Assembly: GCA_021297895.1 (NCBI GenBank)
Contig: JAJTHN010000028.1
Location: 1-57,150, forward strand
From: Phycisphaeraceae bacterium
GTDB lineage: Bacteria; Planctomycetota; Phycisphaerae; Phycisphaerales; UBA1924
Direction of reading: 5' to 3'
Length of the DNA: 57,150 nucleotides
Shown: one piece after another, positions 1 through 57,150 of the stretch
How the letters are laid out: every line of letters begins with the position of its first letter
Position numbering within the stretch: position 1 is the stretch's first letter
Translations under genes and position numbers: made by a program
Notes under the pieces: generated by a model
What the model was told of the DNA's origin: nothing
Database searches by the model: none
Seen by the model: only the letters and a program-made list of their open reading frames with translations

Positions 1-72
1 CGCTGTGATTTTGCTCGGAGTTGTCGGGGGCGATCGTGGCCGCGGAAGTGCAGCCGACGGGAGCCGCTCGGC

Positions 73-348
73 TTACTTCATCGGGACGCGCGTCAGGCGC
101 GAGGGACGATCCGTCAGCAGAGCGCGGCCGAGGTCATCGCGGAACGCGCTCCAGTTCGTGTCGTGCGTGAGGTTCATCTGGTTCTGAACCTCATCCTCAT
201 CGGCCGAAAGCGTCGTCGTGCCGGGGTTGGGGTCCAGACGGAGGTAGTGAACGCTGGTGTTGTTGGGGTTCCGGCAGCCCGTCATGGTCACAAGCGGGCA
301 CGCAACCAGCACAAGGCCCGCCACGGTACGGATCACTTCACGACGCAT
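73..348 (-). CDS. small putative lipoprotein, unknown function
   Basis: This 91-residue protein has a lipoprotein signal: a basic start (MRREVIR), a short hydrophobic stretch and a lipobox-like MTGC, so Cys25 would be lipidated and the chain anchored to a membrane. The mature part is polar, contains an acidic SADEDEVQNQ stretch and matches no family I know. The start is supported by GGAG about 8 nt upstream of the ATG and by a good promoter further upstream (412-417 and 389-394). It is a single gene, transcribed away from the next gene. Confidence 0.7.
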   Translation of the reverse strand: MRREVIRTVAGLVLVACPLVTMTGCRNPNNTSVHYLRLDPNPGTTTLSADEDEVQNQMNLTHDTNWSAFRDDLGRALLTDRPSRLTRVPMK

Positions 349-388
349 GAGGGAGTCTCCAGGGCTTCAGGTCGACACGAGGAACCAG

Positions 389-417
389 TTTGTAGCCGAT
401 CTGTGGGAATCGGTCAA
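389..417 (-). promoter_or_regulatory. sigma70-type promoter for the small lipoprotein gene
   Basis: Read on the minus strand, TTGACC (412-417) is followed after 17 nt by TACAAA (389-394). Spacing is ideal and the match to TTGACA/TATAAT is reasonable. Transcription would start near 382, giving a leader of about 35 nt that carries GGAG before the lipoprotein ATG at 348. Confidence 0.5.
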
Positions 418-535
418 CTTGGTCCGCCAACTTGAGCCCGTTTAAAATCCTAACGCGACGGTTCATCCCCATCGGCTCCACGATCAAGTCACGTTCGGGG
501 TGCAGCGAGCGTGCGGTCGGGCCGATAGCAACGAC

Positions 536-757
536 ATGAGTGCACCGATCGACGCCATCCTGTCTTCGGCCCTGACCAGCGCGCAGACGCGCACCGAGAT
601 CGGGACCGCCACGGCGGTCAAGGCGATGAACATCGCCGATCAGCAGGGACAGGCGGCGGTCGCGCTGCTGGAGCAAGCCGCGGCGATCGGGCGAAACGTC
701 GCGACGGGCCAGCCCGGTCCCGGGGGCGTTGGCGGACGGGTCGACACGCTGGCGTAA
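536..757 (+). CDS. YjfB-like small protein (putative motility family)
   Basis: A 73-residue protein beginning MSAPIDAILSSALTSAQ. The layout, a short polar N-terminus with regularly spaced Ala/Ser, then a helix of the type KAMNIADQQGQAAVALLEQ, resembles the small YjfB family (PF14070, described as putative motility proteins). The function of that family is not established. The in-frame ATG at 500 would add 12 residues of unrelated sequence, so I use 536. No flagellar or chemotaxis gene lies nearby, so context does not help. The assignment rests on the pattern of the helix only. Confidence 0.55.
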   Translation: MSAPIDAILSSALTSAQTRTEIGTATAVKAMNIADQQGQAAVALLEQAAAIGRNVATGQPGPGGVGGRVDTLA

Positions 758-826
758 GCCGCCCCGGCACTTCCTCGACGCGGCGGGCCGCTCACATGAC
801 TTGCCAACACTGACCCACTGATCGCG

Positions 827-1795
827 TCAGCGATTTCGGGACGGTGCCGGTGCGCCCGGATCGGCGGGCGCGGCGTTCCGCATGCCGGCGCGCCGCAGAA
901 GCACCTGCCGCTGCTCCGGCGTGGCCTGCGAGTAGACCTTCAGATAGACGCTCGCGTATTCCGCGGAAGGCACTTTGCCCGCGTAGCGGCTGTTCAGATC
1001 CATGACCGCAGAGCGGACCTCCGCTTCTTTCTCCGGCGAGAGCGCGAGTTCCTGGAGCAGCGCATCGAAGTCCGCCGCGGCCTGGCCGACCACGCGCTCG
1101 TAGCTTCGGCGCACCTCGTTGCCGACCGTTCGCAGCGTCTCCTCCGTCAGGAACCTGCGGCCGTCGAAACTCGCACCCTCGGCGCTGGCGGCGGCCTGCT
1201 CATCGGCGATTCGCGCCTGCATGTACTCGCCGATCATCGTCCGGAGTTGCTCGCCCTGTTCCTTGGGCAGCGCGGCCTGGAGTTCGGTGAGCAGCCGGCC
1301 GCGGCGGCGGAGCGGCTCGGAGGCCTCGGTCAGCGTTCGAAGCCCCTCGCGGACGCGGTCCTGATCGCCGGCCTGACGAGCACCATCGAGTTCGACCAGC
1401 AGCAGCAGGTTGTCGCGCACGAGCACATCCAGCAGTTTGGCTCGTTCAGCGAGGATGCGGTCGACCTTCTCGCGCGTGGCGTCGTCCAGCTTGAGTCGCG
1501 TTAAGGCGGCCTCGGGCGGGGAGATTTCGAGCACCTTGACCTTGCCGGTGACATCGCGCTCGACGATCGTCGGGCGATCGGCACCGGGCGCGACCTTCGG
1601 CCCACCCAGCGAGGGCTCGCCCTCGCCCGGCGCGGGGGCCGTAGCGGGGGCCGTAGCGGGGGCGGGGGCTGGAGCGGGCGCGGACTTGGGCGCATCATCC
1701 ATCGCCAGCACGACCGGGGCCGTCGTCGCCGCCAGAAGCAAGGCCGCAATGCTCGGCACAACCAGACACACTCGCGAGGGGGCAACTCGGGACAT
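827..1795 (-). CDS. exported helical protein, unknown function
   Basis: This 322-residue protein has a signal peptide (about residues 1-31, ending VVLAM), an extremely Ala/Pro-rich linker (APAPAPAPAT...), then a largely helical, charged body rich in Arg/Glu/Leu from about residue 80. The helical body, with heptad-like spacing (TREKVDRILAERAKLL, RRRGRLLTELQAAL), vaguely recalls periplasmic Spy/CpxP-like or LTXXQ proteins, but I cannot place it in a family. The frame stays open upstream to 2146. I chose 1795 because an AAGGA Shine-Dalgarno precedes it by about 7 nt and the signal peptide begins there. It is divergent from the gene at 1997. Confidence 0.7.
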   Translation of the reverse strand: MSRVAPSRVCLVVPSIAALLLAATTAPVVLAMDDAPKSAPAPAPAPATAPATAPAPGEGEPSLGGPKVAPGADRPTIVERDVTGKVKVLEISPPEAALTRLKLDDATREKVDRILAERAKLLDVLVRDNLLLLVELDGARQAGDQDRVREGLRTLTEASEPLRRRGRLLTELQAALPKEQGEQLRTMIGEYMQARIADEQAAASAEGASFDGRRFLTEETLRTVGNEVRRSYERVVGQAAADFDALLQELALSPEKEAEVRSAVMDLNSRYAGKVPSAEYASVYLKVYSQATPEQRQVLLRRAGMRNAAPADPGAPAPSRNR

Positions 1796-1983
1796 GGGAA
1801 GATCCTTGACAGAATTCACCGGGGCAAAGAACACAGTCACCAGAGATGTATCGGCGTTCGGCGAACTTGGGCGGACGCCCAAGCGGCCGACCCAAGGGAG
1901 TATTGCCTCGGGATGCCGGTCGATTGCAGCATCGAACCGGAACACGAGTGATTTGGGGGCTGTTTGGGTGCCCGGGAGGTCGA

Positions 1984-1989
1984 TAGACT
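1984..1989 (+). promoter_or_regulatory. -10-like TAGACT, 7 nt before the start codon
   Basis: TAGACT ends 7 nt before the ATG at 1997. With the usual 6-7 nt from -10 box to start site, transcription would begin at or next to the A of the ATG, so the mRNA would be leaderless. A GGAGG at about 1975-1979 is too far (17 nt) to act as a ribosome site for this start. Confidence 0.4.
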
Positions 1990-1996
1990 GAACACC

Positions 1997-4162
1997 ATGC
2001 CAACCCATGCACGGACGTTCGGGGCGCGACGGACCACCGGGCCGCGGGAGATCCGACCCGGTCTCGTGGCGGCCGTGGCGACCGGCCTGGCCGCGAGTCT
2101 GGCGTGGGGCCAGCCGGGTGCGACCAAGGGGAGCCCGGATAACCAACCCGGCAAAGTTCCCGGGACAGCGCCGGCCGCGGCACCCGGGGTGACGCCAGAC
2201 TTTGCATCATTACCGGCGGAGGTCCGCCTCGGGGTTCGGGCCGAGCACGTCCGGCGGACTCTGCCGACAACGTCGCTGCTGGTCATCGTGCCGGATGAGC
2301 GGTCGTTCGTCTCGGCGATATCGACCTGGAGCACCGATGAGGGCGGCGCGAGGTTCCCGATTCTGATCGATGATGGAACGCTGGTCGGCCGCGAGAACAT
2401 CGCGCGGTTCGTCCGCGCGTTCAAGCCCGCGCGCGTCGTGGGCTATGCCGACGCCACGCCGGCGAAGGACTGGCGTGCCGACGAGTTGTCGCTGTTGCGC
2501 GCGCAGGCGCGTGCGTGGGGCGCGGCCGGTGAAGCCGCGGACGCCGCGGCGGTGCGCTCGGCGATTCGTGCGAAGTGGAAGAAGATGGACTTTCAGCCGC
2601 CGGGAATTGTTGCGATGCACCCGGCGGACCCGGCATGGGTCGGCGGGCTTGCGCTGGCGATCGGTCGGGGGCAGGAAGTGGTGATCGTCAGCGATGCGCT
2701 GGCCAAGGTGACGGACGCGACCTCCGCCTGGACATTTGCGCAGGTGCTGACGCTCGACCGCGAGCTCCGCGCCGCGGCGGGGGCTTCGGGGTATCGATTC
2801 GACACGCTGGGCGACGATCTGGACGCGGTGACGTTGGCGCTGAACATCCCGGCGCGGGCGGCGATGGCCGCGGGCGATCGGCTCGAGCCCGTGCCCACCC
2901 AGAAGGAGTTTGTGTGCAAGCCGGGTGAGTCGCTGGCGATCACCGACCTGATCGGGCGCGACATTCCCGGGGCGAGCATGAGCCGGTGGGCGTACACGGG
3001 CCAACTCAGCGGCGGCGCGAGCGCATCGGCATACAGGGCGATGTCGTCGCTGTTTCTGGAGCACCGATCGGCGCTGCTGCTCGACGGCTACGAGGACAGC
3101 AGGCCGTGGAACCTGTACAGCGCATCGGCGGCCGGGCGCTCGCTCGCGGGGGCGGGGTGGGAGACTCGCGTGGTCAGCCCGCCGATGAGCCTTGAGAAGT
3201 TCCGCGAGGCGACGCGCGCGGTGGATGTGTCGCTGCTGACGCTCAACAGCAGCGGGATGTCGAGCTTCTTTGACCTCAAGCCCGGGCGCGGGCTCACGCC
3301 GGATGTGCCGCTGCTGTCGCGTCCGAGCGTGGCGTACGTGGTGCACTCGTGGAGCTCGCAGAACCCGCGCAGCGTCTGGACGATCGCCGGACGGTTCCTG
3401 CAGCGCGGGGCGGTCGGGTATGTCGGGAGCGTGCACGAGCCGTACTTGTCGGGGTTCCTGCCCACGCCGACGTTTGTCGAGCGGCTGGTCGCTCCGGTAC
3501 CGCTGGCCGCGGCGGCGCGGTATGCGGACTTTCCGGCATGGCGGATTCATGTCGAGGGCGATCCGCTGCTGGTCATGTCGCGCGCCTTGCCGACGGCGGC
3601 GACGAGCAACCGCGCCAAGCCCGCGCTGGATCCTGTGGCGGACCTCCAGACGGAACTGAGCGAAGCGCTCAAGGCGCGGAACTTCGACAAGGCGGTGCTG
3701 GCGATGCACCTGCAGGGCCGGGAGCGCGACATCGTTCGACTGCTCGGCGCGCTGATGAAGGAGAAGCGCGAGCAGGTCACGCCGACGCTGGCGGTGATGG
3801 GCATCATGCCCGCCGCACGATCGGAGGATGTCGGGATGCTCTTTGATCTGGCGGCGATCGCTCGCTCCGAACTGGCAAAACTGCCCGAGGAGCAGACGCT
3901 GGACCTGCGCGATGCGGTCTGGCACGCGGCGCTCTCGCGGCGTGATGCGCTGACACAGGCACAGGTGGATCTGCTGCGCACCATGCTGCGGCCGGAGGTT
4001 CGCACGCGCGACGCAGGCGAGGTGGCCGCGATGCTGGCCCGATCGCGGAGCAAGTCGGCGGCGCGGGCGTTTCTGACGGATGTTCGGGACGGACTGAGCG
4101 ATGAGAACGCGCGGAAAGAGATCGATGCACTGATCCGGAACTTCGCCGACGCGACGCCGTGA
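1997..4162 (+). CDS. exported C25/gingipain-like protein, probably inactive
   Basis: A 721-residue exported protein with a signal peptide ending near ASLAWGQ. Residues 400-530 contain landmarks of caspase-fold C25-like proteins common in Planctomycetes: a motif like [17 protein letters not shown] followed by a PTPTF segment and a terminal GDPLL (about residue 521). In active C25 enzymes a GHG precedes this region and a Cys follows it. Here the matching segments read LNSSGMSSF (about 416) and AYVVHSWSS, so neither catalytic residue is evident. The last 180 residues are helical, with repeats such as [23 protein letters not shown] infer a non-catalytic or divergent member. The in-frame TTG at 1964 adds nothing useful. 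Confidence 0.65.
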
Positions 4163-4207
4163 TGGCCCGGGCGGAGGCCCCGCGGGGCCATCGCGGCGCG
4201 GGTGGGA

Positions 4208-4213
4208 TACCTT
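4208..4213 (+). promoter_or_regulatory. -10-like TACCTT, 5 nt before dut
   Basis: TACCTT lies 5 nt before the ATG at 4219, with no ribosome-binding site between. It is one of a series of TAnnnT boxes placed this close to start codons in the window. The match to TATAAT is weak by itself; its placement is the argument. Confidence 0.3.
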
Positions 4214-4218
4214 CGTGC

Positions 4219-4680
4219 ATGTCAACCGCAACGACGATCACACCCGTCACGCTGCGATTCAAGCGGCTCTCGCCCGGCGCGACGATTCCGCGATATCAGA
4301 CAGACCTGGCGGCAGGGATGGACCTGCACGCGTGCATCGACGCGGCGATGACGATCGCACCGGGTCAGATCGTGCGCGTGCCGCTGGGCTTTGCGATGGC
4401 GATCCCGCCGGGCTTTGAGGGGCAGGTCCGACCTCGCTCGGGCCTTGCGACCAAGCACGGCGTGACCGTGCCCAACGCGCCGGGAACAGTCGATGCGGAC
4501 TACCGCGGCGAGATGATGGTCGCGCTGATCAACCTCGGCCGCGAGCCCTTCGAGGTCACGCCCGGGATGCGCGTGGCGCAACTGGTCATCGCCCCCGTGG
4601 CCCGCGCGGAAATCGATGAGGTCGATGATCTGGACGCGACCGCTCGCGGCAGCGGCGGGTTCGGCTCCACCGGACACTGA
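4219..4680 (+). CDS. dut: dUTP diphosphatase (dUTPase)
   Basis: Hydrolyses dUTP to dUMP and pyrophosphate, keeping uracil out of DNA and supplying dUMP for dTTP synthesis. All five trimeric dUTPase motifs are present in 153 residues: AAGMDLHA (about 31), PRSGLA (about 72), [10 protein letters not shown] (about 89, with the catalytic Asp and the Tyr that excludes ribose), GMRVAQLVI (about 116) and the C-terminal [11 protein letters not shown] arm. Length is normal for the family. An in-frame ATG at 4159 overlaps the upstream stop and would add 20 residues ([10 protein letters not shown]...), but family proteins start close to 4219. A Cdd1-type DNA-binding protein gene follows after 23 nt. Confidence 0.95.
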
Positions 4681-4703
4681 CCGTTCATCGCAGGAGTTCG
4701 CGG

Positions 4704-5108
4704 ATGGCCGGATCGAACTCAACCCGACGAACCTCGGCGGCCCGGCGCCCTCCGGCGGGCGTGCCCACGATCGCGCAGCGCAAGAGCGCGAAGAAGACCG
4801 TCAAAAAGCCGTCGACCAAGTCCGCCAACAAGCCGATCGCCGCCGGCGATGGTGAGTCGCCGGATGTGCGGACGATTCCCGGCATCGGCCCGACGCTGGC
4901 TCGCGACTTTGCGCGCATCGGCGTGCGGACGCTCGCGGACCTGCGCGGGGCCGACCCATCACGGCTGTTCAACAAACTCCGGGCCGCCAACGCGCGCGAG
5001 GCGCACGCGACGAGCAAGAACTACCTGTACGTCATCCGCATGGCGGTCTACTACGCCGACGGCGGACGCGACCCTGAGAAACTCCGCTGGAACGTGTGGA
5101 AGGACTGA
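4704..5108 (+). CDS. Cdd1-type helix-hairpin-helix protein
   Basis: A 134-residue protein with two parts: a basic tail rich in Lys/Arg/Ser (residues 1-45), then a helix-hairpin-helix domain (TIPGIGPTLARDFARIGVRTLADL). It ends with the signature of the Cdd1 'pathogenicity locus' family (PF11731): a Tyr-rich helix (YVIRMAVYYADGG) and a final W-x-W-K-D (RWNVWKD). HhH motifs normally bind DNA non-specifically; the role of Cdd1 proteins is unknown. AGGAG lies 7 nt before the ATG. It directly follows dut, so co-transcription is likely. The basic tail is longer than I would expect for the family. Confidence 0.8.
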   Translation: MAGSNSTRRTSAARRPPAGVPTIAQRKSAKKTVKKPSTKSANKPIAAGDGESPDVRTIPGIGPTLARDFARIGVRTLADLRGADPSRLFNKLRAANAREAHATSKNYLYVIRMAVYYADGGRDPEKLRWNVWKD

Positions 5109-5111
5109 GCC

Positions 5112-5921
5112 TCACGGCGCGCCCGGAGATTGCAACACCCAGCCCTGACGCTGGTCGCGGATCTTCAGGCCCATGACGGTGACTTCCTCGCGGCGGGTCT
5201 CGGCGAGGATGCCAAGACCCGGGGCGTACCACGTTGTGCTCGTGCTCGTGACGCTCGCCGGGCCGAGTTTGGCGCGGAGCACCGCTTCGATACGCGCCGC
5301 CAGATGCTCGCCGGCAGGAGTCGCGATGCGCTCCCACGCGGCGAGGGTCGTGGTCTGCGTCGCCGGGCCGCTGCCGCGTTCGCGGTCGGGGCGGTCGGTC
5401 AGCACGCTCCGCATCGCGAAGGACTGCTCGAAGGTCTGACCCGGCGCGAGCGAGGCGGGCAGGATGATCATCGGCGGGGTGAATGTCGTCGTCACGCCGT
5501 CGGCGGCTTCGATCTGCTTCTCGAGCACGACATCGCCCGTGTCCGTCAGGGCCAGATGCAGCACGCTGCCGCCGGTCGGGTCTTCCGTCGGCGGCGTGCC
5601 CGTCAGCACGCGGCGCGTGACGGTCCAGCGAATCCAGCCGTCGTCACCGGGCCGCGCCTCTCGGACACGCTCGGCGATCTGCGTCGCATCGAGATCGGGG
5701 TCCAGCGGCAGGCTCACGGTGCGGGCGGGAACATCCATCGCCGCGGCCCGGGCCGGGAGGGGCTGCGTCGCGAGCGCGCGGTCCTGGGCGGTCAGGGGCA
5801 GCGCGGCGTTCAGGCGCTGCGGCGCGACAACGGTGGACTGCGATGCGCAGCCGACGCCCGCGGCGCAATACGCAAGCAGCAGAACGGCAAGTTGCTTTGG
5901 CCTCGCGGGCATGGCGGGCAT
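5112..5921 (-). CDS. putative lipoprotein, unknown function
   Basis: A 269-residue protein with a lipoprotein signal peptide (hydrophobic LAVLLLAYCAA, lipobox AGVGC, Cys at about 25). The mature chain is predicted mostly beta. Its C-terminal part (TTWYAPGLGILAETRREEV) resembles secreted proteins that report a measured attribute, as in DUF3108-like proteins, but not closely enough to name. A GGAG lies about 10 nt before the ATG and a TACGCT box lies further upstream. It converges on the Cdd1 gene with a 3-nt gap and is divergent from the HEAT lipoprotein gene. Confidence 0.7.
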   Translation of the reverse strand: MPAMPARPKQLAVLLLAYCAAGVGCASQSTVVAPQRLNAALPLTAQDRALATQPLPARAAAMDVPARTVSLPLDPDLDATQIAERVREARPGDDGWIRWTVTRRVLTGTPPTEDPTGGSVLHLALTDTGDVVLEKQIEAADGVTTTFTPPMIILPASLAPGQTFEQSFAMRSVLTDRPDRERGSGPATQTTTLAAWERIATPAGEHLAARIEAVLRAKLGPASVTSTSTTWYAPGLGILAETRREEVTVMGLKIRDQRQGWVLQSPGAP

Positions 5922-6007
5922 GGCGGCGGCTCCGGATTCGGACAGGCGTCAGGACGAGGGCAAAGCGTACGTGGCGGGGAAAGCCGCACACAGGGGTGAT
6001 GGGTTCT

Positions 6008-6013
6008 TATACT
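6008..6013 (+). promoter_or_regulatory. -10 box TATACT, 6 nt before the start codon
   Basis: TATACT matches the TATAAT consensus at five of six positions and ends 6 nt before the ATG at 6020. Transcription should start at or beside the ATG. This is the clearest leaderless-type promoter in the window, and it argues for 6020 rather than the in-frame ATG at 5999, which would lie upstream of the expected transcription start. Confidence 0.5.
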
Positions 6014-6019
6014 CGTGCC

Positions 6020-6883
6020 ATGGTTCCCGACCCATTGTCCAGCGGCGATCGACTCCCCTCCCACTCCGCGGCCCGAGTGGCATCGGCGGTGATGATCGCC
6101 GGCGCGGCCGCGCTGATGCTCGGCTGCGATGCCTCGCAGCAGAGGGCGATCAGCGAGAACAACTCGATCTTCGCGGCGTTTCAGCCCCCGTCGCCCGTTC
6201 AGGCGGCGATCTGGATGAACGACCCGTACGACGCGGACAAGCGCTACCGCGGGACGAACCTGCTGGCCAACGCGCCGTTCGGCGGCGAGGACGTGTACGT
6301 CAAGGCGTACCGGATCAAGCTCGGCGCCCCGCCCGCAGACGGCGTTGACGACGACCCGGGTGTGCGGGGTGTGGCGGCGCGGGCGCTGGCGATGCACGGC
6401 GAGCCGGGCGATGCGGACCTGATCCTTCCCTTGCTCAAGGAGCCGGACCGGCGTGTTCGTCTTGAGGCGGTGCGGGCCTTGCAGCGGATCCACAATCCCA
6501 AGGCGGTCGAGCCGTTGATGGCGCTGACCAGCCAGCGGACGGAAGAGGATGTCGATGTTCGCGCCGAGGCCTGTGTGGCGCTGGGGCAGTATGCCGAGAG
6601 GCGCGTCATGAACGTGCTGATCGCCGCGCTGAACGACGACTCGCTTGTGGTGCAGCGGTCGGCCAGCCAGTCGCTGTCGACGCTGACGGGTCAGGACCTC
6701 GGCGATGATCCCGCGGCGTGGGTGCGGTTCTCGGACTCGACGCAAACGCCGTTTGCCGGTCGACGCGCGTTCGTCCCGCCGTTCTTTGCGCGGGACAAGT
6801 ACTGGTTCGAGCACATCCCGTTCGTGCCGCCGCCGCCGAACGAGCGGCCGGCGCCGCCGATCGGGATGGATCAACCAGCCTGA
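6020..6883 (+). CDS. HEAT-repeat lipoprotein
   Basis: A 287-residue protein with a lipobox LMLGC (Cys36) after a hydrophobic stretch. After a linker, residues about 110-220 form HEAT-like helical pairs: GVRGVAARALAMHGEPGDADLI, RRVRLEAVRALQRIHNPKAVEPL, VDVRAEACVALGQYAERRVMNVL and LVVQRSASQSLSTLTG. HEAT arrays are protein-binding scaffolds. The C-terminus is Pro-rich (FVPPPPNERPAPP). I infer a membrane-anchored interaction protein. Starting at 6020 places the start codon immediately after the TATACT box. Confidence 0.75.
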   Translation: MVPDPLSSGDRLPSHSAARVASAVMIAGAAALMLGCDASQQRAISENNSIFAAFQPPSPVQAAIWMNDPYDADKRYRGTNLLANAPFGGEDVYVKAYRIKLGAPPADGVDDDPGVRGVAARALAMHGEPGDADLILPLLKEPDRRVRLEAVRALQRIHNPKAVEPLMALTSQRTEEDVDVRAEACVALGQYAERRVMNVLIAALNDDSLVVQRSASQSLSTLTGQDLGDDPAAWVRFSDSTQTPFAGRRAFVPPFFARDKYWFEHIPFVPPPPNERPAPPIGMDQPA

Positions 6884-7181
6884 GCCCCGACAACCGAACT
6901 CCACCGCGCATGGGCGGTGTTTGTTGTGGTTCGCTCGGGTGAGCGGCCGGACGCTGTGATTCGCTCGCGCCGACCGTGGCAGGGAGCGACGGCTGTTTTC
7001 GCATGGATCGATAGATGGACTGCCGCTCGCGCCGAGCGTGAGACCGGGGCCCGACGCGGACGGGAACGGTGGCCGTGAACGGATCGTCGGGTATGGTGTG
7101 TGGAGCGTCACGATGAAACGGGGGAACGCCCACGAACACGGGGCGTGGTGGTGACTCGGCAGGGTTGAGCTCTGGAGGCGT
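6884..7181. other. intergenic region upstream of the dockerin cluster
   Basis: About 300 nt without a convincing gene. It holds the weak hairpin at 6902-6919 and, near its right end, a TATGGT that could be the -10 box for the gene at 7182. GGAGG (7174-7178) is the ribosome site for that gene. I see no RNA gene or repeat. Confidence 0.4.
6902..6924 (+). terminator. weak terminator-like hairpin after the HEAT lipoprotein gene
   Basis: CACCGC (6902-6907) and GCGGTG (6914-6919) form a 6-bp stem with a 6-nt loop, followed by TTTGTTGT. The stem is short and the T-tract is interrupted, so function is uncertain. Confidence 0.35.
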
Positions 7182-10100
7182 ATGCGCTGCGGCAGGACGG
7201 GAGAACGCGAGCAGTATCGTCGTGGATCTGGATCGACGCGGCGCGATACCTGCGCGATACCGGCACATTCGCGGCGGATTGCCCGGATGCTGGCGTCGAT
7301 CGCAGGGCTCGCGCTGGCGACGCCGGCGCTGGCACAGTCGAACTTCTGGGTCAGCCAGGCCAACACCGCGTCGTGGTTCACCAACGGCAACTGGTCGCTC
7401 AACGAGCCGCCCAACGCCGGGACCGACGCGATCTTCGACGGCCGCACGGGCGTTGTCGTGCCGTATCAGGTCAACGTGCCGTTTCAGGGTGCGGCCGCCC
7501 GCAGACTGATCATCCAGTCGCCGCGGACGATCCGGTACGTGTTCGCGCCCGATGTCGGGGTGGGGCTGACGCTCGGCGCGACGGACACGACGGCGGCACC
7601 GTCGCTGACGCTCGGCACGGCCGCCACCGGTCCGATCATCGCGTCGTTCGAACGCGCGACCACGCCATCGGGCTCGCCCCAGACCTTTGTCACCGGCTCG
7701 CGCGGCGTGCTCGGCTCCGTGGTCGGCTCGAACGCATCGCTGGAGGTGCGTTCGCAGGGCATGCGGCTGAACCTGAGCAATCGACTGAGCATCGGCCTCA
7801 GCGGCGCGGGCACCTTCAAGGCCACTTCCGGCGGGCGGCTGGACACGCCGACGATGCTGCTGGGCATCAACGCCGCGGGCACGGGCGAAGTTGAGGTTTC
7901 GGGCATCGGATCTCGCGTGAACCTTTCGGGTGTGGTCGGGGCGCCGAACGACCTGATCATCGGCGACGCCGGTGCGGGCAAGTTCAGCATCCTCAACAGC
8001 GGCGCGCTGACCAGCGACACGCTCGGCACGCGCGGGCTGACGATCGGACGACAGCCCGGAGCCGATGGCGAACTGAACGTCGCCGCCGCGACGATCTCGC
8101 TCACCGGGCTTTCGAGCGTCACCATCGCCCAGGGCGGCACCGCACGACTCAACGTCACGCAGAGCGCGCTGGCGAGCCTTCAGAACCTCACAACCGCGAA
8201 CATCGGGTTGGATCCCGGCTCCAGCGCGGCGATCGTCGTGGCCGATCCGGGCTCGCGGCTGATCTTCAGCGGCGCGGTGGCGATGGGCAACACGGGTGCC
8301 GGCCCGTTCAGCACGCTGCTCGTGCGCGAAGGCGCGCTGTTCCAGGCCGACACGCTCGATGTTCGCCGCGGCGTGGTGACGCTGAGCGACGCGACGATCA
8401 CGGCCGAGAGCGTGCTGCTGCAGGGCCGATCGGTGCTCACCGGTCAGGGCACGATCACGGGCTCGGTGGAGAACCTCGGCCTGATCGACATCGCCGGCAA
8501 TGGCAACGGCGTGCTGAACATCTCCGGGCTGCTGGGCACGCGCCGATCGGACCAGGGGCCGATGCGCGTCGGTCGCGTGCTGGCGGATCTTCAGGGCGTC
8601 AACGCGAACGATCGCATCGTGCTCGCCTCGCCGGCGGCGCTGGGCGGGCTGCTGACGGTCCGTATCTCGCCGACTTTCACGCCGCTGCCGACGTTCACAC
8701 ACGACCTGCTGGTCAGCGCGAACCCGTTCCTGAATGAAAAGTTCGACGTCGCGTACTTCCCGCGGCTGCGAACGCCGCTGGGACGGCCGTCGGGCCAGGC
8801 GCTGAAACTGACGTACATCGACGCCCCGCCGCTGACGCGCGGGCTGAACAACGTCGGCCAGATCGGCCTCACGCCGCTGGGCGAGGACATCAACTTCTCG
8901 CCGTCGGTCGTCTCGGCGCTGTCGCCCACGCCCGCCCGGGCGCTGCTGCGCGATGTGAACACCGATGGGCTCGACGATCTGATCATGATCGTTCAGGACG
9001 CGTCGAACCCCACGACCGCTGCGGGATCGCTCGTTGTGCACCTGAACCTCGGGTCCATCGGCGGCGTGTGGCAGGGCTTCGCTCCGGCGGGCTCGGCGCA
9101 GGCCTTCAGCGTCGCGACGGGCATCGAGCCGAGCGGGCTGGCGCTGGGCGACATCGATCAGGACGGCGCGACGGATGTTGTCGTTGCCAACGCGGGCGGC
9201 AACTCGCTGTCGATCTTCGGCAACCTGGGCACGGGCCAGATGACGCTGCGGTCGACCGTGCCTGTTGCGGGGAGGCCGGTGGATGTCGCGCTGGCGCCGC
9301 TCAACGGCAGCGCGCCGGGGAACAGGCTCGACATCATCGCCGCGTGCGAGAGCGACGACACGATCAAGGCCTTCGCGGCGACGGCGCTGCCCGGCTTTTC
9401 GTACGGCGCCGGCGTGAGCGTGAGCGTCGGCGATGCGCCGCGATCGGTCGCGGGCTTCAACCCCGACCAGGACAAGGACACCGGTACGCACGACATCACC
9501 GTCGCGAACTTCACATCATCGAATGTCAGCGTGATCCGGAACACCAGCATCGAGGGCGGCGCACTGACGCTGAGCGTGATCCAGACCATCCCCGTCCCGG
9601 GCAACCCGACACGGGTGCTCGTGCCCGTGCTGAACACCGTTGGCCCCGGCGCGGGAACGCCGACAATCGTGACGATCAACAGCAACGCGCTGCCGACCGA
9701 GACCACATCGGTGATCGTGACCAACCCGGACTTGGGCACTGTCGAAGCGATTCCGTTCAGCGCCGCCTCGAGTCTTCCCGCGGGCGCAGGGCCGACCGAC
9801 GTGACCGTCGCGGATGTCGACGGCGACGCCGACGCCGACCTTGTCTTCCTGAGCGACACCACCGCCGACGGCCTGGCGGGGATGAATGTGCGCGTGCTGC
9901 GCAACGACCTGATCACCGGCGCGAGCATCAACGCGCAACTGGCGTTCGTGACCGATGATGACTTCGGCGCGGGGCTCGATCCCGTCGCGCTGGCGAGCGG
10001 AAACCTGCTGCTGTCGAGCATCATGCCCGGCAGCGGACGCGACCTGGCGGTGATCGATCGCGGCGCACTCCGCGGCGGCCCGCCCCTGACACCGGAGCCG

Positions 10101-10406
10101 GTCGTCAGGCCGCTGCTCTCTCTGGTCAAGGGCGATGCCTGCTCGCCAGCAGACATCGCCAACACCGACGGCGATACCTTCCTGACCGGCGGCGGCCCCG
10201 ACGGCACGATCGACAACGGCGACTTCACCGCGTTCTTCGGGGCCTTCTTCCTCACGGCCGGCGATCCGCTTCAGGTCCCCGCCGACATCGCCGACACCGA
10301 CGGCCTCACCGTGCTCAACGGCTCCGGCCCCGATGGGCAGGTGGACAACGGCGACTTCACCGCGTTCTTCGCGGCGTTCTTCCTGGGGTGCGATTCGCCC
10401 TCGTAG
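7182..10406 (+). CDS. large secreted beta-helix/VCBS protein with C-terminal dockerin-type repeats
   Basis: A 1074-residue secreted protein. An Arg-rich n-region leads to a signal peptide (RRIARMLASIAGLALATPALAQ, about residues 31-52). The next ~500 residues are beta-rich and Gly/Ala/Thr-rich with stacked turns, beginning with the W...NW motif seen in autotransporter-associated repeat proteins of Planctomycetes. Residues about 590-950 carry VCBS/FG-GAP-like motifs with putative calcium loops (DVNTDGLDDLIM, DIDQDGATDVVV, DVDGDADADLVF). Residues 985-1070 hold two dockerin-type units (ADIANTDGD...IDNGDFTAFFGAFF and ADIADTDGL...VDNGDFTAFFAAFF). GGAGG lies just upstream of 7182. The alternative start at 7287 would strip the positive n-region from the signal peptide, so I keep 7182. 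It is the first of three dockerin genes in a row. Confidence 0.85.
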   Translation: MRCGRTGEREQYRRGSGSTRRDTCAIPAHSRRIARMLASIAGLALATPALAQSNFWVSQANTASWFTNGNWSLNEPPNAGTDAIFDGRTGVVVPYQVNVPFQGAAARRLIIQSPRTIRYVFAPDVGVGLTLGATDTTAAPSLTLGTAATGPIIASFERATTPSGSPQTFVTGSRGVLGSVVGSNASLEVRSQGMRLNLSNRLSIGLSGAGTFKATSGGRLDTPTMLLGINAAGTGEVEVSGIGSRVNLSGVVGAPNDLIIGDAGAGKFSILNSGALTSDTLGTRGLTIGRQPGADGELNVAAATISLTGLSSVTIAQGGTARLNVTQSALASLQNLTTANIGLDPGSSAAIVVADPGSRLIFSGAVAMGNTGAGPFSTLLVREGALFQADTLDVRRGVVTLSDATITAESVLLQGRSVLTGQGTITGSVENLGLIDIAGNGNGVLNISGLLGTRRSDQGPMRVGRVLADLQGVNANDRIVLASPAALGGLLTVRISPTFTPLPTFTHDLLVSANPFLNEKFDVAYFPRLRTPLGRPSGQALKLTYIDAPPLTRGLNNVGQIGLTPLGEDINFSPSVVSALSPTPARALLRDVNTDGLDDLIMIVQDASNPTTAAGSLVVHLNLGSIGGVWQGFAPAGSAQAFSVATGIEPSGLALGDIDQDGATDVVVANAGGNSLSIFGNLGTGQMTLRSTVPVAGRPVDVALAPLNGSAPGNRLDIIAACESDDTIKAFAATALPGFSYGAGVSVSVGDAPRSVAGFNPDQDKDTGTHDITVANFTSSNVSVIRNTSIEGGALTLSVIQTIPVPGNPTRVLVPVLNTVGPGAGTPTIVTINSNALPTETTSVIVTNPDLGTVEAIPFSAASSLPAGAGPTDVTVADVDGDADADLVFLSDTTADGLAGMNVRVLRNDLITGASINAQLAFVTDDDFGAGLDPVALASGNLLLSSIMPGSGRDLAVIDRGALRGGPPLTPEPVVRPLLSLVKGDACSPADIANTDGDTFLTGGGPDGTIDNGDFTAFFGAFFLTAGDPLQVPADIADTDGLTVLNGSGPDGQVDNGDFTAFFAAFFLGCDSPS

Positions 10407-10511
10407 CGAGCGGCCCGCCGTCCCTTACCATCCCGCGGCGGCGCCGCCCGCGGCGCACAAACCGCCGGCACCCCCGCAGCATCCGTCCCGCTCAGGCCCA
10501 AGGAGAGAGAG

Positions 10512-11849
10512 ATGAGCCCCACGCGTGTGTTCCCATTGGCGGTGCTGATGCTCGCCGGCTCGGCGATGGCCCAGCCCGCCGCGATGCTCGCTCTGCCCGA
10601 GCCCGCCGTCGCGCTGTCGATCGATGGCGAACTGACGCTCGTGTCGCTCGCAACGGCGCAGGCCCCGGACTCCGGCCCGCTCGGCCTCCGCTTCCGCTGG
10701 GGCCGAGGCCAAGCACCCGCGGACGCGGCGAAGGTCGCGGAGTTTCCCGCGCTCGTGCCCGGCACGCGTGGCGTCGCCATGAGCGATGACGCGACCGCGA
10801 TCGTCGTCCGCGTCGGCACATCAATCTCGTTGTCGCGCCCCGGCTCAAGCCTGCCCCTGGGCAGCAGCCTGACGACCGACATCGCCGGCCTCAACGCCGA
10901 CGGCTCGATCATCGCAGGATCCACCGACCAAAGCGGCGAGCCGCGGGGCTTCGTTCGCGCAGCAGGCGCCTCCCTCGGGCCGACCGCCCTGCTGCCGCTT
11001 GCCGGCGATGATGAGTCGCTGGTCAACGCGATCTCGGGAGATGGCCTCGTTTGCGTCGGCGTGAGCGACACCGGCCCCCGCAACCGCGCCGCGGCGGTTT
11101 CCTGGCTCGGGCCGTTCGTACCCGGAATGAGCATCGTGCCGAGCGTTGTGCCGGGGCTGCAGCCCGGCGTTGACAGCGAGGCGCTCGGCGTATCGCCCGA
11201 TGGCTCGACGATTGTCGGGCGCATCGGCGTTGATGCCGGGCCGGGGACGCAGACCACCGCGTTCATCTGGAACGCCAGCGCGGGCACAACGCTCATCACC
11301 ACTCCGTGCGGCGGCTCGGCTGGACGCGCGATCGCGGTCGATGCGTCGCTGGGCGGACGCGTGGTCGTCGGCACCGCGTGGTGCAGTCCGACGGGCCAGG
11401 CGCAAGCGCTCGTCTGGACCCGCCGCACCGGCGCGCTGCCGCTCGCCCAGATGCTGGCCAATGGCGGCGGGCCGAACTTCGCGAACGAGGATCTCGGCGA
11501 GGCCGTTGCCGTCTCTGGCGACGGGCTCACCATCGCGGGACGAACGACATCAACACTCGGCGGGCCCGCGCAGGGCTGGGTCGCGCATATCCCGAGGCTG
11601 CTGACCTGCTCACCCGCGGATGTCGCCGACACCGATGGACTCACCGGCTTCGACGGCGGCGGGCCCGATGGCTCGGTGGACAACGGTGACTTTCAGGCTT
11701 TCTTCAGCGCGTTCTTCCTGCCCGATGACGCGATGGCTCGCCTCGCGGCCGATGTCGCCAACACCGACTCCGACCCCACACCAGACGGCAGCATCGACAA
11801 CGGCGACTTTCAAGCCTTCTTCGTCGCGTTCTTCTCCCCGTGTGATTGA
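10512..11849 (+). CDS. secreted HAF-like repeat protein with dockerin-type repeats
   Basis: A 445-residue protein with a clear signal peptide (FPLAVLMLAGSAMAQ). The body contains repeats of the type GLNADGSIIAG, AISGDGLVCVGVSD, GVSPDGSTIVGRIG and AVSGDGLTIAGR. Each is an (S/A)xDGxxIxG unit as in the 'HAF' extracellular beta-propeller-like repeats. From about residue 366 it has two dockerin-type units (ADVADTDG...VDNGDFQAFFSAFF and ADVANTDSD...IDNGDFQAFFVAFF). AAGGAGA precedes the ATG by about 7 nt. It lies 105 nt after the previous dockerin gene and 18 nt before the next, so an operon is likely. The partner of the dockerin-type units is unknown. Confidence 0.85.
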   Translation: MSPTRVFPLAVLMLAGSAMAQPAAMLALPEPAVALSIDGELTLVSLATAQAPDSGPLGLRFRWGRGQAPADAAKVAEFPALVPGTRGVAMSDDATAIVVRVGTSISLSRPGSSLPLGSSLTTDIAGLNADGSIIAGSTDQSGEPRGFVRAAGASLGPTALLPLAGDDESLVNAISGDGLVCVGVSDTGPRNRAAAVSWLGPFVPGMSIVPSVVPGLQPGVDSEALGVSPDGSTIVGRIGVDAGPGTQTTAFIWNASAGTTLITTPCGGSAGRAIAVDASLGGRVVVGTAWCSPTGQAQALVWTRRTGALPLAQMLANGGGPNFANEDLGEAVAVSGDGLTIAGRTTSTLGGPAQGWVAHIPRLLTCSPADVADTDGLTGFDGGGPDGSVDNGDFQAFFSAFFLPDDAMARLAADVANTDSDPTPDGSIDNGDFQAFFVAFFSPCD

Positions 11850-11867
11850 TGACTGGCGGAGTCTGTG

Positions 11868-12947
11868 ATGAATCGACACGTCGCACACCCAGTCCAGCTC
11901 GATCGCCCAGCCTTGCGCACGCTGGGGTTGACACTACCGCTCGTGCTCATCTGCGCTGGCGCACCGGCGGCCGTGGCGAGCACGCCGCTGATGACCCTTG
12001 AATCCTATGAGCGCCGGGTCACGGGCGGCGCATCGATGCGCATCGGCGCGATCACCATCCCCGCCACGCCCGTGTCGATCATCGAGACCAACCCCGGCGC
12101 ACCGCCGCTGACCGGCTCTCTCTCGGGCGTGTTCAACTTCGATGGCGCGGCGGTCACCGTCTGTCACCAGTCGCAGATCATCTCGCTCTCACCGCCCGCG
12201 GAGGTTTCGCCGGGCCTCTGGCGGCTCTCGTGCATCGCGCGTTCGTCGTGCTCACCATCGATGAGCGTGAACGTCGCAAACCCATCGCCGGAGTTCTCGG
12301 CGGCGACATCGCTGGACATGATCACGCAACTGACCTTCCGCGTAGCGCTCGCCGAGCGCAGCGTTCTGGACCTGGATCTGCTCGACGAACTGGCCGCGGA
12401 GCAATTGCTCTCGCCGGCCGATGTCGGGAGCGTCGATGGCGTGCTGACCTCGGTATGCACGTTCAGCACGGTCGCGGGCACGATCGCAACGGCGACTTTC
12501 GAGCGGCCGATCATCGGCTCGGTGACGCAGCCCCCGTTCACGCTCAGCAGCCAGACGACCGACCGCGCCTGGCACCTTCGGCCGGGGACCTACGACCTGC
12601 GCTGGACCGGCCGCGTGACGGGCTCGGCTCTGGCGCGCGGCGGGGTCATCACCGGTCCTCGCCGCGCGACCGGTGCGGGGCGTGTGCTGGGTGTGCTGAA
12701 CCTCAGCGCAGCGCAAACCGGCAGCCCCAGCGCCGACATCGCCACGACCGATGGCGAACCCGGTGGCGACGGTGTGATCGACAACGGCGACTTCTCGCTG
12801 TTTTTCCTGGCGTTCTTCGGCGACGCGACCGACCCCTCGCGGCTGTGGGCCGACATCGCAAACACCGACGGCGCGGCCACGCCCGACGGCGTGGTCGACA
12901 ACGGCGACTTCACGCGCTTCTTCGCCGACTTCTTCGCGCCGGTCTGA
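11868..12947 (+). CDS. secreted protein with C-terminal dockerin-type repeats
   Basis: A 359-residue protein with a signal peptide (GLTLPLVLICAGAPAAVAS). The central ~240 residues have a beta-rich composition with three or more cysteines (TVCHQSQ, LSCIARSSCSP, SVCTFST) that could form disulfides outside the cell; I do not recognise the domain. Two dockerin-type units follow (ADIATTDGE...IDNGDFSLFFLAFF and ADIANTDGA...VDNGDFTRFFADFF). A GTG at 11865 immediately precedes the ATG at 11868. Third in the dockerin run, with only 18 nt to the gene before it. It converges on an FKBP gene, and both stop codons fall inside one palindrome. Confidence 0.8.
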   Translation: MNRHVAHPVQLDRPALRTLGLTLPLVLICAGAPAAVASTPLMTLESYERRVTGGASMRIGAITIPATPVSIIETNPGAPPLTGSLSGVFNFDGAAVTVCHQSQIISLSPPAEVSPGLWRLSCIARSSCSPSMSVNVANPSPEFSAATSLDMITQLTFRVALAERSVLDLDLLDELAAEQLLSPADVGSVDGVLTSVCTFSTVAGTIATATFERPIIGSVTQPPFTLSSQTTDRAWHLRPGTYDLRWTGRVTGSALARGGVITGPRRATGAGRVLGVLNLSAAQTGSPSADIATTDGEPGGDGVIDNGDFSLFFLAFFGDATDPSRLWADIANTDGAATPDGVVDNGDFTRFFADFFAPV

Positions 12948-12960
12948 TCGGCCCGATCAG
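12944..12960. terminator. 17-nt palindrome spanning two convergent stop codons
   Basis: CTGATCGG (12944-12951) and CCGATCAG (12953-12960) are perfect inverted repeats around one C. The plus-strand gene's TGA (12945-12947) and the minus-strand FKBP stop (12957-12959) both lie inside. No T-tract follows on either strand, so it would be at most a weak bidirectional stop or a transcript 3'-end hairpin. Confidence 0.35.
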
Positions 12961-13277
12961 CGCACGCCCAGCAGTTCGATCTCGAAGACCAGGTCGGACT
13001 TCGGCGGGATCGTCGGCGGCATGCCGTGCTCGCCGTAGGCCTTGCTCCAGTGGATCGTGAGCTTGCGCTTGCCGCCGACCTTCATCCCGGGGATGCCCTC
13101 CTGCCAGCCGACGATCAGGTCGCGCAGCGGGAAGTCGATGGGCGGGCCGCCGATGGACGAGTCGAATTCGGTCCCGTTGAGCAGGGTGCCGCGGTAGTGG
13201 ACCTTGACGGTGTGCTTGGCGGTGCAAACGGCGCCGGTGCCGACGACGAGGTCTTCGATGTTCACGCCTGTGGACAT
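12957..13277 (-). CDS. FKBP-type peptidyl-prolyl isomerase, cytoplasmic
   Basis: A single-domain FKBP of 106 residues that would isomerise Xaa-Pro bonds during folding. Family hallmarks are visible in order: VKVHYRGTLLNGTEFDSS, PIDFPLRDLIVGWQEGIPGMKVGGKRKLTI, then P-x-x-L-V-F-E-I-E-L (PKSDLVFEIELLGV). There is no signal peptide, so it should stay in the cytoplasm, unlike its neighbour. An in-frame start at 13334 would add 19 residues reading back into the terminator; AAGGAA before 13277 supports the shorter form. It lies downstream of a second FKBP gene but is separated from it by a terminator, so it may have its own promoter or depend on read-through. Confidence 0.92.
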   Translation of the reverse strand: MSTGVNIEDLVVGTGAVCTAKHTVKVHYRGTLLNGTEFDSSIGGPPIDFPLRDLIVGWQEGIPGMKVGGKRKLTIHWSKAYGEHGMPPTIPPKSDLVFEIELLGVR

Positions 13278-13320
13278 GATCGGTTCCTTGGCTTGAGCGT
13301 GCGGATGACAGACAACCGAG

Positions 13321-13353
13321 AAAAAAGCGGGCACGGCTCTGGCCGCGCCCGCT
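13321..13353 (-). terminator. rho-independent terminator between the two FKBP genes
   Basis: On the minus strand a 12-bp stem (one G-U pair; AGCGGGCGCGGC against GCCGTGCCCGCT) closes a CAGA loop and is followed directly by six T. This is a textbook intrinsic terminator about 27 nt after the stop of the upstream FKBP gene, and it should largely end that transcript. Confidence 0.8.
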
Positions 13354-13379
13354 CTGGGTGAATCATGAATCGTTCCGGC

Positions 13380-14225
13380 TCAGCGGCCGGGCTGCTGCTG
13401 ACCCGGCGGAACGAGGTTGCGAACGCCGACAACCTCGACCTCGATCGTCAGGTCGACGTTGCCCGGACGATCAACCTGCAGGCCCGGAGGCGTGACATTG
13501 AACGCGGCGGGGATGTTGATCTTCCGCTTGCCGCCGACCTTCATGCCCTTGAGGCCGAAGTCGATGCCCTGCATCTCACCCGGGAGCCAGATATAGGGCT
13601 GGCCGGGCTTGGTGGCCGCGACCTCGGTGCCGTCCTTGGTCTTGATGGTGTGCTGAGCCAGGACGATGGGGCGCGGGCCGACCTCTTCGCCATCGCCGAC
13701 CTTGATGTCTTCGGTGACCAGCGCGTCCTTGATCTCCACGATGAAGACCAGGTCGCTGTTGGCGGGAATGGTGCCGACCGCGCGGTCGCCGTAGCCGAGC
13801 GCCGCCGGAATGGTCAGGCGACGCATGCCGCCGACCTTCATGCCGGGCACGCCCTTCTGCCAGCCGGGGATGACGCCGTCAAGCGGGAACGCGGCGGGCT
13901 CGCCACGCTCGTATGAGGAGTCAAAGACCTTGCCGTCGGCCTTGAGCGTGCCGTGATAGTGCGCAACGACCGCGGCACCGGCCTTGATCTCGCCGCCTTC
14001 GCCGATCTTCAGGTCCTCGATGATGATGCCCTCGACCTCGGTCTTGTTCAGCACGGGCATGCCGTCGCCCGGGGCGGGCTTGGCAGCCGGGGCCGCGGGC
14101 GTCTCGGGCGCCGCAGCGGCGGGGGTGTTGGGCTTGGCGGCCCCGGCGGTGTCGTCGCTCAGCGCGCCGCCCGCAATTCCCGCCGCAAGAAACAACGCCA
14201 TGACATTCATCGACGAAACCAGCAT
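13380..14225 (-). CDS. exported tandem-FKBP peptidyl-prolyl isomerase
   Basis: A 281-residue exported protein: signal peptide (MNVMALFLAAGIAGGALS), Ala/Pro linker (about 27-50), a complete FKBP domain (about 55-160; AHYHGTLKADGKVFDSS, PLDGVIPGWQKGVPGMKVGG, ALGYGDRAVGTIPANSDLVF) and a second, divergent FKBP-like half (about 165-270; GMKVGGKRKINIPAAF). The first domain has the full sequence signature. The second lacks the Y-x-G-x-L and F-D-S-S elements, so it is probably structural or a chaperone part. Location would be periplasm or cell surface. GGAGG lies 4 nt before the ATG. It is followed by a strong terminator and then a cytoplasmic FKBP gene. Confidence 0.88.
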   Translation of the reverse strand: MLVSSMNVMALFLAAGIAGGALSDDTAGAAKPNTPAAAAPETPAAPAAKPAPGDGMPVLNKTEVEGIIIEDLKIGEGGEIKAGAAVVAHYHGTLKADGKVFDSSYERGEPAAFPLDGVIPGWQKGVPGMKVGGMRRLTIPAALGYGDRAVGTIPANSDLVFIVEIKDALVTEDIKVGDGEEVGPRPIVLAQHTIKTKDGTEVAATKPGQPYIWLPGEMQGIDFGLKGMKVGGKRKINIPAAFNVTPPGLQVDRPGNVDLTIEVEVVGVRNLVPPGQQQPGR

Positions 14226-14408
14226 GATGCCTCCGGGGTCAGTGTGATCAGACCGCGATTACGTGAGCCTGTTCTCGCGTTCGGACGCTGGATGTACCGA
14301 CATCGGCACACCTTCCCCGACGGCTCGCAACAGGGAACGCACTCTAGGGGCGCTGCCGAGCGCCCGCCGATGGCCACGGCTCCGCACCACCACGACGCGC
14401 AGATTCGC

Positions 14409-14414
14409 TACACT
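14409..14414 (+). promoter_or_regulatory. -10-like TACACT upstream of the rhodanese gene
   Basis: TACACT lies 34 nt before the ATG at 14449, giving a short leader with no clear Shine-Dalgarno sequence. It belongs to the same TAnnnT class as the boxes found next to other starts, but here the spacing allows an ordinary leader. Confidence 0.3.
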
Positions 14415-14448
14415 CACCGGGGCATCCATCTCGGCACACGGAACACCC

Positions 14449-15519
14449 ATGACCACCCACGCCCACGCGTTCTCCCTTGCACCGCGGACCCGCCGTTCGG
14501 CACTCGTCCGGCAGGCCCGCAGCTCGCTCGCGGCCGCGCTGGCCCTGACCCTCGCCGCCGCCGTTGGCTGCACGAGCTCGGGCGCGGGCAACGCCGAGCC
14601 CGCCCAGACCAACGCCGCGACCACCGCCGCGATGCAGCGGGCCATGCTCGCCGACGCGGCCCTGATGCAGCCCGATGAACTGGCCGCGCTGCTCGCCGAC
14701 CCGCAGACCGCTTCGCGCGTGGCGATCCTCGACACCCGCGCATCAGCAGACTTCCTGGCCTCGCACATCGTCGGGAGCCGATCGGTGGATCTGCCCGCAT
14801 GGACCGAGCGCTCCCGCCAGCAAGGCGGCTCGCTGCTCGGCGATGCGTCGGCCGTAGGTCAGTGGCAGGAGATCATCGACCCGCTCGGACTGCGCAGCGA
14901 TCACCGAATCGTGATCGTCGACGCCGGAGCGATGACCGACGCGGCGCGCGTGTGGTTCCTGCTCCAGTGTTTCGGCGTGGAGAATGTCAGCGTGCTCGAT
15001 GGCGGATACAAGCAGGCGGGCCAGCGCCTGCCGCGGAACCTGATCATCCGCGGACCGGCGCGGACCGTTGAACCCGTCGCGCCGGAGAACCGCCTGACGC
15101 TCCGCGCCGGCGGCTCGCCGCTGGTCGAACTGGCGTTGAAGCAGGATGTGCTCGATGTCGCCACCGCGCCGGCCGAGCAACGCGGCGCGCAGGTCATCGA
15201 TGGCCGATCGTTCGCCGAGTTCGCCGGCACCGAGCGCATGAACAACCCTCGCGCGGGCCACATCCCCGGTGCGATCAGCGTGCCGCACGTCGAGGTGCTC
15301 GATCGCGCCGGCTTCATGCTCCCGCCCGAGTCTCTCCGCAAGCACTTCTCGCTCCGCGGCGTCGTGCCGGGCAAGCCGATCATCGTGCACTGCCAGGGCG
15401 GCGGACGCTCCTCGCTGTTGTCCCTGGCGCTGGTCCGCGCCGGGTACAGCCCGGTGAAGAACTACTACCTCTCATTCGCCGAGTGGGCGGCGGATGAGTC
15501 GTGCCCGCTGGAGAAGTAA
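14449..15519 (+). CDS. lipoprotein tandem rhodanese (sulfurtransferase)
   Basis: A 356-residue lipoprotein with an Ala-rich hydrophobic stretch ending AAAVGC (Cys41). It has two rhodanese domains. The first (about 80-185) has the fold landmarks (VAILDTRASADFLASHIVGSRSVDL, VSVLDGGYK) but no active Cys (IVIVDAGAMTDAAR). The second (about 230-350) has the CxxGxR-type loop IVHCQGGGRSS with the catalytic Cys at about 315. This is the usual thiosulfate/3-mercaptopyruvate sulfurtransferase plan, but membrane-anchored outside the cytoplasm. The open frame extends upstream to 14263, but the signal peptide sets the start. The sulfur acceptor is unknown. Confidence 0.85.
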   Translation: MTTHAHAFSLAPRTRRSALVRQARSSLAAALALTLAAAVGCTSSGAGNAEPAQTNAATTAAMQRAMLADAALMQPDELAALLADPQTASRVAILDTRASADFLASHIVGSRSVDLPAWTERSRQQGGSLLGDASAVGQWQEIIDPLGLRSDHRIVIVDAGAMTDAARVWFLLQCFGVENVSVLDGGYKQAGQRLPRNLIIRGPARTVEPVAPENRLTLRAGGSPLVELALKQDVLDVATAPAEQRGAQVIDGRSFAEFAGTERMNNPRAGHIPGAISVPHVEVLDRAGFMLPPESLRKHFSLRGVVPGKPIIVHCQGGGRSSLLSLALVRAGYSPVKNYYLSFAEWAADESCPLEK

Positions 15520-15600
15520 CGCCTCCGACCCCGGTCGCCCGCTGGCCGACCTCCCACTTCTCACACCCACGGCCCCACCCCCGACCGCGACGCGTCGCCC

Positions 15601-16632
15601 ATGTCCGATCGACCGACCCTGGCCATCACGCTCGGCGATCCGCAGGGCATCGGCCCCGAGATCGTTGCCAAAGCCCTGACCGACGCACGGGTACATAGCG
15701 CGTGCGAGCCGCTCATCGTCGGCTCGCCGATTCTGCTCCGTCGCACCGCGCAGCGGCTCGGGATCACGCTGCCGCGGCTCATCACCGATGCGCCCGATGG
15801 CGCTGCCGATGAACTGGCAAGCGTCGGCGACGAGGCGATGTTCCCGCCCTCGCCGGGGCCGACGGCCGCGGCCGGCGCGATGAGTTTTGCCTGGCTCGAG
15901 CGCGCGATCGCGCTGACCAAGGCCGGCCACGCGCAGGGCATCGTCACCGCGCCGATCGCCAAGGACAGTTGGCACATGGCCGGCGTTCGGTTCCCCGGAC
16001 ATACGGAGGTTCTGGCCGACCGCTTCGACAGCCCCCGCAGCGCGATGCTGTTCGAAGGCCCGAGCCTGCGCGTGGTGCTCGCGACGGTGCATATCGCGCT
16101 GGCCCGCGTGCCGCAGGTGCTGACGCGCCATCGCGTGCTCGAGTCCATCCGCCTTGCGCACGAGGCCTGCGTGGAACTCGGCACATCGCGTGCGGGCTCG
16201 CCGCCCCGCATCGGCGTCGCGGCGATCAACCCGCACGCGGGCGAGGGCGGGCTCTTCGGTGATGATGACGACCGCCTCGTCGTTCCCGCCGTCGCCGACG
16301 CCCGCGCCCTGGGCATCGACGCCGACGGTCCGGTGCCCGGCGATGTCGTGTTCCTCCGCGCGGTCAACGGTCGCTACGACGCCGTCGTGGCGATGTACCA
16401 CGACCAGGGCCTCATCCCCGTGAAGCTGCTCGACCGCGCACGGAGCATCAACGTCACCATCGGCCTGCGATGGCACGGCCGACGCGTCGTCCGCACCAGC
16501 CCGGCGCACGGCACGGCGTTCGACATCGCCGGCGCCCGCGCCGCGACGCCCGGAGGCGATGCGAATCCCGAGAGCATGATCGAGGCCATTCTGCTGGCCG
16601 CGAAACTCGCGGCCAGCGCGGTCAACCCTTGA
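15601..16632 (+). CDS. pdxA: 4-hydroxythreonine-4-phosphate dehydrogenase
   Basis: NAD-dependent oxidation of 4-phosphohydroxy-L-threonine in the DXP-dependent route to pyridoxal phosphate. Length is 343 residues, typical. Signatures in order: ITLGDPQGIGPEI at the start, TAPIAKDSWHMAGVRFPGHTE (metal His at about 134), NPHAGEGGLFGDDD, AMYHDQGLIPVKLL (metal His at about 267) and RTSPAHGTAFDIAG (metal His at about 302). The three metal-binding histidines and the substrate-binding segment are intact. No other pyridoxine gene is in the window. Its last 11 nt overlap, on the opposite strand, the 3' end of the interrupted permease gene. Confidence 0.95.
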   Translation: MSDRPTLAITLGDPQGIGPEIVAKALTDARVHSACEPLIVGSPILLRRTAQRLGITLPRLITDAPDGAADELASVGDEAMFPPSPGPTAAAGAMSFAWLERAIALTKAGHAQGIVTAPIAKDSWHMAGVRFPGHTEVLADRFDSPRSAMLFEGPSLRVVLATVHIALARVPQVLTRHRVLESIRLAHEACVELGTSRAGSPPRIGVAAINPHAGEGGLFGDDDDRLVVPAVADARALGIDADGPVPGDVVFLRAVNGRYDAVVAMYHDQGLIPVKLLDRARSINVTIGLRWHGRRVVRTSPAHGTAFDIAGARAATPGGDANPESMIEAILLAAKLAASAVNP

Positions 16633-17812
16633 AGACCATCGCCGGCTCGATCCGCAGCACGGCCCACGCGCTCAGCGTCGCCGCGATGGTCGTCACCGTC
16701 AACGAGAGCGTGCCGACGGCGATCGGTGTGATCGGCAGAATCCGGAACGGGAACCCGCCCTGCGCCAGGAGCGTGCCGATGATCGCTCACACGCCGATGC
16801 CCAGGCCGAACCCGACCGCGCCGGCAAAGAGCGACTGCGACACGACCATGGACATCAGCCGGACCGGCGTCGCGCCGATCGCCCGCAGAGTCGCGTAGTA
16901 GCGGGCGTTCTCACGCGTGAACATGTACAGCATGAGCCCCGTGATCGCCAGGCCCACGACCGCGGCGAAGGTCACCATGATCCCCACGTGAGATATGAAC
17001 TCGGCGTTCGCGAGGAACCACAGCACCGTATCGCGTCGGAACTCGCCGGCGGTTCGCGCCCGCAGGCCGGTGCTCCGCTCGATGTCCCGGGCCAGCAGCA
17101 CCAGATCCTGCCCCTGATCCGCACGAACAAGCACGAACGTCAGACGATGACGAATCGGCGGCAGAATGCGCGAGGCGTTGGAGTAGGTCATGTAGAACAC
17201 CGGCTGCGGATTGAAGCGCGGCGCACCGGCCACGACGCCGCGAACGCGGACGCTGTGGTTGTTGGCCATGACCTCGTCCGCATCACGCATCGTGCGCGTG
17301 AGCACCTCCAGCCGCGGCGCACCGCGGGCCCACGAGTCCGCATCATCCATCGGCACAACAAGCTGGGCCCGAGTCCCCGCCGGATCGGCCAGCACCGCAT
17401 CGGGTGATCGGAGCAGTTCGGCGACCTCACGCGGCACGCTCTCGGGCACGCCGCGAAGCGTCGCATCATCCGCGCCGATGACATCCACACTGATAAACCG
17501 TCCGTGCGGCAAGCGCGTCGACACGCTCCCGACCGCCAGTCGCGTCGCCTCCGCCACGCCCGCGACCGATCGCACGCGATCGATCGCGGTCTCGGGAATG
17601 TTGATCGGCTGCGTAACCGTCTGGCACGCGGGGTCCATGACCCACACATCCGCGCAGGGGTTGTCGTCGATCAGCGCGTACGTGCGCGAGAGCATCCCCG
17701 CGAACATGCTCCCGACAAGCGTGGTCAGGAACGTCGTCACGGCGATTCCGAAGAGCACCCCAGCGTACTTGGCCAGATCACCCGTCAACATCGCGATCGC
17801 AACGCGGATCAT
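16622..17812 (-). pseudogene. FtsX/DevC-type ABC permease interrupted by one in-frame TGA
   Basis: The reading frame starts at 17812 (MIRVAIAMLTGDLAKYAG) and runs 341 codons to a TGA at 16787-16789. It then continues in the same frame for 54 codons to a second TGA at 16622-16624. The part beyond the first stop reads AIIGTLLAQGGFPFRIL..., then a membrane segment and a terminal RIEPAMVFKG, the normal end of FtsX-family permeases. So one base change, not a frameshift, separates it from a full 396-residue protein. The N-terminal segment, periplasmic MacB_PCD-like domain and the next two membrane helices (VGIMVTFAAVVGLAITGLM) are intact. Its ATG overlaps the regulator's stop (ATGA), so the two are co-translated. 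No ATPase or membrane-fusion gene is adjacent. A sequencing error or recoding cannot be excluded. Confidence 0.75.
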
Positions 17813-18558
17813 GCGGAAGCTCCCGGCCCCCGCTCCATGTCGGTCATGCACGCCAACCCGCCCACGATGAAGTTCGTCAGCCGCTCGGCCAGGACATCCA
17901 GCTCGCCGTCGTCCTCAGGCACGACAAAGCCCATCTCACGCTCAAGGGGCGGCGCGTGGGCGAACCGCGAGCAGATCCCGAAGATGAACAAAAACGCCGC
18001 GTGGCGGAGCTCCTCACTCAGACCGCCCGGGAACATCTGCCCGACGATCGTGTTGATGTTCTCTCGCACCGGCCCGCCGAGCCGCTCGACAATCATCCGC
18101 GCCAGCGGACCCTTGATCGTCATCGACTGCATCAGCAGCCGTGGCGCAATTCCGGGATCGTTCTGCCGACGGCGCCCCGTCCGCAGCACCCAGAGGATCC
18201 ACGCCCGAAGCGACGCGCGCGGATCGGCACCCGGATCGATCACCGGGTGCTCCCCGCCCTCGAGCGCTCGCGAGATCGTCGACTCGAGCACGCTGATCAG
18301 CAGCCCCGACTTGTCGCCGAAGTAGTACTTGATCGCCGCGACGTTGCAGTCCGCCGCCTGCGCAATCTGCCGCACGGTCACCGCGTCGATGCCATGGTCA
18401 CCAAACAGCCTCATGGCCGCCTTGATGATGGCTTCTCGCCGCGCATCGCCATCGCGCCGCCCGCCGCGGCGGGTGGCCGCCTTGCCCGTCCTGGGAAGGT
18501 GCGGCCCCTCGCGGCCGTTGCCGCCAGCCGCGGAATCGGGCTTGTACTTGAATCGCAT
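17809..18558 (-). CDS. TetR/AcrR-family regulator
   Basis: A 249-residue regulator. After a basic, Gly-rich tail (1-45) comes a TetR DNA-binding domain: AIIKAAMRLFGDHGIDAVTVRQIAQAADCNVAAIKYYFGDKSGLL, here spanning about 45-90, with the HTH in TVRQIAQAADCNVAAIKYYF. The rest is helical and ligand-binding, similar in layout to the CerR/DUF1956 group. It overlaps the permease start by four bases, so it probably controls that gene. Its promoter contains a 16-nt palindrome over the -35 box, which predicts autorepression. The ATG follows the -10 box by only 6 nt, so the transcript may be leaderless. Confidence 0.88.
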   Translation of the reverse strand: MRFKYKPDSAAGGNGREGPHLPRTGKAATRRGGRRDGDARREAIIKAAMRLFGDHGIDAVTVRQIAQAADCNVAAIKYYFGDKSGLLISVLESTISRALEGGEHPVIDPGADPRASLRAWILWVLRTGRRRQNDPGIAPRLLMQSMTIKGPLARMIVERLGGPVRENINTIVGQMFPGGLSEELRHAAFLFIFGICSRFAHAPPLEREMGFVVPEDDGELDVLAERLTNFIVGGLACMTDMERGPGASA

Positions 18559-18564
18559 GTTTGA

Positions 18565-18592
18565 AATGTACCGTCAGCCTCTGTTTTGTCAA
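18565..18592 (-). promoter_or_regulatory. promoter of the TetR-type regulator
   Basis: On the minus strand a perfect TTGACA (18587-18592) is followed after 16 nt by TACATT (18565-18570). This -10 box ends 6 nt before the ATG at 18558, so transcription should begin at or next to the start codon. Confidence 0.6.
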
Positions 18593-18596
18593 ACAG
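18581..18596. promoter_or_regulatory. candidate TetR operator
   Basis: CTGTTT (18581-18586) and AAACAG (18591-18596) are perfect inverted arms around four bases. The site fully covers the -35 box of the regulator gene. Position, size and symmetry fit a TetR-family operator for autorepression; the binding protein is inferred from adjacency. Confidence 0.5.
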
Positions 18597-18848
18597 CCGT
18601 TTATAAAATTCTCTGGCCCTGCGATCAGGGTTTTCCCGAGCTCTTCCTGGCATCCATCCGTGCCCTCCGGTCGAAGTCAACGGGCCCTCGGCGATAATGA
18701 TTCGTATTTTGTTTGGCTTTCTCTCGCTTGATCGCCACCCCCGGCCCTTTGGGGGGTCTATGCTCGAAGAGACGTCAACCTTCGGCGTGCACCCTGCCGG
18801 GCCCTTGCCGCCCCCCACCCGTGCCCGGCCGGCCGCCGCGTGTCCTGC

Positions 18849-20744
18849 ATGACCCATGTGTCCGACAGCGCGTCTTTCGGTGCCGACAACGACACCGCAT
18901 CCAGCACCGTCTTCGGTGGCGGGTCCGGTGTTGCATCCAACAGCGTCGATCGCTCACGCTCGGCGTCGAAGTCGGCGACCGAGCCGGTGTCCATCGAGAA
19001 GTTCCTGACCGATGGGTCGCTGGCCCGACTGTGCGACGAGATGACGCGCCTGACGGGCGTGCCGATCTGGCTGCGGGACCTTGACGGGCGTGTTGTCGTG
19101 CCGCGGGAAGGCGGGAAGCTGTGGGATCTGCAGAAGCCGGCCGAGGGCGCGCAGCGCGCGCATCAGCTCGTCGGTCTCTCGCTGCCGCGGCTGGAGTCGC
19201 AGCATCCGGATCACCCCGGCGGGCTTGACCTGTTCGTTGCGCCGCTGCGCACGCCCGATGGCGTCTGCGGATCGATCGTGATGCCGGCGGACTGGCGGGG
19301 TGATGATCCCTCCGGGCGGCGCGCTCTTGAGCGCGCTGTCACGCTCATGGCCAGCACGGCCAGCGAGAGCATCGAGGGGCAACTGGCGCTTCGTCAGCGT
19401 CTGGATGAACTCGGCGCGCTCTATCGACTCTCGTCGTTGCTGGTGCGCGCGCCCGATGCCAACACGATGCTCAACGCCGCCCTTGACCTGGCGCTGGATG
19501 TCCTCCGCCTGGACGCGGGGTCGATATCGATGGTCGATGAGCAGACCGGCGCACTGGTCCACCGCGCAACCCGCGGCCTGAGCGAAGAGTGGCTGAGCGA
19601 ATCGACACCCCTTTCCATCGACGGCATGCTGCGCGAGCGGGCGCTGCACGGCGATGTGGTGTGCGTGGCGGACCTTTGGCACGATGATCGCATCGCGGAC
19701 CCGCAGCGACCGCAGCAGGAGAACGTCATCTCCCTGATCGCCACAGGGCTGAGCAACGCGGGGTCGGTCGCGGGCGGTGCCGGCCCGAGCACGGGGCTGA
19801 TCAGGCTGTACAGCCGCACGCAGCGCGAGTTCACCCCGGCCGAGTGCGGCCTGCTGCGTTCGATCGCCGACCACGCCGCGATGGTCATCGCGATGCAGCG
19901 GCTTCGTGACCTGCGTGCCCAGGACGGGCACATCCGGCGGCAGGTCCGTCTGGCCGCGGATGTCCAGCGGCGAATGCTCTCGCGCTCGCGTCCGGACAAC
20001 CCGCGCTTCGACCTTGCGCACCTGTACGAGCCGAGTTTCCAGCTCGGCGGCGACTTCTATGACCTGTTCGAGAAGTCCTCTCACGGGCGCGAACTGGGCG
20101 TAGCCGTTGGCGATGTCGTGGGCAAGGGCGTGCCCGCGGCGATCCTGATGTCCGCCGTTCGCGCGAGCCTCCGCGCCATCGTCGCGGAGGAGTGGCGCTT
20201 GCAGGAGGTCATCCGCAAGGTGAATCTGGCGATGTGCCGCGACACGCTCGAGAGCGAGTTTGTCACGCTCTGGGCGGGCATCATCGATACCGACACGCTC
20301 GAACTCTCGTACTGCTCCGCGGGTCACGACCCGGCGCTGCTCTTCCGCAGGCCGAGCGGATCGACCGATGGCACGCCGGAGATCCTCGCTCTCGGCACCG
20401 AGGGCATGCCGGTGGGAATCGATCCGAGCGAGACGTACGAGGTCAAGTCGATCCGTCTGCGCGCCGGTGACGTGCTGGTCACATACACCGACGGAATCGG
20501 CGAGGCCAAGGACTTCGACAATCAGCGCTTCGGCCGCGAGCGCGTGGAGGCGGCGCTGGTCGAGCTGCTGCGCAGCGAGCCGAACGCCGGCGCGCAGCGG
20601 TGCGTGGATCATCTTGTCTGGCACGTTCGCCAGTTCAGCGGGCTGAAGCTCGCCGAGGATGACATCACGCTTGTCGTCGTGCGCGTGCGCGATGACGACG
20701 CGGCTGGCACCGCATCAAGCGGCGCTGCGGGGCGGGGGCGTTGA
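18849..20744 (+). CDS. PocR-like/GAF sensor with SpoIIE-type PP2C phosphatase
   Basis: A 631-residue cytoplasmic signalling protein. Residues about 45-190 resemble a PocR-type sensor (SLARLCDEMTRLTGVPIWLRDLDG). About 205-370 form a GAF domain (LYRLSSLLVRAPDANTMLNAALD...LIRLYSRTQREFTPAE). About 400-620 form a SpoIIE/RsbU PP2C phosphatase with the metal-binding segments in place: GGDFYDLF, GDVVGKGVPAAILMS, SAGHDPALLF, YTDGIGEA and a final EDDITLVVVRV. Such proteins dephosphorylate anti-anti-sigma factors in partner-switching pathways; no such partner is encoded here. A GTG at 18840 precedes the ATG at 18849; I use the ATG. The gene is divergent from tetR and its 3' end overlaps the next minus-strand gene by 30 nt. 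Confidence 0.88.
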   Translation: MTHVSDSASFGADNDTASSTVFGGGSGVASNSVDRSRSASKSATEPVSIEKFLTDGSLARLCDEMTRLTGVPIWLRDLDGRVVVPREGGKLWDLQKPAEGAQRAHQLVGLSLPRLESQHPDHPGGLDLFVAPLRTPDGVCGSIVMPADWRGDDPSGRRALERAVTLMASTASESIEGQLALRQRLDELGALYRLSSLLVRAPDANTMLNAALDLALDVLRLDAGSISMVDEQTGALVHRATRGLSEEWLSESTPLSIDGMLRERALHGDVVCVADLWHDDRIADPQRPQQENVISLIATGLSNAGSVAGGAGPSTGLIRLYSRTQREFTPAECGLLRSIADHAAMVIAMQRLRDLRAQDGHIRRQVRLAADVQRRMLSRSRPDNPRFDLAHLYEPSFQLGGDFYDLFEKSSHGRELGVAVGDVVGKGVPAAILMSAVRASLRAIVAEEWRLQEVIRKVNLAMCRDTLESEFVTLWAGIIDTDTLELSYCSAGHDPALLFRRPSGSTDGTPEILALGTEGMPVGIDPSETYEVKSIRLRAGDVLVTYTDGIGEAKDFDNQRFGRERVEAALVELLRSEPNAGAQRCVDHLVWHVRQFSGLKLAEDDITLVVVRVRDDDAAGTASSGAAGRGR

Positions 20745-21140
20745 CGGATCCGGGCGGAGGGTGAACCTCACCCCGCGCGACGCCTGCGTGAACGAGAGCG
20801 TGCGTGAATCGGCCTCGGGCTGTGCATCGGCATCGGCATCGGCATCGGCGTCGGCGTCGGCCTGGAGGCGATCGAGCGAACGCTGCATGCTCGAGAGCGT
20901 CGCGCCGATCGAGCCGATCAGTTCGCCGGTGCTCATCGCTCCGGTTTCGTGCGTGTCCAGTGGCCGCGGGCCGCGAAGAGCGGCCGCGTGCAGCGAGTCG
21001 CGATGGTTCGTCGGACGCCCGCTGGCGTGGCGTGCGGCGAACTCCCGCGCCTCGGCAAGGGCCTTGGATGGGAATACCAGCCGATGTTCGTGCGCCGTTG
21101 CGGTTGCTGATCCAGACTCACCGTTGTTGCTTGAGACCAT
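20715..21140 (-). CDS. small hydrophilic protein with an Ala-Asp repeat, unknown
   Basis: A 141-residue hydrophilic protein starting MVSSNNGESGS. Residues 20-45 (HRLVFPSKALAEAREFAARHASG) look like a real amphipathic segment. Later comes a helix (STGELIGSIGATLSSMQRSLDRLQ) followed by at least six Ala-Asp dipeptides. I recognise no family. GGAG lies about 13 nt before the ATG. The open frame extends upstream to 21776 across plsY, but that part is antisense to nothing meaningful. Support is moderate: codon composition is plausible but there is no homology evidence. Confidence 0.45.
   Translation of the reverse strand: MVSSNNGESGSATATAHEHRLVFPSKALAEAREFAARHASGRPTNHRDSLHAAALRGPRPLDTHETGAMSTGELIGSIGATLSSMQRSLDRLQADADADADADADAQPEADSRTLSFTQASRGVRFTLRPDPSTPPPRSAA
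20824..20859. repeat. hexanucleotide tandem repeat (six units)
   Basis: Six consecutive units of GC(A/G)TCG on the plus strand, encoding Asp-Ala dipeptides on the minus strand inside the small hydrophilic protein. The unit length is a multiple of three, so copy-number changes would alter protein length without a frameshift. Confidence 0.85.
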
Positions 21141-21325
21141 CCGTGGGCTCCGTTGAAGACCTCTCGGTACTTCAACTTCGGATCCCCGCTCGCGAATCTG
21201 GAGTACGCGCTGTTGGGCAAAAACCCGAGATCCTGCGGGCTTCGCCGCACATCCGGTACAGCCTGACCCGTCGCCGCTTGCTTTGCGATTCTCGGACCAG
21301 CGCGTCGCCGCGGACTCGCGGCTTG

Positions 21326-22057
21326 TCAGTTCGAGCCCGCGCGGTTGGCGGTCCTGTTCGCGCCGACGCGGGGCTCGGTGCCCTCGAGCATCCGCTTGAA
21401 GTTCCCCCGGTGCCGATAGATCACCAGCACCGCCAGCAGCGTCGTGGTGACCACAAAGGGCAACTGCGTCGCCCACGACACACCGTCCGCGGCCTCGCGC
21501 GTCGCACTGCTCCAGGCGTGCATGATCGCCGGCCAGAGTATGGTCAGCATCGCCAGCACCGCCGAGGCAACGCTCGAACTGAGCCCGACGTATCGGGTGA
21601 TCTTCACGCAAATGGCCCAACTGCCGATGGCCAGCAGCGCGGGAAAGGTCACGATCGGGTAGACGGCCAGCAGCGCACCGAATCCGGTGGCCACGCCCTT
21701 GCCGCCCTTGAACTTCAGAAACACCGGAAAAAGGTGGCCGAGAAACGCCGCGGCTCCGAAGGACATCCACATCCACGCGCGGGTCGGATCGGGCGCACGC
21801 TCACCGAGCACGCCCAGCCACCAGCCACCGATGAGGATCGGCGCCGCACCCTTGCCGGCATCGAGCGCGAAGGTCAGCACGCCCCAAGGTCTGCCGACGG
21901 TCCGGGCGACGTTGTTCGCACCGATGTTCTTCGAGCCGTGTTGCCGGATGTCGATCCCGCGTGCGAGCCCGATGAGCAGCCCGAACGGAACCGCGCCGAG
22001 CAGATACGCCGCCACAACTCCCGCCACGTACAAGCCCACAAAGCCCGCGTCCATCAT
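21326..22057 (-). CDS. plsY: glycerol-3-phosphate acyltransferase PlsY
   Basis: An integral membrane enzyme that transfers the acyl group from acyl-phosphate to glycerol-3-phosphate, the first step of phospholipid synthesis. Length is 243 residues with about five to seven membrane segments. Three family motifs are present: GSKNIGANNVARTVG (Ser/Asn/Gly motif 1), GHLFPVFLKFKGGKGVATGFG (motif 2) and RHRGNFKRMLEGTEPRVG (motif 3). Two consecutive ATGs begin the frame (22057 and 22054). The partner plsX is not in the window. A GC-rich intergenic region of more than 300 nt lies upstream. Confidence 0.95.
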   Translation of the reverse strand: MMDAGFVGLYVAGVVAAYLLGAVPFGLLIGLARGIDIRQHGSKNIGANNVARTVGRPWGVLTFALDAGKGAAPILIGGWWLGVLGERAPDPTRAWMWMSFGAAAFLGHLFPVFLKFKGGKGVATGFGALLAVYPIVTFPALLAIGSWAICVKITRYVGLSSSVASAVLAMLTILWPAIMHAWSSATREAADGVSWATQLPFVVTTTLLAVLVIYRHRGNFKRMLEGTEPRVGANRTANRAGSN

Positions 22058-22384
22058 CTTGTTCCGTCAAGCAGGGATGAATGAAGCTCGGCGGGCCGTC
22101 GGCCCGTGGGCGCACGCGCCCGTGAGAACACCCGAGAGGTTATGGGCCCGATGCGCCCGCGTGATGTTGAATCGAGCGTCCCCGAGAACCCGCTTGCGGT
22201 GCCGGTAACCACCCCAAGGGGGTGTTGTGCCGAACGACCAAGGCCGGTGGGTTCAGAACCCACCCTATCGAGCCGAATCTCCCTTCTGGAGTTGGGTGAC
22301 ATTCAGCCTTCGCGCCGGTCTGGCGAGTTCATGCCGCGACCGTGTTTTGGCGACGAGCGTTCGGCGGCTTGACGGAGCATCTCG
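22058..22384. ncRNA. GC-rich intergenic region with stable hairpins (possible structured RNA)
   Basis: This 327-nt gap between divergent plsY and the PilZ gene has no convincing coding frame. It contains two good hairpins close together: CACCCC/GGGGTG around a short loop (about 22210-22224) and GGTGGGTT-CAG-AACCCACC, a perfect 8-bp stem with a 3-nt loop (22246-22264). I cannot match it to SRP RNA, RNase P, 6S or tmRNA. It could be an untranslated leader, a small RNA or simple regulatory DNA. Confidence 0.25.
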
Positions 22385-22780
22385 ATGACACAGTCTGGCG
22401 ATACGAACGCGTGGTCGATTGAAATGACCCTCAAGGCCGCGCAGATTCAGTCCCGCCGAGAAGTCGGCGGCAGCGACAAGCGTCTCAAGCCCCGCCTGCC
22501 GTTTCTCCGCACCGTCCGCATCAGGGGCGAGCAATCCGCCGGGACCTATGGCCCCGAGGTCAAGTGCCGCGGCAACAACCTGAGCCAAACGGGCATGGGC
22601 CTGCGAAGCCCTGTGGCCTTCGAGCAGGGCCGGATCGTGCGGATCGAGTGTTCCATCAACGGTGAAGCGAGCATGCTGCTCCGCGCCGTGGTGCGGATGT
22701 GCAAGCCCCGTCCTGATGGATCGTTCACGCTCGGCGTGCAGTTTGTCGCCGATGAGGAAAACAGCACAAGGGCCGCGTAA
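22385..22780 (+). CDS. PilZ-domain protein (putative cyclic-di-GMP receptor)
   Basis: A 131-residue single-domain protein. The PilZ signature is present: an R-x-x-x-R box (RLKPR, about 33-37) followed about 25 residues later by N-L-S-Q-T-G (N/D-x-S-x-x-G), then the beta-barrel strands VRIECSINGEASMLLRAVVRM and FTLGVQFV. These residues bind cyclic-di-GMP in known PilZ domains, so ligand binding is expected. A short N-terminal extension (MTQSGDTNAWSIEMTLKAAQ) has no clear role. A diguanylate cyclase gene lies at 46701. GGAG precedes the ATG. Confidence 0.85.
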   Translation: MTQSGDTNAWSIEMTLKAAQIQSRREVGGSDKRLKPRLPFLRTVRIRGEQSAGTYGPEVKCRGNNLSQTGMGLRSPVAFEQGRIVRIECSINGEASMLLRAVVRMCKPRPDGSFTLGVQFVADEENSTRAA

Positions 22781-22825
22781 GGACACGCGGGCATCTCTGC
22801 CGAACGGGACCGGGCGCGGTCTCGA

Positions 22826-23767
22826 TCAGCCGTCGATCTTCCGCAGACCGAGACCGTACTCGGCGAGCTTCTGCCGGACTTCCGAAAGCGAAGTCGCGCC
22901 GAAGTTCTTCACGCCGAGCAGTTCCGCCTCCGTGTGCGCGACCAGATCGCCCAGCGACTGAATGTTCAGCAGCTGCAGCGCCTTGCGGGCTCGCACGGAC
23001 AGATTCAGCTCGCTCACGCCCTTGTTCAGGACGGCCTCGGTGTTGGAACCCTTGAGGCTGTCGATCATCGCGCGGCGGGCGGCGCGGTGCGCGTCATCAC
23101 GGCTCTGGCCGAGTCGCAGGCCCTTGGCCGCGAGCATGGTCTTGATCTCGACGAGGCTGCTCTCGCCGAAGTTCTTGTAGCTGAGCAGTTCGGCCTCGGT
23201 CGTGCGGACCAGATCGCCCAGCGTGCGGATGTTCATCTTCTTGAGGCAGGTACGGGCGCGAACGGAGAGTTCGAAGTCCGTCACCGGCGTGTCGAGCAGA
23301 GCGGATCGCTTCTGCTTCTCCTTGTCGTGGTCATCATCGCTGACCATGGTCTTGGAGGCGATGACGTCCTTCATGTACAGGCGGGCGCGCGGGTGGTTCG
23401 GGTCCGTCTCCAGGATCTGGCGCAGGCAGCGCTCGGAGCGGACGAAGTCGCCGCGATCCTCGTAGGCGACGGCGAGGTTCAGCAGGGCGTTGATCGGCGC
23501 CGGCGGGTTGTCGACGGCGCGCTCGTACATACGAAGCGCCTCGTCCTCCTCGCCGGAGATATCCAGCAGGAAGCCCAGGCGGAAGAGCAGCTTGCCGTCG
23601 GCCGGGTCGCTGGCGACGGCCTTGCGGTACGACTCGATCGCGCTGAGGCGGTTGCCCTGAGCCTCGAACCGCTCACCCTCGGCCGCCATGCGTGCCGCCT
23701 GAACGCTGTCGCGCTGAACTTCCGACGCACCGACAACGACATCCAACGGATGAACCGTGTTCGACAT
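22826..23767 (-). CDS. TPR protein with two RNA polymerase alpha C-terminal domains
   Basis: A 313-residue cytoplasmic protein. Residues about 24-130 form three TPR units (GNRLSAIESYRKAVASDP, GEEDEALRMYERAV, FVRSERCLRQILETDP). Residues 163-220 and 252-308 are two copies of the RNA polymerase alpha-subunit C-terminal domain (alphaCTD), each with the helix-hairpin-like ending L-x-x-K-N-F-G-x-x-S-L-x-E-(I/V). The DNA-contacting Arg (E. coli R265) is kept in both (R170, R259), as is the Gly of the hairpin (G201, G290). But N268 is T in the first copy and K in the second, and K298 is S or T. It has no assembly domain, so it is not RpoA. Inference: a DNA- or sigma/activator-binding adaptor. GGAG lies 9 nt before the ATG. 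Confidence 0.9.
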   Translation of the reverse strand: MSNTVHPLDVVVGASEVQRDSVQAARMAAEGERFEAQGNRLSAIESYRKAVASDPADGKLLFRLGFLLDISGEEDEALRMYERAVDNPPAPINALLNLAVAYEDRGDFVRSERCLRQILETDPNHPRARLYMKDVIASKTMVSDDDHDKEKQKRSALLDTPVTDFELSVRARTCLKKMNIRTLGDLVRTTEAELLSYKNFGESSLVEIKTMLAAKGLRLGQSRDDAHRAARRAMIDSLKGSNTEAVLNKGVSELNLSVRARKALQLLNIQSLGDLVAHTEAELLGVKNFGATSLSEVRQKLAEYGLGLRKIDG

Positions 23768-23932
23768 TGATCAACGCTCCGAGGTCCGTCCTGCGCCGGT
23801 CACGCCCGGCACCACGGCCGACCGCAACCTCCGCCGACTTTCAGACGGGCCAAGATGATAGCCCGCCATCGCCGCGATGCGCAGCAAGCCCGAACTTCCC
23901 CACAGACTCCGAACATCGGGCCCGCCACTCGC

Positions 23933-25474
23933 TCAGTCTCGCGTCTGAGACGCTCGCCCGTCTAGGTCGATGCCCGAGGCCGGGTCGTGCAGGCCTTCGA
24001 GCGACGATCCGGAGCTTGCGCAGGTCGCAAGGCTCGCCGCGGCGGTCTCCGGCGTGTGGACCAGCCGGATGCTGCGCCACGGACCGAAGAAGAAGCGGTA
24101 GGCCATGAGCAACCCGAACAGGACGATGTACGCCGCGGCGGCGATCCACGGGCCCAGGGCCTCGATCTGCGGCACAAGTGCGACCGCCGCGTGGCCCCCG
24201 CCGACGATCACCGTCCAACTCAGAACGAGGGTCATGACACCCGGCCAGATTGTGTCGCCCGCGCCGCGGAGAACGCCGACCAGGGTGACGCCGACGGCGT
24301 CGAAGATCTGAAACAGCGCGGCGACGATCATGATCTTCACGCCGACATCGATCACCTGCGCGGCTCTTTCCGGCGACAAAGAGGGGTCCATGAAGAGCCT
24401 GACCATCGGCTCTCGGAAGATGAGGATGCACGCGGCGCAAGCGCCCATGTAGATCATCGCGATCTTGATCCCGAGCATCGCGCGCTGGCGGGCCAGTTCG
24501 GGCTGTCCGGCACCGAGATACCGCCCGACGACCGCCGTGAGCGCAAAGCCGATGCCGACCGCGGGCATGAATGACAGGTGCATGTACCGCAGCACGATCG
24601 CGCTGGCGGCGATCTGGTCCTTGCCGAAGTGCCCGACGAGCACCATGACAAAGTACGCCCAGGTGATCATCTCGCTGCCGAACATCAGCGCCGGGGCCCA
24701 GCCAAGGCGCGCGATCTCGCGCACGCGATCAGCCCGAAAACGCCACGCGGCTCGCGTCGCGAACCTGGCGTTCAGCGAAGGACCAAGGAACACGCAGAGC
24801 GGGATGATGGCCTCCACAAGCGTGCCCAGCACCGTGCCCCACGCGGCGCCCGCAACGCCAAGTTCGGGCGCGCCAAGGTTGCCGTAAATGAACACCCAGT
24901 TTCCGAAGACGTTCGTCGCGTTGCCGGCCAGAGCCGCGGCGAGCACGACCATGGGCATGTGCATGCCGTAGAAGTACTGTGTGATGGAACGCGTGATCAG
25001 CCCGGGAAGCGCAAAGAAGAGCAGGATCTGGGCGTACGACGTCGAGTGCGAGACCAGCGCCGGGTCATCGCTCATCGCCCGAAACGCCAGCGGCGCGGCC
25101 AGAGCGACCGGCACGAGCACCGCCAGCCACCACAGAACACAGATCCAAACCCCGTTCCACGCGTACGACGGTCCCTCGCGCGCCTTGCCGGCGCCGAGAT
25201 TCTGCGCGACAAAGGTGTTGACCACTCCCAGCAGGCCCGCCATGAGCGACTGGGGAACCCACGCCATGAGCCCACCGTTAAACTGGGCAGCGATGTACAC
25301 AGGGTCCGCGGGGGTGATGCGCGAGACCATGAGGCCATCGACGAACTGCATCGCGGTGTAGGAGGTCATCGTCGCAACGCTCGGCGCGGCGATACGGAGA
25401 ATCTCCCAGAGACCGCTGGCGGCCGTCGGCGTCGCGGGGTGCGCGGGCTGGTGTGATGGCTCCGAATTCGACAT
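23933..25474 (-). CDS. MATE-family multidrug/cation exporter
   Basis: A 513-residue membrane protein with about 12 membrane segments in two similar halves. It begins with LRIAAPSVATMTSYTAMQFVDGLMVSR and includes the repeated MATE motif near each half's start (VNTFVAQNLGAGKAREG in the first half, GFALTAVVGRYLGAGQPELARQ in the second). MATE proteins exchange cationic drugs or metabolites for Na+ or H+. The 35-residue C-terminal tail (CASSGSSLEG...) is hydrophilic and unusual. The open frame runs upstream to 25567. A TAAGAT box 7 nt before the ATG at 25474 supports that start and a leaderless mRNA. Confidence 0.9.
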   Translation of the reverse strand: MSNSEPSHQPAHPATPTAASGLWEILRIAAPSVATMTSYTAMQFVDGLMVSRITPADPVYIAAQFNGGLMAWVPQSLMAGLLGVVNTFVAQNLGAGKAREGPSYAWNGVWICVLWWLAVLVPVALAAPLAFRAMSDDPALVSHSTSYAQILLFFALPGLITRSITQYFYGMHMPMVVLAAALAGNATNVFGNWVFIYGNLGAPELGVAGAAWGTVLGTLVEAIIPLCVFLGPSLNARFATRAAWRFRADRVREIARLGWAPALMFGSEMITWAYFVMVLVGHFGKDQIAASAIVLRYMHLSFMPAVGIGFALTAVVGRYLGAGQPELARQRAMLGIKIAMIYMGACAACILIFREPMVRLFMDPSLSPERAAQVIDVGVKIMIVAALFQIFDAVGVTLVGVLRGAGDTIWPGVMTLVLSWTVIVGGGHAAVALVPQIEALGPWIAAAAYIVLFGLLMAYRFFFGPWRSIRLVHTPETAAASLATCASSGSSLEGLHDPASGIDLDGRASQTRD

Positions 25475-25481
25475 CGAGCGG

Positions 25482-25487
25482 ATCTTA
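25482..25487 (-). promoter_or_regulatory. -10-like TAAGAT, 7 nt before the MATE start
   Basis: On the minus strand TAAGAT (four of six bases of TATAAT) ends 7 nt before the ATG at 25474. No Shine-Dalgarno is present between, so it fits the leaderless pattern seen at other genes here. Confidence 0.35.
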
Positions 25488-25628
25488 GTGCCCGCAAACC
25501 TCACCACCGGACGGAATCCGACGTATTGAAGCAACGTCCGAGAATTCCATGCGACCACCTGCTTCACGGGGGCATCAGCGGCAAGTGGTGGCGTTACAGA
25601 TGATTCCGTCGTTTCAAACGATCAATTC

Positions 25629-25656
25629 TTGAATTCTATTGGGCCTGAATTAGACT
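25629..25656 (+). promoter_or_regulatory. promoter of the 1019-residue dockerin gene
   Basis: TTGAAT (25629-25634), a 16-nt spacer and TAGACT (25651-25656) lie in an unusually AT-rich stretch for this genome. Transcription would start about 77 nt before the ATG at 25741, leaving a normal leader. Confidence 0.45.
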
Positions 25657-25740
25657 TTCCGATGGCCATTTGCAGCGCGGACCGCGTGAGGTGCGCAGCG
25701 ACTGTCCGACCGCCCGATTGAGGGTTTTCAGAGAGATCAC

Positions 25741-28700
25741 ATGAAGTCATCGTCCATTCGATTCTGCGCGACAGGGCTGCTGCTGGCCCTTGCGGGCACG
25801 ACGTTCGCTGCGACCAAGACCTTTACCAACGGAGGCGGTGACGGCCTCTGGTCCAATGCCGCGAACTGGTCGGATGGCTCGCTGCCGAAAGCCGCGGACG
25901 ATGTGATCATCCCCGCTGGTGCCTCGGCGGTCACGGTCGATGGGACCTTCAGCGTGAACTCCATCACGATCAGCGGCGGCCGCGCTCTGGCGGTCGACGG
26001 CTCGCTGACGACGACGGCGAGCATCACCGGCGGCAGCATCTCGCTCAACCTGCCGGGCACGCTGCTGGTCGGCGCCGACTTGGCCGGCGCCTCGTTCACC
26101 TTCAACGGTGGTCAGGTTGGATCCGGACTCAACACCCGCAACACCAACGTCACCATCAACTCCACGGAACCCACGATCATCCGCGTTCGCGGCACGGCGA
26201 CGGTTTCCGGCGACCTGGCCGACGGCCAGACCCTGTCTCTGACCGCAGAGAACCCCCTGCCGACGAATGTGACCTGGAACGGCAGCCCGACGGTCCGCGG
26301 CAGGCTGCTGTTCGCCGAGAGCGCGGTCGGCTCAACCACCAACCTGTCCATCGGCGGCACCTTGACCGTTGAGGGTGCGCCCACGACCATCACCGGCCCC
26401 GGCGCACCGGCGGCAAACGGGCGGATCGAGTTCGCGGCCAGCCCGAGCAGCAGCACCATCTTCGGCAACATCTCGTCCTCCGGCCAGATCGAAGTCCGGC
26501 ATCGGGCGACCTTTGCCAAGCCGCAAGCTGCTCCCTCCGCGATCTTTGAGAACTCCGGCTTCATCGTGGTCAGCGACAGCGAGCTGACCGACAACCAGAC
26601 CCGCGGCGAGGCGGTCGGCGAGGGTTTCCTGCATCTGCAGGGTCCGAACTACACCTTCGAGAACGCTCTGCCGGAAACGCCGATCGCACCGATCGTCGCC
26701 GGGGGCGGGCTGCTTCAGTTGGTCTTCGGCTTTGAACGCGTCAGCGCCGACCGGATCCAGTTCGTCCACTCGGGCGGCGCGATGCTCGGCAACATGACCC
26801 TGACGTCGTCGCAGGCCTTGCTCGAGACCACCAGCCGTTGCGTTCTGATTTTCCGCGGCCAGTCGTCGCTGCAGCCGAGCGGCAGCGGCATCCTGGGCGC
26901 CAACACGGCGCTGATCAGCCCGGATCAGGCCATCATCTCTCAGGCGACGGATGCCTCGCCTCAGCCCGTGCTGACCATCACGCATCCCGACCCGAACTTC
27001 TCGATCACCAACACGGGCATCATCGCGACACACAGCGCGACGATCGATCCCGCGAGCATCAACAGCATCTCGCTGCCACTGCCAACGATCAACGCCGCTC
27101 CGTTCGTGCTTGCCGGCGACATCGGACCCGGGCCGGGCCCTCTGCCCTTCGACCCCGCCCTGCCCGAGGGCGTGTTCGCCCAGCCGGGGACGCTCCAGAC
27201 CGCCCCGAGTATCGCTGGCTCGAGCGAAGTCCGTCTGGGGAACGGGCTGCTGAACTTTGGCGCGTTGCTCATCGGCTCGCCCACGACGATCCGCGGCACC
27301 ACGGCGCGTTTCGAGAACCGCCTGGTGACCATCGTGACCGAGAACTTCGCCGACCTCATCGGCGGACAGCTCGATGCCATCGCCGGCGGGCCGCCGCCCG
27401 CTCCCGTTGTTCAGCAGGCGCGCCTGACCACGTCGGTGGCCGAGGTGTTCCAGGACTCGGACGTCTTTGGCCTCCCGATCGTCGCGGGCAGGCCGCCGAC
27501 TCTCTTCGGGGGCATCATCGGTGCTGAGAATGTCGAGATCATCGGCGGGCGCTTCAACTACCTGCGCGGCCTGATTCTCAACGAAGTCGGCGGTGACGGA
27601 CCCGGTGTGTGGGGCCTCGGCGGCGGCGATCCCGGCGTGGAACCTTACCTCCGCATCAACTCCGCGGTCGTGGACTTCCGCGAACCGCCCTCGACGACGG
27701 TTCAGGGCAGAGGCAACTACGGCGGGCTCTTTGAACTCGTCGGGGTCTGCAACCTGATCTCCGACATTCCCGGGGGCATCGAGGCCCGCGTGACCTCCAT
27801 CGCCGGTTCGTTCCCCGCCTCCCGCACCAACGTCACAAAGACCACCTTCGCGATCCGCGGGACACTCTCGACCCTCGCCGCGGTCGGCACCACCGCCGAC
27901 ATCACGTCCTTCGGTCCGGTGCTGGTCGACGGCCTTCTCGACCTTGGGCCCCGCAGCCGCATGGGCATGGACACGATGAACCCCGCGAGCTCGGGCACTC
28001 TGAATATCCGGATCCAGTCGCCCGGCACGAACACCGCGGACATCGGCCGCATCGACTCGACCTCGCGCTTCACGCTCCTGGGCAACGTTCGCTTCCAGTT
28101 CCTCGACGGCTTTGCCCCGGACCTGTGCTCGTTCATCTCCGCGCCGTTCATCTCCACGACGCGGACCATGTCCGGCACGTTCGCGACGAAGTTCCCGTTC
28201 GAGACGGCGATCCAGATCTTCAGCACCGCCATCGGCGGCCAGGTCGTCCGCACGGCCCGCATCAACGGCTGCGCCTGCACGGTGCCGAACATCACGGTTG
28301 AGCCCCTCAACCGCGCGGCGAACGTCGGGGACACCGTCGCCTTCGAGATCCAGGCGACGGGCACGCCGGTTCAGTCGCTCACGTACCAGTGGTTCCGCAA
28401 CGGAACGCCGCTGGTCAACGGTGGCACTGCGCCGCAGATCATCGGTTCGAACTTGTTCGCGCTGGCGTTGTTCAACGTTCAGCCGGGCGACACCGGCACC
28501 TACAGCGTCACCGTGAGCAACGCGTGCGGCAGCGACACCGCCTCGGCGACGCTGGTGGTCAACGCGCCCTCGACCGGCTGCTCCCTGGCCGACATCGCCA
28601 ACACCGACGGCGACCCGATCCCCGATGGCGTGATCGATAACGGTGACTTCAACGCCTTCTTCGCGGCCTTCTTTGCCGACAACCTCCTGGCCGATGTCGC

Positions 28701-28800
28701 CAACACCGACGGCGACCCGACCCCCGACGGCGTGATCGACAACGGTGACTTCAACGCCTTCTTCTCCGCGTTCTTCGCCGGTTGCCCGACCGTGCCCTGA
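25741..28800 (+). CDS. large secreted protein with Ig-like domain and dockerin-type repeats
   Basis: A 1019-residue secreted protein: signal peptide (1-23, ending TTFA), then a W-x-N-A-A-N-W-S opening like that of the gene at 7182. About 800 residues of beta-rich, repeat-like sequence follow, with many ITG, NVT and ST turns. An Ig-like domain comes at about 845-945 (ITVEPLNRAANVGDTVAFEI...YQWFRNGTPL...DTGTYSVTVSNACG). Two nearly identical dockerin-type units end the chain (ADIANTDGDPIPDGVIDNGD... and ADVANTDGDPTPDGVIDNGD...). The two units are more alike than in the other dockerin genes, suggesting a recent duplication. It has its own promoter and a strong terminator, so it is a single-gene unit. 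Confidence 0.85.
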   Translation: MKSSSIRFCATGLLLALAGTTFAATKTFTNGGGDGLWSNAANWSDGSLPKAADDVIIPAGASAVTVDGTFSVNSITISGGRALAVDGSLTTTASITGGSISLNLPGTLLVGADLAGASFTFNGGQVGSGLNTRNTNVTINSTEPTIIRVRGTATVSGDLADGQTLSLTAENPLPTNVTWNGSPTVRGRLLFAESAVGSTTNLSIGGTLTVEGAPTTITGPGAPAANGRIEFAASPSSSTIFGNISSSGQIEVRHRATFAKPQAAPSAIFENSGFIVVSDSELTDNQTRGEAVGEGFLHLQGPNYTFENALPETPIAPIVAGGGLLQLVFGFERVSADRIQFVHSGGAMLGNMTLTSSQALLETTSRCVLIFRGQSSLQPSGSGILGANTALISPDQAIISQATDASPQPVLTITHPDPNFSITNTGIIATHSATIDPASINSISLPLPTINAAPFVLAGDIGPGPGPLPFDPALPEGVFAQPGTLQTAPSIAGSSEVRLGNGLLNFGALLIGSPTTIRGTTARFENRLVTIVTENFADLIGGQLDAIAGGPPPAPVVQQARLTTSVAEVFQDSDVFGLPIVAGRPPTLFGGIIGAENVEIIGGRFNYLRGLILNEVGGDGPGVWGLGGGDPGVEPYLRINSAVVDFREPPSTTVQGRGNYGGLFELVGVCNLISDIPGGIEARVTSIAGSFPASRTNVTKTTFAIRGTLSTLAAVGTTADITSFGPVLVDGLLDLGPRSRMGMDTMNPASSGTLNIRIQSPGTNTADIGRIDSTSRFTLLGNVRFQFLDGFAPDLCSFISAPFISTTRTMSGTFATKFPFETAIQIFSTAIGGQVVRTARINGCACTVPNITVEPLNRAANVGDTVAFEIQATGTPVQSLTYQWFRNGTPLVNGGTAPQIIGSNLFALALFNVQPGDTGTYSVTVSNACGSDTASATLVVNAPSTGCSLADIANTDGDPIPDGVIDNGDFNAFFAAFFADNLLADVANTDGDPTPDGVIDNGDFNAFFSAFFAGCPTVP

Positions 28801-28839
28801 TCGGCCGCCGACCCGAAAAGCCTCAACACGCTCTTCCTC

Positions 28840-28880
28840 ACCGACCCGTCGCTCTCCCGCGGCGGGTCGGTGTGCTTTTG
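28840..28880 (+). terminator. strong rho-independent terminator
   Basis: A 13-bp stem (ACCGACCCGTCGC against GCGGCGGGTCGGT, one G-U pair) closes a 6-nt loop and is followed by GTGCTTTTG. It lies 40 nt after the dockerin gene's stop and before sucD. Confidence 0.7.
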
Positions 28881-28927
28881 CACCGCCTGGTCTCATCGGG
28901 CCTTGCCCCGCGACCATCGGCCGGACC

Positions 28928-28933
28928 TACGCT
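28928..28933 (+). promoter_or_regulatory. -10-like TACGCT, 8 nt before sucD
   Basis: TACGCT ends 8 nt before the ATG at 28942. The same hexamer occurs at the same kind of position before the genes at 32694, 47654 and 56680. There is no ribosome-binding site between box and ATG. Confidence 0.4.
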
Positions 28934-28941
28934 CCATCCCT

Positions 28942-29934
28942 ATGGCCATCCTCGTCGACGCGAACACCAAGGTCATCTGTCAGGGCATCACCGGCGACTA
29001 CGGCGCCCAGCACACCCGCGGGTGCCTGCACTACGGCACCAAACTCGTCGGTGGCGTCACGCCCGGAAAGGGCGGCCAGACCGACCCCAACGGCCTGCCC
29101 ATCTGGGACACCGTCGACAGCGCGGTCCGCGAAACCGGCGCGACGGCGACGATGATCTTCGTTCCCCCGCCCTTTGCCGCCGACGCGATCCTCGAGGCCG
29201 CGTACGCCGGTGTTTCGCTGATCTGCTGCATCACCGAGGGCGTCCCCGTGCAGGACATGATCCGCGTGCGGGCCGTGCTCGATGAGATGAACGCCACGCG
29301 CTCGCTCAAGGGTGGCTTCGGCTCGCTCAACACGCCCCGAATCACCCTCGTCGGGCCGAACTGCCCGGGTGTCATCACCCCCGGCCCCAAGACCGGCACC
29401 GGCGAGAGCCCCAAGAACACCTTCACGAACGCAGGCTGCAAGATCGGCATCATGCCCGGGTACATCCACACCCACATCTCGCAGGCCAAGCGCAAGAAGT
29501 CCGTCGGCATCGTCTCCCGCTCGGGCACGCTGACCTACGAGGCCGTCTGGCAGACCTCGAACCTCGGGCTGGCCCAGTCCTCGTGCGTGGGCATCGGCGG
29601 CGACCCCGTCCGCGGGCTCAACCACATCGAGACGATCAAGCTCTTCGAGGCCGACCCGGAGACCGACGCGATCCTGATGATCGGCGAAATCGGCGGCTCC
29701 GATGAGATCGATGCGGCCCACTATGTCAAGGCCCACGTCCGCAAGCCCGTCGCCGCGTTCATCGCCGGCCGCACCGCCCCGCCCGGGCGTCGCATGGGCC
29801 ACGCCGGCGCGATCATCGGCGGAACCGACGACACCGCCGATGCGAAAATCGCGGCGCTCAAGACCGCGGGTGTAACGGTGGCCATGAGCCCCGCCGAGAT
29901 GGGCAAGGCCGTCGCCGAGGCGATGGGTCTGTAA
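28942..29934 (+). CDS. sucD: succinate-CoA ligase, alpha subunit
   Basis: Forms, with SucC, the citric-acid-cycle enzyme that makes ATP or GTP from succinyl-CoA. The N-terminal CoA-binding Rossmann region is present ([15 protein letters not shown], then GGVTPGKGG) along with [12 protein letters not shown] and the phosphohistidine loop GHAGAIIGG (His at about 288). At 330 residues it is about 40 longer than typical bacterial SucD. The extra length lies in two insertions, one around [20 protein letters not shown] and one around the [18 protein letters not shown] stretch. SucC is not in the window. The ATG at 28942 follows a TACGCT box by 8 nt. Confidence 0.93.
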
Positions 29935-30016
29935 AAACTCCTCGCGCGCTCATTCGGGCGAGTCCGAACACGGGAACTGGGCACACGCCGGGCACGGTAC
30001 TGCAAGGATGTGCCGA

Positions 30017-30829
30017 TTACCGGCCTTCGTACAGCCGGTCGGCGAGCCAGTCCGACAACTGCGGGATCGCCTTGATCTTCGCGGCGCAGGCCTCGATGTT
30101 GTACGGCACGCGCACGAATCGAACCTGGCCATAGGGCTTGTCGGCACCCGCGCCGTTGGCTGGCTCCAGCACCACGTAACTGGCCCGCGGGTCAAGGTCG
30201 CGCGGCTGGCCGACCGAGCCGACGTTGATGATCGCCTTCTCGCCATCGACAAACCGGTAGGTGTTGTCGGACAGTTCGCCCGGAGGGTAAAAGTCCGGCT
30301 CATCGGTGAACACGCCGGGAACGTGCGTGTGCCCGACGAAGCAGACCTTGCTCACGCGCTCGAAGATCGTCGTGAGTTTGTCCGGCGCGCTCTGCACATC
30401 GTCGGAGAAGATGTACTCGTTGATCGGCCTGCGGGGCGAGCCGTGGACCAGCAGCACGTTCATCCGGTCGCCCGGCTCGCTCAGCACCGCACGCACACGC
30501 AGGCGGCCGAGGAATTCGTAACGCTGCTGGCGCTTGGCGTCATCGGGCTCGGCGTCGAGGGCCTCTCGCGTCCAGAACGCGGCGGACTCGGCACTGGGGT
30601 TGAAGTTCGTCGGCTCGTAGAGCACGCCGAAGTCGTGGTTGCCCATGAGCGAGAACTCGCAGTTCTCGCGGACAAGGTCGACGCAGCGGATGGGCTCGGG
30701 CCCGTAGCCGACGATATCGCCAAGGCAGACCACGCGGGTGATGCCCTTGCCGCGGATGTCGGCCAACACCGCCGAGAGCGCCTCGGCGTTCCCATGGATG
30801 TCCGAAATGAACGCGACGGGGGCTGGCAC
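30017..30829 (-). CDS. calcineurin-like metallophosphoesterase
   Basis: A 270-residue cytoplasmic enzyme of the YfcE/MJ0936-like phosphodiesterase group. Metal-binding residues are in order: DIHGN (Asp9 and His11), LGDIVGYG, GNHDFG, VHGSPRRP and VGHTHVPG, the complete calcineurin-like signature. The substrate is unknown; related proteins cut phosphodiester bonds. The start is a GTG (30829, reading MPAPVAFISDIHG) because no ATG gives a sensible N-terminus; GGAG lies 10 nt upstream and TACGCT at 30887-30892 may be the -10 box. It is divergent from clpP. Confidence 0.88.
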   Translation of the reverse strand: MPAPVAFISDIHGNAEALSAVLADIRGKGITRVVCLGDIVGYGPEPIRCVDLVRENCEFSLMGNHDFGVLYEPTNFNPSAESAAFWTREALDAEPDDAKRQQRYEFLGRLRVRAVLSEPGDRMNVLLVHGSPRRPINEYIFSDDVQSAPDKLTTIFERVSKVCFVGHTHVPGVFTDEPDFYPPGELSDNTYRFVDGEKAIINVGSVGQPRDLDPRASYVVLEPANGAGADKPYGQVRFVRVPYNIEACAAKIKAIPQLSDWLADRLYEGR

Positions 30830-31210
30830 TTGGGAGCAACTCCGGACGGGCTGTGGCCATCGATCGTTGGGCCTCGACGGATTGTGAGCGTAGCGATGGC
30901 GGGACGCGCGGGCCACCCCAAGAGCCCGCCGCCGACAATCCGCCCGCCCGCCCAAAACCGCACTCGGCGGCACCGCCCGCGCGGGAGCCGAGCATAACCG
31001 GCAGCCTTTGCGCGATGCGAACCGGACTGCCAACTCGGCAGTCGCCGATGCTCACGCCGCCGATTCCCACATGATTCGCCCGTCCGGCGCGAAGGCGATT
31101 CGGGCGTGCGGAGACGAAATCCGTCGTGCGGACGCGCGGCGGTGGCCCCGGGCATGGAACTTGCCGATAGTCTCCTAGCCTCTCGTGCGCGCGCCGGGCG
31201 TCCCGGTGCG
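30830..31210. promoter_or_regulatory. divergent intergenic region between the phosphoesterase and clpP genes
   Basis: About 380 nt with no convincing gene. It holds the TACGCT box for the phosphoesterase (30887-30892, minus strand) and, near the clpP side, TAGTCT and TAGCCT (about 31168-31181) that could serve as -10 boxes. I see no RNA gene. Confidence 0.35.
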
Positions 31211-31816
31211 ATGGCGAGGCGGTCATCCTTCCACTGGAAACGCTCCGTGAGCACGTCCTACCAGCGCACCCGCGAAATGACCATCGACGAACTTCTGCTC
31301 GAGAAGCGCGTCGTGTTCCTCATCGGCGAGATCAACCAGTCCTCCGCCGCCCGTGTGATGATGCAGATGCTCTATCTCGAGAACGAGAAGCGCAACAGCG
31401 ACATCCACTTCTACATCAACTCCCCCGGCGGCGCGGTCGACGACACGCTGGCGATATACGACACGATGCGGTTCATCTCCAGTCAGGTCAACACCTACTG
31501 CCTGGGCCGGGCCTACTCCGGCGGCGCGGTGCTCCTGACCGCCGGCACCAAGGGCAAGCGGTTCATCCTGCCCCATGCCAAGGTCATGATCCACCAGCCC
31601 TACGGCGGCGTCGGTGGTCAGGCCGAGGACATCCGCATTCAGGCCGAGCAGATCATCAAGAGCAAGAACGAACTCATCCGGATCCTCGCCAGCCACTCGG
31701 GCCGGCCCGAGGAACAGGTGCGTAAGGACTCCGAACGCGACAAGTACTTCACCGCTCAGGAAGCCAAGGCCTACGGCCTGGTCGACGAGGTCATCGAGCA
31801 GCCCCCGGTCAAGTAA
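31211..31816 (+). CDS. clpP: ATP-dependent Clp protease proteolytic subunit (first copy)
   Basis: Serine peptidase barrel of the Clp protease. The catalytic triad is present: Ser in [10 protein letters not shown] (family AASMGA), His in [12 protein letters not shown], and Asp in KDSERDKYF. The Ser context (Y-S-G-G) differs from the canonical A-S-M-G, and the nearby Gly pair is unusual. It ends VIEQPPVK without a long tail. The start is uncertain: ATG 31211 gives an Arg-rich [11 protein letters not shown] leader, whereas GTG 31247 gives [11 protein letters not shown], closer to other family N-termini. It is followed after 89 nt by a second clpP gene, so the two may form a mixed oligomer. Confidence 0.9.
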
Positions 31817-31905
31817 CGCGGCCACCGGCCTCCACGATCCGCACACCATTCATCCCGCCGCCTCGGACAAGTACGGGGCGAATCACGACATCTTCTGGTG
31901 AATCC

Positions 31906-32532
31906 ATGAGCCAACTCATTCCCATCGTCATCGAGAACACCGGCCGCGGCGAGCGCGCGTACGACATTTACTCGCGCCTGCTCAAGGACCGGATCATCTT
32001 CCTGGGCTCCGGCGTCGACGACGACATCGCCAACCTCGTCACCGCCCAGATGCTGTTCCTGGCCAACGAGGACGCCAAGGCCGACATCCACCTGTATGTC
32101 AACTCGCCCGGCGGATCGGTTTCCGCGGGCCTTGGCATCATCGACACAATGAACTTCGTCCCCTGCGACATCTGCACGTACATCATCGGGCAGGCCGCCA
32201 GCATGGGCTCGCTCATCGCCACCAGCGGCACCAAGGGCAAGCGCTACACGCTGCCCAACAGCCGCAACCTCATGCACCAGCCGCTCATCGGCGGCGTCAT
32301 GGAGGGTCAGGCCACCGACCTTGAGATCGAGGCCCGCGAAATGCTCCGCATCCGCGACCGCCTGTACGCGATCTACTCGGCCGCCACAGGCAAGCCCGTC
32401 GACAAGATCAGCGCCGACTGCGACCGCAACAAGTGGCTCGACGAAAAGGAAATGCTCGAGTACGGTCTGGTCGACAAGGTCATCACCGCCATGCCCAAGC
32501 ACCGCACCGACTCGGGCAAGCGCGAGGAATAA
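31906..32532 (+). CDS. clpP: ATP-dependent Clp protease proteolytic subunit (second copy)
   Basis: A 208-residue ClpP with the canonical family N-terminus [30 protein letters not shown]. Triad: Ser in [10 protein letters not shown], His in [11 protein letters not shown] and Asp in ADCDRNKWL, all intact. The C-terminal tail ([13 protein letters not shown]) is charged. This copy is closer to typical ClpP than the upstream one. It shares the transcript direction with the first copy and is followed by a near-perfect terminator, so the pair forms one unit. The regulator ClpX is not in the window. Confidence 0.95.
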
Positions 32533-32596
32533 GCCGACGCGTCCGTCAAGAGCAGGCGAGCATCGGTCGCTCGCTCATTCGTCCCCGAACACTCCG

Positions 32597-32630
32597 GAGC
32601 CCCGCGTCGATATCGACGCGGGGCTCTTTT
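32597..32630 (+). terminator. terminator after clpP2: 30-nt perfect palindrome
   Basis: The 30 nt from 32597 to 32626 read the same on both strands and would fold into a long, nearly loop-free hairpin (GAGCCCCGCGTCG arms), immediately followed by TTTT. It lies about 65 nt after the clpP2 stop. Confidence 0.75.
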
Positions 32631-32678
32631 CATCCGGGTGTCGTGTGTTCGTGGACGCGATCACGCCCGGGGCCGCGC

Positions 32679-32684
32679 TACGCT
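32679..32684 (+). promoter_or_regulatory. -10-like TACGCT, 9 nt before the TVP38-family start
   Basis: TACGCT (32679-32684) is followed after 9 nt by GTG 32694. The same hexamer stands at similar distance before sucD and the genes at 47654 and 56680. Confidence 0.35.
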
Positions 32685-32693
32685 GATGCCATC

Positions 32694-33539
32694 GTGCAGC
32701 AATCGCCATCGGATAACCCGTCGCCGCTCAGCACCACGCACGAGTCCGAGGTCGCCAGCCCCGGCGATGCCCGCCCCCGGACCATGAGAGACTGGATTCG
32801 TGCGCTCGGCCCGACCGGCCCGCTGGCGCTGATCTGGACCGCCGGCCCACCCTTGGGCTCGATCGCGCTGTTTGTGTACCTGGACACCATCGGCACCTGG
32901 CTTCGCGGGCACGAGGTCTTCGGGCTCATTCTCTATACGGTCTGCTTCATCGCGCTGACCGGCGTCGCACTGCTGCCCACCTACGCCTCCGCGATTCTGG
33001 GCGGCTGGGCCTTCGGCTTTGCCTACGGCTACCCCGCGGCGATGATCGGCTTCCTCGGCGGCGCAAGCGTCGGGTATCTCATCGCACGACTCGTCGCGTC
33101 GGATCGCATCGACCATCTCATCCACACCGACCGTCGCTGGACCGCTGTGCGCGATGCGCTGGTCGGATCAGGGTTCCTCAAAAGCACGCTGATCATTTCC
33201 CTCGTGCGTTTGCCGCCGAACTCGCCGTTCGCGCTGACGAACCTGGTCATGGCGTCGATCAAGGCACCGTACTCCGCTTTCATCGTGGGCACCGCGATCG
33301 GCATGGCGCCGCGCACCGGCCTGGTGCTGTATCTGGCGGTGCAACTCCGCGACAAGATGGCCTCGGAAGCATGGAAGTCCGACACTCCGTGGTGGTGGTT
33401 CCCCGCGGCGATCGTGGTCGGCCTGGTGGTGCTTGGAATCCTGGCGCTCATCGCCCGCGCGGCGCTGGACCGCGTGACGGGCACGCCCGGCACGACGGGA
33501 ACAAGCCCGGAGTCACCCGCCACCGGGGGCGCGGCATGA
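32694..33539 (+). CDS. TVP38/TMEM64-family membrane protein (VTT domain)
   Basis: A 281-residue membrane protein of the VTT/DedA-like superfamily. It has several hydrophobic segments and the family core: FIALTGVALLPTYASAILGGWAFGFAYG, FLGGASVGYLIARLVASDRI, and SLVRLPPNSPFALTNLVMASIKAPYSAFIVGTAIGM. Relatives are implicated in membrane lipid or proton-linked transport; the exact role is not known. The start is uncertain: GTG 32694 (MQQSPSDNPS, a soluble tail) follows a TACGCT box, while ATG 32784 gives a shorter MRDWIRALG form. Its stop overlaps the start of pgpA (ATGA), so the two are co-translated. Confidence 0.8.
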   Translation: MQQSPSDNPSPLSTTHESEVASPGDARPRTMRDWIRALGPTGPLALIWTAGPPLGSIALFVYLDTIGTWLRGHEVFGLILYTVCFIALTGVALLPTYASAILGGWAFGFAYGYPAAMIGFLGGASVGYLIARLVASDRIDHLIHTDRRWTAVRDALVGSGFLKSTLIISLVRLPPNSPFALTNLVMASIKAPYSAFIVGTAIGMAPRTGLVLYLAVQLRDKMASEAWKSDTPWWWFPAAIVVGLVVLGILALIARAALDRVTGTPGTTGTSPESPATGGAA

Positions 33540-34072
33540 TCCGCTCGCCCCGCGACCTGCCGCTGGTCACCGTCTTTGGGCTTGGCTTTCGGCGGCCTGC
33601 GCCGGGGACGTGGGGCTCGCTCCCGCCGGTGCTTGTCGCCGCGGCGCTGCTGAGCGTGGGCATCGGCCCGGGCTCATCGCTCGCTCTGGGCGCTCCGCTC
33701 TGGTACGCATCACTCGGGCTGATCGTGCTGTTGTTCTCCTGCGCGTGCGTGGCCCAAGGGCACATCGCCGAGTCGCTGCTCGGCCGCAAGGACGCCTCGC
33801 CGGTCGTCGCCGATGAGGCCGCGGGCATGGCCCTGACGCTGCTCTTTCTCCCGCCCGCGGCGGTCACCTCGCCCGGAATGATCGCCTACTCCCTCGCCTT
33901 CGCGTTCGTTGCCTTCCGCGTCTGCGACATCGTCAAGCCATTCCCGGCGAACATCATCCAACGCGCGCCGGCGGGCTGGGGCATTCTGCTGGACGACCTT
34001 TTCGCCGGCGTGTACGCGGGGCTGGCCGTGCTCGCCGCGACCATGGCCCTTGCCTTCGGGCCGCAGGGCTGA
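33536..34072 (+). CDS. pgpA: phosphatidylglycerophosphatase A
   Basis: Membrane enzyme that removes the phosphate from phosphatidylglycerophosphate to make phosphatidylglycerol. Length is 178 residues. Signatures: GLGFRRPAPGTWGSLPPV at the N-terminus, DEAAGM (metal-binding acidic pair), FRVCDIVKPFPA and GWGILLDDLFAGVYAG, all matching the PgpA family in order. The membrane segments lie between these. It starts inside the stop of the TVP38-like gene (ATGA), so it is co-translated with it. Phospholipid synthesis is also served by plsY at 21326. Confidence 0.95.
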   Translation: MIRSPRDLPLVTVFGLGFRRPAPGTWGSLPPVLVAAALLSVGIGPGSSLALGAPLWYASLGLIVLLFSCACVAQGHIAESLLGRKDASPVVADEAAGMALTLLFLPPAAVTSPGMIAYSLAFAFVAFRVCDIVKPFPANIIQRAPAGWGILLDDLFAGVYAGLAVLAATMALAFGPQG

Positions 34073-34089
34073 TCACGGAGTCAACGAAC

Positions 34090-35427
34090 ATGTCCGCACC
34101 AACCCTGCCGAGAGTCACCATCATCGGCGGCGGCTTCGCCGGGCTGCACGCGGCCCGCGCGCTGGCCCGCGCACCCGCACAGGTCACGCTCGCCGACCGC
34201 CGCAATCACCATGTCTTCCAGCCGCTGCTGTATCAGGTCGCTACCGCGGCGCTCTCGCCGGCGGATATCGCCAGCCCCATCCGCCACGTGCTGCGGAAGG
34301 TCCGCAACTGCAGGGTTGTGCTCGGAGAATTGACGCGGGTTGATCTTGCCCGTCGACAGCTGTACTTCGAGGATGTGGCCGTCGAGTACGACTATCTCAT
34401 CCTCGCCGCGGGCGCGACGCACTCGTACTTCGGCCGCGATGAATGGGCCCCGATCGCCCCCGGGCTCAAGACGCTCGAGGACGCAACGGAGCTGCGACGG
34501 CGCATTCTGCTGGCGTTCGAGAGCGCCGAGTACGAGGGTTCCGAGGATTCACGGCGCAGAGCGCTGACCTTCGCCGTTGTCGGTGGCGGGCCGACGGGTG
34601 TCGAACTCGCCGGGGCGATCAAGGAGATCGCCGCGCAAACGATGCCCGCGGACTTCCGGTTCATCGACACGACCACCACCCGCGTGCTGCTGCTGCAGGG
34701 CGCCGATCGTCTGCTGCCCTCGTACCCGCCCGACCTGAGCGAGCGTGCGCGCCGAGACCTTGAGACGATGGGCGTGGAAGTCCGGCTGAACGCTCGCGTG
34801 ACCGACATTTCATCCGAAGGCGTACGCGTGGGCGAGGACTTCATCCCCGCATCGAACGTCTTCTGGGCCGCGGGCGTCCGCGCAAGCCCCATCAGCGCGA
34901 CACTCGGCGTGCCGCTGGATCGTTCCGGCCGCGTGATCGTCGCGCCCGACCTGTCGATCCCCGGGCACCCGGAGGTGTTTGTCTGCGGCGACCTCGCCGC
35001 GGCGACCAGCGCCGGCTCCGGCCTGCCCGTGCCGGGCGTCGCGCAGGGCGCGATCCAGGCGGGCAACTTCGTCGGCTCGTTGCTCTCGCGCGAACTCGGC
35101 GCGATCGCCCGCGGCAAGACCGCGCCGCCACGCCCGGCGTTCTCGTACTTCGACAAGGGCAGCATGGCCACCATCGGGCGCGGACGCGCCGTGGCGCAGA
35201 TCGGCCGGCTTCACTTTGCCGGCATGCCCGCGTGGCTGCTCTGGGGCCTTGTCCACATCATGTTCCTGGTGAGTTTCCGCAACCGGGTCATGGTCATGCT
35301 CAGTTGGTTCTGGAACTACATGATCTTCAGCCGAGATGCCCGGCTGATCATCGGCAACTCCCGCCTGAACATCACGCTGCCTCGGGATGACCCGGTACGA
35401 CCACGCCCGACCGAAACCGCGGCCTGA
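34090..35427 (+). CDS. ndh: type II NADH dehydrogenase (NDH-2 family)
   Basis: A 445-residue membrane-associated flavoprotein that would oxidise NADH and reduce quinone without pumping protons. FAD-binding Rossmann motif at the start (VTIIGGGFAGLHAARAL), HHVFQPLLYQVATAALSP, a second dinucleotide fold (FAVVGGGPTGVELAGAI), GDLAAATS and the FAD-binding AAGATHSYFGRDEW region are all NDH-2 features. The C-terminus is hydrophobic (WLLWGLVHIMFLVSFRNRVMVML), the membrane anchor of the family. GGAG lies 9 nt before the ATG, and the gene follows pgpA by 17 nt, so it is likely part of the same operon. Confidence 0.92.
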   Translation: MSAPTLPRVTIIGGGFAGLHAARALARAPAQVTLADRRNHHVFQPLLYQVATAALSPADIASPIRHVLRKVRNCRVVLGELTRVDLARRQLYFEDVAVEYDYLILAAGATHSYFGRDEWAPIAPGLKTLEDATELRRRILLAFESAEYEGSEDSRRRALTFAVVGGGPTGVELAGAIKEIAAQTMPADFRFIDTTTTRVLLLQGADRLLPSYPPDLSERARRDLETMGVEVRLNARVTDISSEGVRVGEDFIPASNVFWAAGVRASPISATLGVPLDRSGRVIVAPDLSIPGHPEVFVCGDLAAATSAGSGLPVPGVAQGAIQAGNFVGSLLSRELGAIARGKTAPPRPAFSYFDKGSMATIGRGRAVAQIGRLHFAGMPAWLLWGLVHIMFLVSFRNRVMVMLSWFWNYMIFSRDARLIIGNSRLNITLPRDDPVRPRPTETAA

Positions 35428-35446
35428 TCGCTGCCAAAGATCCCTC

Positions 35447-35809
35447 ATGCGCTCCTGTGCCCTGGGCTGTCTGCTCGCCTTTCCCGCCCGGATGATCATC
35501 ATCATCCTGGTCATCTCCACCGACATCATCGGCCGCGGCTTTCAGGGCTCGTTCTGGATCCCGTTCCTGGGGTTCTTCTTCGCACCCATCACCACGATCG
35601 CCTACGCCGTCGCCATGATCAACAGCAACTTCTCCCTGCAGGGCCCGTGGCTGCTGCTCGTCGGCGTCGCGCTGGCGGCGGACCTGGCCGTGGCGATTGA
35701 CGGCGGGCGACGCGCTCGGCGCAGCCGGATCCGCTTCGAAACCGTCTCTCGCGGCCCGCGCCGGGGTGAAGGTGATGCCGGCCGCGAGAACGTCCGCGTC
35801 CGCGGGTGA
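35447..35809 (+). CDS. small membrane protein, unknown
   Basis: A 120-residue protein with about three membrane helices ([52 protein letters not shown]) and a basic, Arg-rich tail ([13 protein letters not shown]...). I recognise no family. It follows ndh by 19 nt. The C-terminus is charged and hydrophilic. Confidence 0.65.
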
Positions 35810-35976
35810 GTGTCGGACGCACACCCGGCCAACCGGGAAACACCCGGGGTTCACGACTAGCATTGGCGGTTTTTGCTTCCGCCCGGAACGGAGCGTTCGC
35901 CGCACGCGGCGCCTCCGCTCGGACCATTCCCCGCGCTCGCCCCGCAACCGCGTCACGGCCGACACCCGAGCCCAAC

Positions 35977-39551
<3,575 letters not shown>

Positions 39552-39555
<4 letters not shown>

Positions 39556-40232
39556 GCAACCCCAACGATGTCACCAACGCGGCCAACGGGGCCAACGGGG
39601 CCAGCGCCCGCGACACGCTCAAGGCCCGCGTCAACCCGCTGCCCGAGCCGCGGCGGACCAGCCGCACCGGCCCGCGCCGGATATTTCAGCAACTCGACTG
39701 CAACGCCGCGTATCCCTACACGCGCAACGACTACATCAAGCGCCTTCTCTGGAAGCTCGTTGAGCACACGCTGTTCCGCCTGACACCATCAAGACTCAAC
39801 GGCGTCCGCCTCCGAATGCTCCGCCTCTTCGGCGCCAAGCTCGCCCCGACCGCCGTTGTCCGCTCCAGCGTCACCATCATGCACCCGTGGCTGCTGGAAA
39901 TGGGCGAGTACGCGTGCCTTGGCGAACGCGTGGATGTGTACAACCTCGGGCCCATCGCCATCGGTCACCACACCACCGTGAGCCAGAACTGCCACCTCTG
40001 CGCCGGCACGCATGATCACAAGAACCCCGCCATGCCGCTGATCCGCAGCGCCATCCGCATCGGCGACGGCTGCTGGATCTGCGCCGACTCGTTCATCGGG
40101 CCGGATGTCTGCATCGGCGACAACGTCATCGTTGCCGCTCGCACCGTTGTCATGCGATCGGTCGACGCCGATCTGGTCGTCGCCGGCAACCCCGCCAAGG
40201 TGCTCACCGCACGAACGATGGACGCCGAGTAA
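39552..40232 (+). CDS. left-handed beta-helix acyltransferase (WcaF-like)
   Basis: A 226-residue hexapeptide-repeat transferase. The N-terminal ~75 residues are a disordered and then helical segment ([22 protein letters not shown]). After it the hexapeptide repeats stand out: [36 protein letters not shown]..., then [21 protein letters not shown] (with the catalytic His in HDH) and [33 protein letters not shown]. It most resembles colanic-acid acetyltransferases (WcaF), which O-acetylate exopolysaccharide. The acceptor here is unknown. It starts inside the carB stop. Confidence 0.85.
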
Positions 40233-40235
40233 CCT
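40230..40235 (+). promoter_or_regulatory. -10-like TAACCT, 5 nt before the MFS start
   Basis: TAACCT spans the stop codon region of the acyltransferase gene and ends 5 nt before the GTG at 40241. No Shine-Dalgarno is visible. It may be a promoter internal to the carB operon. Confidence 0.3.
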
Positions 40236-40240
40236 CCACG

Positions 40241-41629
40241 GTGTCCGAACATCGACGACATCCCGATCCGTCGGACCCGCCATCGGACATCGACGCCGCG
40301 GCGATCGCGAGCCCCGCTTCACCGACCATCGCACCCGCCGCACCGCTGATCGACACCCCGGCGCGCGTCCTGACGCATGTGCTCTGCTCAACGCTCGCGC
40401 AGGCGACCTTCAGCGCGACGGTCTTCATCCTCCCGGTCATCGCACGCAAGCACTTCCAGGCCGAGCGCTGGCAGGTCCTCATCATCACCATGGCCCCGCT
40501 CGTGCTGGCGACCTCCAGCATCTTCTGGGGTGCGCTGCTGCGCCGCAGCAGCATCCGCCGATACCTGCTGACGTACTGGGCCATCGCCGGTGTCCCGCTC
40601 ATCGGCCTGGCCTTCGTCCAGTCATACTGGCCCCTGGCCATCCTGTACATCATCTCCAGCCTCGGCTCGGCCGCGTGGGCCGCGGTCAATGGCGAACTGC
40701 TCAACCGCCTGTATCCCGAGGGCCGACGCGGCCGCGCATACGCCTATCTCTCCATCGGGATCACCGCCGGCGGTGCCGCGCTGGGCCTGCTGGTCGGCAA
40801 ACTCCTCGAACACAACCCCGAGAGTTTCCGCTGGTACATCCCCGCCCTGATCATCCTTCAACTGCTGGGCGTGCTGCTGCTCGGGCTGCTCGCCGCACCG
40901 ATCGAACGCCTCCGCACGCGAGCAACCGAGCGGTGGAGCCTCCGCACGTCGCTGGAGCCCATCTCGCACATGCGCGAGGTTCTCGCCTCCGACCGCGTCT
41001 TCTTTCGTTATGAAGCCGCGTTCATGACCTACGGCGTCGGCTGGATGATCTGCTGGGCCCTGCTCCCGCTCCTTGTCACCGACAAACTCGCCCTCGACTA
41101 CGACCAGATCGCTCGCTCCACCCACGTCGCCACGCTCGTCGCGACGCTGGTCATGACCATGCCCTTCGGCCTGCTCTCCGATCGCATCGGCCCCATCCGC
41201 ACGAGCGCTCTGGCCTTCGCCGTTTACGCCCTCTACCCGCTCATGCTCATCTGGGCCTCGGACACCTTCGAGCTCTCCGCCGCGAGCATCGTCTTCGGCA
41301 TCTGCTCCGCCGGCGCGAGTGTCGGCTGGCTCATGGGCCCGGTCACACTCGCGCCCAGCGCCGACAAGGTGCCCCAGTACGTGGCCATTCACGCAACCCT
41401 CGTCGGGCTCCGCGGCAGCATTTTCCAGGGACTCGGCGTCGGGCTGTATGCGCTCACCGGCTCGTTCACGCCCGCGCTCATCATCGCCGCGATCGGCTTT
41501 GCATGGGCCAGCCAGCAGATGCTCGCGCTGCACCGTCTCATCGCGCCGCGGCTCGCCGCGCTGCCGCCCGACACACAGCCGCCCGCCACGCCCCCGTCCA
41601 CCAAGCCCCCGTCCGCCATCCAACCCTGA
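40241..41629 (+). CDS. major facilitator superfamily transporter
   Basis: A 462-residue integral membrane protein with about 12 hydrophobic segments. Typical MFS features are visible: a loop motif between segments 2 and 3 (LLRRSSIRRYL), FVQSYWPLAILYIISSLGSAAWAAVNGELLNRLYPEGRRGRAYAYLS, and a second-half DRIGPIRTSAL loop, with a long Arg-rich cytoplasmic stretch (RLRTRATERWSL) between halves. The substrate cannot be read from sequence. A Pro/Ala tail (PPDTQPPATPPSTKPP) ends the chain. The start is a GTG. The gene lies 8 nt after the acyltransferase gene and 5 nt before comEC. Confidence 0.85.
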   Translation: MSEHRRHPDPSDPPSDIDAAAIASPASPTIAPAAPLIDTPARVLTHVLCSTLAQATFSATVFILPVIARKHFQAERWQVLIITMAPLVLATSSIFWGALLRRSSIRRYLLTYWAIAGVPLIGLAFVQSYWPLAILYIISSLGSAAWAAVNGELLNRLYPEGRRGRAYAYLSIGITAGGAALGLLVGKLLEHNPESFRWYIPALIILQLLGVLLLGLLAAPIERLRTRATERWSLRTSLEPISHMREVLASDRVFFRYEAAFMTYGVGWMICWALLPLLVTDKLALDYDQIARSTHVATLVATLVMTMPFGLLSDRIGPIRTSALAFAVYALYPLMLIWASDTFELSAASIVFGICSAGASVGWLMGPVTLAPSADKVPQYVAIHATLVGLRGSIFQGLGVGLYALTGSFTPALIIAAIGFAWASQQMLALHRLIAPRLAALPPDTQPPATPPSTKPPSAIQP

Positions 41630-41634
41630 CCCTC

Positions 41635-44145
41635 ATGCCCCGCTCGCACCCGCCAGCTCGCCGCACGGCCCGTCCCGGCGTCATCGCCGCGGGGCTCGTG
41701 CTGCTGGGCATCGCGCTCGCCCGAGTCGTCTCTCACTGGGCACAGGGCGTCACGCTCGAACTGCCATTGGGTGTCGCATCGCCCGCGCCGTCGTGGGTGC
41801 CCGGAGCACTGGGCCTGTGCACCGCCATCGTGGGCATCGCGGCCTTTGCACTGGCCAATCGGGCGCACCGATCCCTCCCGCTGCTCGCGCTGGCCGCGAT
41901 GCTCGCGGGGGCGTGGTCATGGGTCGAGCGGATCGAGCGATCACCCACGCGCCTGCTCGAGTCGCACCTGGCCCAACCAGCCACCGCCGCGACGCGGCCG
42001 TTCGCCGCGACTTCACTCATCGCGATCGTCGCAACGCCCGCGACAGAACTGCTCGCAGAGCCCATCCCCGGCCGCGCGCCGCGCCCGCAAATCACCCCGC
42101 GCAGCCGTGTGACACTTCGTGTCGCCTCGCTGGCCGATCAATCCCTGCCCTCGCGCTCGTACATCTCCGCGATCATCGAAAACGCCCCGCCCGACGCCAT
42201 CCCGCCCGTCGGAACCATCATCACCGCCCGCGGCCTCTGGCGGCCGACCGCACCGCCGGCCAACCTCGGCTCACCCGACCGCCGCGAGCGCGCCTGGGGC
42301 CGCGGCGACCTGGGCACCATCGTCCTTCCATCCGCCGATGCGATCTCCATCCTCCCGCCAGCCGACCCGGCGCACACGCTCGCGCTCCGCGTCCGCTCGC
42401 TCTGGCACCGCGCGCTGGCGCCGCTCCGCGACGCCGTCGCCGACTCCCTCGCGGCCATGCAGCCCCCACCCGCCGATCGTTCGGCAAGCGCCGGCACCCG
42501 CGCCAGCAACGCGATGATCGGTGCGCTGCTCCTGGGTGTCGAAGATCCGGACCTCTGGGACACCTCGCAGTCTTTCGCACGCCTCGGCCTGGTTCACGCG
42601 CTGAGCATCAGCGGCTTTCACGTGATGGTCCTCGCGGGCCTTGCGGTGCTCGCCGTGCGCCTGCTCGGCGAACGCGGCCGCCTCAGCTCGCTCCTGGTCG
42701 CGTTGCTCGTGCTGGTGTATCTCCTTCTCGTGCCGGCAGAGGCCCCCGTTGTCCGCTCGTGCATCATCGTGCTCGTGATGCTGCTCGCCGAGTCCCTGGG
42801 CCGACGCTACGACCGCCTGAACACGCTCGGCTGGACCTGCGCCACCATGGCCATCGCCCGCCCCGCGGAGATCTTCGAGCCTGGCTTTGCGCTGAGCTTT
42901 ACCGCCACCGCCGCCCTGCTCCTTCTGGCCGATGCGCTCGATCACCGGCTCTTTCCCCGCCCGATCCTCGGCGTGCAACGTTCGATGACGACCCGTTTCC
43001 TGCTGGCCGTTCGCACGCGCCTGGGCACGCTCACCAGCGCCTGCATCGTCGCGTGGCTCATCAGCGCGCCGCTCGTCGCCGCGCACACGGGCACCGTCTC
43101 GCTGCTGGGCATTCCCGCGAGCATCATCGTCGTGCCCATGCTTGTGCCCGTGCTCTGGCTCGGCTTTGCGATGCTCCTGCTGGGCACGTTCCTGCCGATC
43201 ATCCACACGATCCTCTCGCCCGCGCTCGCGCTCATGGGCCAAGCCACGCTCGGCGTCGTGAGCGTCCTCGATCACGCGGTGCCCTGGAGCGTGCTGCTCA
43301 CCCCCGGCCTGAGCCTCCCGCTGGCGAGCGCGATGACCCTCTGGCTCGTCTACGCAACGCACGTCTTTGCTTCGCCACCGCCGGCAACCGCCGCGCCGCA
43401 GGAACCGGGCGCCGACGGCACAGCCGCCTCACCATCTGCGCTCACCTCCACATCGCCCGTCTCCACCACAACCGCCCCCACCGCAACCACCCCCACCGCG
43501 CCCCGCTCACATCCGCTCACCGCCCCGCGCACGCTCGCGCTCACCCTCATCCCGCTGCTGCTCTGGACCATCGCCTCCACACTACCCGATCGCTCCACCG
43601 CCATCGACTCGCTCGATGTCCAAGGCGGCCGCTGCACGCTCATCCGCGACAACGCCGAAACGCTCATCATCGATGCCGGCGCCGCGGCCGTCTGGCCGGT
43701 GCGCCGCCTGGAGCGCGAACTGCCCCGCCTGCTCCGCGCAACCGGCCTCCGCACCGCGCCGTGCGCCGTGATCACCGGCCCGCGCCGCGACCGCTGGGCC
43801 GCCATTCCCGGCCTCATTCACTCCGTCGGCCTGCGCGAAGTGCTCATCGCCCCGATCGTCGATGACATCGCGCGACTCTCCCCCGGCTCGGACCTTGCCG
43901 ATCTGCTCGATCTGCTCGACCGCTCCGGAGTCACCGTCCGCGTCATACGCGAGCACACGATCATCCCCGTCGGCACGCTCCGCGTTGAACTCTCACCGAC
44001 CGCCGAGGGCACGCTCGATCCGCGAGTCCTGCCGATCACCGGCGCCACCCTGATCACCGCGCCCACGCCCGATCTCCCGCTCGAGCCCGACGATCCCGGG
44101 GTCCGCCCCGTCGCCGGCGCGGGGGCGCTCCGCTGGACCCCCTGA
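41635..44145 (+). CDS. comEC: ComEC/Rec2-family membrane protein
   Basis: An 836-residue protein of the ComEC/Rec2 family, the inner-membrane channel for single-stranded DNA in natural transformation. The family's central motif is present: LVHALSISGFHVMVLAGL (about 316-333), followed by a multi-helix competence domain (about 310-590; FEPGFALSFTATAALLLL, HTGTVSLLGIPASIIVVPMLVPV). The N-terminal OB-fold-like region lies before it. The C-terminal third contains a long Thr/Pro/Ala linker, then a metallo-beta-lactamase-like part that seems degenerate: LIIDAG remains, but where active ComEC has H-x-H-x-D-H there is AVITGPRRDRWAAIPGL. So the nuclease-like domain is probably inactive. It follows the MFS gene by 5 nt. 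Confidence 0.85.
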   Translation: MPRSHPPARRTARPGVIAAGLVLLGIALARVVSHWAQGVTLELPLGVASPAPSWVPGALGLCTAIVGIAAFALANRAHRSLPLLALAAMLAGAWSWVERIERSPTRLLESHLAQPATAATRPFAATSLIAIVATPATELLAEPIPGRAPRPQITPRSRVTLRVASLADQSLPSRSYISAIIENAPPDAIPPVGTIITARGLWRPTAPPANLGSPDRRERAWGRGDLGTIVLPSADAISILPPADPAHTLALRVRSLWHRALAPLRDAVADSLAAMQPPPADRSASAGTRASNAMIGALLLGVEDPDLWDTSQSFARLGLVHALSISGFHVMVLAGLAVLAVRLLGERGRLSSLLVALLVLVYLLLVPAEAPVVRSCIIVLVMLLAESLGRRYDRLNTLGWTCATMAIARPAEIFEPGFALSFTATAALLLLADALDHRLFPRPILGVQRSMTTRFLLAVRTRLGTLTSACIVAWLISAPLVAAHTGTVSLLGIPASIIVVPMLVPVLWLGFAMLLLGTFLPIIHTILSPALALMGQATLGVVSVLDHAVPWSVLLTPGLSLPLASAMTLWLVYATHVFASPPPATAAPQEPGADGTAASPSALTSTSPVSTTTAPTATTPTAPRSHPLTAPRTLALTLIPLLLWTIASTLPDRSTAIDSLDVQGGRCTLIRDNAETLIIDAGAAAVWPVRRLERELPRLLRATGLRTAPCAVITGPRRDRWAAIPGLIHSVGLREVLIAPIVDDIARLSPGSDLADLLDLLDRSGVTVRVIREHTIIPVGTLRVELSPTAEGTLDPRVLPITGATLITAPTPDLPLEPDDPGVRPVAGAGALRWTP

Positions 44146-44227
44146 CACGTCCGCACGCTCACGCGTTTACGCACCCCACCGCGCCCACACCCGCCCGCAG
44201 ACAGGCCACCGACCCCGCCCCGCGCGA

Positions 44228-44233
44228 TACAGT
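44228..44233 (+). promoter_or_regulatory. -10-like TACAGT, 8 nt before the glycogen synthase start
   Basis: TACAGT ends 8 nt before the ATG at 44242. No ribosome-binding site lies between. The gap between comEC and this gene is 96 nt, enough for its own promoter. Confidence 0.35.
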
Positions 44234-44241
44234 CCGGCACC

Positions 44242-46113
44242 ATGGCTCCAGCGGCTCCCGGCCCCGATCACTCCGCACGTTCCGCCTCGGCGATCAGCGC
44301 CGCCGCGGCGACCGAACCGCCCATCCTGCTGGAAGTCGGCTGGGAGGTCTGCAATCAGGTCGGCGGCATCTATCAGGTCCTCCGGTCAAAGGCCCCGATC
44401 ATGGTCGACCGCTGGGGCGAGCGCTACTGCCTCATCGGCCCGTGGAACGCGCAGACCGCCGCGCTGGAGTTCGAGGAAGCGACCGCCAGCGGCCCGATCG
44501 GCGCCGCCGTCGAGGCCCTCCGCGCCGAGGGGCTCAACGTCCGCCACGGCCGGTGGATGATCTCCGGCCGCCCGCGATGCATCCTCATCGATCACTGGCA
44601 GGGCACCGCATCGCTCGACAGCACCAAGTTCCGCCTCTGGAACGACCACAAGATCCCCTCGCCCGTCGCCGATCCGCTCATCGACGGCGTTATCTCCTTC
44701 GCCGAGGCCGTCCGCCGCGTCGTCGAGAAGATCACCCACTACGCCTCGCTCGCTCAGGCCCCGGTGCTCGCGCACATGCACGAGTGGATGGGCGCGCTGG
44801 CGATCCCCATGCTCCGCCACCAGCGCTGCCGCGCGGGCCTGATCTTTCAGACCCACGCCACGCTCCTGGGCCGCTATATGGCCAGCAACGAGGCCGACTT
44901 CTACGAGCGGCTCTCCTGGGGCACCATCAACGACGCCCACGAATCCGACCGATACCTCGTCCGCACGCAGCACCTCATGGAGCGCTCCTGTGCCCACGCG
45001 GCACACGTCTTCACCACCGTCTCGAGCATCACCGCCGACGAGTGTGAGGGCCTTCTGGGCCGCCGGCCGGAGGTCATTCTCCCCAACGGCCTGGACATCC
45101 AGCGCTACAACGTCGGCCATGAGTTTCAGGGCATGCACGCGACGTTCAAGGAGAAGATCCATCGCTTCGTGATGGGCCACTTCTTCCCGTCATACTCCTT
45201 CGACCTGGACAAGACCCTCTACTTCTTCACCTCCGGCCGCTACGAGCCGCGCAACAAGGGCTTTGACATCTCTCTCGAAGCCATGGCCCGCCTGAACGCC
45301 GAGCTCCGCGCCGCCAACCTCGGTATCACCGTGGTCTTCTTCATCATCACCCGACGGAGCACCAAGAGCCTCCATCCGTGGGCCCTTCAGCAGCGCGGCG
45401 TACTCAACGAGTTCCAGACCGTCTGCGATCAGATCATGTCCAGCGTCGGTGACAAACTCTTCAAGCGCGGCGCCACCGGCAAACGCGTCAACCTCGATGA
45501 ACTCGTCGACGAGCACTGGATCCTCCGCTACCGCCGAATCCAGCAGGCCCTCAAGGTCGACCGCCTCCCCCTGGTCACCACCCACATGGTCGAGGACGAG
45601 GGCGAAGATCCCGTGCTCGCGCAAGTCCGCAACGTCTGGCTCTTCAATCGTCACGACGACCCCGTCAAGGTCGTCTACCACCCCGACTTCATCTCCCCCA
45701 CCAATCCCCTCTGGGGCATGGACTACGAACAGTTCGTCCGCGGCTGCCACCTAGGCGTCTTTCCCTCCGCCTACGAGCCATGGGGCTACACCCCGCTCGA
45801 GTCCGTCGCCATGGGCGTGCCCGCGATCACCAGCGACCTGGCCGGCTTCGGCTCGTACGTCTACGAACAGTTCCGCCGCGCCGATCAGCCCGGTCTGTGG
45901 GTCGTCCACCGCCGCGGCCGCTCGTACTCCGACGCCGCCGCCGAACTCACCCGCTACATGCTCGAGTTCTGCAAGATGGACCGCCGAGGCCGCATCAGCC
46001 TCCGGAATCAGGTCGAAGCGCAAAGTTGGCAGTTCGACTGGTCCGTCCTCGGCGAGGCCTACGCCCGCGCTCACGACATGGCCCTCCAACGCGCCGCCGC
46101 GGAGCCCACATGA
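44242..46113 (+). CDS. GT3-type (eukaryote-like) glycogen synthase
   Basis: A 623-residue enzyme of glycosyltransferase family 3, the group that contains fungal and animal glycogen synthases and uses UDP-glucose, unlike the usual bacterial GT5 GlgA. Landmarks: EVGWEVCNQVGGIYQVLRSKAP at the N-terminus (GT3 glucan-binding loop), HMHEWMGALAIP, FQTHATLLGRYMA, VSSITADECEGLLGRRPEVILPNGLDIQRYN (GT3 hallmark), GRYEPRNKGFDISLEAMARLN, and SAYEPWGYTPLESVAMGVPAI near the catalytic Glu. The C-terminal regulatory Arg-rich helix of eukaryotic GYS is only partly kept (DRRGRISLRNQVE). The N-terminal phosphorylation segment is absent. Its stop overlaps the start of the RNase H gene (ATGA). Confidence 0.92.
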   Translation: MAPAAPGPDHSARSASAISAAAATEPPILLEVGWEVCNQVGGIYQVLRSKAPIMVDRWGERYCLIGPWNAQTAALEFEEATASGPIGAAVEALRAEGLNVRHGRWMISGRPRCILIDHWQGTASLDSTKFRLWNDHKIPSPVADPLIDGVISFAEAVRRVVEKITHYASLAQAPVLAHMHEWMGALAIPMLRHQRCRAGLIFQTHATLLGRYMASNEADFYERLSWGTINDAHESDRYLVRTQHLMERSCAHAAHVFTTVSSITADECEGLLGRRPEVILPNGLDIQRYNVGHEFQGMHATFKEKIHRFVMGHFFPSYSFDLDKTLYFFTSGRYEPRNKGFDISLEAMARLNAELRAANLGITVVFFIITRRSTKSLHPWALQQRGVLNEFQTVCDQIMSSVGDKLFKRGATGKRVNLDELVDEHWILRYRRIQQALKVDRLPLVTTHMVEDEGEDPVLAQVRNVWLFNRHDDPVKVVYHPDFISPTNPLWGMDYEQFVRGCHLGVFPSAYEPWGYTPLESVAMGVPAITSDLAGFGSYVYEQFRRADQPGLWVVHRRGRSYSDAAAELTRYMLEFCKMDRRGRISLRNQVEAQSWQFDWSVLGEAYARAHDMALQRAAAEPT

Positions 46114-46616
46114 CCCCGCGCCCCCGAGCCGCCGCGGCCAAACCCGATGGGCCCGCCAAGCCGCACGTCCTGGCCTACACCGACGGCGCATGCCTCGGAA
46201 ATCCCGGCCCCGGCGGCTGGGCGTTCATCCTCAAACACCCGGCCAGCGGCAAAACCCTCGAGCGCGCCGGCGGACAGCCCGACACCACCAACAACCGCAT
46301 GGAACTCACCGCGGTCATCAACTGTCTCTCCACGCTCTCGCGCCCCAGCACCGTTGACCTCTACTCCGACTCCAAGTACGTCCTCGACGGTCTGAGCCAG
46401 TGGCTCAAGTCCTGGAAAGCCCGCGGCTGGAAAACCGCCACCAAAGCGCCCGTCAAGAACGACGACCTCTGGAAGGCCCTCGACCAACTCGCCGCCGCGC
46501 ACGATCTGCGCACCCACTGGGTCCGAGGCCACAGCGGTCACCCTGAGAACGAGCGCTGCGACCAGCTCGCCTCCGCCGAGGCTGAGAATCTCCTCGGCGC
46601 AGATCCCGCGCGTTGA
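46110..46616 (+). CDS. rnhA: ribonuclease HI
   Basis: A 168-residue RNase H1 that cuts RNA in RNA-DNA hybrids, such as R-loops and Okazaki primers. The four acidic catalytic residues are in place: Asp in AYTDGACLGNPGPGGW, Glu in NNRMELTAV, Asp in DLYSDSKYVLDG, and Asp in VRGHSGHPENERCDQLA (with the catalytic His of GHSG). A basic protrusion is present (WLKSWKARGWKTATKAPVKN). The N-terminal ~20 residues (MTPRPRAAAAKPDGPAKP) are an Ala/Pro tail. It starts in the glycogen synthase stop, although the two functions are unrelated. Confidence 0.95.
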   Translation: MTPRPRAAAAKPDGPAKPHVLAYTDGACLGNPGPGGWAFILKHPASGKTLERAGGQPDTTNNRMELTAVINCLSTLSRPSTVDLYSDSKYVLDGLSQWLKSWKARGWKTATKAPVKNDDLWKALDQLAAAHDLRTHWVRGHSGHPENERCDQLASAEAENLLGADPAR

Positions 46617-46700
46617 ACGTCCAATAACCTCGCGAAGAACTCTTGCAATCTTGCGAAGATCGGGTTCAGTCCTGCCCTTGAGGGGCCGATATCTCCGCGA

Positions 46701-47639
46701 GTGATTCGTCGCGACCACCAACCAGACCGATTGCTCCTCGCAGTCGTTCGCTCTCTCAACGCTTTGCCCAAGCCGGTGCTGTTGAGCGCGTGCCTTCTCG
46801 TCGTTGGCGGCCTGGCCCTGCTCGACCGGGCCACCGGACCTTACATCTCTTTGGCCGTCTTCTACCTCCTGCCCGTCACCTGCGCGACCTGGTTCCTCGG
46901 ACGATCCTTCGGGCTGGCCATCGCCACCATCTGCGGCGGGCTGTGGTTCCTCGATCAGTACTCCGTCGTCCCGCAGGACATGCCCCTGCCCGTCATCGCC
47001 TGGATGTGCGTTGTCCGCATGACCTTCTTCATTCTGGTCATGTGGCTCATCGCGACCCTCCGCGCACACGCCGACTTCCAACGCGCTCTGGCCAGCACCG
47101 ACGAGATGACCGGCGTGGCCAACCGCCGCGCGTTCCTCAACACCGCGCAGCGCGAGCTCGCCCGCGCACGCCGTCTGGGCACGCCGCTGACCGTCGCGTT
47201 CCTCGACGTTGACAACCTCAAGCCCGTCAACGACACCCTCGGCCACGCCACCGGCGACGAGGTTCTCCGCATCCTGGCACAGACCATCGCCAATCACATC
47301 CGCGAGTCCGACCTCATCGCCCGCATCGGCGGCGACGAGTTTGTCGTCCTGCTCCCCGACACCGACCACGCCTCCGCCGACGCCGTGGTCTCCAAACTCC
47401 GCTCCCTGGTCGCACGCGAAATGGCCGCTCGAAACTGGCCCGTCACCACCAGCATCGGCGTCGCCACCTTCCGCCGCGCGCCCGTCAGCGTCGAGGAACT
47501 CATCACCCGCGCCGACGCTCTGCAGTACGACGTTAAGCGCAACGGCAAGGACCGCATCCTCCACCAGGTCTTCGACAACCCGACCCGCGCGCCCGCCGGC
47601 GACGCTTCCCCGTCCGACCCCAGCGCCGCCGCGGCGTGA
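46701..47639 (+). CDS. membrane diguanylate cyclase (GGDEF)
   Basis: A 312-residue protein with about four membrane helices (about 25-130; LPKPVLLSACLLVVGGLAL, YISLAVFYLLPVTCATWFL, AWMCVVRMTFFILVMWLIATL) and a C-terminal GGDEF domain. The catalytic motif is intact (RIGGDEFVVLL), and an R-x-x-D I-site (RESD) lies five residues before it, so the enzyme should make cyclic-di-GMP and be inhibited by it. Start is a GTG at 46701; the 84-nt gap after the RNase H gene contains a TATCT-type box. It precedes a DUF3293-like gene with a start/stop overlap. A PilZ receptor candidate is encoded at 22385. Confidence 0.92.
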   Translation: MIRRDHQPDRLLLAVVRSLNALPKPVLLSACLLVVGGLALLDRATGPYISLAVFYLLPVTCATWFLGRSFGLAIATICGGLWFLDQYSVVPQDMPLPVIAWMCVVRMTFFILVMWLIATLRAHADFQRALASTDEMTGVANRRAFLNTAQRELARARRLGTPLTVAFLDVDNLKPVNDTLGHATGDEVLRILAQTIANHIRESDLIARIGGDEFVVLLPDTDHASADAVVSKLRSLVAREMAARNWPVTTSIGVATFRRAPVSVEELITRADALQYDVKRNGKDRILHQVFDNPTRAPAGDASPSDPSAAAA

Positions 47640-47641
47640 TG

Positions 47642-47647
47642 TACGCT
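47642..47647 (+). promoter_or_regulatory. -10-like TACGCT, 6 nt before the DUF3293 start
   Basis: TACGCT ends 6 nt before the GTG at 47654, just after the GGDEF stop. The hexamer is the same as before sucD and other genes. It also argues for 47654 over the in-frame GTG/ATG at 47636/47639, which would lie upstream of the box's expected start site. Confidence 0.35.
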
Positions 47648-47653
47648 CACCGC

Positions 47654-48088
47654 GTGCACGACCCCGGTCTTCTCCTCGCCTTCAGCGCCACGCACTACTG
47701 CGTCCTGATGCCCCGCGCCTGCCTCATTCTCCGCCCGGACACGCCCGCGCCCGACGCTCTCTCGCTGCTCCGCGAAGCGCGTTGGTCCAGCATCTCCATC
47801 ATCACCGCGCACAACCCGCACGCGACACCCGCCACGCCCCAAGCCAACGCGCACGCACACGCACGCCTGCTCACGCTCACCGAGCACCTGGCCGATCGCC
47901 GACTGCCCAGCATCAACCGCGACCCCTCGCGCCGATGGCCCGATGAGCCCGGCCTGGCGCTGCCCGACCTGAACATCGTCGAAGCAACCGCACTGGCCCG
48001 CTCGCTCGGCCAGATCGCCTTCATCCACGCCACCATCCCCGCGCACGCCACCGATCCGCACGATCCGCCGCGTCTTGTCTGGTGCTGA
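47654..48088 (+). CDS. DUF3293-like protein
   Basis: A 144-residue protein. The pattern SISIITAHNPHATPATPQANAHAHARLL followed by SINRDPSRRWPDEPGLALP and a G-Q-x-A-F motif (LGQIAFIHAT) matches the DUF3293 family (I-T-A-x-N-P, N-x-x-x-x-x-L, the W-x-E/D-P element and G-Q). The function of that family is unknown. Two candidate starts exist: GTG/ATG 47636/47639 overlap the GGDEF stop, whereas GTG 47654 follows a TACGCT box. The gene after it begins 64 nt later. Confidence 0.6.
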   Translation: MHDPGLLLAFSATHYCVLMPRACLILRPDTPAPDALSLLREARWSSISIITAHNPHATPATPQANAHAHARLLTLTEHLADRRLPSINRDPSRRWPDEPGLALPDLNIVEATALARSLGQIAFIHATIPAHATDPHDPPRLVWC

Positions 48089-48138
48089 CCCGCCCCGCGG
48101 CCGGTGCCGCACACTCCCCCGCGCCCCGCCTCCCCACC

Positions 48139-48144
48139 TACCCT
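48139..48144 (+). promoter_or_regulatory. -10-like TACCCT, 8 nt before the P-loop fusion gene
   Basis: TACCCT ends 8 nt before the ATG at 48153 in an otherwise C-rich stretch. No Shine-Dalgarno is visible. It is in the same position class as the other TAnnnT boxes. Confidence 0.3.
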
Positions 48145-48152
48145 CCCCGACC

Positions 48153-49292
48153 ATGCGCGCCATCGTCACCGGTCAGATCGGCCTCGACAAAAAGTCCTAC
48201 ATCAACGCCGCCGCGGAGTTCGCGGGAACACAGGGCGAGTCCATCCAGGCCTTCCACGTCGGCGACATGATGTACGCCGAAACCCGCGACGTGCGCCCCG
48301 GCAAGATCCTCGACCTGCCGCTCTCTCGGCTCAACTCCCTCCGCCGCGCCGCGTTCAAGGACATCATCGCCAACAGCCGCGATCAGAAGAACGTCATCGC
48401 CAACACCCACGCCACCTTCCGCTGGCGTCACGGCCTCTTCGCCGCCTTCGACTTCGACCAGATCGCGGCCTTCAAGCCCGACCTGTTCGTCTGCCTCGTC
48501 GACAACATCGAGGTCGTCCACCACCGCCTGCACAAAGAACACGACATCGACGCCACGCTCAAGGACTGCATGGTCTGGCGCGAAGAGGAAATCCTCGCCA
48601 CAGAACTGCTCAGCCAGGCCGTGCCCGGCAGCAAGTTCTACATCCTCTCCCGCGGCCGCCACATCGACACCCGCCAGACCCTCTTCCGCCTGATCTGCCG
48701 ACCCGGCATGCGCAAGGTCTACCCGTCCTTCCCCATGAGCCATGTCGTCGACATGCCCGATGTGCTCAAGGAGATCGACGACTTCCGCGCTGAGCTGGCC
48801 AAGCACTTCATCTGCTTCGACCCGGGCGACGTCGACGAAAAACTCCTGCTCGAACGCGCCATCGCCGCCGCACGCGACGGCAAGGACTACCTCGATGTCT
48901 CCCCCCACTCCTTCGGCGGCTCCAAAGCCGCCGCGGCCGAGACCATCAAGGTCAAGGTCCGCGAGGTTCTCGACATCGCCGGCGATGTCGACGGCCAGAT
49001 CTACATGCGCGACTTCAAGCTCATCGACCAGTCCGACATGATCGTCTCCCTGGTCCCCGAACTGCCCGGCCGCGACGGCAAAGACATCCCGGGCCTTTCC
49101 TCCGGCGTCGAACGCGAACTCCAGCACGCCTGGGAACACACCAAAGAAGTCTTCGTCGTGTGGAAGCCCAAGAAGCACCCCTCGCCCTTCATCACCGAAA
49201 CGGCAACGAAGGTCTTCAAGACCGTGCCCGAGGCCATGGAGTACTTCGAAAAGAAGGGCTACTTCGGCGAGAAGAACCTTTTCGGGCAGTGA
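48153..49292 (+). CDS. P-loop kinase-like protein with deoxyribosyltransferase-like C-terminus
   Basis: A 379-residue cytoplasmic protein. It begins MRAIVTGQIGLDKKSY, a Walker-A-like loop of unusual form (G-x-x-G-x-x-K-K-S) in the position of adenylate-kinase-type nucleotide kinases, and residues 1-200 look like an NMP-kinase-type fold (DLFVCLVDNIEVVHHRLHKEH resembles the Walker-B strand region). The C-terminal ~110 residues (YMRDFKLIDQSDMIVSLVPELP..., then SSGVERELQHAWEHTKEVFVVW) resemble nucleoside 2-deoxyribosyltransferases, where a D-x-(V/I) strand is followed by a G-V-x-x-E helix. Both readings are by eye only. Inference: a nucleotide-salvage or nucleotide-sensing enzyme. The frame stays open upstream to 48075, but the ATG at 48153 starts the P-loop strand. 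Confidence 0.6.
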   Translation: MRAIVTGQIGLDKKSYINAAAEFAGTQGESIQAFHVGDMMYAETRDVRPGKILDLPLSRLNSLRRAAFKDIIANSRDQKNVIANTHATFRWRHGLFAAFDFDQIAAFKPDLFVCLVDNIEVVHHRLHKEHDIDATLKDCMVWREEEILATELLSQAVPGSKFYILSRGRHIDTRQTLFRLICRPGMRKVYPSFPMSHVVDMPDVLKEIDDFRAELAKHFICFDPGDVDEKLLLERAIAAARDGKDYLDVSPHSFGGSKAAAAETIKVKVREVLDIAGDVDGQIYMRDFKLIDQSDMIVSLVPELPGRDGKDIPGLSSGVERELQHAWEHTKEVFVVWKPKKHPSPFITETATKVFKTVPEAMEYFEKKGYFGEKNLFGQ

Positions 49293-49347
49293 GTCGGCTC
49301 TCCGGGTGGTCAGTGAACGAACTCGACCACTCGGCCATCTTCTTCCC

Positions 49348-49818
49348 TCACTCCCCATACTCCGCCCACGAGGAACTCGTCTCCGTCACGCGCACCCGCT
49401 CCAGACGCACATCGCTCTCGGGCCCCGGCAGCCGGTACGTCTGACCGTTCTCATCCGTGTATGTCTTGCCGCTGCGCAGCTCGCGCGACAGGTGCTCGTA
49501 CACCGCGCGGGCCATGACCTCCGTCGTCGGGTCCTCGCCCTCGAACACCACCACGCGCTGATCCGCGCCCATGCGGCCGAGCATCGGGTCGGCGCTGTTC
49601 ATCGCCATCGCATGGTCCCACGCGCGCACGATCGGCGTCATCGCCAGCTTCAGCGCCTTGAAGTCCGCGACCATGTCCTGCGAGTCCAGTCTCGCCGCGC
49701 TGAACACCACATCGATCCGTCGGCTATGCCCGTGCGGAAATCGGCACAGCCCGGCGTGCTTGCTGAGCATGTGCCCCGACTCAACCTCGAACGACTTGCA
49801 GACGCGGTACCTGAGCAT
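49348..49818 (-). CDS. queD: 6-carboxytetrahydropterin synthase (QueD/PTPS family)
   Basis: A 156-residue zinc enzyme that turns dihydroneopterin triphosphate into 6-carboxytetrahydropterin in queuosine synthesis. Zinc-binding His residues appear in SGHMLS and FPHGHSRRIDVV, and the catalytic Cys in LCRFPHGH. The Asp/His pair (DHAMAMN) and the terminal ETSSSWAEY loop, equal to the family's W-E-T-x-x-x element, are in place. A short extra loop with an acidic stretch (FEGEDPTTE) is present. A TATTGT box lies 8 nt before the ATG at 49818, supporting that start over the in-frame ATG at 49830. No other queuosine gene is in the window. Confidence 0.88.
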   Translation of the reverse strand: MLRYRVCKSFEVESGHMLSKHAGLCRFPHGHSRRIDVVFSAARLDSQDMVADFKALKLAMTPIVRAWDHAMAMNSADPMLGRMGADQRVVVFEGEDPTTEVMARAVYEHLSRELRSGKTYTDENGQTYRLPGPESDVRLERVRVTETSSSWAEYGE

Positions 49819-49826
49819 CAGGGCCA

Positions 49827-49832
49827 ACAATA
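49827..49832 (-). promoter_or_regulatory. -10-like TATTGT, 8 nt before queD
   Basis: On the minus strand TATTGT (four of six bases of TATAAT) ends 8 nt before the ATG at 49818, in a short AT-containing stretch with no Shine-Dalgarno sequence. The divergent serine hydrolase gene starts at 49866 and has its own GGAGG. Confidence 0.4.
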
Positions 49833-49865
49833 GGAACCCGCACGCACATTCACGGAGGCCAGGTC

Positions 49866-51227
49866 ATGCCCGTTCGAGTTCTCCCCGCACGCCTCGCCGC
49901 GCTGGCCCTCGCCGCTTCCTGCATCGCCACGCTCGCGCCCGCGACTGGCCCCGCCATGGGCCGCGCCATCGGCCAGTCGCAGCCCACCGACGCCACGCCT
50001 CCAGCCCCCACCGTCCAGGTCGGCACCGCCCCCGTCGCGGCACCCGCCCCGCGCTCGTGGCCCACCCTCAACACCGCCGCGCCTCGCCGCGACCTGGCCC
50101 CGCGCCTGGCCAAGGTCCTGACCGATACGCCCGAGATTCCCGGCATCGGTGCCGCCATCATCCGCGATGGCGCCCTGGTCGCCCTCGGCGTCGCCGGCAC
50201 GCGCTCCAAGGACTCGACAACCCCCGTCCTGCCCACCGATCACTGGCACCTGGGCTCTTGCACCAAAGCCTTCACCGCCACCCTCGCGGCCATCCTCGTT
50301 GAAGATGGCGTCATCACCTTCGACACCACCCTCGCCCAGTCCTTCCCCGAACTTGTCCCGGGCATGTCGCCGCACTGGCCCGACATCACCCTCGCTCAAC
50401 TCTTCAGCAACTCCGCCGGCATCACCGGCGACATGCGCGCCGGCGGCCTCTGGTCCCGTCTCTGGAATCACGCCGGCCCCGAGTACCTCGCCCGCTGGCA
50501 CGCGCTCGAGACCATGGCCGCTAGGGCCTCCGATGCGCCCCCGGGCACAAAGCACATCTACTCCAACGCCGGCTTCACCTTCGCCGGCCTCATGCTCGAG
50601 CGCGCCACGGGCCGCCCGTACGATTCGCTCATCGCCAAGCACCTCTTCGCTCCGCTGGGCATCACCGATCCCGTCTGGGGCGTCGCCGGTGCCGACACCG
50701 CGCAGGATGCCAAGACCCCCGCCACCATCTGGGGCCACACCCGCGCCGGCAAGCCCTTCATGCCCGCCCGCAACGCCGACAACCCCCCCGCCATCTCCCC
50801 CGCGGGCCGCGTCAGCCTCACGCTCGAGGACTGGGCCCGCTTTGTCAACCTCCACCTGATCGGCCATCGCGCCGCCTTCCCGCCCGCAGCACCCACCACC
50901 GCCGCACCATCCGCCACCGCACCGCCCGCCACCGCACCGCCCGCCACCGGGCTCCTCCCGCAGACCGTCCGCACGCTCCACACCCCGCCCATCGCAGGGA
51001 CCGACTACGCCTTCGGCTGGGTCGTCCAGCCTCTGCCCGGCTTGGGCACCACGCTCTGGCACAACGGCTCCAACACGACGTGGTACGCCTTCATGCGCTT
51101 TGCCCCCGAACACAACGCCGCCACCATCGTCGCCGTCAACATCGCCTCCCCCGGCGCAACCAAGGCCGTCAGCCAACTCGTCGAAGAACTCCTCCGCACC
51201 GAGTTGAACATCGCCAAGCCCGACTGA
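49866..51227 (+). CDS. exported serine beta-lactamase-like hydrolase
   Basis: A 453-residue exported protein of the class C beta-lactamase/penicillin-binding-protein-like family. Signal peptide (LAALALAASCIATLAPAT), an Ala/Pro linker, then the catalytic domain: S-x-x-K in LGSCTKAFTA, Y-x-N in YSNAGFTFAG, and a third motif H-N-G-S in LWHNGSNTTWY. All three active-site boxes are present, so it should be an active serine hydrolase, for example an esterase, D-aminopeptidase or carboxypeptidase. A Pro/Ala-rich insert (PAAPTTAAPSATAPPATAPP) splits the domain, which is unusual. GGAGG lies before the ATG. The substrate is not evident. Confidence 0.88.
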   Translation: MPVRVLPARLAALALAASCIATLAPATGPAMGRAIGQSQPTDATPPAPTVQVGTAPVAAPAPRSWPTLNTAAPRRDLAPRLAKVLTDTPEIPGIGAAIIRDGALVALGVAGTRSKDSTTPVLPTDHWHLGSCTKAFTATLAAILVEDGVITFDTTLAQSFPELVPGMSPHWPDITLAQLFSNSAGITGDMRAGGLWSRLWNHAGPEYLARWHALETMAARASDAPPGTKHIYSNAGFTFAGLMLERATGRPYDSLIAKHLFAPLGITDPVWGVAGADTAQDAKTPATIWGHTRAGKPFMPARNADNPPAISPAGRVSLTLEDWARFVNLHLIGHRAAFPPAAPTTAAPSATAPPATAPPATGLLPQTVRTLHTPPIAGTDYAFGWVVQPLPGLGTTLWHNGSNTTWYAFMRFAPEHNAATIVAVNIASPGATKAVSQLVEELLRTELNIAKPD

Positions 51228-51374
51228 TCGCGCGACGCTCGCGAACGAACAGGCCTCTGCGTCGCCCCGCCTCGTCATGACCGCACAGTTTGTCGCATTC
51301 GCTGCGCTTTGGCCGTGGCCACATCTCGCCCTCGATCCACCCAAACAAGGGATTTTTCCTTGAATACTGCATCC

Positions 51375-51403
51375 TTGACCCGTTTGTTAGTGAACACTAA
51401 TTC
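51375..51403 (+). promoter_or_regulatory. promoter upstream of the DUF2339 gene, with a palindrome
   Basis: TTGACC (51375-51380), a 17-nt spacer and TAATTC (51398-51403) suggest a sigma70-type promoter, though the -10 match is weak. The spacer holds a perfect palindrome, TTAGTG-AA-CACTAA (51387-51400), a candidate operator between the -35 and -10 boxes. No linked regulator gene is known. Confidence 0.4.
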
Positions 51404-51430
51404 ACACTCCGTTCAACCCCAGAGGCCCCC

Positions 51431-53893
51431 ATGACCATGCCGCAAGACTCCAACCAATCGCCAGGTTCAGGCCCCTCTCCCGCCCCTGCCACCGCGGCCG
51501 ACCCCCGCGTGGATGCCTTGATTTCCCGCCTGGATGGCCTGGAATCAGAGGTTGTCAGGATCCGGACGCACCTTCGCCTCCCGGCTCTGGCCAAACCACC
51601 GGCCGCGGCCCCAACCCTGGGCCCAATCCCGGCCCCCGCCCCGGCCGCGACCGCCCAGCCGCTGACGCCGACCAAGGACTTTCTTCGGGATCTGGCCCAG
51701 CGCCGAAGCGCCGCTCACACCTCGCGGCAATCCGACCCGGCCGCATCCGCCGATGCCCCTCGGCCCGCCGCCACGACCCCCGGCTCTACGCCGGACACCG
51801 CCCCAGTTACCCGCGCCGCCCAAGTCACCACCGATGAGCCCCCATCGACCGCCCCCGATGAGCGCTCGCTCATCGAGCAGATCGTCGGCGGACGCGTGCT
51901 GGCCGTGCTCGGCGGGCTCACGATCGTTCTGGCCATGACCCTGTTCCTCATCATGGCCTACGACCGCGGCTGGATCGGCAACATCCCCGGCGAGGTCCGC
52001 TGCCTGGGCATCGCGCTGCTCGGCACCGCGTTCTGCTTCCTCAGCGTCGTGGCCCGTCGACGCAACGCGCCCTGGCCCGCGGTCGGCCTCGGCGCCGCGG
52101 GAATCGCCGGTCTCTACGCCGCGGCGTACGCGGCACACACAACATTCCAGATTCTCCCTCCCGCCGCGGCGCCGTACTCGCTCCTTGCGTTGCTCATCGG
52201 CGGTGTGTACTTCTCCTGGCGTCAGCAACTCGGGACGCTCGCGGTCGTCACCGTCATCGCCAGCACCATCGCCCCGCTGCTCATCCGCGCCCCGGAGGGC
52301 ACCGCATTCGCCTTCCCCACGCAGATGCTCGTGCTCTGCGCGACGATGCTCATCCTCACGGTCCTTGACCGCTCGCGCTTCTCCGCCGCCGCGTCGCTGG
52401 CCATCACACTGACCATGCTCCTTGGCTGGCCCTGGGGCTTCGAGCATCGCTCAACACACCCGCTGCTGGTCATCATCTTCGCCGGCACGCTCTGGATGAT
52501 CACGCACGCGACCCTCGCGTACCTCTCGCGTCCCCAAGCCGCACCGCCCGCCGATCCCGAAGCCGAAACCGGCACCACCACGCCCACGCGCGCCGCACGA
52601 TCGATCTCGCACCTGGGCGCGATGGGCGTCACCGCCTGGACCGTCGCCCTGAGCATGATGGTCCTCGATCACTCGGCGCTCGCGCCGACACTCCTCGCCC
52701 CGCTCGCGCTCACCGTCGCCTCGCTGGCCCTGGCGCTGGCCTTTGCACCCATCGGCCAGACGCTCACGCGGGCACCCGTCTCCGCCGCGCAGCGCTTCGC
52801 CACGCTCATGCTCATCCAGACCGGCGCGCTGATCATCCTCTGCATCGCCGATGCGACACACGGCCCCGCGGCGTACTTCGCCTGGACCGTCCTCGGCGTC
52901 GCCGCCACCCTCGCGGCCCTGCGCCTGCGCTCCACCGGCCTGCTCGTGTACGCCGGCTCGGTCCTCGTGCTGGCCACCATCCGCCTTGCGCTGCTGGTCG
53001 CGACCGGCGTGTTCGATACCGACCCGACTCCGCTCCTGCTCGGCGTCAACATCGCACCCGCGATCGCGCAGGCTTCGATCGTCGCCGCCGCGTGGCTGCT
53101 GGCCGCGTACGCCGCGGCATCGCTCCTCCGCCCGACGCAAACCTCCGGCCCGCTCGGCACACCGATCCCCGCATCGATGCTGACGCTCATCGCCCACGCA
53201 ACGCTGCTTACCGCCGCGCTTGTCCAGCAGCGCACTGCCGCCGGCGTGGCCATCACGATCATGCTCGCCGCGGGTCTGGCCACGCTTCTGGGCGCGCTGC
53301 TCCGCCCATTCCGCGTGCACTCGCTCGCGTTCGCCGCGTTCTTCGCGGCCATGATCATCGGCCTTCTGGGCATGCTGCCGAGCTGGTCCTCGCACCTTTC
53401 GCCGAACCAGTCGCTCCTGCACCCGGCCGTCGCCATGCTCGCGCTCTTCGCCGCGGGCATGTACACGCTGCGAGCGCTCTCCGACGCGGCCCCGCCCAAC
53501 GACCGACCCGGCGTCGTCGCCCAGTCCGCCGGCGCCATCACCCCGATGATCGCGTTCTTCACCTGGGCCGTCTCCTCCTTCGAGGTCGCGCGCCTCGTCA
53601 GCGACCTGACCCGGGATCAGACAACCCAGAGCGTCACGGTGTCCATCTGGTGGGCCGCGTTCGCAACAGCGCTCGTGGTCTTCGGTTTCCTGCGCGAGCG
53701 CCCGGCGGCGCGCCTGCTGGGCCTGGGCCTGCTCATGCTCGCCGGCGGCAAACTCGTCACGTACGACCTCGCCTCGGCCAACCCCACCTGGCGCATCATC
53801 GCCCTGTTCATCGTCGGCCTGCTCATGCTCGCCGTCGCCACCGCATACGCCCGCTTCTCACGCCTCTCCCGCGAACGCGCGGCCACGCCGTGA
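51431..53893 (+). CDS. DUF2339 multi-pass membrane protein
   Basis: An 820-residue membrane protein. The N-terminal ~145 residues are a soluble, Pro/Ala-rich stretch with a short coiled-coil-like start (ALISRLDGLESEVVRIRTHL). Then the DUF2339 signature begins: IEQIVGGRVLAVLGGLTIVLAMTLFLIMAYDRGWIGNIPGEVRCLGIALLGT. More than 20 hydrophobic segments follow. The function of DUF2339 proteins is unknown. The promoter upstream contains a palindromic operator-like site, so expression may be regulated. Confidence 0.85.
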   Translation: MTMPQDSNQSPGSGPSPAPATAADPRVDALISRLDGLESEVVRIRTHLRLPALAKPPAAAPTLGPIPAPAPAATAQPLTPTKDFLRDLAQRRSAAHTSRQSDPAASADAPRPAATTPGSTPDTAPVTRAAQVTTDEPPSTAPDERSLIEQIVGGRVLAVLGGLTIVLAMTLFLIMAYDRGWIGNIPGEVRCLGIALLGTAFCFLSVVARRRNAPWPAVGLGAAGIAGLYAAAYAAHTTFQILPPAAAPYSLLALLIGGVYFSWRQQLGTLAVVTVIASTIAPLLIRAPEGTAFAFPTQMLVLCATMLILTVLDRSRFSAAASLAITLTMLLGWPWGFEHRSTHPLLVIIFAGTLWMITHATLAYLSRPQAAPPADPEAETGTTTPTRAARSISHLGAMGVTAWTVALSMMVLDHSALAPTLLAPLALTVASLALALAFAPIGQTLTRAPVSAAQRFATLMLIQTGALIILCIADATHGPAAYFAWTVLGVAATLAALRLRSTGLLVYAGSVLVLATIRLALLVATGVFDTDPTPLLLGVNIAPAIAQASIVAAAWLLAAYAAASLLRPTQTSGPLGTPIPASMLTLIAHATLLTAALVQQRTAAGVAITIMLAAGLATLLGALLRPFRVHSLAFAAFFAAMIIGLLGMLPSWSSHLSPNQSLLHPAVAMLALFAAGMYTLRALSDAAPPNDRPGVVAQSAGAITPMIAFFTWAVSSFEVARLVSDLTRDQTTQSVTVSIWWAAFATALVVFGFLRERPAARLLGLGLLMLAGGKLVTYDLASANPTWRIIALFIVGLLMLAVATAYARFSRLSRERAATP

Positions 53894-53989
53894 GCGCTCC
53901 GGCGCCTCCGAAATGACCGCCACGCCCCGGAGAGAGACGGGGCATGGCAAGATCATCACTCGGATTCTTCGCTCCAACCCCCACCGCCA

Positions 53990-54751
53990 TCAGCGCCGAC
54001 GTCGCATCAGGCCGCCCACGCCCAGCATCGCCAGCCCGGCCGCGGCGGTCGGTGTCGGGATGATCGCGTTGATCCCGCCCTCGCGGATGCGCGTGATCTC
54101 CGTCGGGCTCAGCGCGCCGCGGATGAAGAACGCGTTGTCCATCTGCCCGCCGAAGAACTCGCCGAAGGCGGGGTTCGAACCCAGACGGACAAACGTGTTG
54201 CCCGAGCCCGCGGTCGAGAGCGTCGTGAAACTGCTGCCGTTGACATGCAGCGTCACGCTGCCGGCCGTCTGGTCGTACACCACCGCGACAAACGCCCACT
54301 CGTTGGCCACCACCGGCGCGCCGCCCAGCACCCCCGAGCCGGTGAACGCCGAGTACCCCGTCAGGCCGCCGCGGAAGTCGATCCCCAGGCTGCGATCAAA
54401 GCCGCCGCTGTCGTGGCTGATGAACTGGCGGATCGGGCTGTCGAAGTCATCATCGACCCGCACCCAGCATCCCATCGTCAACTGCGGCAGCGCGGTCGGG
54501 TTGATGTCCAGCCCGATCTGCAGGAACGAGTTGATGCCGTTGAAGAACGCCGAGCCGCCCTCGAACCCGCCGGACGCGAACGTGACATTCGTGTTCGTCG
54601 GCGTGTAGCCGTTGCCGCTGATGTCCGCGAACGACGCATCATCGAACGAGTACAGCGCCAGAAGCTGCGCATGCGCCTGCGGCGCCATGCCGCCGATCGC
54701 CAGAGCAACACCCGCCGCCATCGCCACCGCCGAAGTTCGCGTGATCATCAT
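53990..54751 (-). CDS. secreted LamG-domain protein with PEP-CTERM-like tail
   Basis: A 253-residue secreted protein: signal peptide (AVAMAAGVALAIGGMAPQAHAQ), then a laminin-G/concanavalin-type beta-sandwich, LALYSFDDASFADISGNGY...GGSAFFNGINSFLQI...LTMGCWVRVDDDF...NEWAFVAVVYDQTAGSVTLHVNG, and a C-terminal sorting tail, IPTPTAAAGLAMLGVGGLMRRRR: a Pro-containing motif, a membrane helix and an Arg cluster, as in PEP-CTERM proteins processed by exosortase. No exosortase gene is in the window. GGAGG lies 7 nt before the first of two ATGs. Confidence 0.88.
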   Translation of the reverse strand: MMITRTSAVAMAAGVALAIGGMAPQAHAQLLALYSFDDASFADISGNGYTPTNTNVTFASGGFEGGSAFFNGINSFLQIGLDINPTALPQLTMGCWVRVDDDFDSPIRQFISHDSGGFDRSLGIDFRGGLTGYSAFTGSGVLGGAPVVANEWAFVAVVYDQTAGSVTLHVNGSSFTTLSTAGSGNTFVRLGSNPAFGEFFGGQMDNAFFIRGALSPTEITRIREGGINAIIPTPTAAAGLAMLGVGGLMRRRR

Positions 54752-55223
54752 CTCAAACCTCCAGAGCCACCCGCGGCCATGTCCGCCCGCCACCTCGGCG
54801 GAGCCGACAGGCCGGCAATCGAGACCAGAGGGTAACGCGTGCCTGTCCGGAAGCAACCATTTTGGTACAAGATAAAATCGGCACTGCGTGTCTCGAGTGT
54901 TTTTGACACGCCGCTCAGGCCCCACGCCCCCTGATCGCGTGGACCGTGCCGCGCGCCGGCCAGTCCCCCATCTGGTTCGCGGGCCGTACCCCAAAGCACA
55001 TACGCCTTGACGATCGCCGTACTGAGAACGGGAGTCTGTCTGGAGTGCGGCGATCCATACTCGCGTCAACAGGTCAGGCAAGCGTGGATACGATCCTGCA
55101 TCCATATGCCATAGCCGCCCACGCGAGAGTCCGGAACTCGCGGGCGCAGTTCATTGCCAAGTGACGAACCCCAGTCGAAGAGGTCTACCACACAAGCCCC
55201 CCTCGGCTGTTCGACCACACACA
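54752..55223. other. intergenic region without a recognisable gene
   Basis: About 470 nt. Near 54840-54910 it is locally AT-rich and should hold the promoter for the LamG gene (a TATCTT on the minus strand). The rest contains short open frames with no recognisable composition or ribosome site. I see no RNA gene or repeat. Confidence 0.4.
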
Positions 55224-55652
55224 ATGATCGTCGCCACTCGCATCGCGGTCCTCTGGTTTGCGTTCTTGTTTCAGGCGATCCTACTGGCCCAGTGGGTTGC
55301 TCGCGGGTCCGGACTGGGCGCTGTGGCGTTCCTGATCTCGCTCGTGCTTGGAGCGCCCCTGGCTCTTCTGCTGGCTCTGGCCTGCGCACGCAAGCAATTG
55401 ATTGTGTCGCTGTGCGTTGGAGTTGTGCTCATCTTCATCGTCTCGATCTGGGTGCTCAACTCTCCCTTCGCCAATCCGCTGATCCTCGCCATGATGATGC
55501 CGCTGATCGCCGCAGCGATGTGGCTCCTGATCCCCGATGCCCCGCTCGGGGATGGCATGCGTCAGTGCGCCAAGTGCGGCTACTCCCTCCTTGAAATCCG
55601 CGGCGATGTGTGCCCCGAGTGCGGCCGCCCCCGGAAGCGACGCAGGGTCTGA
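55224..55652 (+). CDS. small membrane protein with C-terminal zinc ribbon
   Basis: A 142-residue protein with four hydrophobic segments (LWFAFLFQAILLAQWVA, AVAFLISLVLGAPLALLLAL, VSLCVGVVLIFIVSIWVL, LILAMMMPLIAAAMWLLI) followed by a zinc-ribbon with two C-x-x-C knuckles (CAKCGYSL and CPECGRP) and a basic tail. Planctomycetes encode many such helix-plus-zinc-ribbon proteins of unknown role. The frame is open upstream to 55161, but the first hydrophobic segment begins right after the ATG at 55224. Confidence 0.75.
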   Translation: MIVATRIAVLWFAFLFQAILLAQWVARGSGLGAVAFLISLVLGAPLALLLALACARKQLIVSLCVGVVLIFIVSIWVLNSPFANPLILAMMMPLIAAAMWLLIPDAPLGDGMRQCAKCGYSLLEIRGDVCPECGRPRKRRRV

Positions 55653-55735
55653 TCCCCGGTCCCCTATCGGCAATTCCCATCGTTACGGAGATCGCCCTGG
55701 CCTGTCTCCATTTGGCCATTTGAACTTTGACCATT

Positions 55736-55753
55736 TGGTGATTTCCATCACCA
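55736..55753. terminator. hairpin at the convergent gene ends, with CCATTTGG-like repeats beside it
   Basis: TGGTGAT-TTCC-ATCACCA forms a perfect 7-bp stem at 55736-55753, covering the HAD gene's stop. Just upstream (55708-55738) CCATTTG occurs three times. No T-tract follows, so termination is only a guess. Confidence 0.3.
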
Positions 55754-56680
55754 CTCCCCGCTGAGCATCTTCTCGATCGCCACCGACACCCCGCTCTCGT
55801 CGTGCCCCGCCGTCACGCGTCCGGCCACCGCCCGGATCCGCTCGTGCGCGTTGCCCATCGCCACGCCCAGGCCGCCCGCGGCACCCGCGTGCGTGATCAT
55901 CGACAGATCGTTGAGCTGGTCGCCGATCGCCGCGACGCGCGATGCATCGATCCCCAGCCGCCCGATCAGCCGCTCGATCGCCTGCCACTTGTCGGCCTGC
56001 TGATGGAACACCTCGACGATGTGCACGCTCGTGATGCCCTGGTCCGTCCGTTCCTTGGGCAGCAGCGCACCCTGGAAGTGCTGCAGGTTCGTGCGGTCGC
56101 CGAAGGTCTCGCGCAGCTCCGATGCGAGCTCATCCACCGGCCGATTGGCCGCGTACGCGCCCACGCGGATGCTGTGCTCCGGGTGCTCATCATGGTGCAG
56201 CGCCGCGGCGAATCGCACCCGCACGCCCATCTTCCTGAACCACCAGCGCGACGCCGGGTCCAGCCCCTCCTCACCCGGCCCGCCACCGTCCGAACCCGCC
56301 GCCAGCGGCGTGACGGCGAGATAGTCGTACATCGTCGCGTGCGGATCCTTGAGCACCAGCGCCGCGTGCCCGCGCGCGTGCAGGAACGAGACCACCTCCG
56401 ACACCAGCGCCGGCTCGAGCGTGAATCGCTCCAGCGTCGCCCCGGTGACCGGGTCGGCCACCATCGCCCCGCCGGAGACCACCACCGGATCGTGCAGATC
56501 GATCGCCGCCAGCACCGCCCGCGTCTCGATCAGCGCGCGCCCCGTGCAGACCACCACCACCATCCCCGCATCACGCGCCCGCCGGATGCTGCGGATGTTC
56601 GCCTCGCTCACGCGCCCGGCGTGGTCCAGGAGCGTCCCGTCGAGATCGATCGCCACAAGGTCGTACCGCCGCGCACTCAT
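55748..56680 (-). CDS. HAD-family hydrolase (Cof-type phosphatase)
   Basis: A 310-residue cytoplasmic HAD phosphatase. Motif I is DLDGTLLDHAGRVS (both catalytic Asp), motif II VVVCTGRA, and motif IV AIGDQLNDLSMITHAGAAGGLGVAMGNAHERIR, with the Cof-type C2 cap between. The motif III Lys is not obvious (around ITSVHIVEVFHQQADKW). Substrates of Cof-type enzymes are sugar or nucleotide phosphates; none is evident here. The ATG at 56680 follows a TACGCT box by 5 nt; the frame is open back to 56764, but that part is Gly/Arg-rich with no family resemblance. The 3' end lies in a hairpin. Confidence 0.9.
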   Translation of the reverse strand: MSARRYDLVAIDLDGTLLDHAGRVSEANIRSIRRARDAGMVVVVCTGRALIETRAVLAAIDLHDPVVVSGGAMVADPVTGATLERFTLEPALVSEVVSFLHARGHAALVLKDPHATMYDYLAVTPLAAGSDGGGPGEEGLDPASRWWFRKMGVRVRFAAALHHDEHPEHSIRVGAYAANRPVDELASELRETFGDRTNLQHFQGALLPKERTDQGITSVHIVEVFHQQADKWQAIERLIGRLGIDASRVAAIGDQLNDLSMITHAGAAGGLGVAMGNAHERIRAVAGRVTAGHDESGVSVAIEKMLSGEW

Positions 56681-56685
56681 GCACG

Positions 56686-56691
56686 AGCGTA
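56686..56691 (-). promoter_or_regulatory. -10-like TACGCT, 5 nt before the HAD start
   Basis: On the minus strand TACGCT ends 5 nt before the ATG at 56680. This is the same hexamer and spacing class found before sucD, the TVP38-like gene and the DUF3293 gene. Confidence 0.4.
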
Positions 56692-56760
56692 GCAACACCC
56701 CCGCGCGGCCCGTACCACCCCACACGCAGTGCCCCCGCACGCAGTGCCCCCGCACGCCGC

Positions 56761-57150
56761 TCACGGCGTCGTCACACCACCAACACTCGTCCCCCCCGCA
56801 CCCCCCGCACCCCCGACCGCCTCCGCGATCGCCCGCTCGCGTGCTTTGGCGTGCTCCGCCGGCGTGAGGATCCCGCGCGCCAGGAGCTCATCGATCGCCG
56901 CCAGCCGCGCCTCGAGCTCGGCCGACATGCCACCAGCTCCCGCCGCCCCCCCCACGCCCCCCACGCCCCCCACGCCCCCCGCCCCGGGCGCGTTACCCGT
57001 GGCCACGCCGCGATCCCCCGTCATCTCCAGCGGCAGCGGATGGACAATCTCCGCCGCAGAGACCATCCCCGCCGCGGCCACCACCGACGCACCCACCCCC
57101 CCCGCCCCCCCCACACCCCCCGCGACCCCCATCGCGCCGTCACCCTCACC
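56761..57150 (-). CDS. C-terminal part of a Gly-rich protein with a SHOCT-like domain (cut by window edge)
   Basis: The frame is open from the window edge, so the start is missing. The visible ~129 residues are Gly/Ala/Val-rich with GGVGG and GGAGG repeats, followed near the end by a short helical hairpin, LEARLAAIDELLARGILTPAEHAKARERAIAEAV. Its L-x-x-L...G-I-L-T-x-x-E pattern is that of the SHOCT domain, a short C-terminal domain found in many unrelated membrane and surface proteins. The low-complexity Gly stretch comes from C/G runs on the DNA. The role is unknown. Confidence 0.6.
   Translation of the reverse strand, partial: GEGDGAMGVAGGVGGAGGVGASVVAAAGMVSAAEIVHPLPLEMTGDRGVATGNAPGAGGVGGVGGVGGAAGAGGMSAELEARLAAIDELLARGILTPAEHAKARERAIAEAVGGAGGAGGTSVGGVTTP
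56945..56986 (-). repeat. G-run tract with quadruplex potential
   Basis: On the minus strand four or more runs of 4-8 G separated by 1-3 nt (C, CGT, CGT, CGT) lie in the Gly-rich coding stretch. Similar runs occur again at about 57094-57120 and 56802-56818. The pattern satisfies the usual G-quadruplex rule; it also encodes the Gly-Val-Gly-Gly repeats. Confidence 0.6.

Follow-up and report, generated by a model that had tools for sequence, protein, structure and literature searches.

Two copies of the C-terminal domain of the RNA polymerase alpha subunit (alphaCTD), joined to tetratricopeptide repeats (TPR), are found in a single small protein of a Phycisphaeraceae bacterium, raising the question of what such a pair does when it is carried outside RpoA. 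The window, meaning the whole stretch of DNA that was analysed (57,150 nucleotides), contains the gene on its minus strand, with an ATG start at 23767 and a TGA stop at 22826-22828, and the encoded chain of 313 aa runs in the order three TPR units, long helix, first alphaCTD (D1), linker and second alphaCTD (D2). The answer proposed here, to which we give about an even chance on the strength of sequence and structure models, is that the protein would be an old, phylum-wide transcription adaptor, its TPR serving as a receptor and its alphaCTDs being delivered to promoters in trans. The features of the gene are as follows.

22826-23767, minus strand: coding sequence of the TPR-alphaCTD-alphaCTD protein, 313 aa (P0002), an open reading frame for which 277 of 294 Planctomycetota genomes have a relative at E <= 1e-20
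23393-23707, minus strand: three TPR units, residues ~21-125 (Pfam TPR_2 three times; helices with pLDDT 96-98; conservation)
23294-23392, minus strand: continuous helix from the TPR into D1, residues 126-158 (AlphaFold2 model, pLDDT blocks 87-98; conservation)
23129-23323, minus strand: D1, first alphaCTD, residues 149-213 (PF03118, 75.5 bits; VIA and Foldseek matches)
23258-23260, minus strand: Arg170 of D1, equivalent to E. coli R265 (from aligning the protein with E. coli RpoA; present in 56 of 57 aligned proteins and in 80 of the 80 nearest loci)
23030-23101, minus strand: linker between D1 and D2, residues 223-246, of varying length among relatives (gapped alignment columns)
22859-23041, minus strand: D2, second alphaCTD, residues 243-303 (PF03118, 68.4 bits; VIA match)
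22991-22993, minus strand: Arg259 of D2, equivalent to E. coli R265 (kept in 55/55 and 80/80)

Domain Organization and Predicted Fold

The first-pass annotation had described three TPR units and two alphaCTDs without the RpoA assembly domain, and Pfam confirms this layout: PF03118 (RNA_pol_A_CTD) matches over two stretches (130.8 bits, E 1.5e-38, the gathering cut-off being 23.8 bits) and TPR_2 over three (47.1 bits against a cut-off of 27), and the RpoA assembly families PF01193 and PF01000 are absent among the 25 of 26 matched Pfam families that are listed. In a phmmer search of the PDB, solved alphaCTDs were matched (e.g., 1coo, 1.2e-14) beside TPR proteins. A longer form is common elsewhere in Planctomycetota, with open frames often of 430-500 aa and extra TPR sequence in those tested, the short form being typical for the relatives of the window's protein.

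Regarding the structure, the whole protein was modelled by AlphaFold2 from an alignment of 42 sequences, resulting in a mean pLDDT of 93.1 and a pTM of 0.61, from which the individual parts are well predicted and their relative placement is less sure. When this model was used in a fold search, TPR structures filled the matches listed, as fits a TPR fold, and for that reason the two CTDs were predicted and searched separately. The two-CTD segment modelled alone has a mean pLDDT of 85.1, and Foldseek matched it to 9zum_B, a Caulobacter alphaCTD on AT-rich DNA, at 0.6 Å over 65 residues with 52% identity, a match assigned to D1 by that identity, as Foldseek gives no residue range. With VIA, D1 (model residues 18-76) matched 8r6s_B of a plastid RNA polymerase (Z 10.8, 1.1 Å over 59 residues), and D2 (model residues 105-171) matched 8y5t_A2 (Z 13.8, 1.1 Å over 67 residues). 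Structure prediction thus placed both CTDs with alphaCTD structures rather than with a different fold, and D1 and D2 are true alphaCTDs by sequence family and modelled fold. A generic helix-hairpin-helix unit in place of an alphaCTD was ruled out by the same predicted fold and by score, HHH_5 reaching 15.8 bits, under its cut-off of 27.

The alphaCTD is a relative of the helix-hairpin-helix, a unit by which many proteins bind DNA without specificity. This kinship would suit a DNA-binding adaptor outside transcription, engaged in chromosome organisation or repair, whose tandem domains would ignore promoters and whose TPR would recruit a factor, as would the slightly more basic character of D1 and D2 compared with the RpoA CTD (mean charge +0.8 and +1.2 versus 0.0). 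Such a role is nevertheless very unlikely, as the sequence is specific to alphaCTDs (PF03118 at 130.8 bits versus HHH_5 at 15.8) and the acidic residues at 259 and 261 (E. coli numbering) are kept.

Relationship with RpoA

The earlier claim that the protein cannot be RpoA held up, since no assembly domain is listed and the NCBIfam rpoA model scores 127.8 bits, under its cut-off of 227.8. A separate, intact RpoA, bearing PF01193, PF01000 and one CTD, is encoded on another contig of the same genome, which is 97% complete and has RpoA, D1 and D2 as its only PF03118 matches. A degenerate rpoA copy was also discarded, the gene being conserved phylum-wide and carrying TPR. In another planctomycete genome, of 90% completeness and 5% contamination, two rpoA-like genes were seen (G058:C343:11895-12863 and G058:C26:32544-33515), which may be an artefact.

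Distribution within Planctomycetota

A survey of the fusion across Planctomycetota, suggested as a check together with the first-pass annotation, was made with the window protein as query in 294 genomes drawn from its phylum. Matches at E <= 1e-20 were found in 277 of them, some spanning only part of the query and the weakest being 7.5e-29 (G091); at E <= 0.001, all 294 have some match. Among the 17 genomes lacking a match at E <= 1e-20 (G006, G008, G031, G053, G067, G075, G120, G123, G143, G158, G176, G210, G214, G223, G255, G271 and G282), only G031 and G143 have, in rounded values, at least 90% completeness with no more than 5% contamination, and in G143 there are pieces at a contig end.

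The number of PF03118 matches per genome is exactly three in 93 of 119 genomes, as expected from RpoA plus one fusion, at least three in 107, fewer than three in 12 and more than three in 14. Regarding the nearest named loci, the titles of 77 of 80 contain Phycisphaerae, Phycisphaerales, Planctomycetota or another planctomycete name. For G088 and G275 (loci L067 and L068), both of family f48, the TPR protein has apparently only one alphaCTD, D2 being found neither by Pfam in G088 nor in G275, where the alignment alone was used.

Conserved and Divergent Residues of the Two Domains

Residues are given in E. coli numbering and were counted in 57 proteins, a set composed of the 30 best-listed matches, 11 chosen neighbourhoods and 16 proteins from chosen genomes, and hence not a random draw, from which duplicates (L002, L003, L034-L042 and L078) and fragments (L070 and L071) were dropped; RpoA is represented by the top 30 matches among 59 planctomycete genomes. 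We take N294, G296, S299 and E302 to be DNA-contact positions. R265 is kept in 56/57 D1, 55/55 D2 and 30/30 RpoA, as well as in both domains of 80/80 nearest loci, alongside N294 (56/57 D1, 50/55 D2), G296 (57/57 D1, 51/55 D2, 30/30 RpoA), S299 (54/57 D1, 48/55 D2 and 21/30 RpoA, with T in 9) and E302 (57/57 D1, 55/55 D2, 29/30 RpoA). The window's protein keeps the equivalents of these five residues in D1 and D2, and the alignment bears out the initial statement that R265 and the hairpin glycine, G296, have equivalents in both domains.

Changed equivalents of N268 and K298 had also been pointed out, and they are indeed present in the window, where D1 has T and D2 has K at 268, and D1 has S and D2 has T at 298. 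As features distinguishing the fusion from RpoA, they stand only in part. T at 298 is usual in RpoA (29/30), as it is in D1 (45/57) and D2 (47/55), so residue 298 was rejected as a special change, being common to planctomycete RpoA. N268 is kept in 49/57 D1 and 29/30 RpoA, and K/R is found in 46/55 D2. Among the 80 nearest loci, T occupies position 268 of D1 at 41 and N at the other 39. In E. coli, R265 and N268 contact DNA, and N268T is the strongest of the rpoA mutations reported in PMC11434276, abolishing PBAD activity; D1 of the window, bearing T268, may therefore bind DNA more weakly than most D1, unless the extra basic residues compensate.

A clearer signature of D1 in the alignment is the change of K297 to E/D, along with aromatic 260, K/R267, hydrophobic 273 and K/R310. 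Position 297 is D/E in 56/57 D1, compared to K/R in 28/30 and D/E in 2/30 RpoA, which amounts to a charge reversal. The other differences from RpoA are aromatic 260 (57/57), K/R267 (57/57), K/R272 (49/57), hydrophobic 273 (56/57) and K/R310 (53/57), with aromatic 292 as a further D1-specific position. D2 has K/R267 (46/55) and hydrophobic 273 (51/55) in common with D1, position 273 being usually E in planctomycete RpoA (18/30). Meanwhile, positions 259 and 261 are D/E each in 56/57 D1. An E at 297, like the D1 signature, was also observed in RpoA's own CTD in two genomes of one family (L088 and L096, RpoA of G048 and G024; family f30).

With charge reversed at 297, N268 lost from D2 and a hydrophobic residue at 273, the domains are not simple RpoA copies, which keeps two further readings under consideration. 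It could be that the alphaCTD folds now bind a protein (e.g., RNA polymerase, NusA or a sigma factor), DNA binding having been lost, as would suit K297 turned into D/E in 56/57 D1, the D1-specific aromatic 260, K/R267, hydrophobic 273, aromatic 292 and K/R310, and the change of N268 in D2 and in 41/80 nearest D1. However, the retention of R265, G296, S299 and E302 in D1 and D2 would be hard to explain without DNA contact, and we regard this reading as distinctly unlikely. Unlikely as well, if less so, is a decoy or antagonist, where free alphaCTDs would compete with the RpoA CTD for activators, sigma region 4 or UP DNA, being switched by the TPR ligand. In favour of a decoy, the positions conserved in the RpoA CTD are largely conserved here as well, in a chain that has no assembly domain, and E297 together with T268/K268 could make protein binding independent of DNA binding; yet a pure competitor should keep an RpoA-like surface, and 273 is hydrophobic in 56/57 D1 and 51/55 D2 versus E in 18/30 RpoA. 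In addition, a core role would explain the retention in 277/294 genomes more readily than an antagonist that can be switched.

Conservation and Origin

Comparing the domains in 26 matched genomes over 55 columns, the mean pairwise identity is 70.6% for D1, 57.3% for the RpoA CTD and 48.6% for D2, D1 exceeding the RpoA CTD in 279 of 325 genome pairs. The matched set comprises the 28 genomes with both genes minus G055, whose RpoA frame is lost in the CTD, and G034, which shares its genus with G002. Over longer stretches in the same 26 genomes, the TPR has a mean identity of 39.8% and the N-terminal part of RpoA one of 59.5%. As D1 is the best conserved and D2 was not found in G088 and G275, D1 is the core of the protein. 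Under a somewhat unlikely but still credible reading, the protein would be a general initiation factor specific to Planctomycetota, that is, a separate TPR protein supplying a second alphaCTD pair in trans and sharing promoter recognition with RpoA, with D1 the more constrained.

On a tree of 80 of the 150 alphaCTD domains over 66 columns, which leaves 41 of 76 inner branches open and gives D2 some very long branches, each kind of domain falls into one group: D1 (29 rows, SH-aLRT 95), D2 (28 rows, SH-aLRT 88) and the planctomycete RpoA CTDs (15 rows, SH-aLRT 56). The fusion would have arisen before Planctomycetota diversified, and D2 may have originated by tandem duplication inside the fusion, K/R267 and hydrophobic 273 being common to both domains.

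Occurrence outside the Phylum

The sampling outside Planctomycetota covered one phylum, entered via a metagenome-assembled genome (MAG) titled Dehalococcoidia, from which title Chloroflexota was inferred. In 200 other genomes of this comparison phylum, no match was better than 6.3e-14, and the best matches listed fall in the alphaCTD part of the query; there are weak matches over parts of both regions, such as query 43-202 in G411 (1.2e-7) and query 154-304 in G455 (2.4e-7). The one fusion of the comparison phylum lies in the Dehalococcoidia-titled MAG itself, on a 3.5-kb contig (L126, CALMIW010000452.1), and is probably a bin contamination, given that the 200 other genomes have no comparable match. 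Set against 200 other genomes of one phylum, the protein may be particular to Planctomycetes, the narrower form in which the suggestion of a protein unique to them stands.

In the comparison phylum, 100 other genomes include 4 with at least three PF03118 matches (G315, G323, G340 and G375). Four odd frames from it, inspected by eye (G334, G340, G375 and G389), include no TPR fusion, the G334 frame being NusA-like and the others large, with a sigma-4-like helix-turn-helix. Large proteins with alphaCTD-like segments were observed there at L219 3069-5000, L221 49-2691 and L222 920-5758, bearing by eye a sigma-region-4-like motif, GITRERVRQIE in two and YVTRERARQLE in the third. A further fusion was seen on a 436-kb contig titled 'Cyanobacteria bacterium CYA' (L121, RHKP01000001.1); this title is probably wrong, since a sample of its phylum was matched exactly where the phylum of the window is matched, and the phylum of the record was not counted as a second group.

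Regarding mobile elements, no fusion was found in 72,556 plasmid records (E 1e-8), of which 27 matched, each over one alphaCTD region, nor in 50,697 phage records (E 1e-3), of which 17 matched and 15 are listed; none in either collection spans 80% of the query. A horizontal or mobile origin was ruled out on this basis, the sole viral-contig match being a lone alphaCTD. That contig (L189 4863-5261, IMGVR_UViG_3300046678_000278) encodes a free-standing alphaCTD protein of 132 aa (PF03118, 2.6e-17), its gene lying just upstream of an ORF that resembles thymidylate synthase by eye, and no PHROG family matches the protein.

Genomic Neighbourhood

The genes around the fusion in the window are the following.

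23933-25567, minus strand: MATE exporter, upstream of the fusion gene and 165 bases off
22385-22780, convergent to the fusion gene: PilZ-domain protein (3.6e-10)
18840-20744, further from the fusion gene: GAF-SpoIIE phosphatase

The PilZ-domain protein and the GAF-SpoIIE phosphatase are possibly signalling neighbours. The hairpin that may form behind the stop of the fusion gene is not significant (z -1.53). When 31 neighbourhoods were compared by blastp clusters, and the 25 largest clusters examined, several of which are antisense frames, neighbours were shared only at the level of lineages: relatives of the MATE exporter at 8 loci, 7 of these in the window's class, murA at 5 and tgt at 4, the last two named by eye and all three counted as present in a neighbourhood rather than as adjacent to the fusion gene. 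By eye, no RNA polymerase or sigma gene was recognised in those 25 clusters of the 31 neighbourhoods, which counts against the transcription adaptor.

Proposed Mode of Action

The TPR asparagine N97 is kept in 57/57 aligned proteins and 80/80 nearest loci, and its position is presumably that of the asparagine that meets the peptide backbone in TPRs of the OGT and clamp types. This full conservation makes a peptide ligand in the TPR groove plausible. The joining helix is also conserved, with D134 in 56/57, S138 in 51/57 and M141 in 49/57. In the adaptor that we propose, a partner protein or peptide would sit in the TPR groove, which the long helix links to D1, and would in this way be coupled to promoters. 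D1 would dock on upstream promoter DNA, in the AT-rich minor groove, via R265, N294, G296, S299 and E302, and might use its conserved acidic patch at 259/261 to lie beside an activator or sigma region 4, in a manner similar to the RpoA CTD. D2 would offer a second, looser contact, the D1 and D2 pair mimicking the two CTDs of RNA polymerase. The presence of a pair of alphaCTDs in a single chain is reminiscent of the UP subsites, two in number, with one alpha subunit contacting each (PMC2613000, in the available part of its text). Altogether, binding to DNA, sigma, RNA polymerase or an activator, a TPR ligand, and activation rather than repression are what we infer for this protein.

In favour of the adaptor are the family and fold of the domains, the separate RpoA, the presence in 277/294 genomes, the single D1 and D2 groups and the higher identity of D1 than of the RpoA CTD; the D1 alignment likewise suggests it, with DNA-contact positions and the acidic 259/261 patch kept and extra basic residues at 267 and 272. 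On the other side, the charge reversal of D1 at 297 adjoins the DNA-contact position 298 and may disfavour docking, as may T268 in D1 of the window, N268T being the strongest among the rpoA mutations reported in PMC11434276. D2 weighs against the adaptor as well, having K/R for N268 (46/55) and the lowest conservation of the alphaCTDs (48.6%), and not being found in G088 and G275.

Comparison with Known Systems

The closest comparison is the alphaCTD of RpoA (PF03118), with which D1 and D2 share the family score, the predicted fold and, mostly, R265, N294, G296, S299 and E302. Unlike RpoA, the fusion has no assembly domain, is joined to TPR and carries two CTDs in one chain, D1 differing from the RpoA CTD by D/E297, aromatic 260 and hydrophobic 273, and D2 by K/R268.

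The PglW kinase of BREX is also a non-RpoA protein with an alphaCTD-like segment. Its PADLOC model matches D1 at 31.7 bits, the best stretch covering 76 of 1403 model positions, far from full length, and its NCBIfam model reaches 34.4 bits over two stretches of the fusion protein against a cut-off of 990. PglW models have 1391-1413 positions, whereas the fusion has 313 aa, is phylum-wide and has no kinase among the Pfam families listed. Judging by these PglW model matches to D1, alphaCTD-like segments outside RpoA are already known.

AfsR/SARP proteins (BTAD-NOD-TPR) resemble the fusion in being TPR regulators that act with sigma region 4 and the RpoA CTD; however, AfsR contacts the alphaCTD and carries none, its DNA binding being via an OmpR-type domain (PMC10936776, in the available part of its text). 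The BTAD score of the fusion protein is 14.8 bits, under the Pfam cut-off of 22.1, placing it outside the SARP/AfsR family. The acidic repeats of E. coli NusA are tandem helix-hairpin-helix units, and in this arrangement they and other generic tandem units are similar to D1 and D2, from which they differ in that the HHH_5 score of the fusion is under the cut-off and its alphaCTD-type residues are conserved.

Databases presumably annotate such proteins as alphaCTD-containing. Searching the literature for the fusion, for its domains in Planctomycetes and for essential genes, none of the matches listed, from a collection with few subscription papers, describes a TPR-alphaCTD fusion, and the words TPR and tetratricopeptide are absent from the main text of the Planctopirus limnophila essential-gene paper, in the part available. 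A transposon library has been published for P. limnophila, a planctomycete open to genetic work (PMC10632474).

Implications for Planctomycetota

The presence of the fusion in 277/294 genomes, with a D1 more conserved than the polymerase's own CTD, points to a piece of the core transcription machinery of Planctomycetota and supplies one more candidate for study in a phylum whose molecular biology is little known. It also allows a direct test of whether alphaCTD function can be provided in trans in a bacterium. If the reading as a general initiation factor is true, upstream promoter recognition in Planctomycetota would be split between RpoA and a dedicated adaptor.
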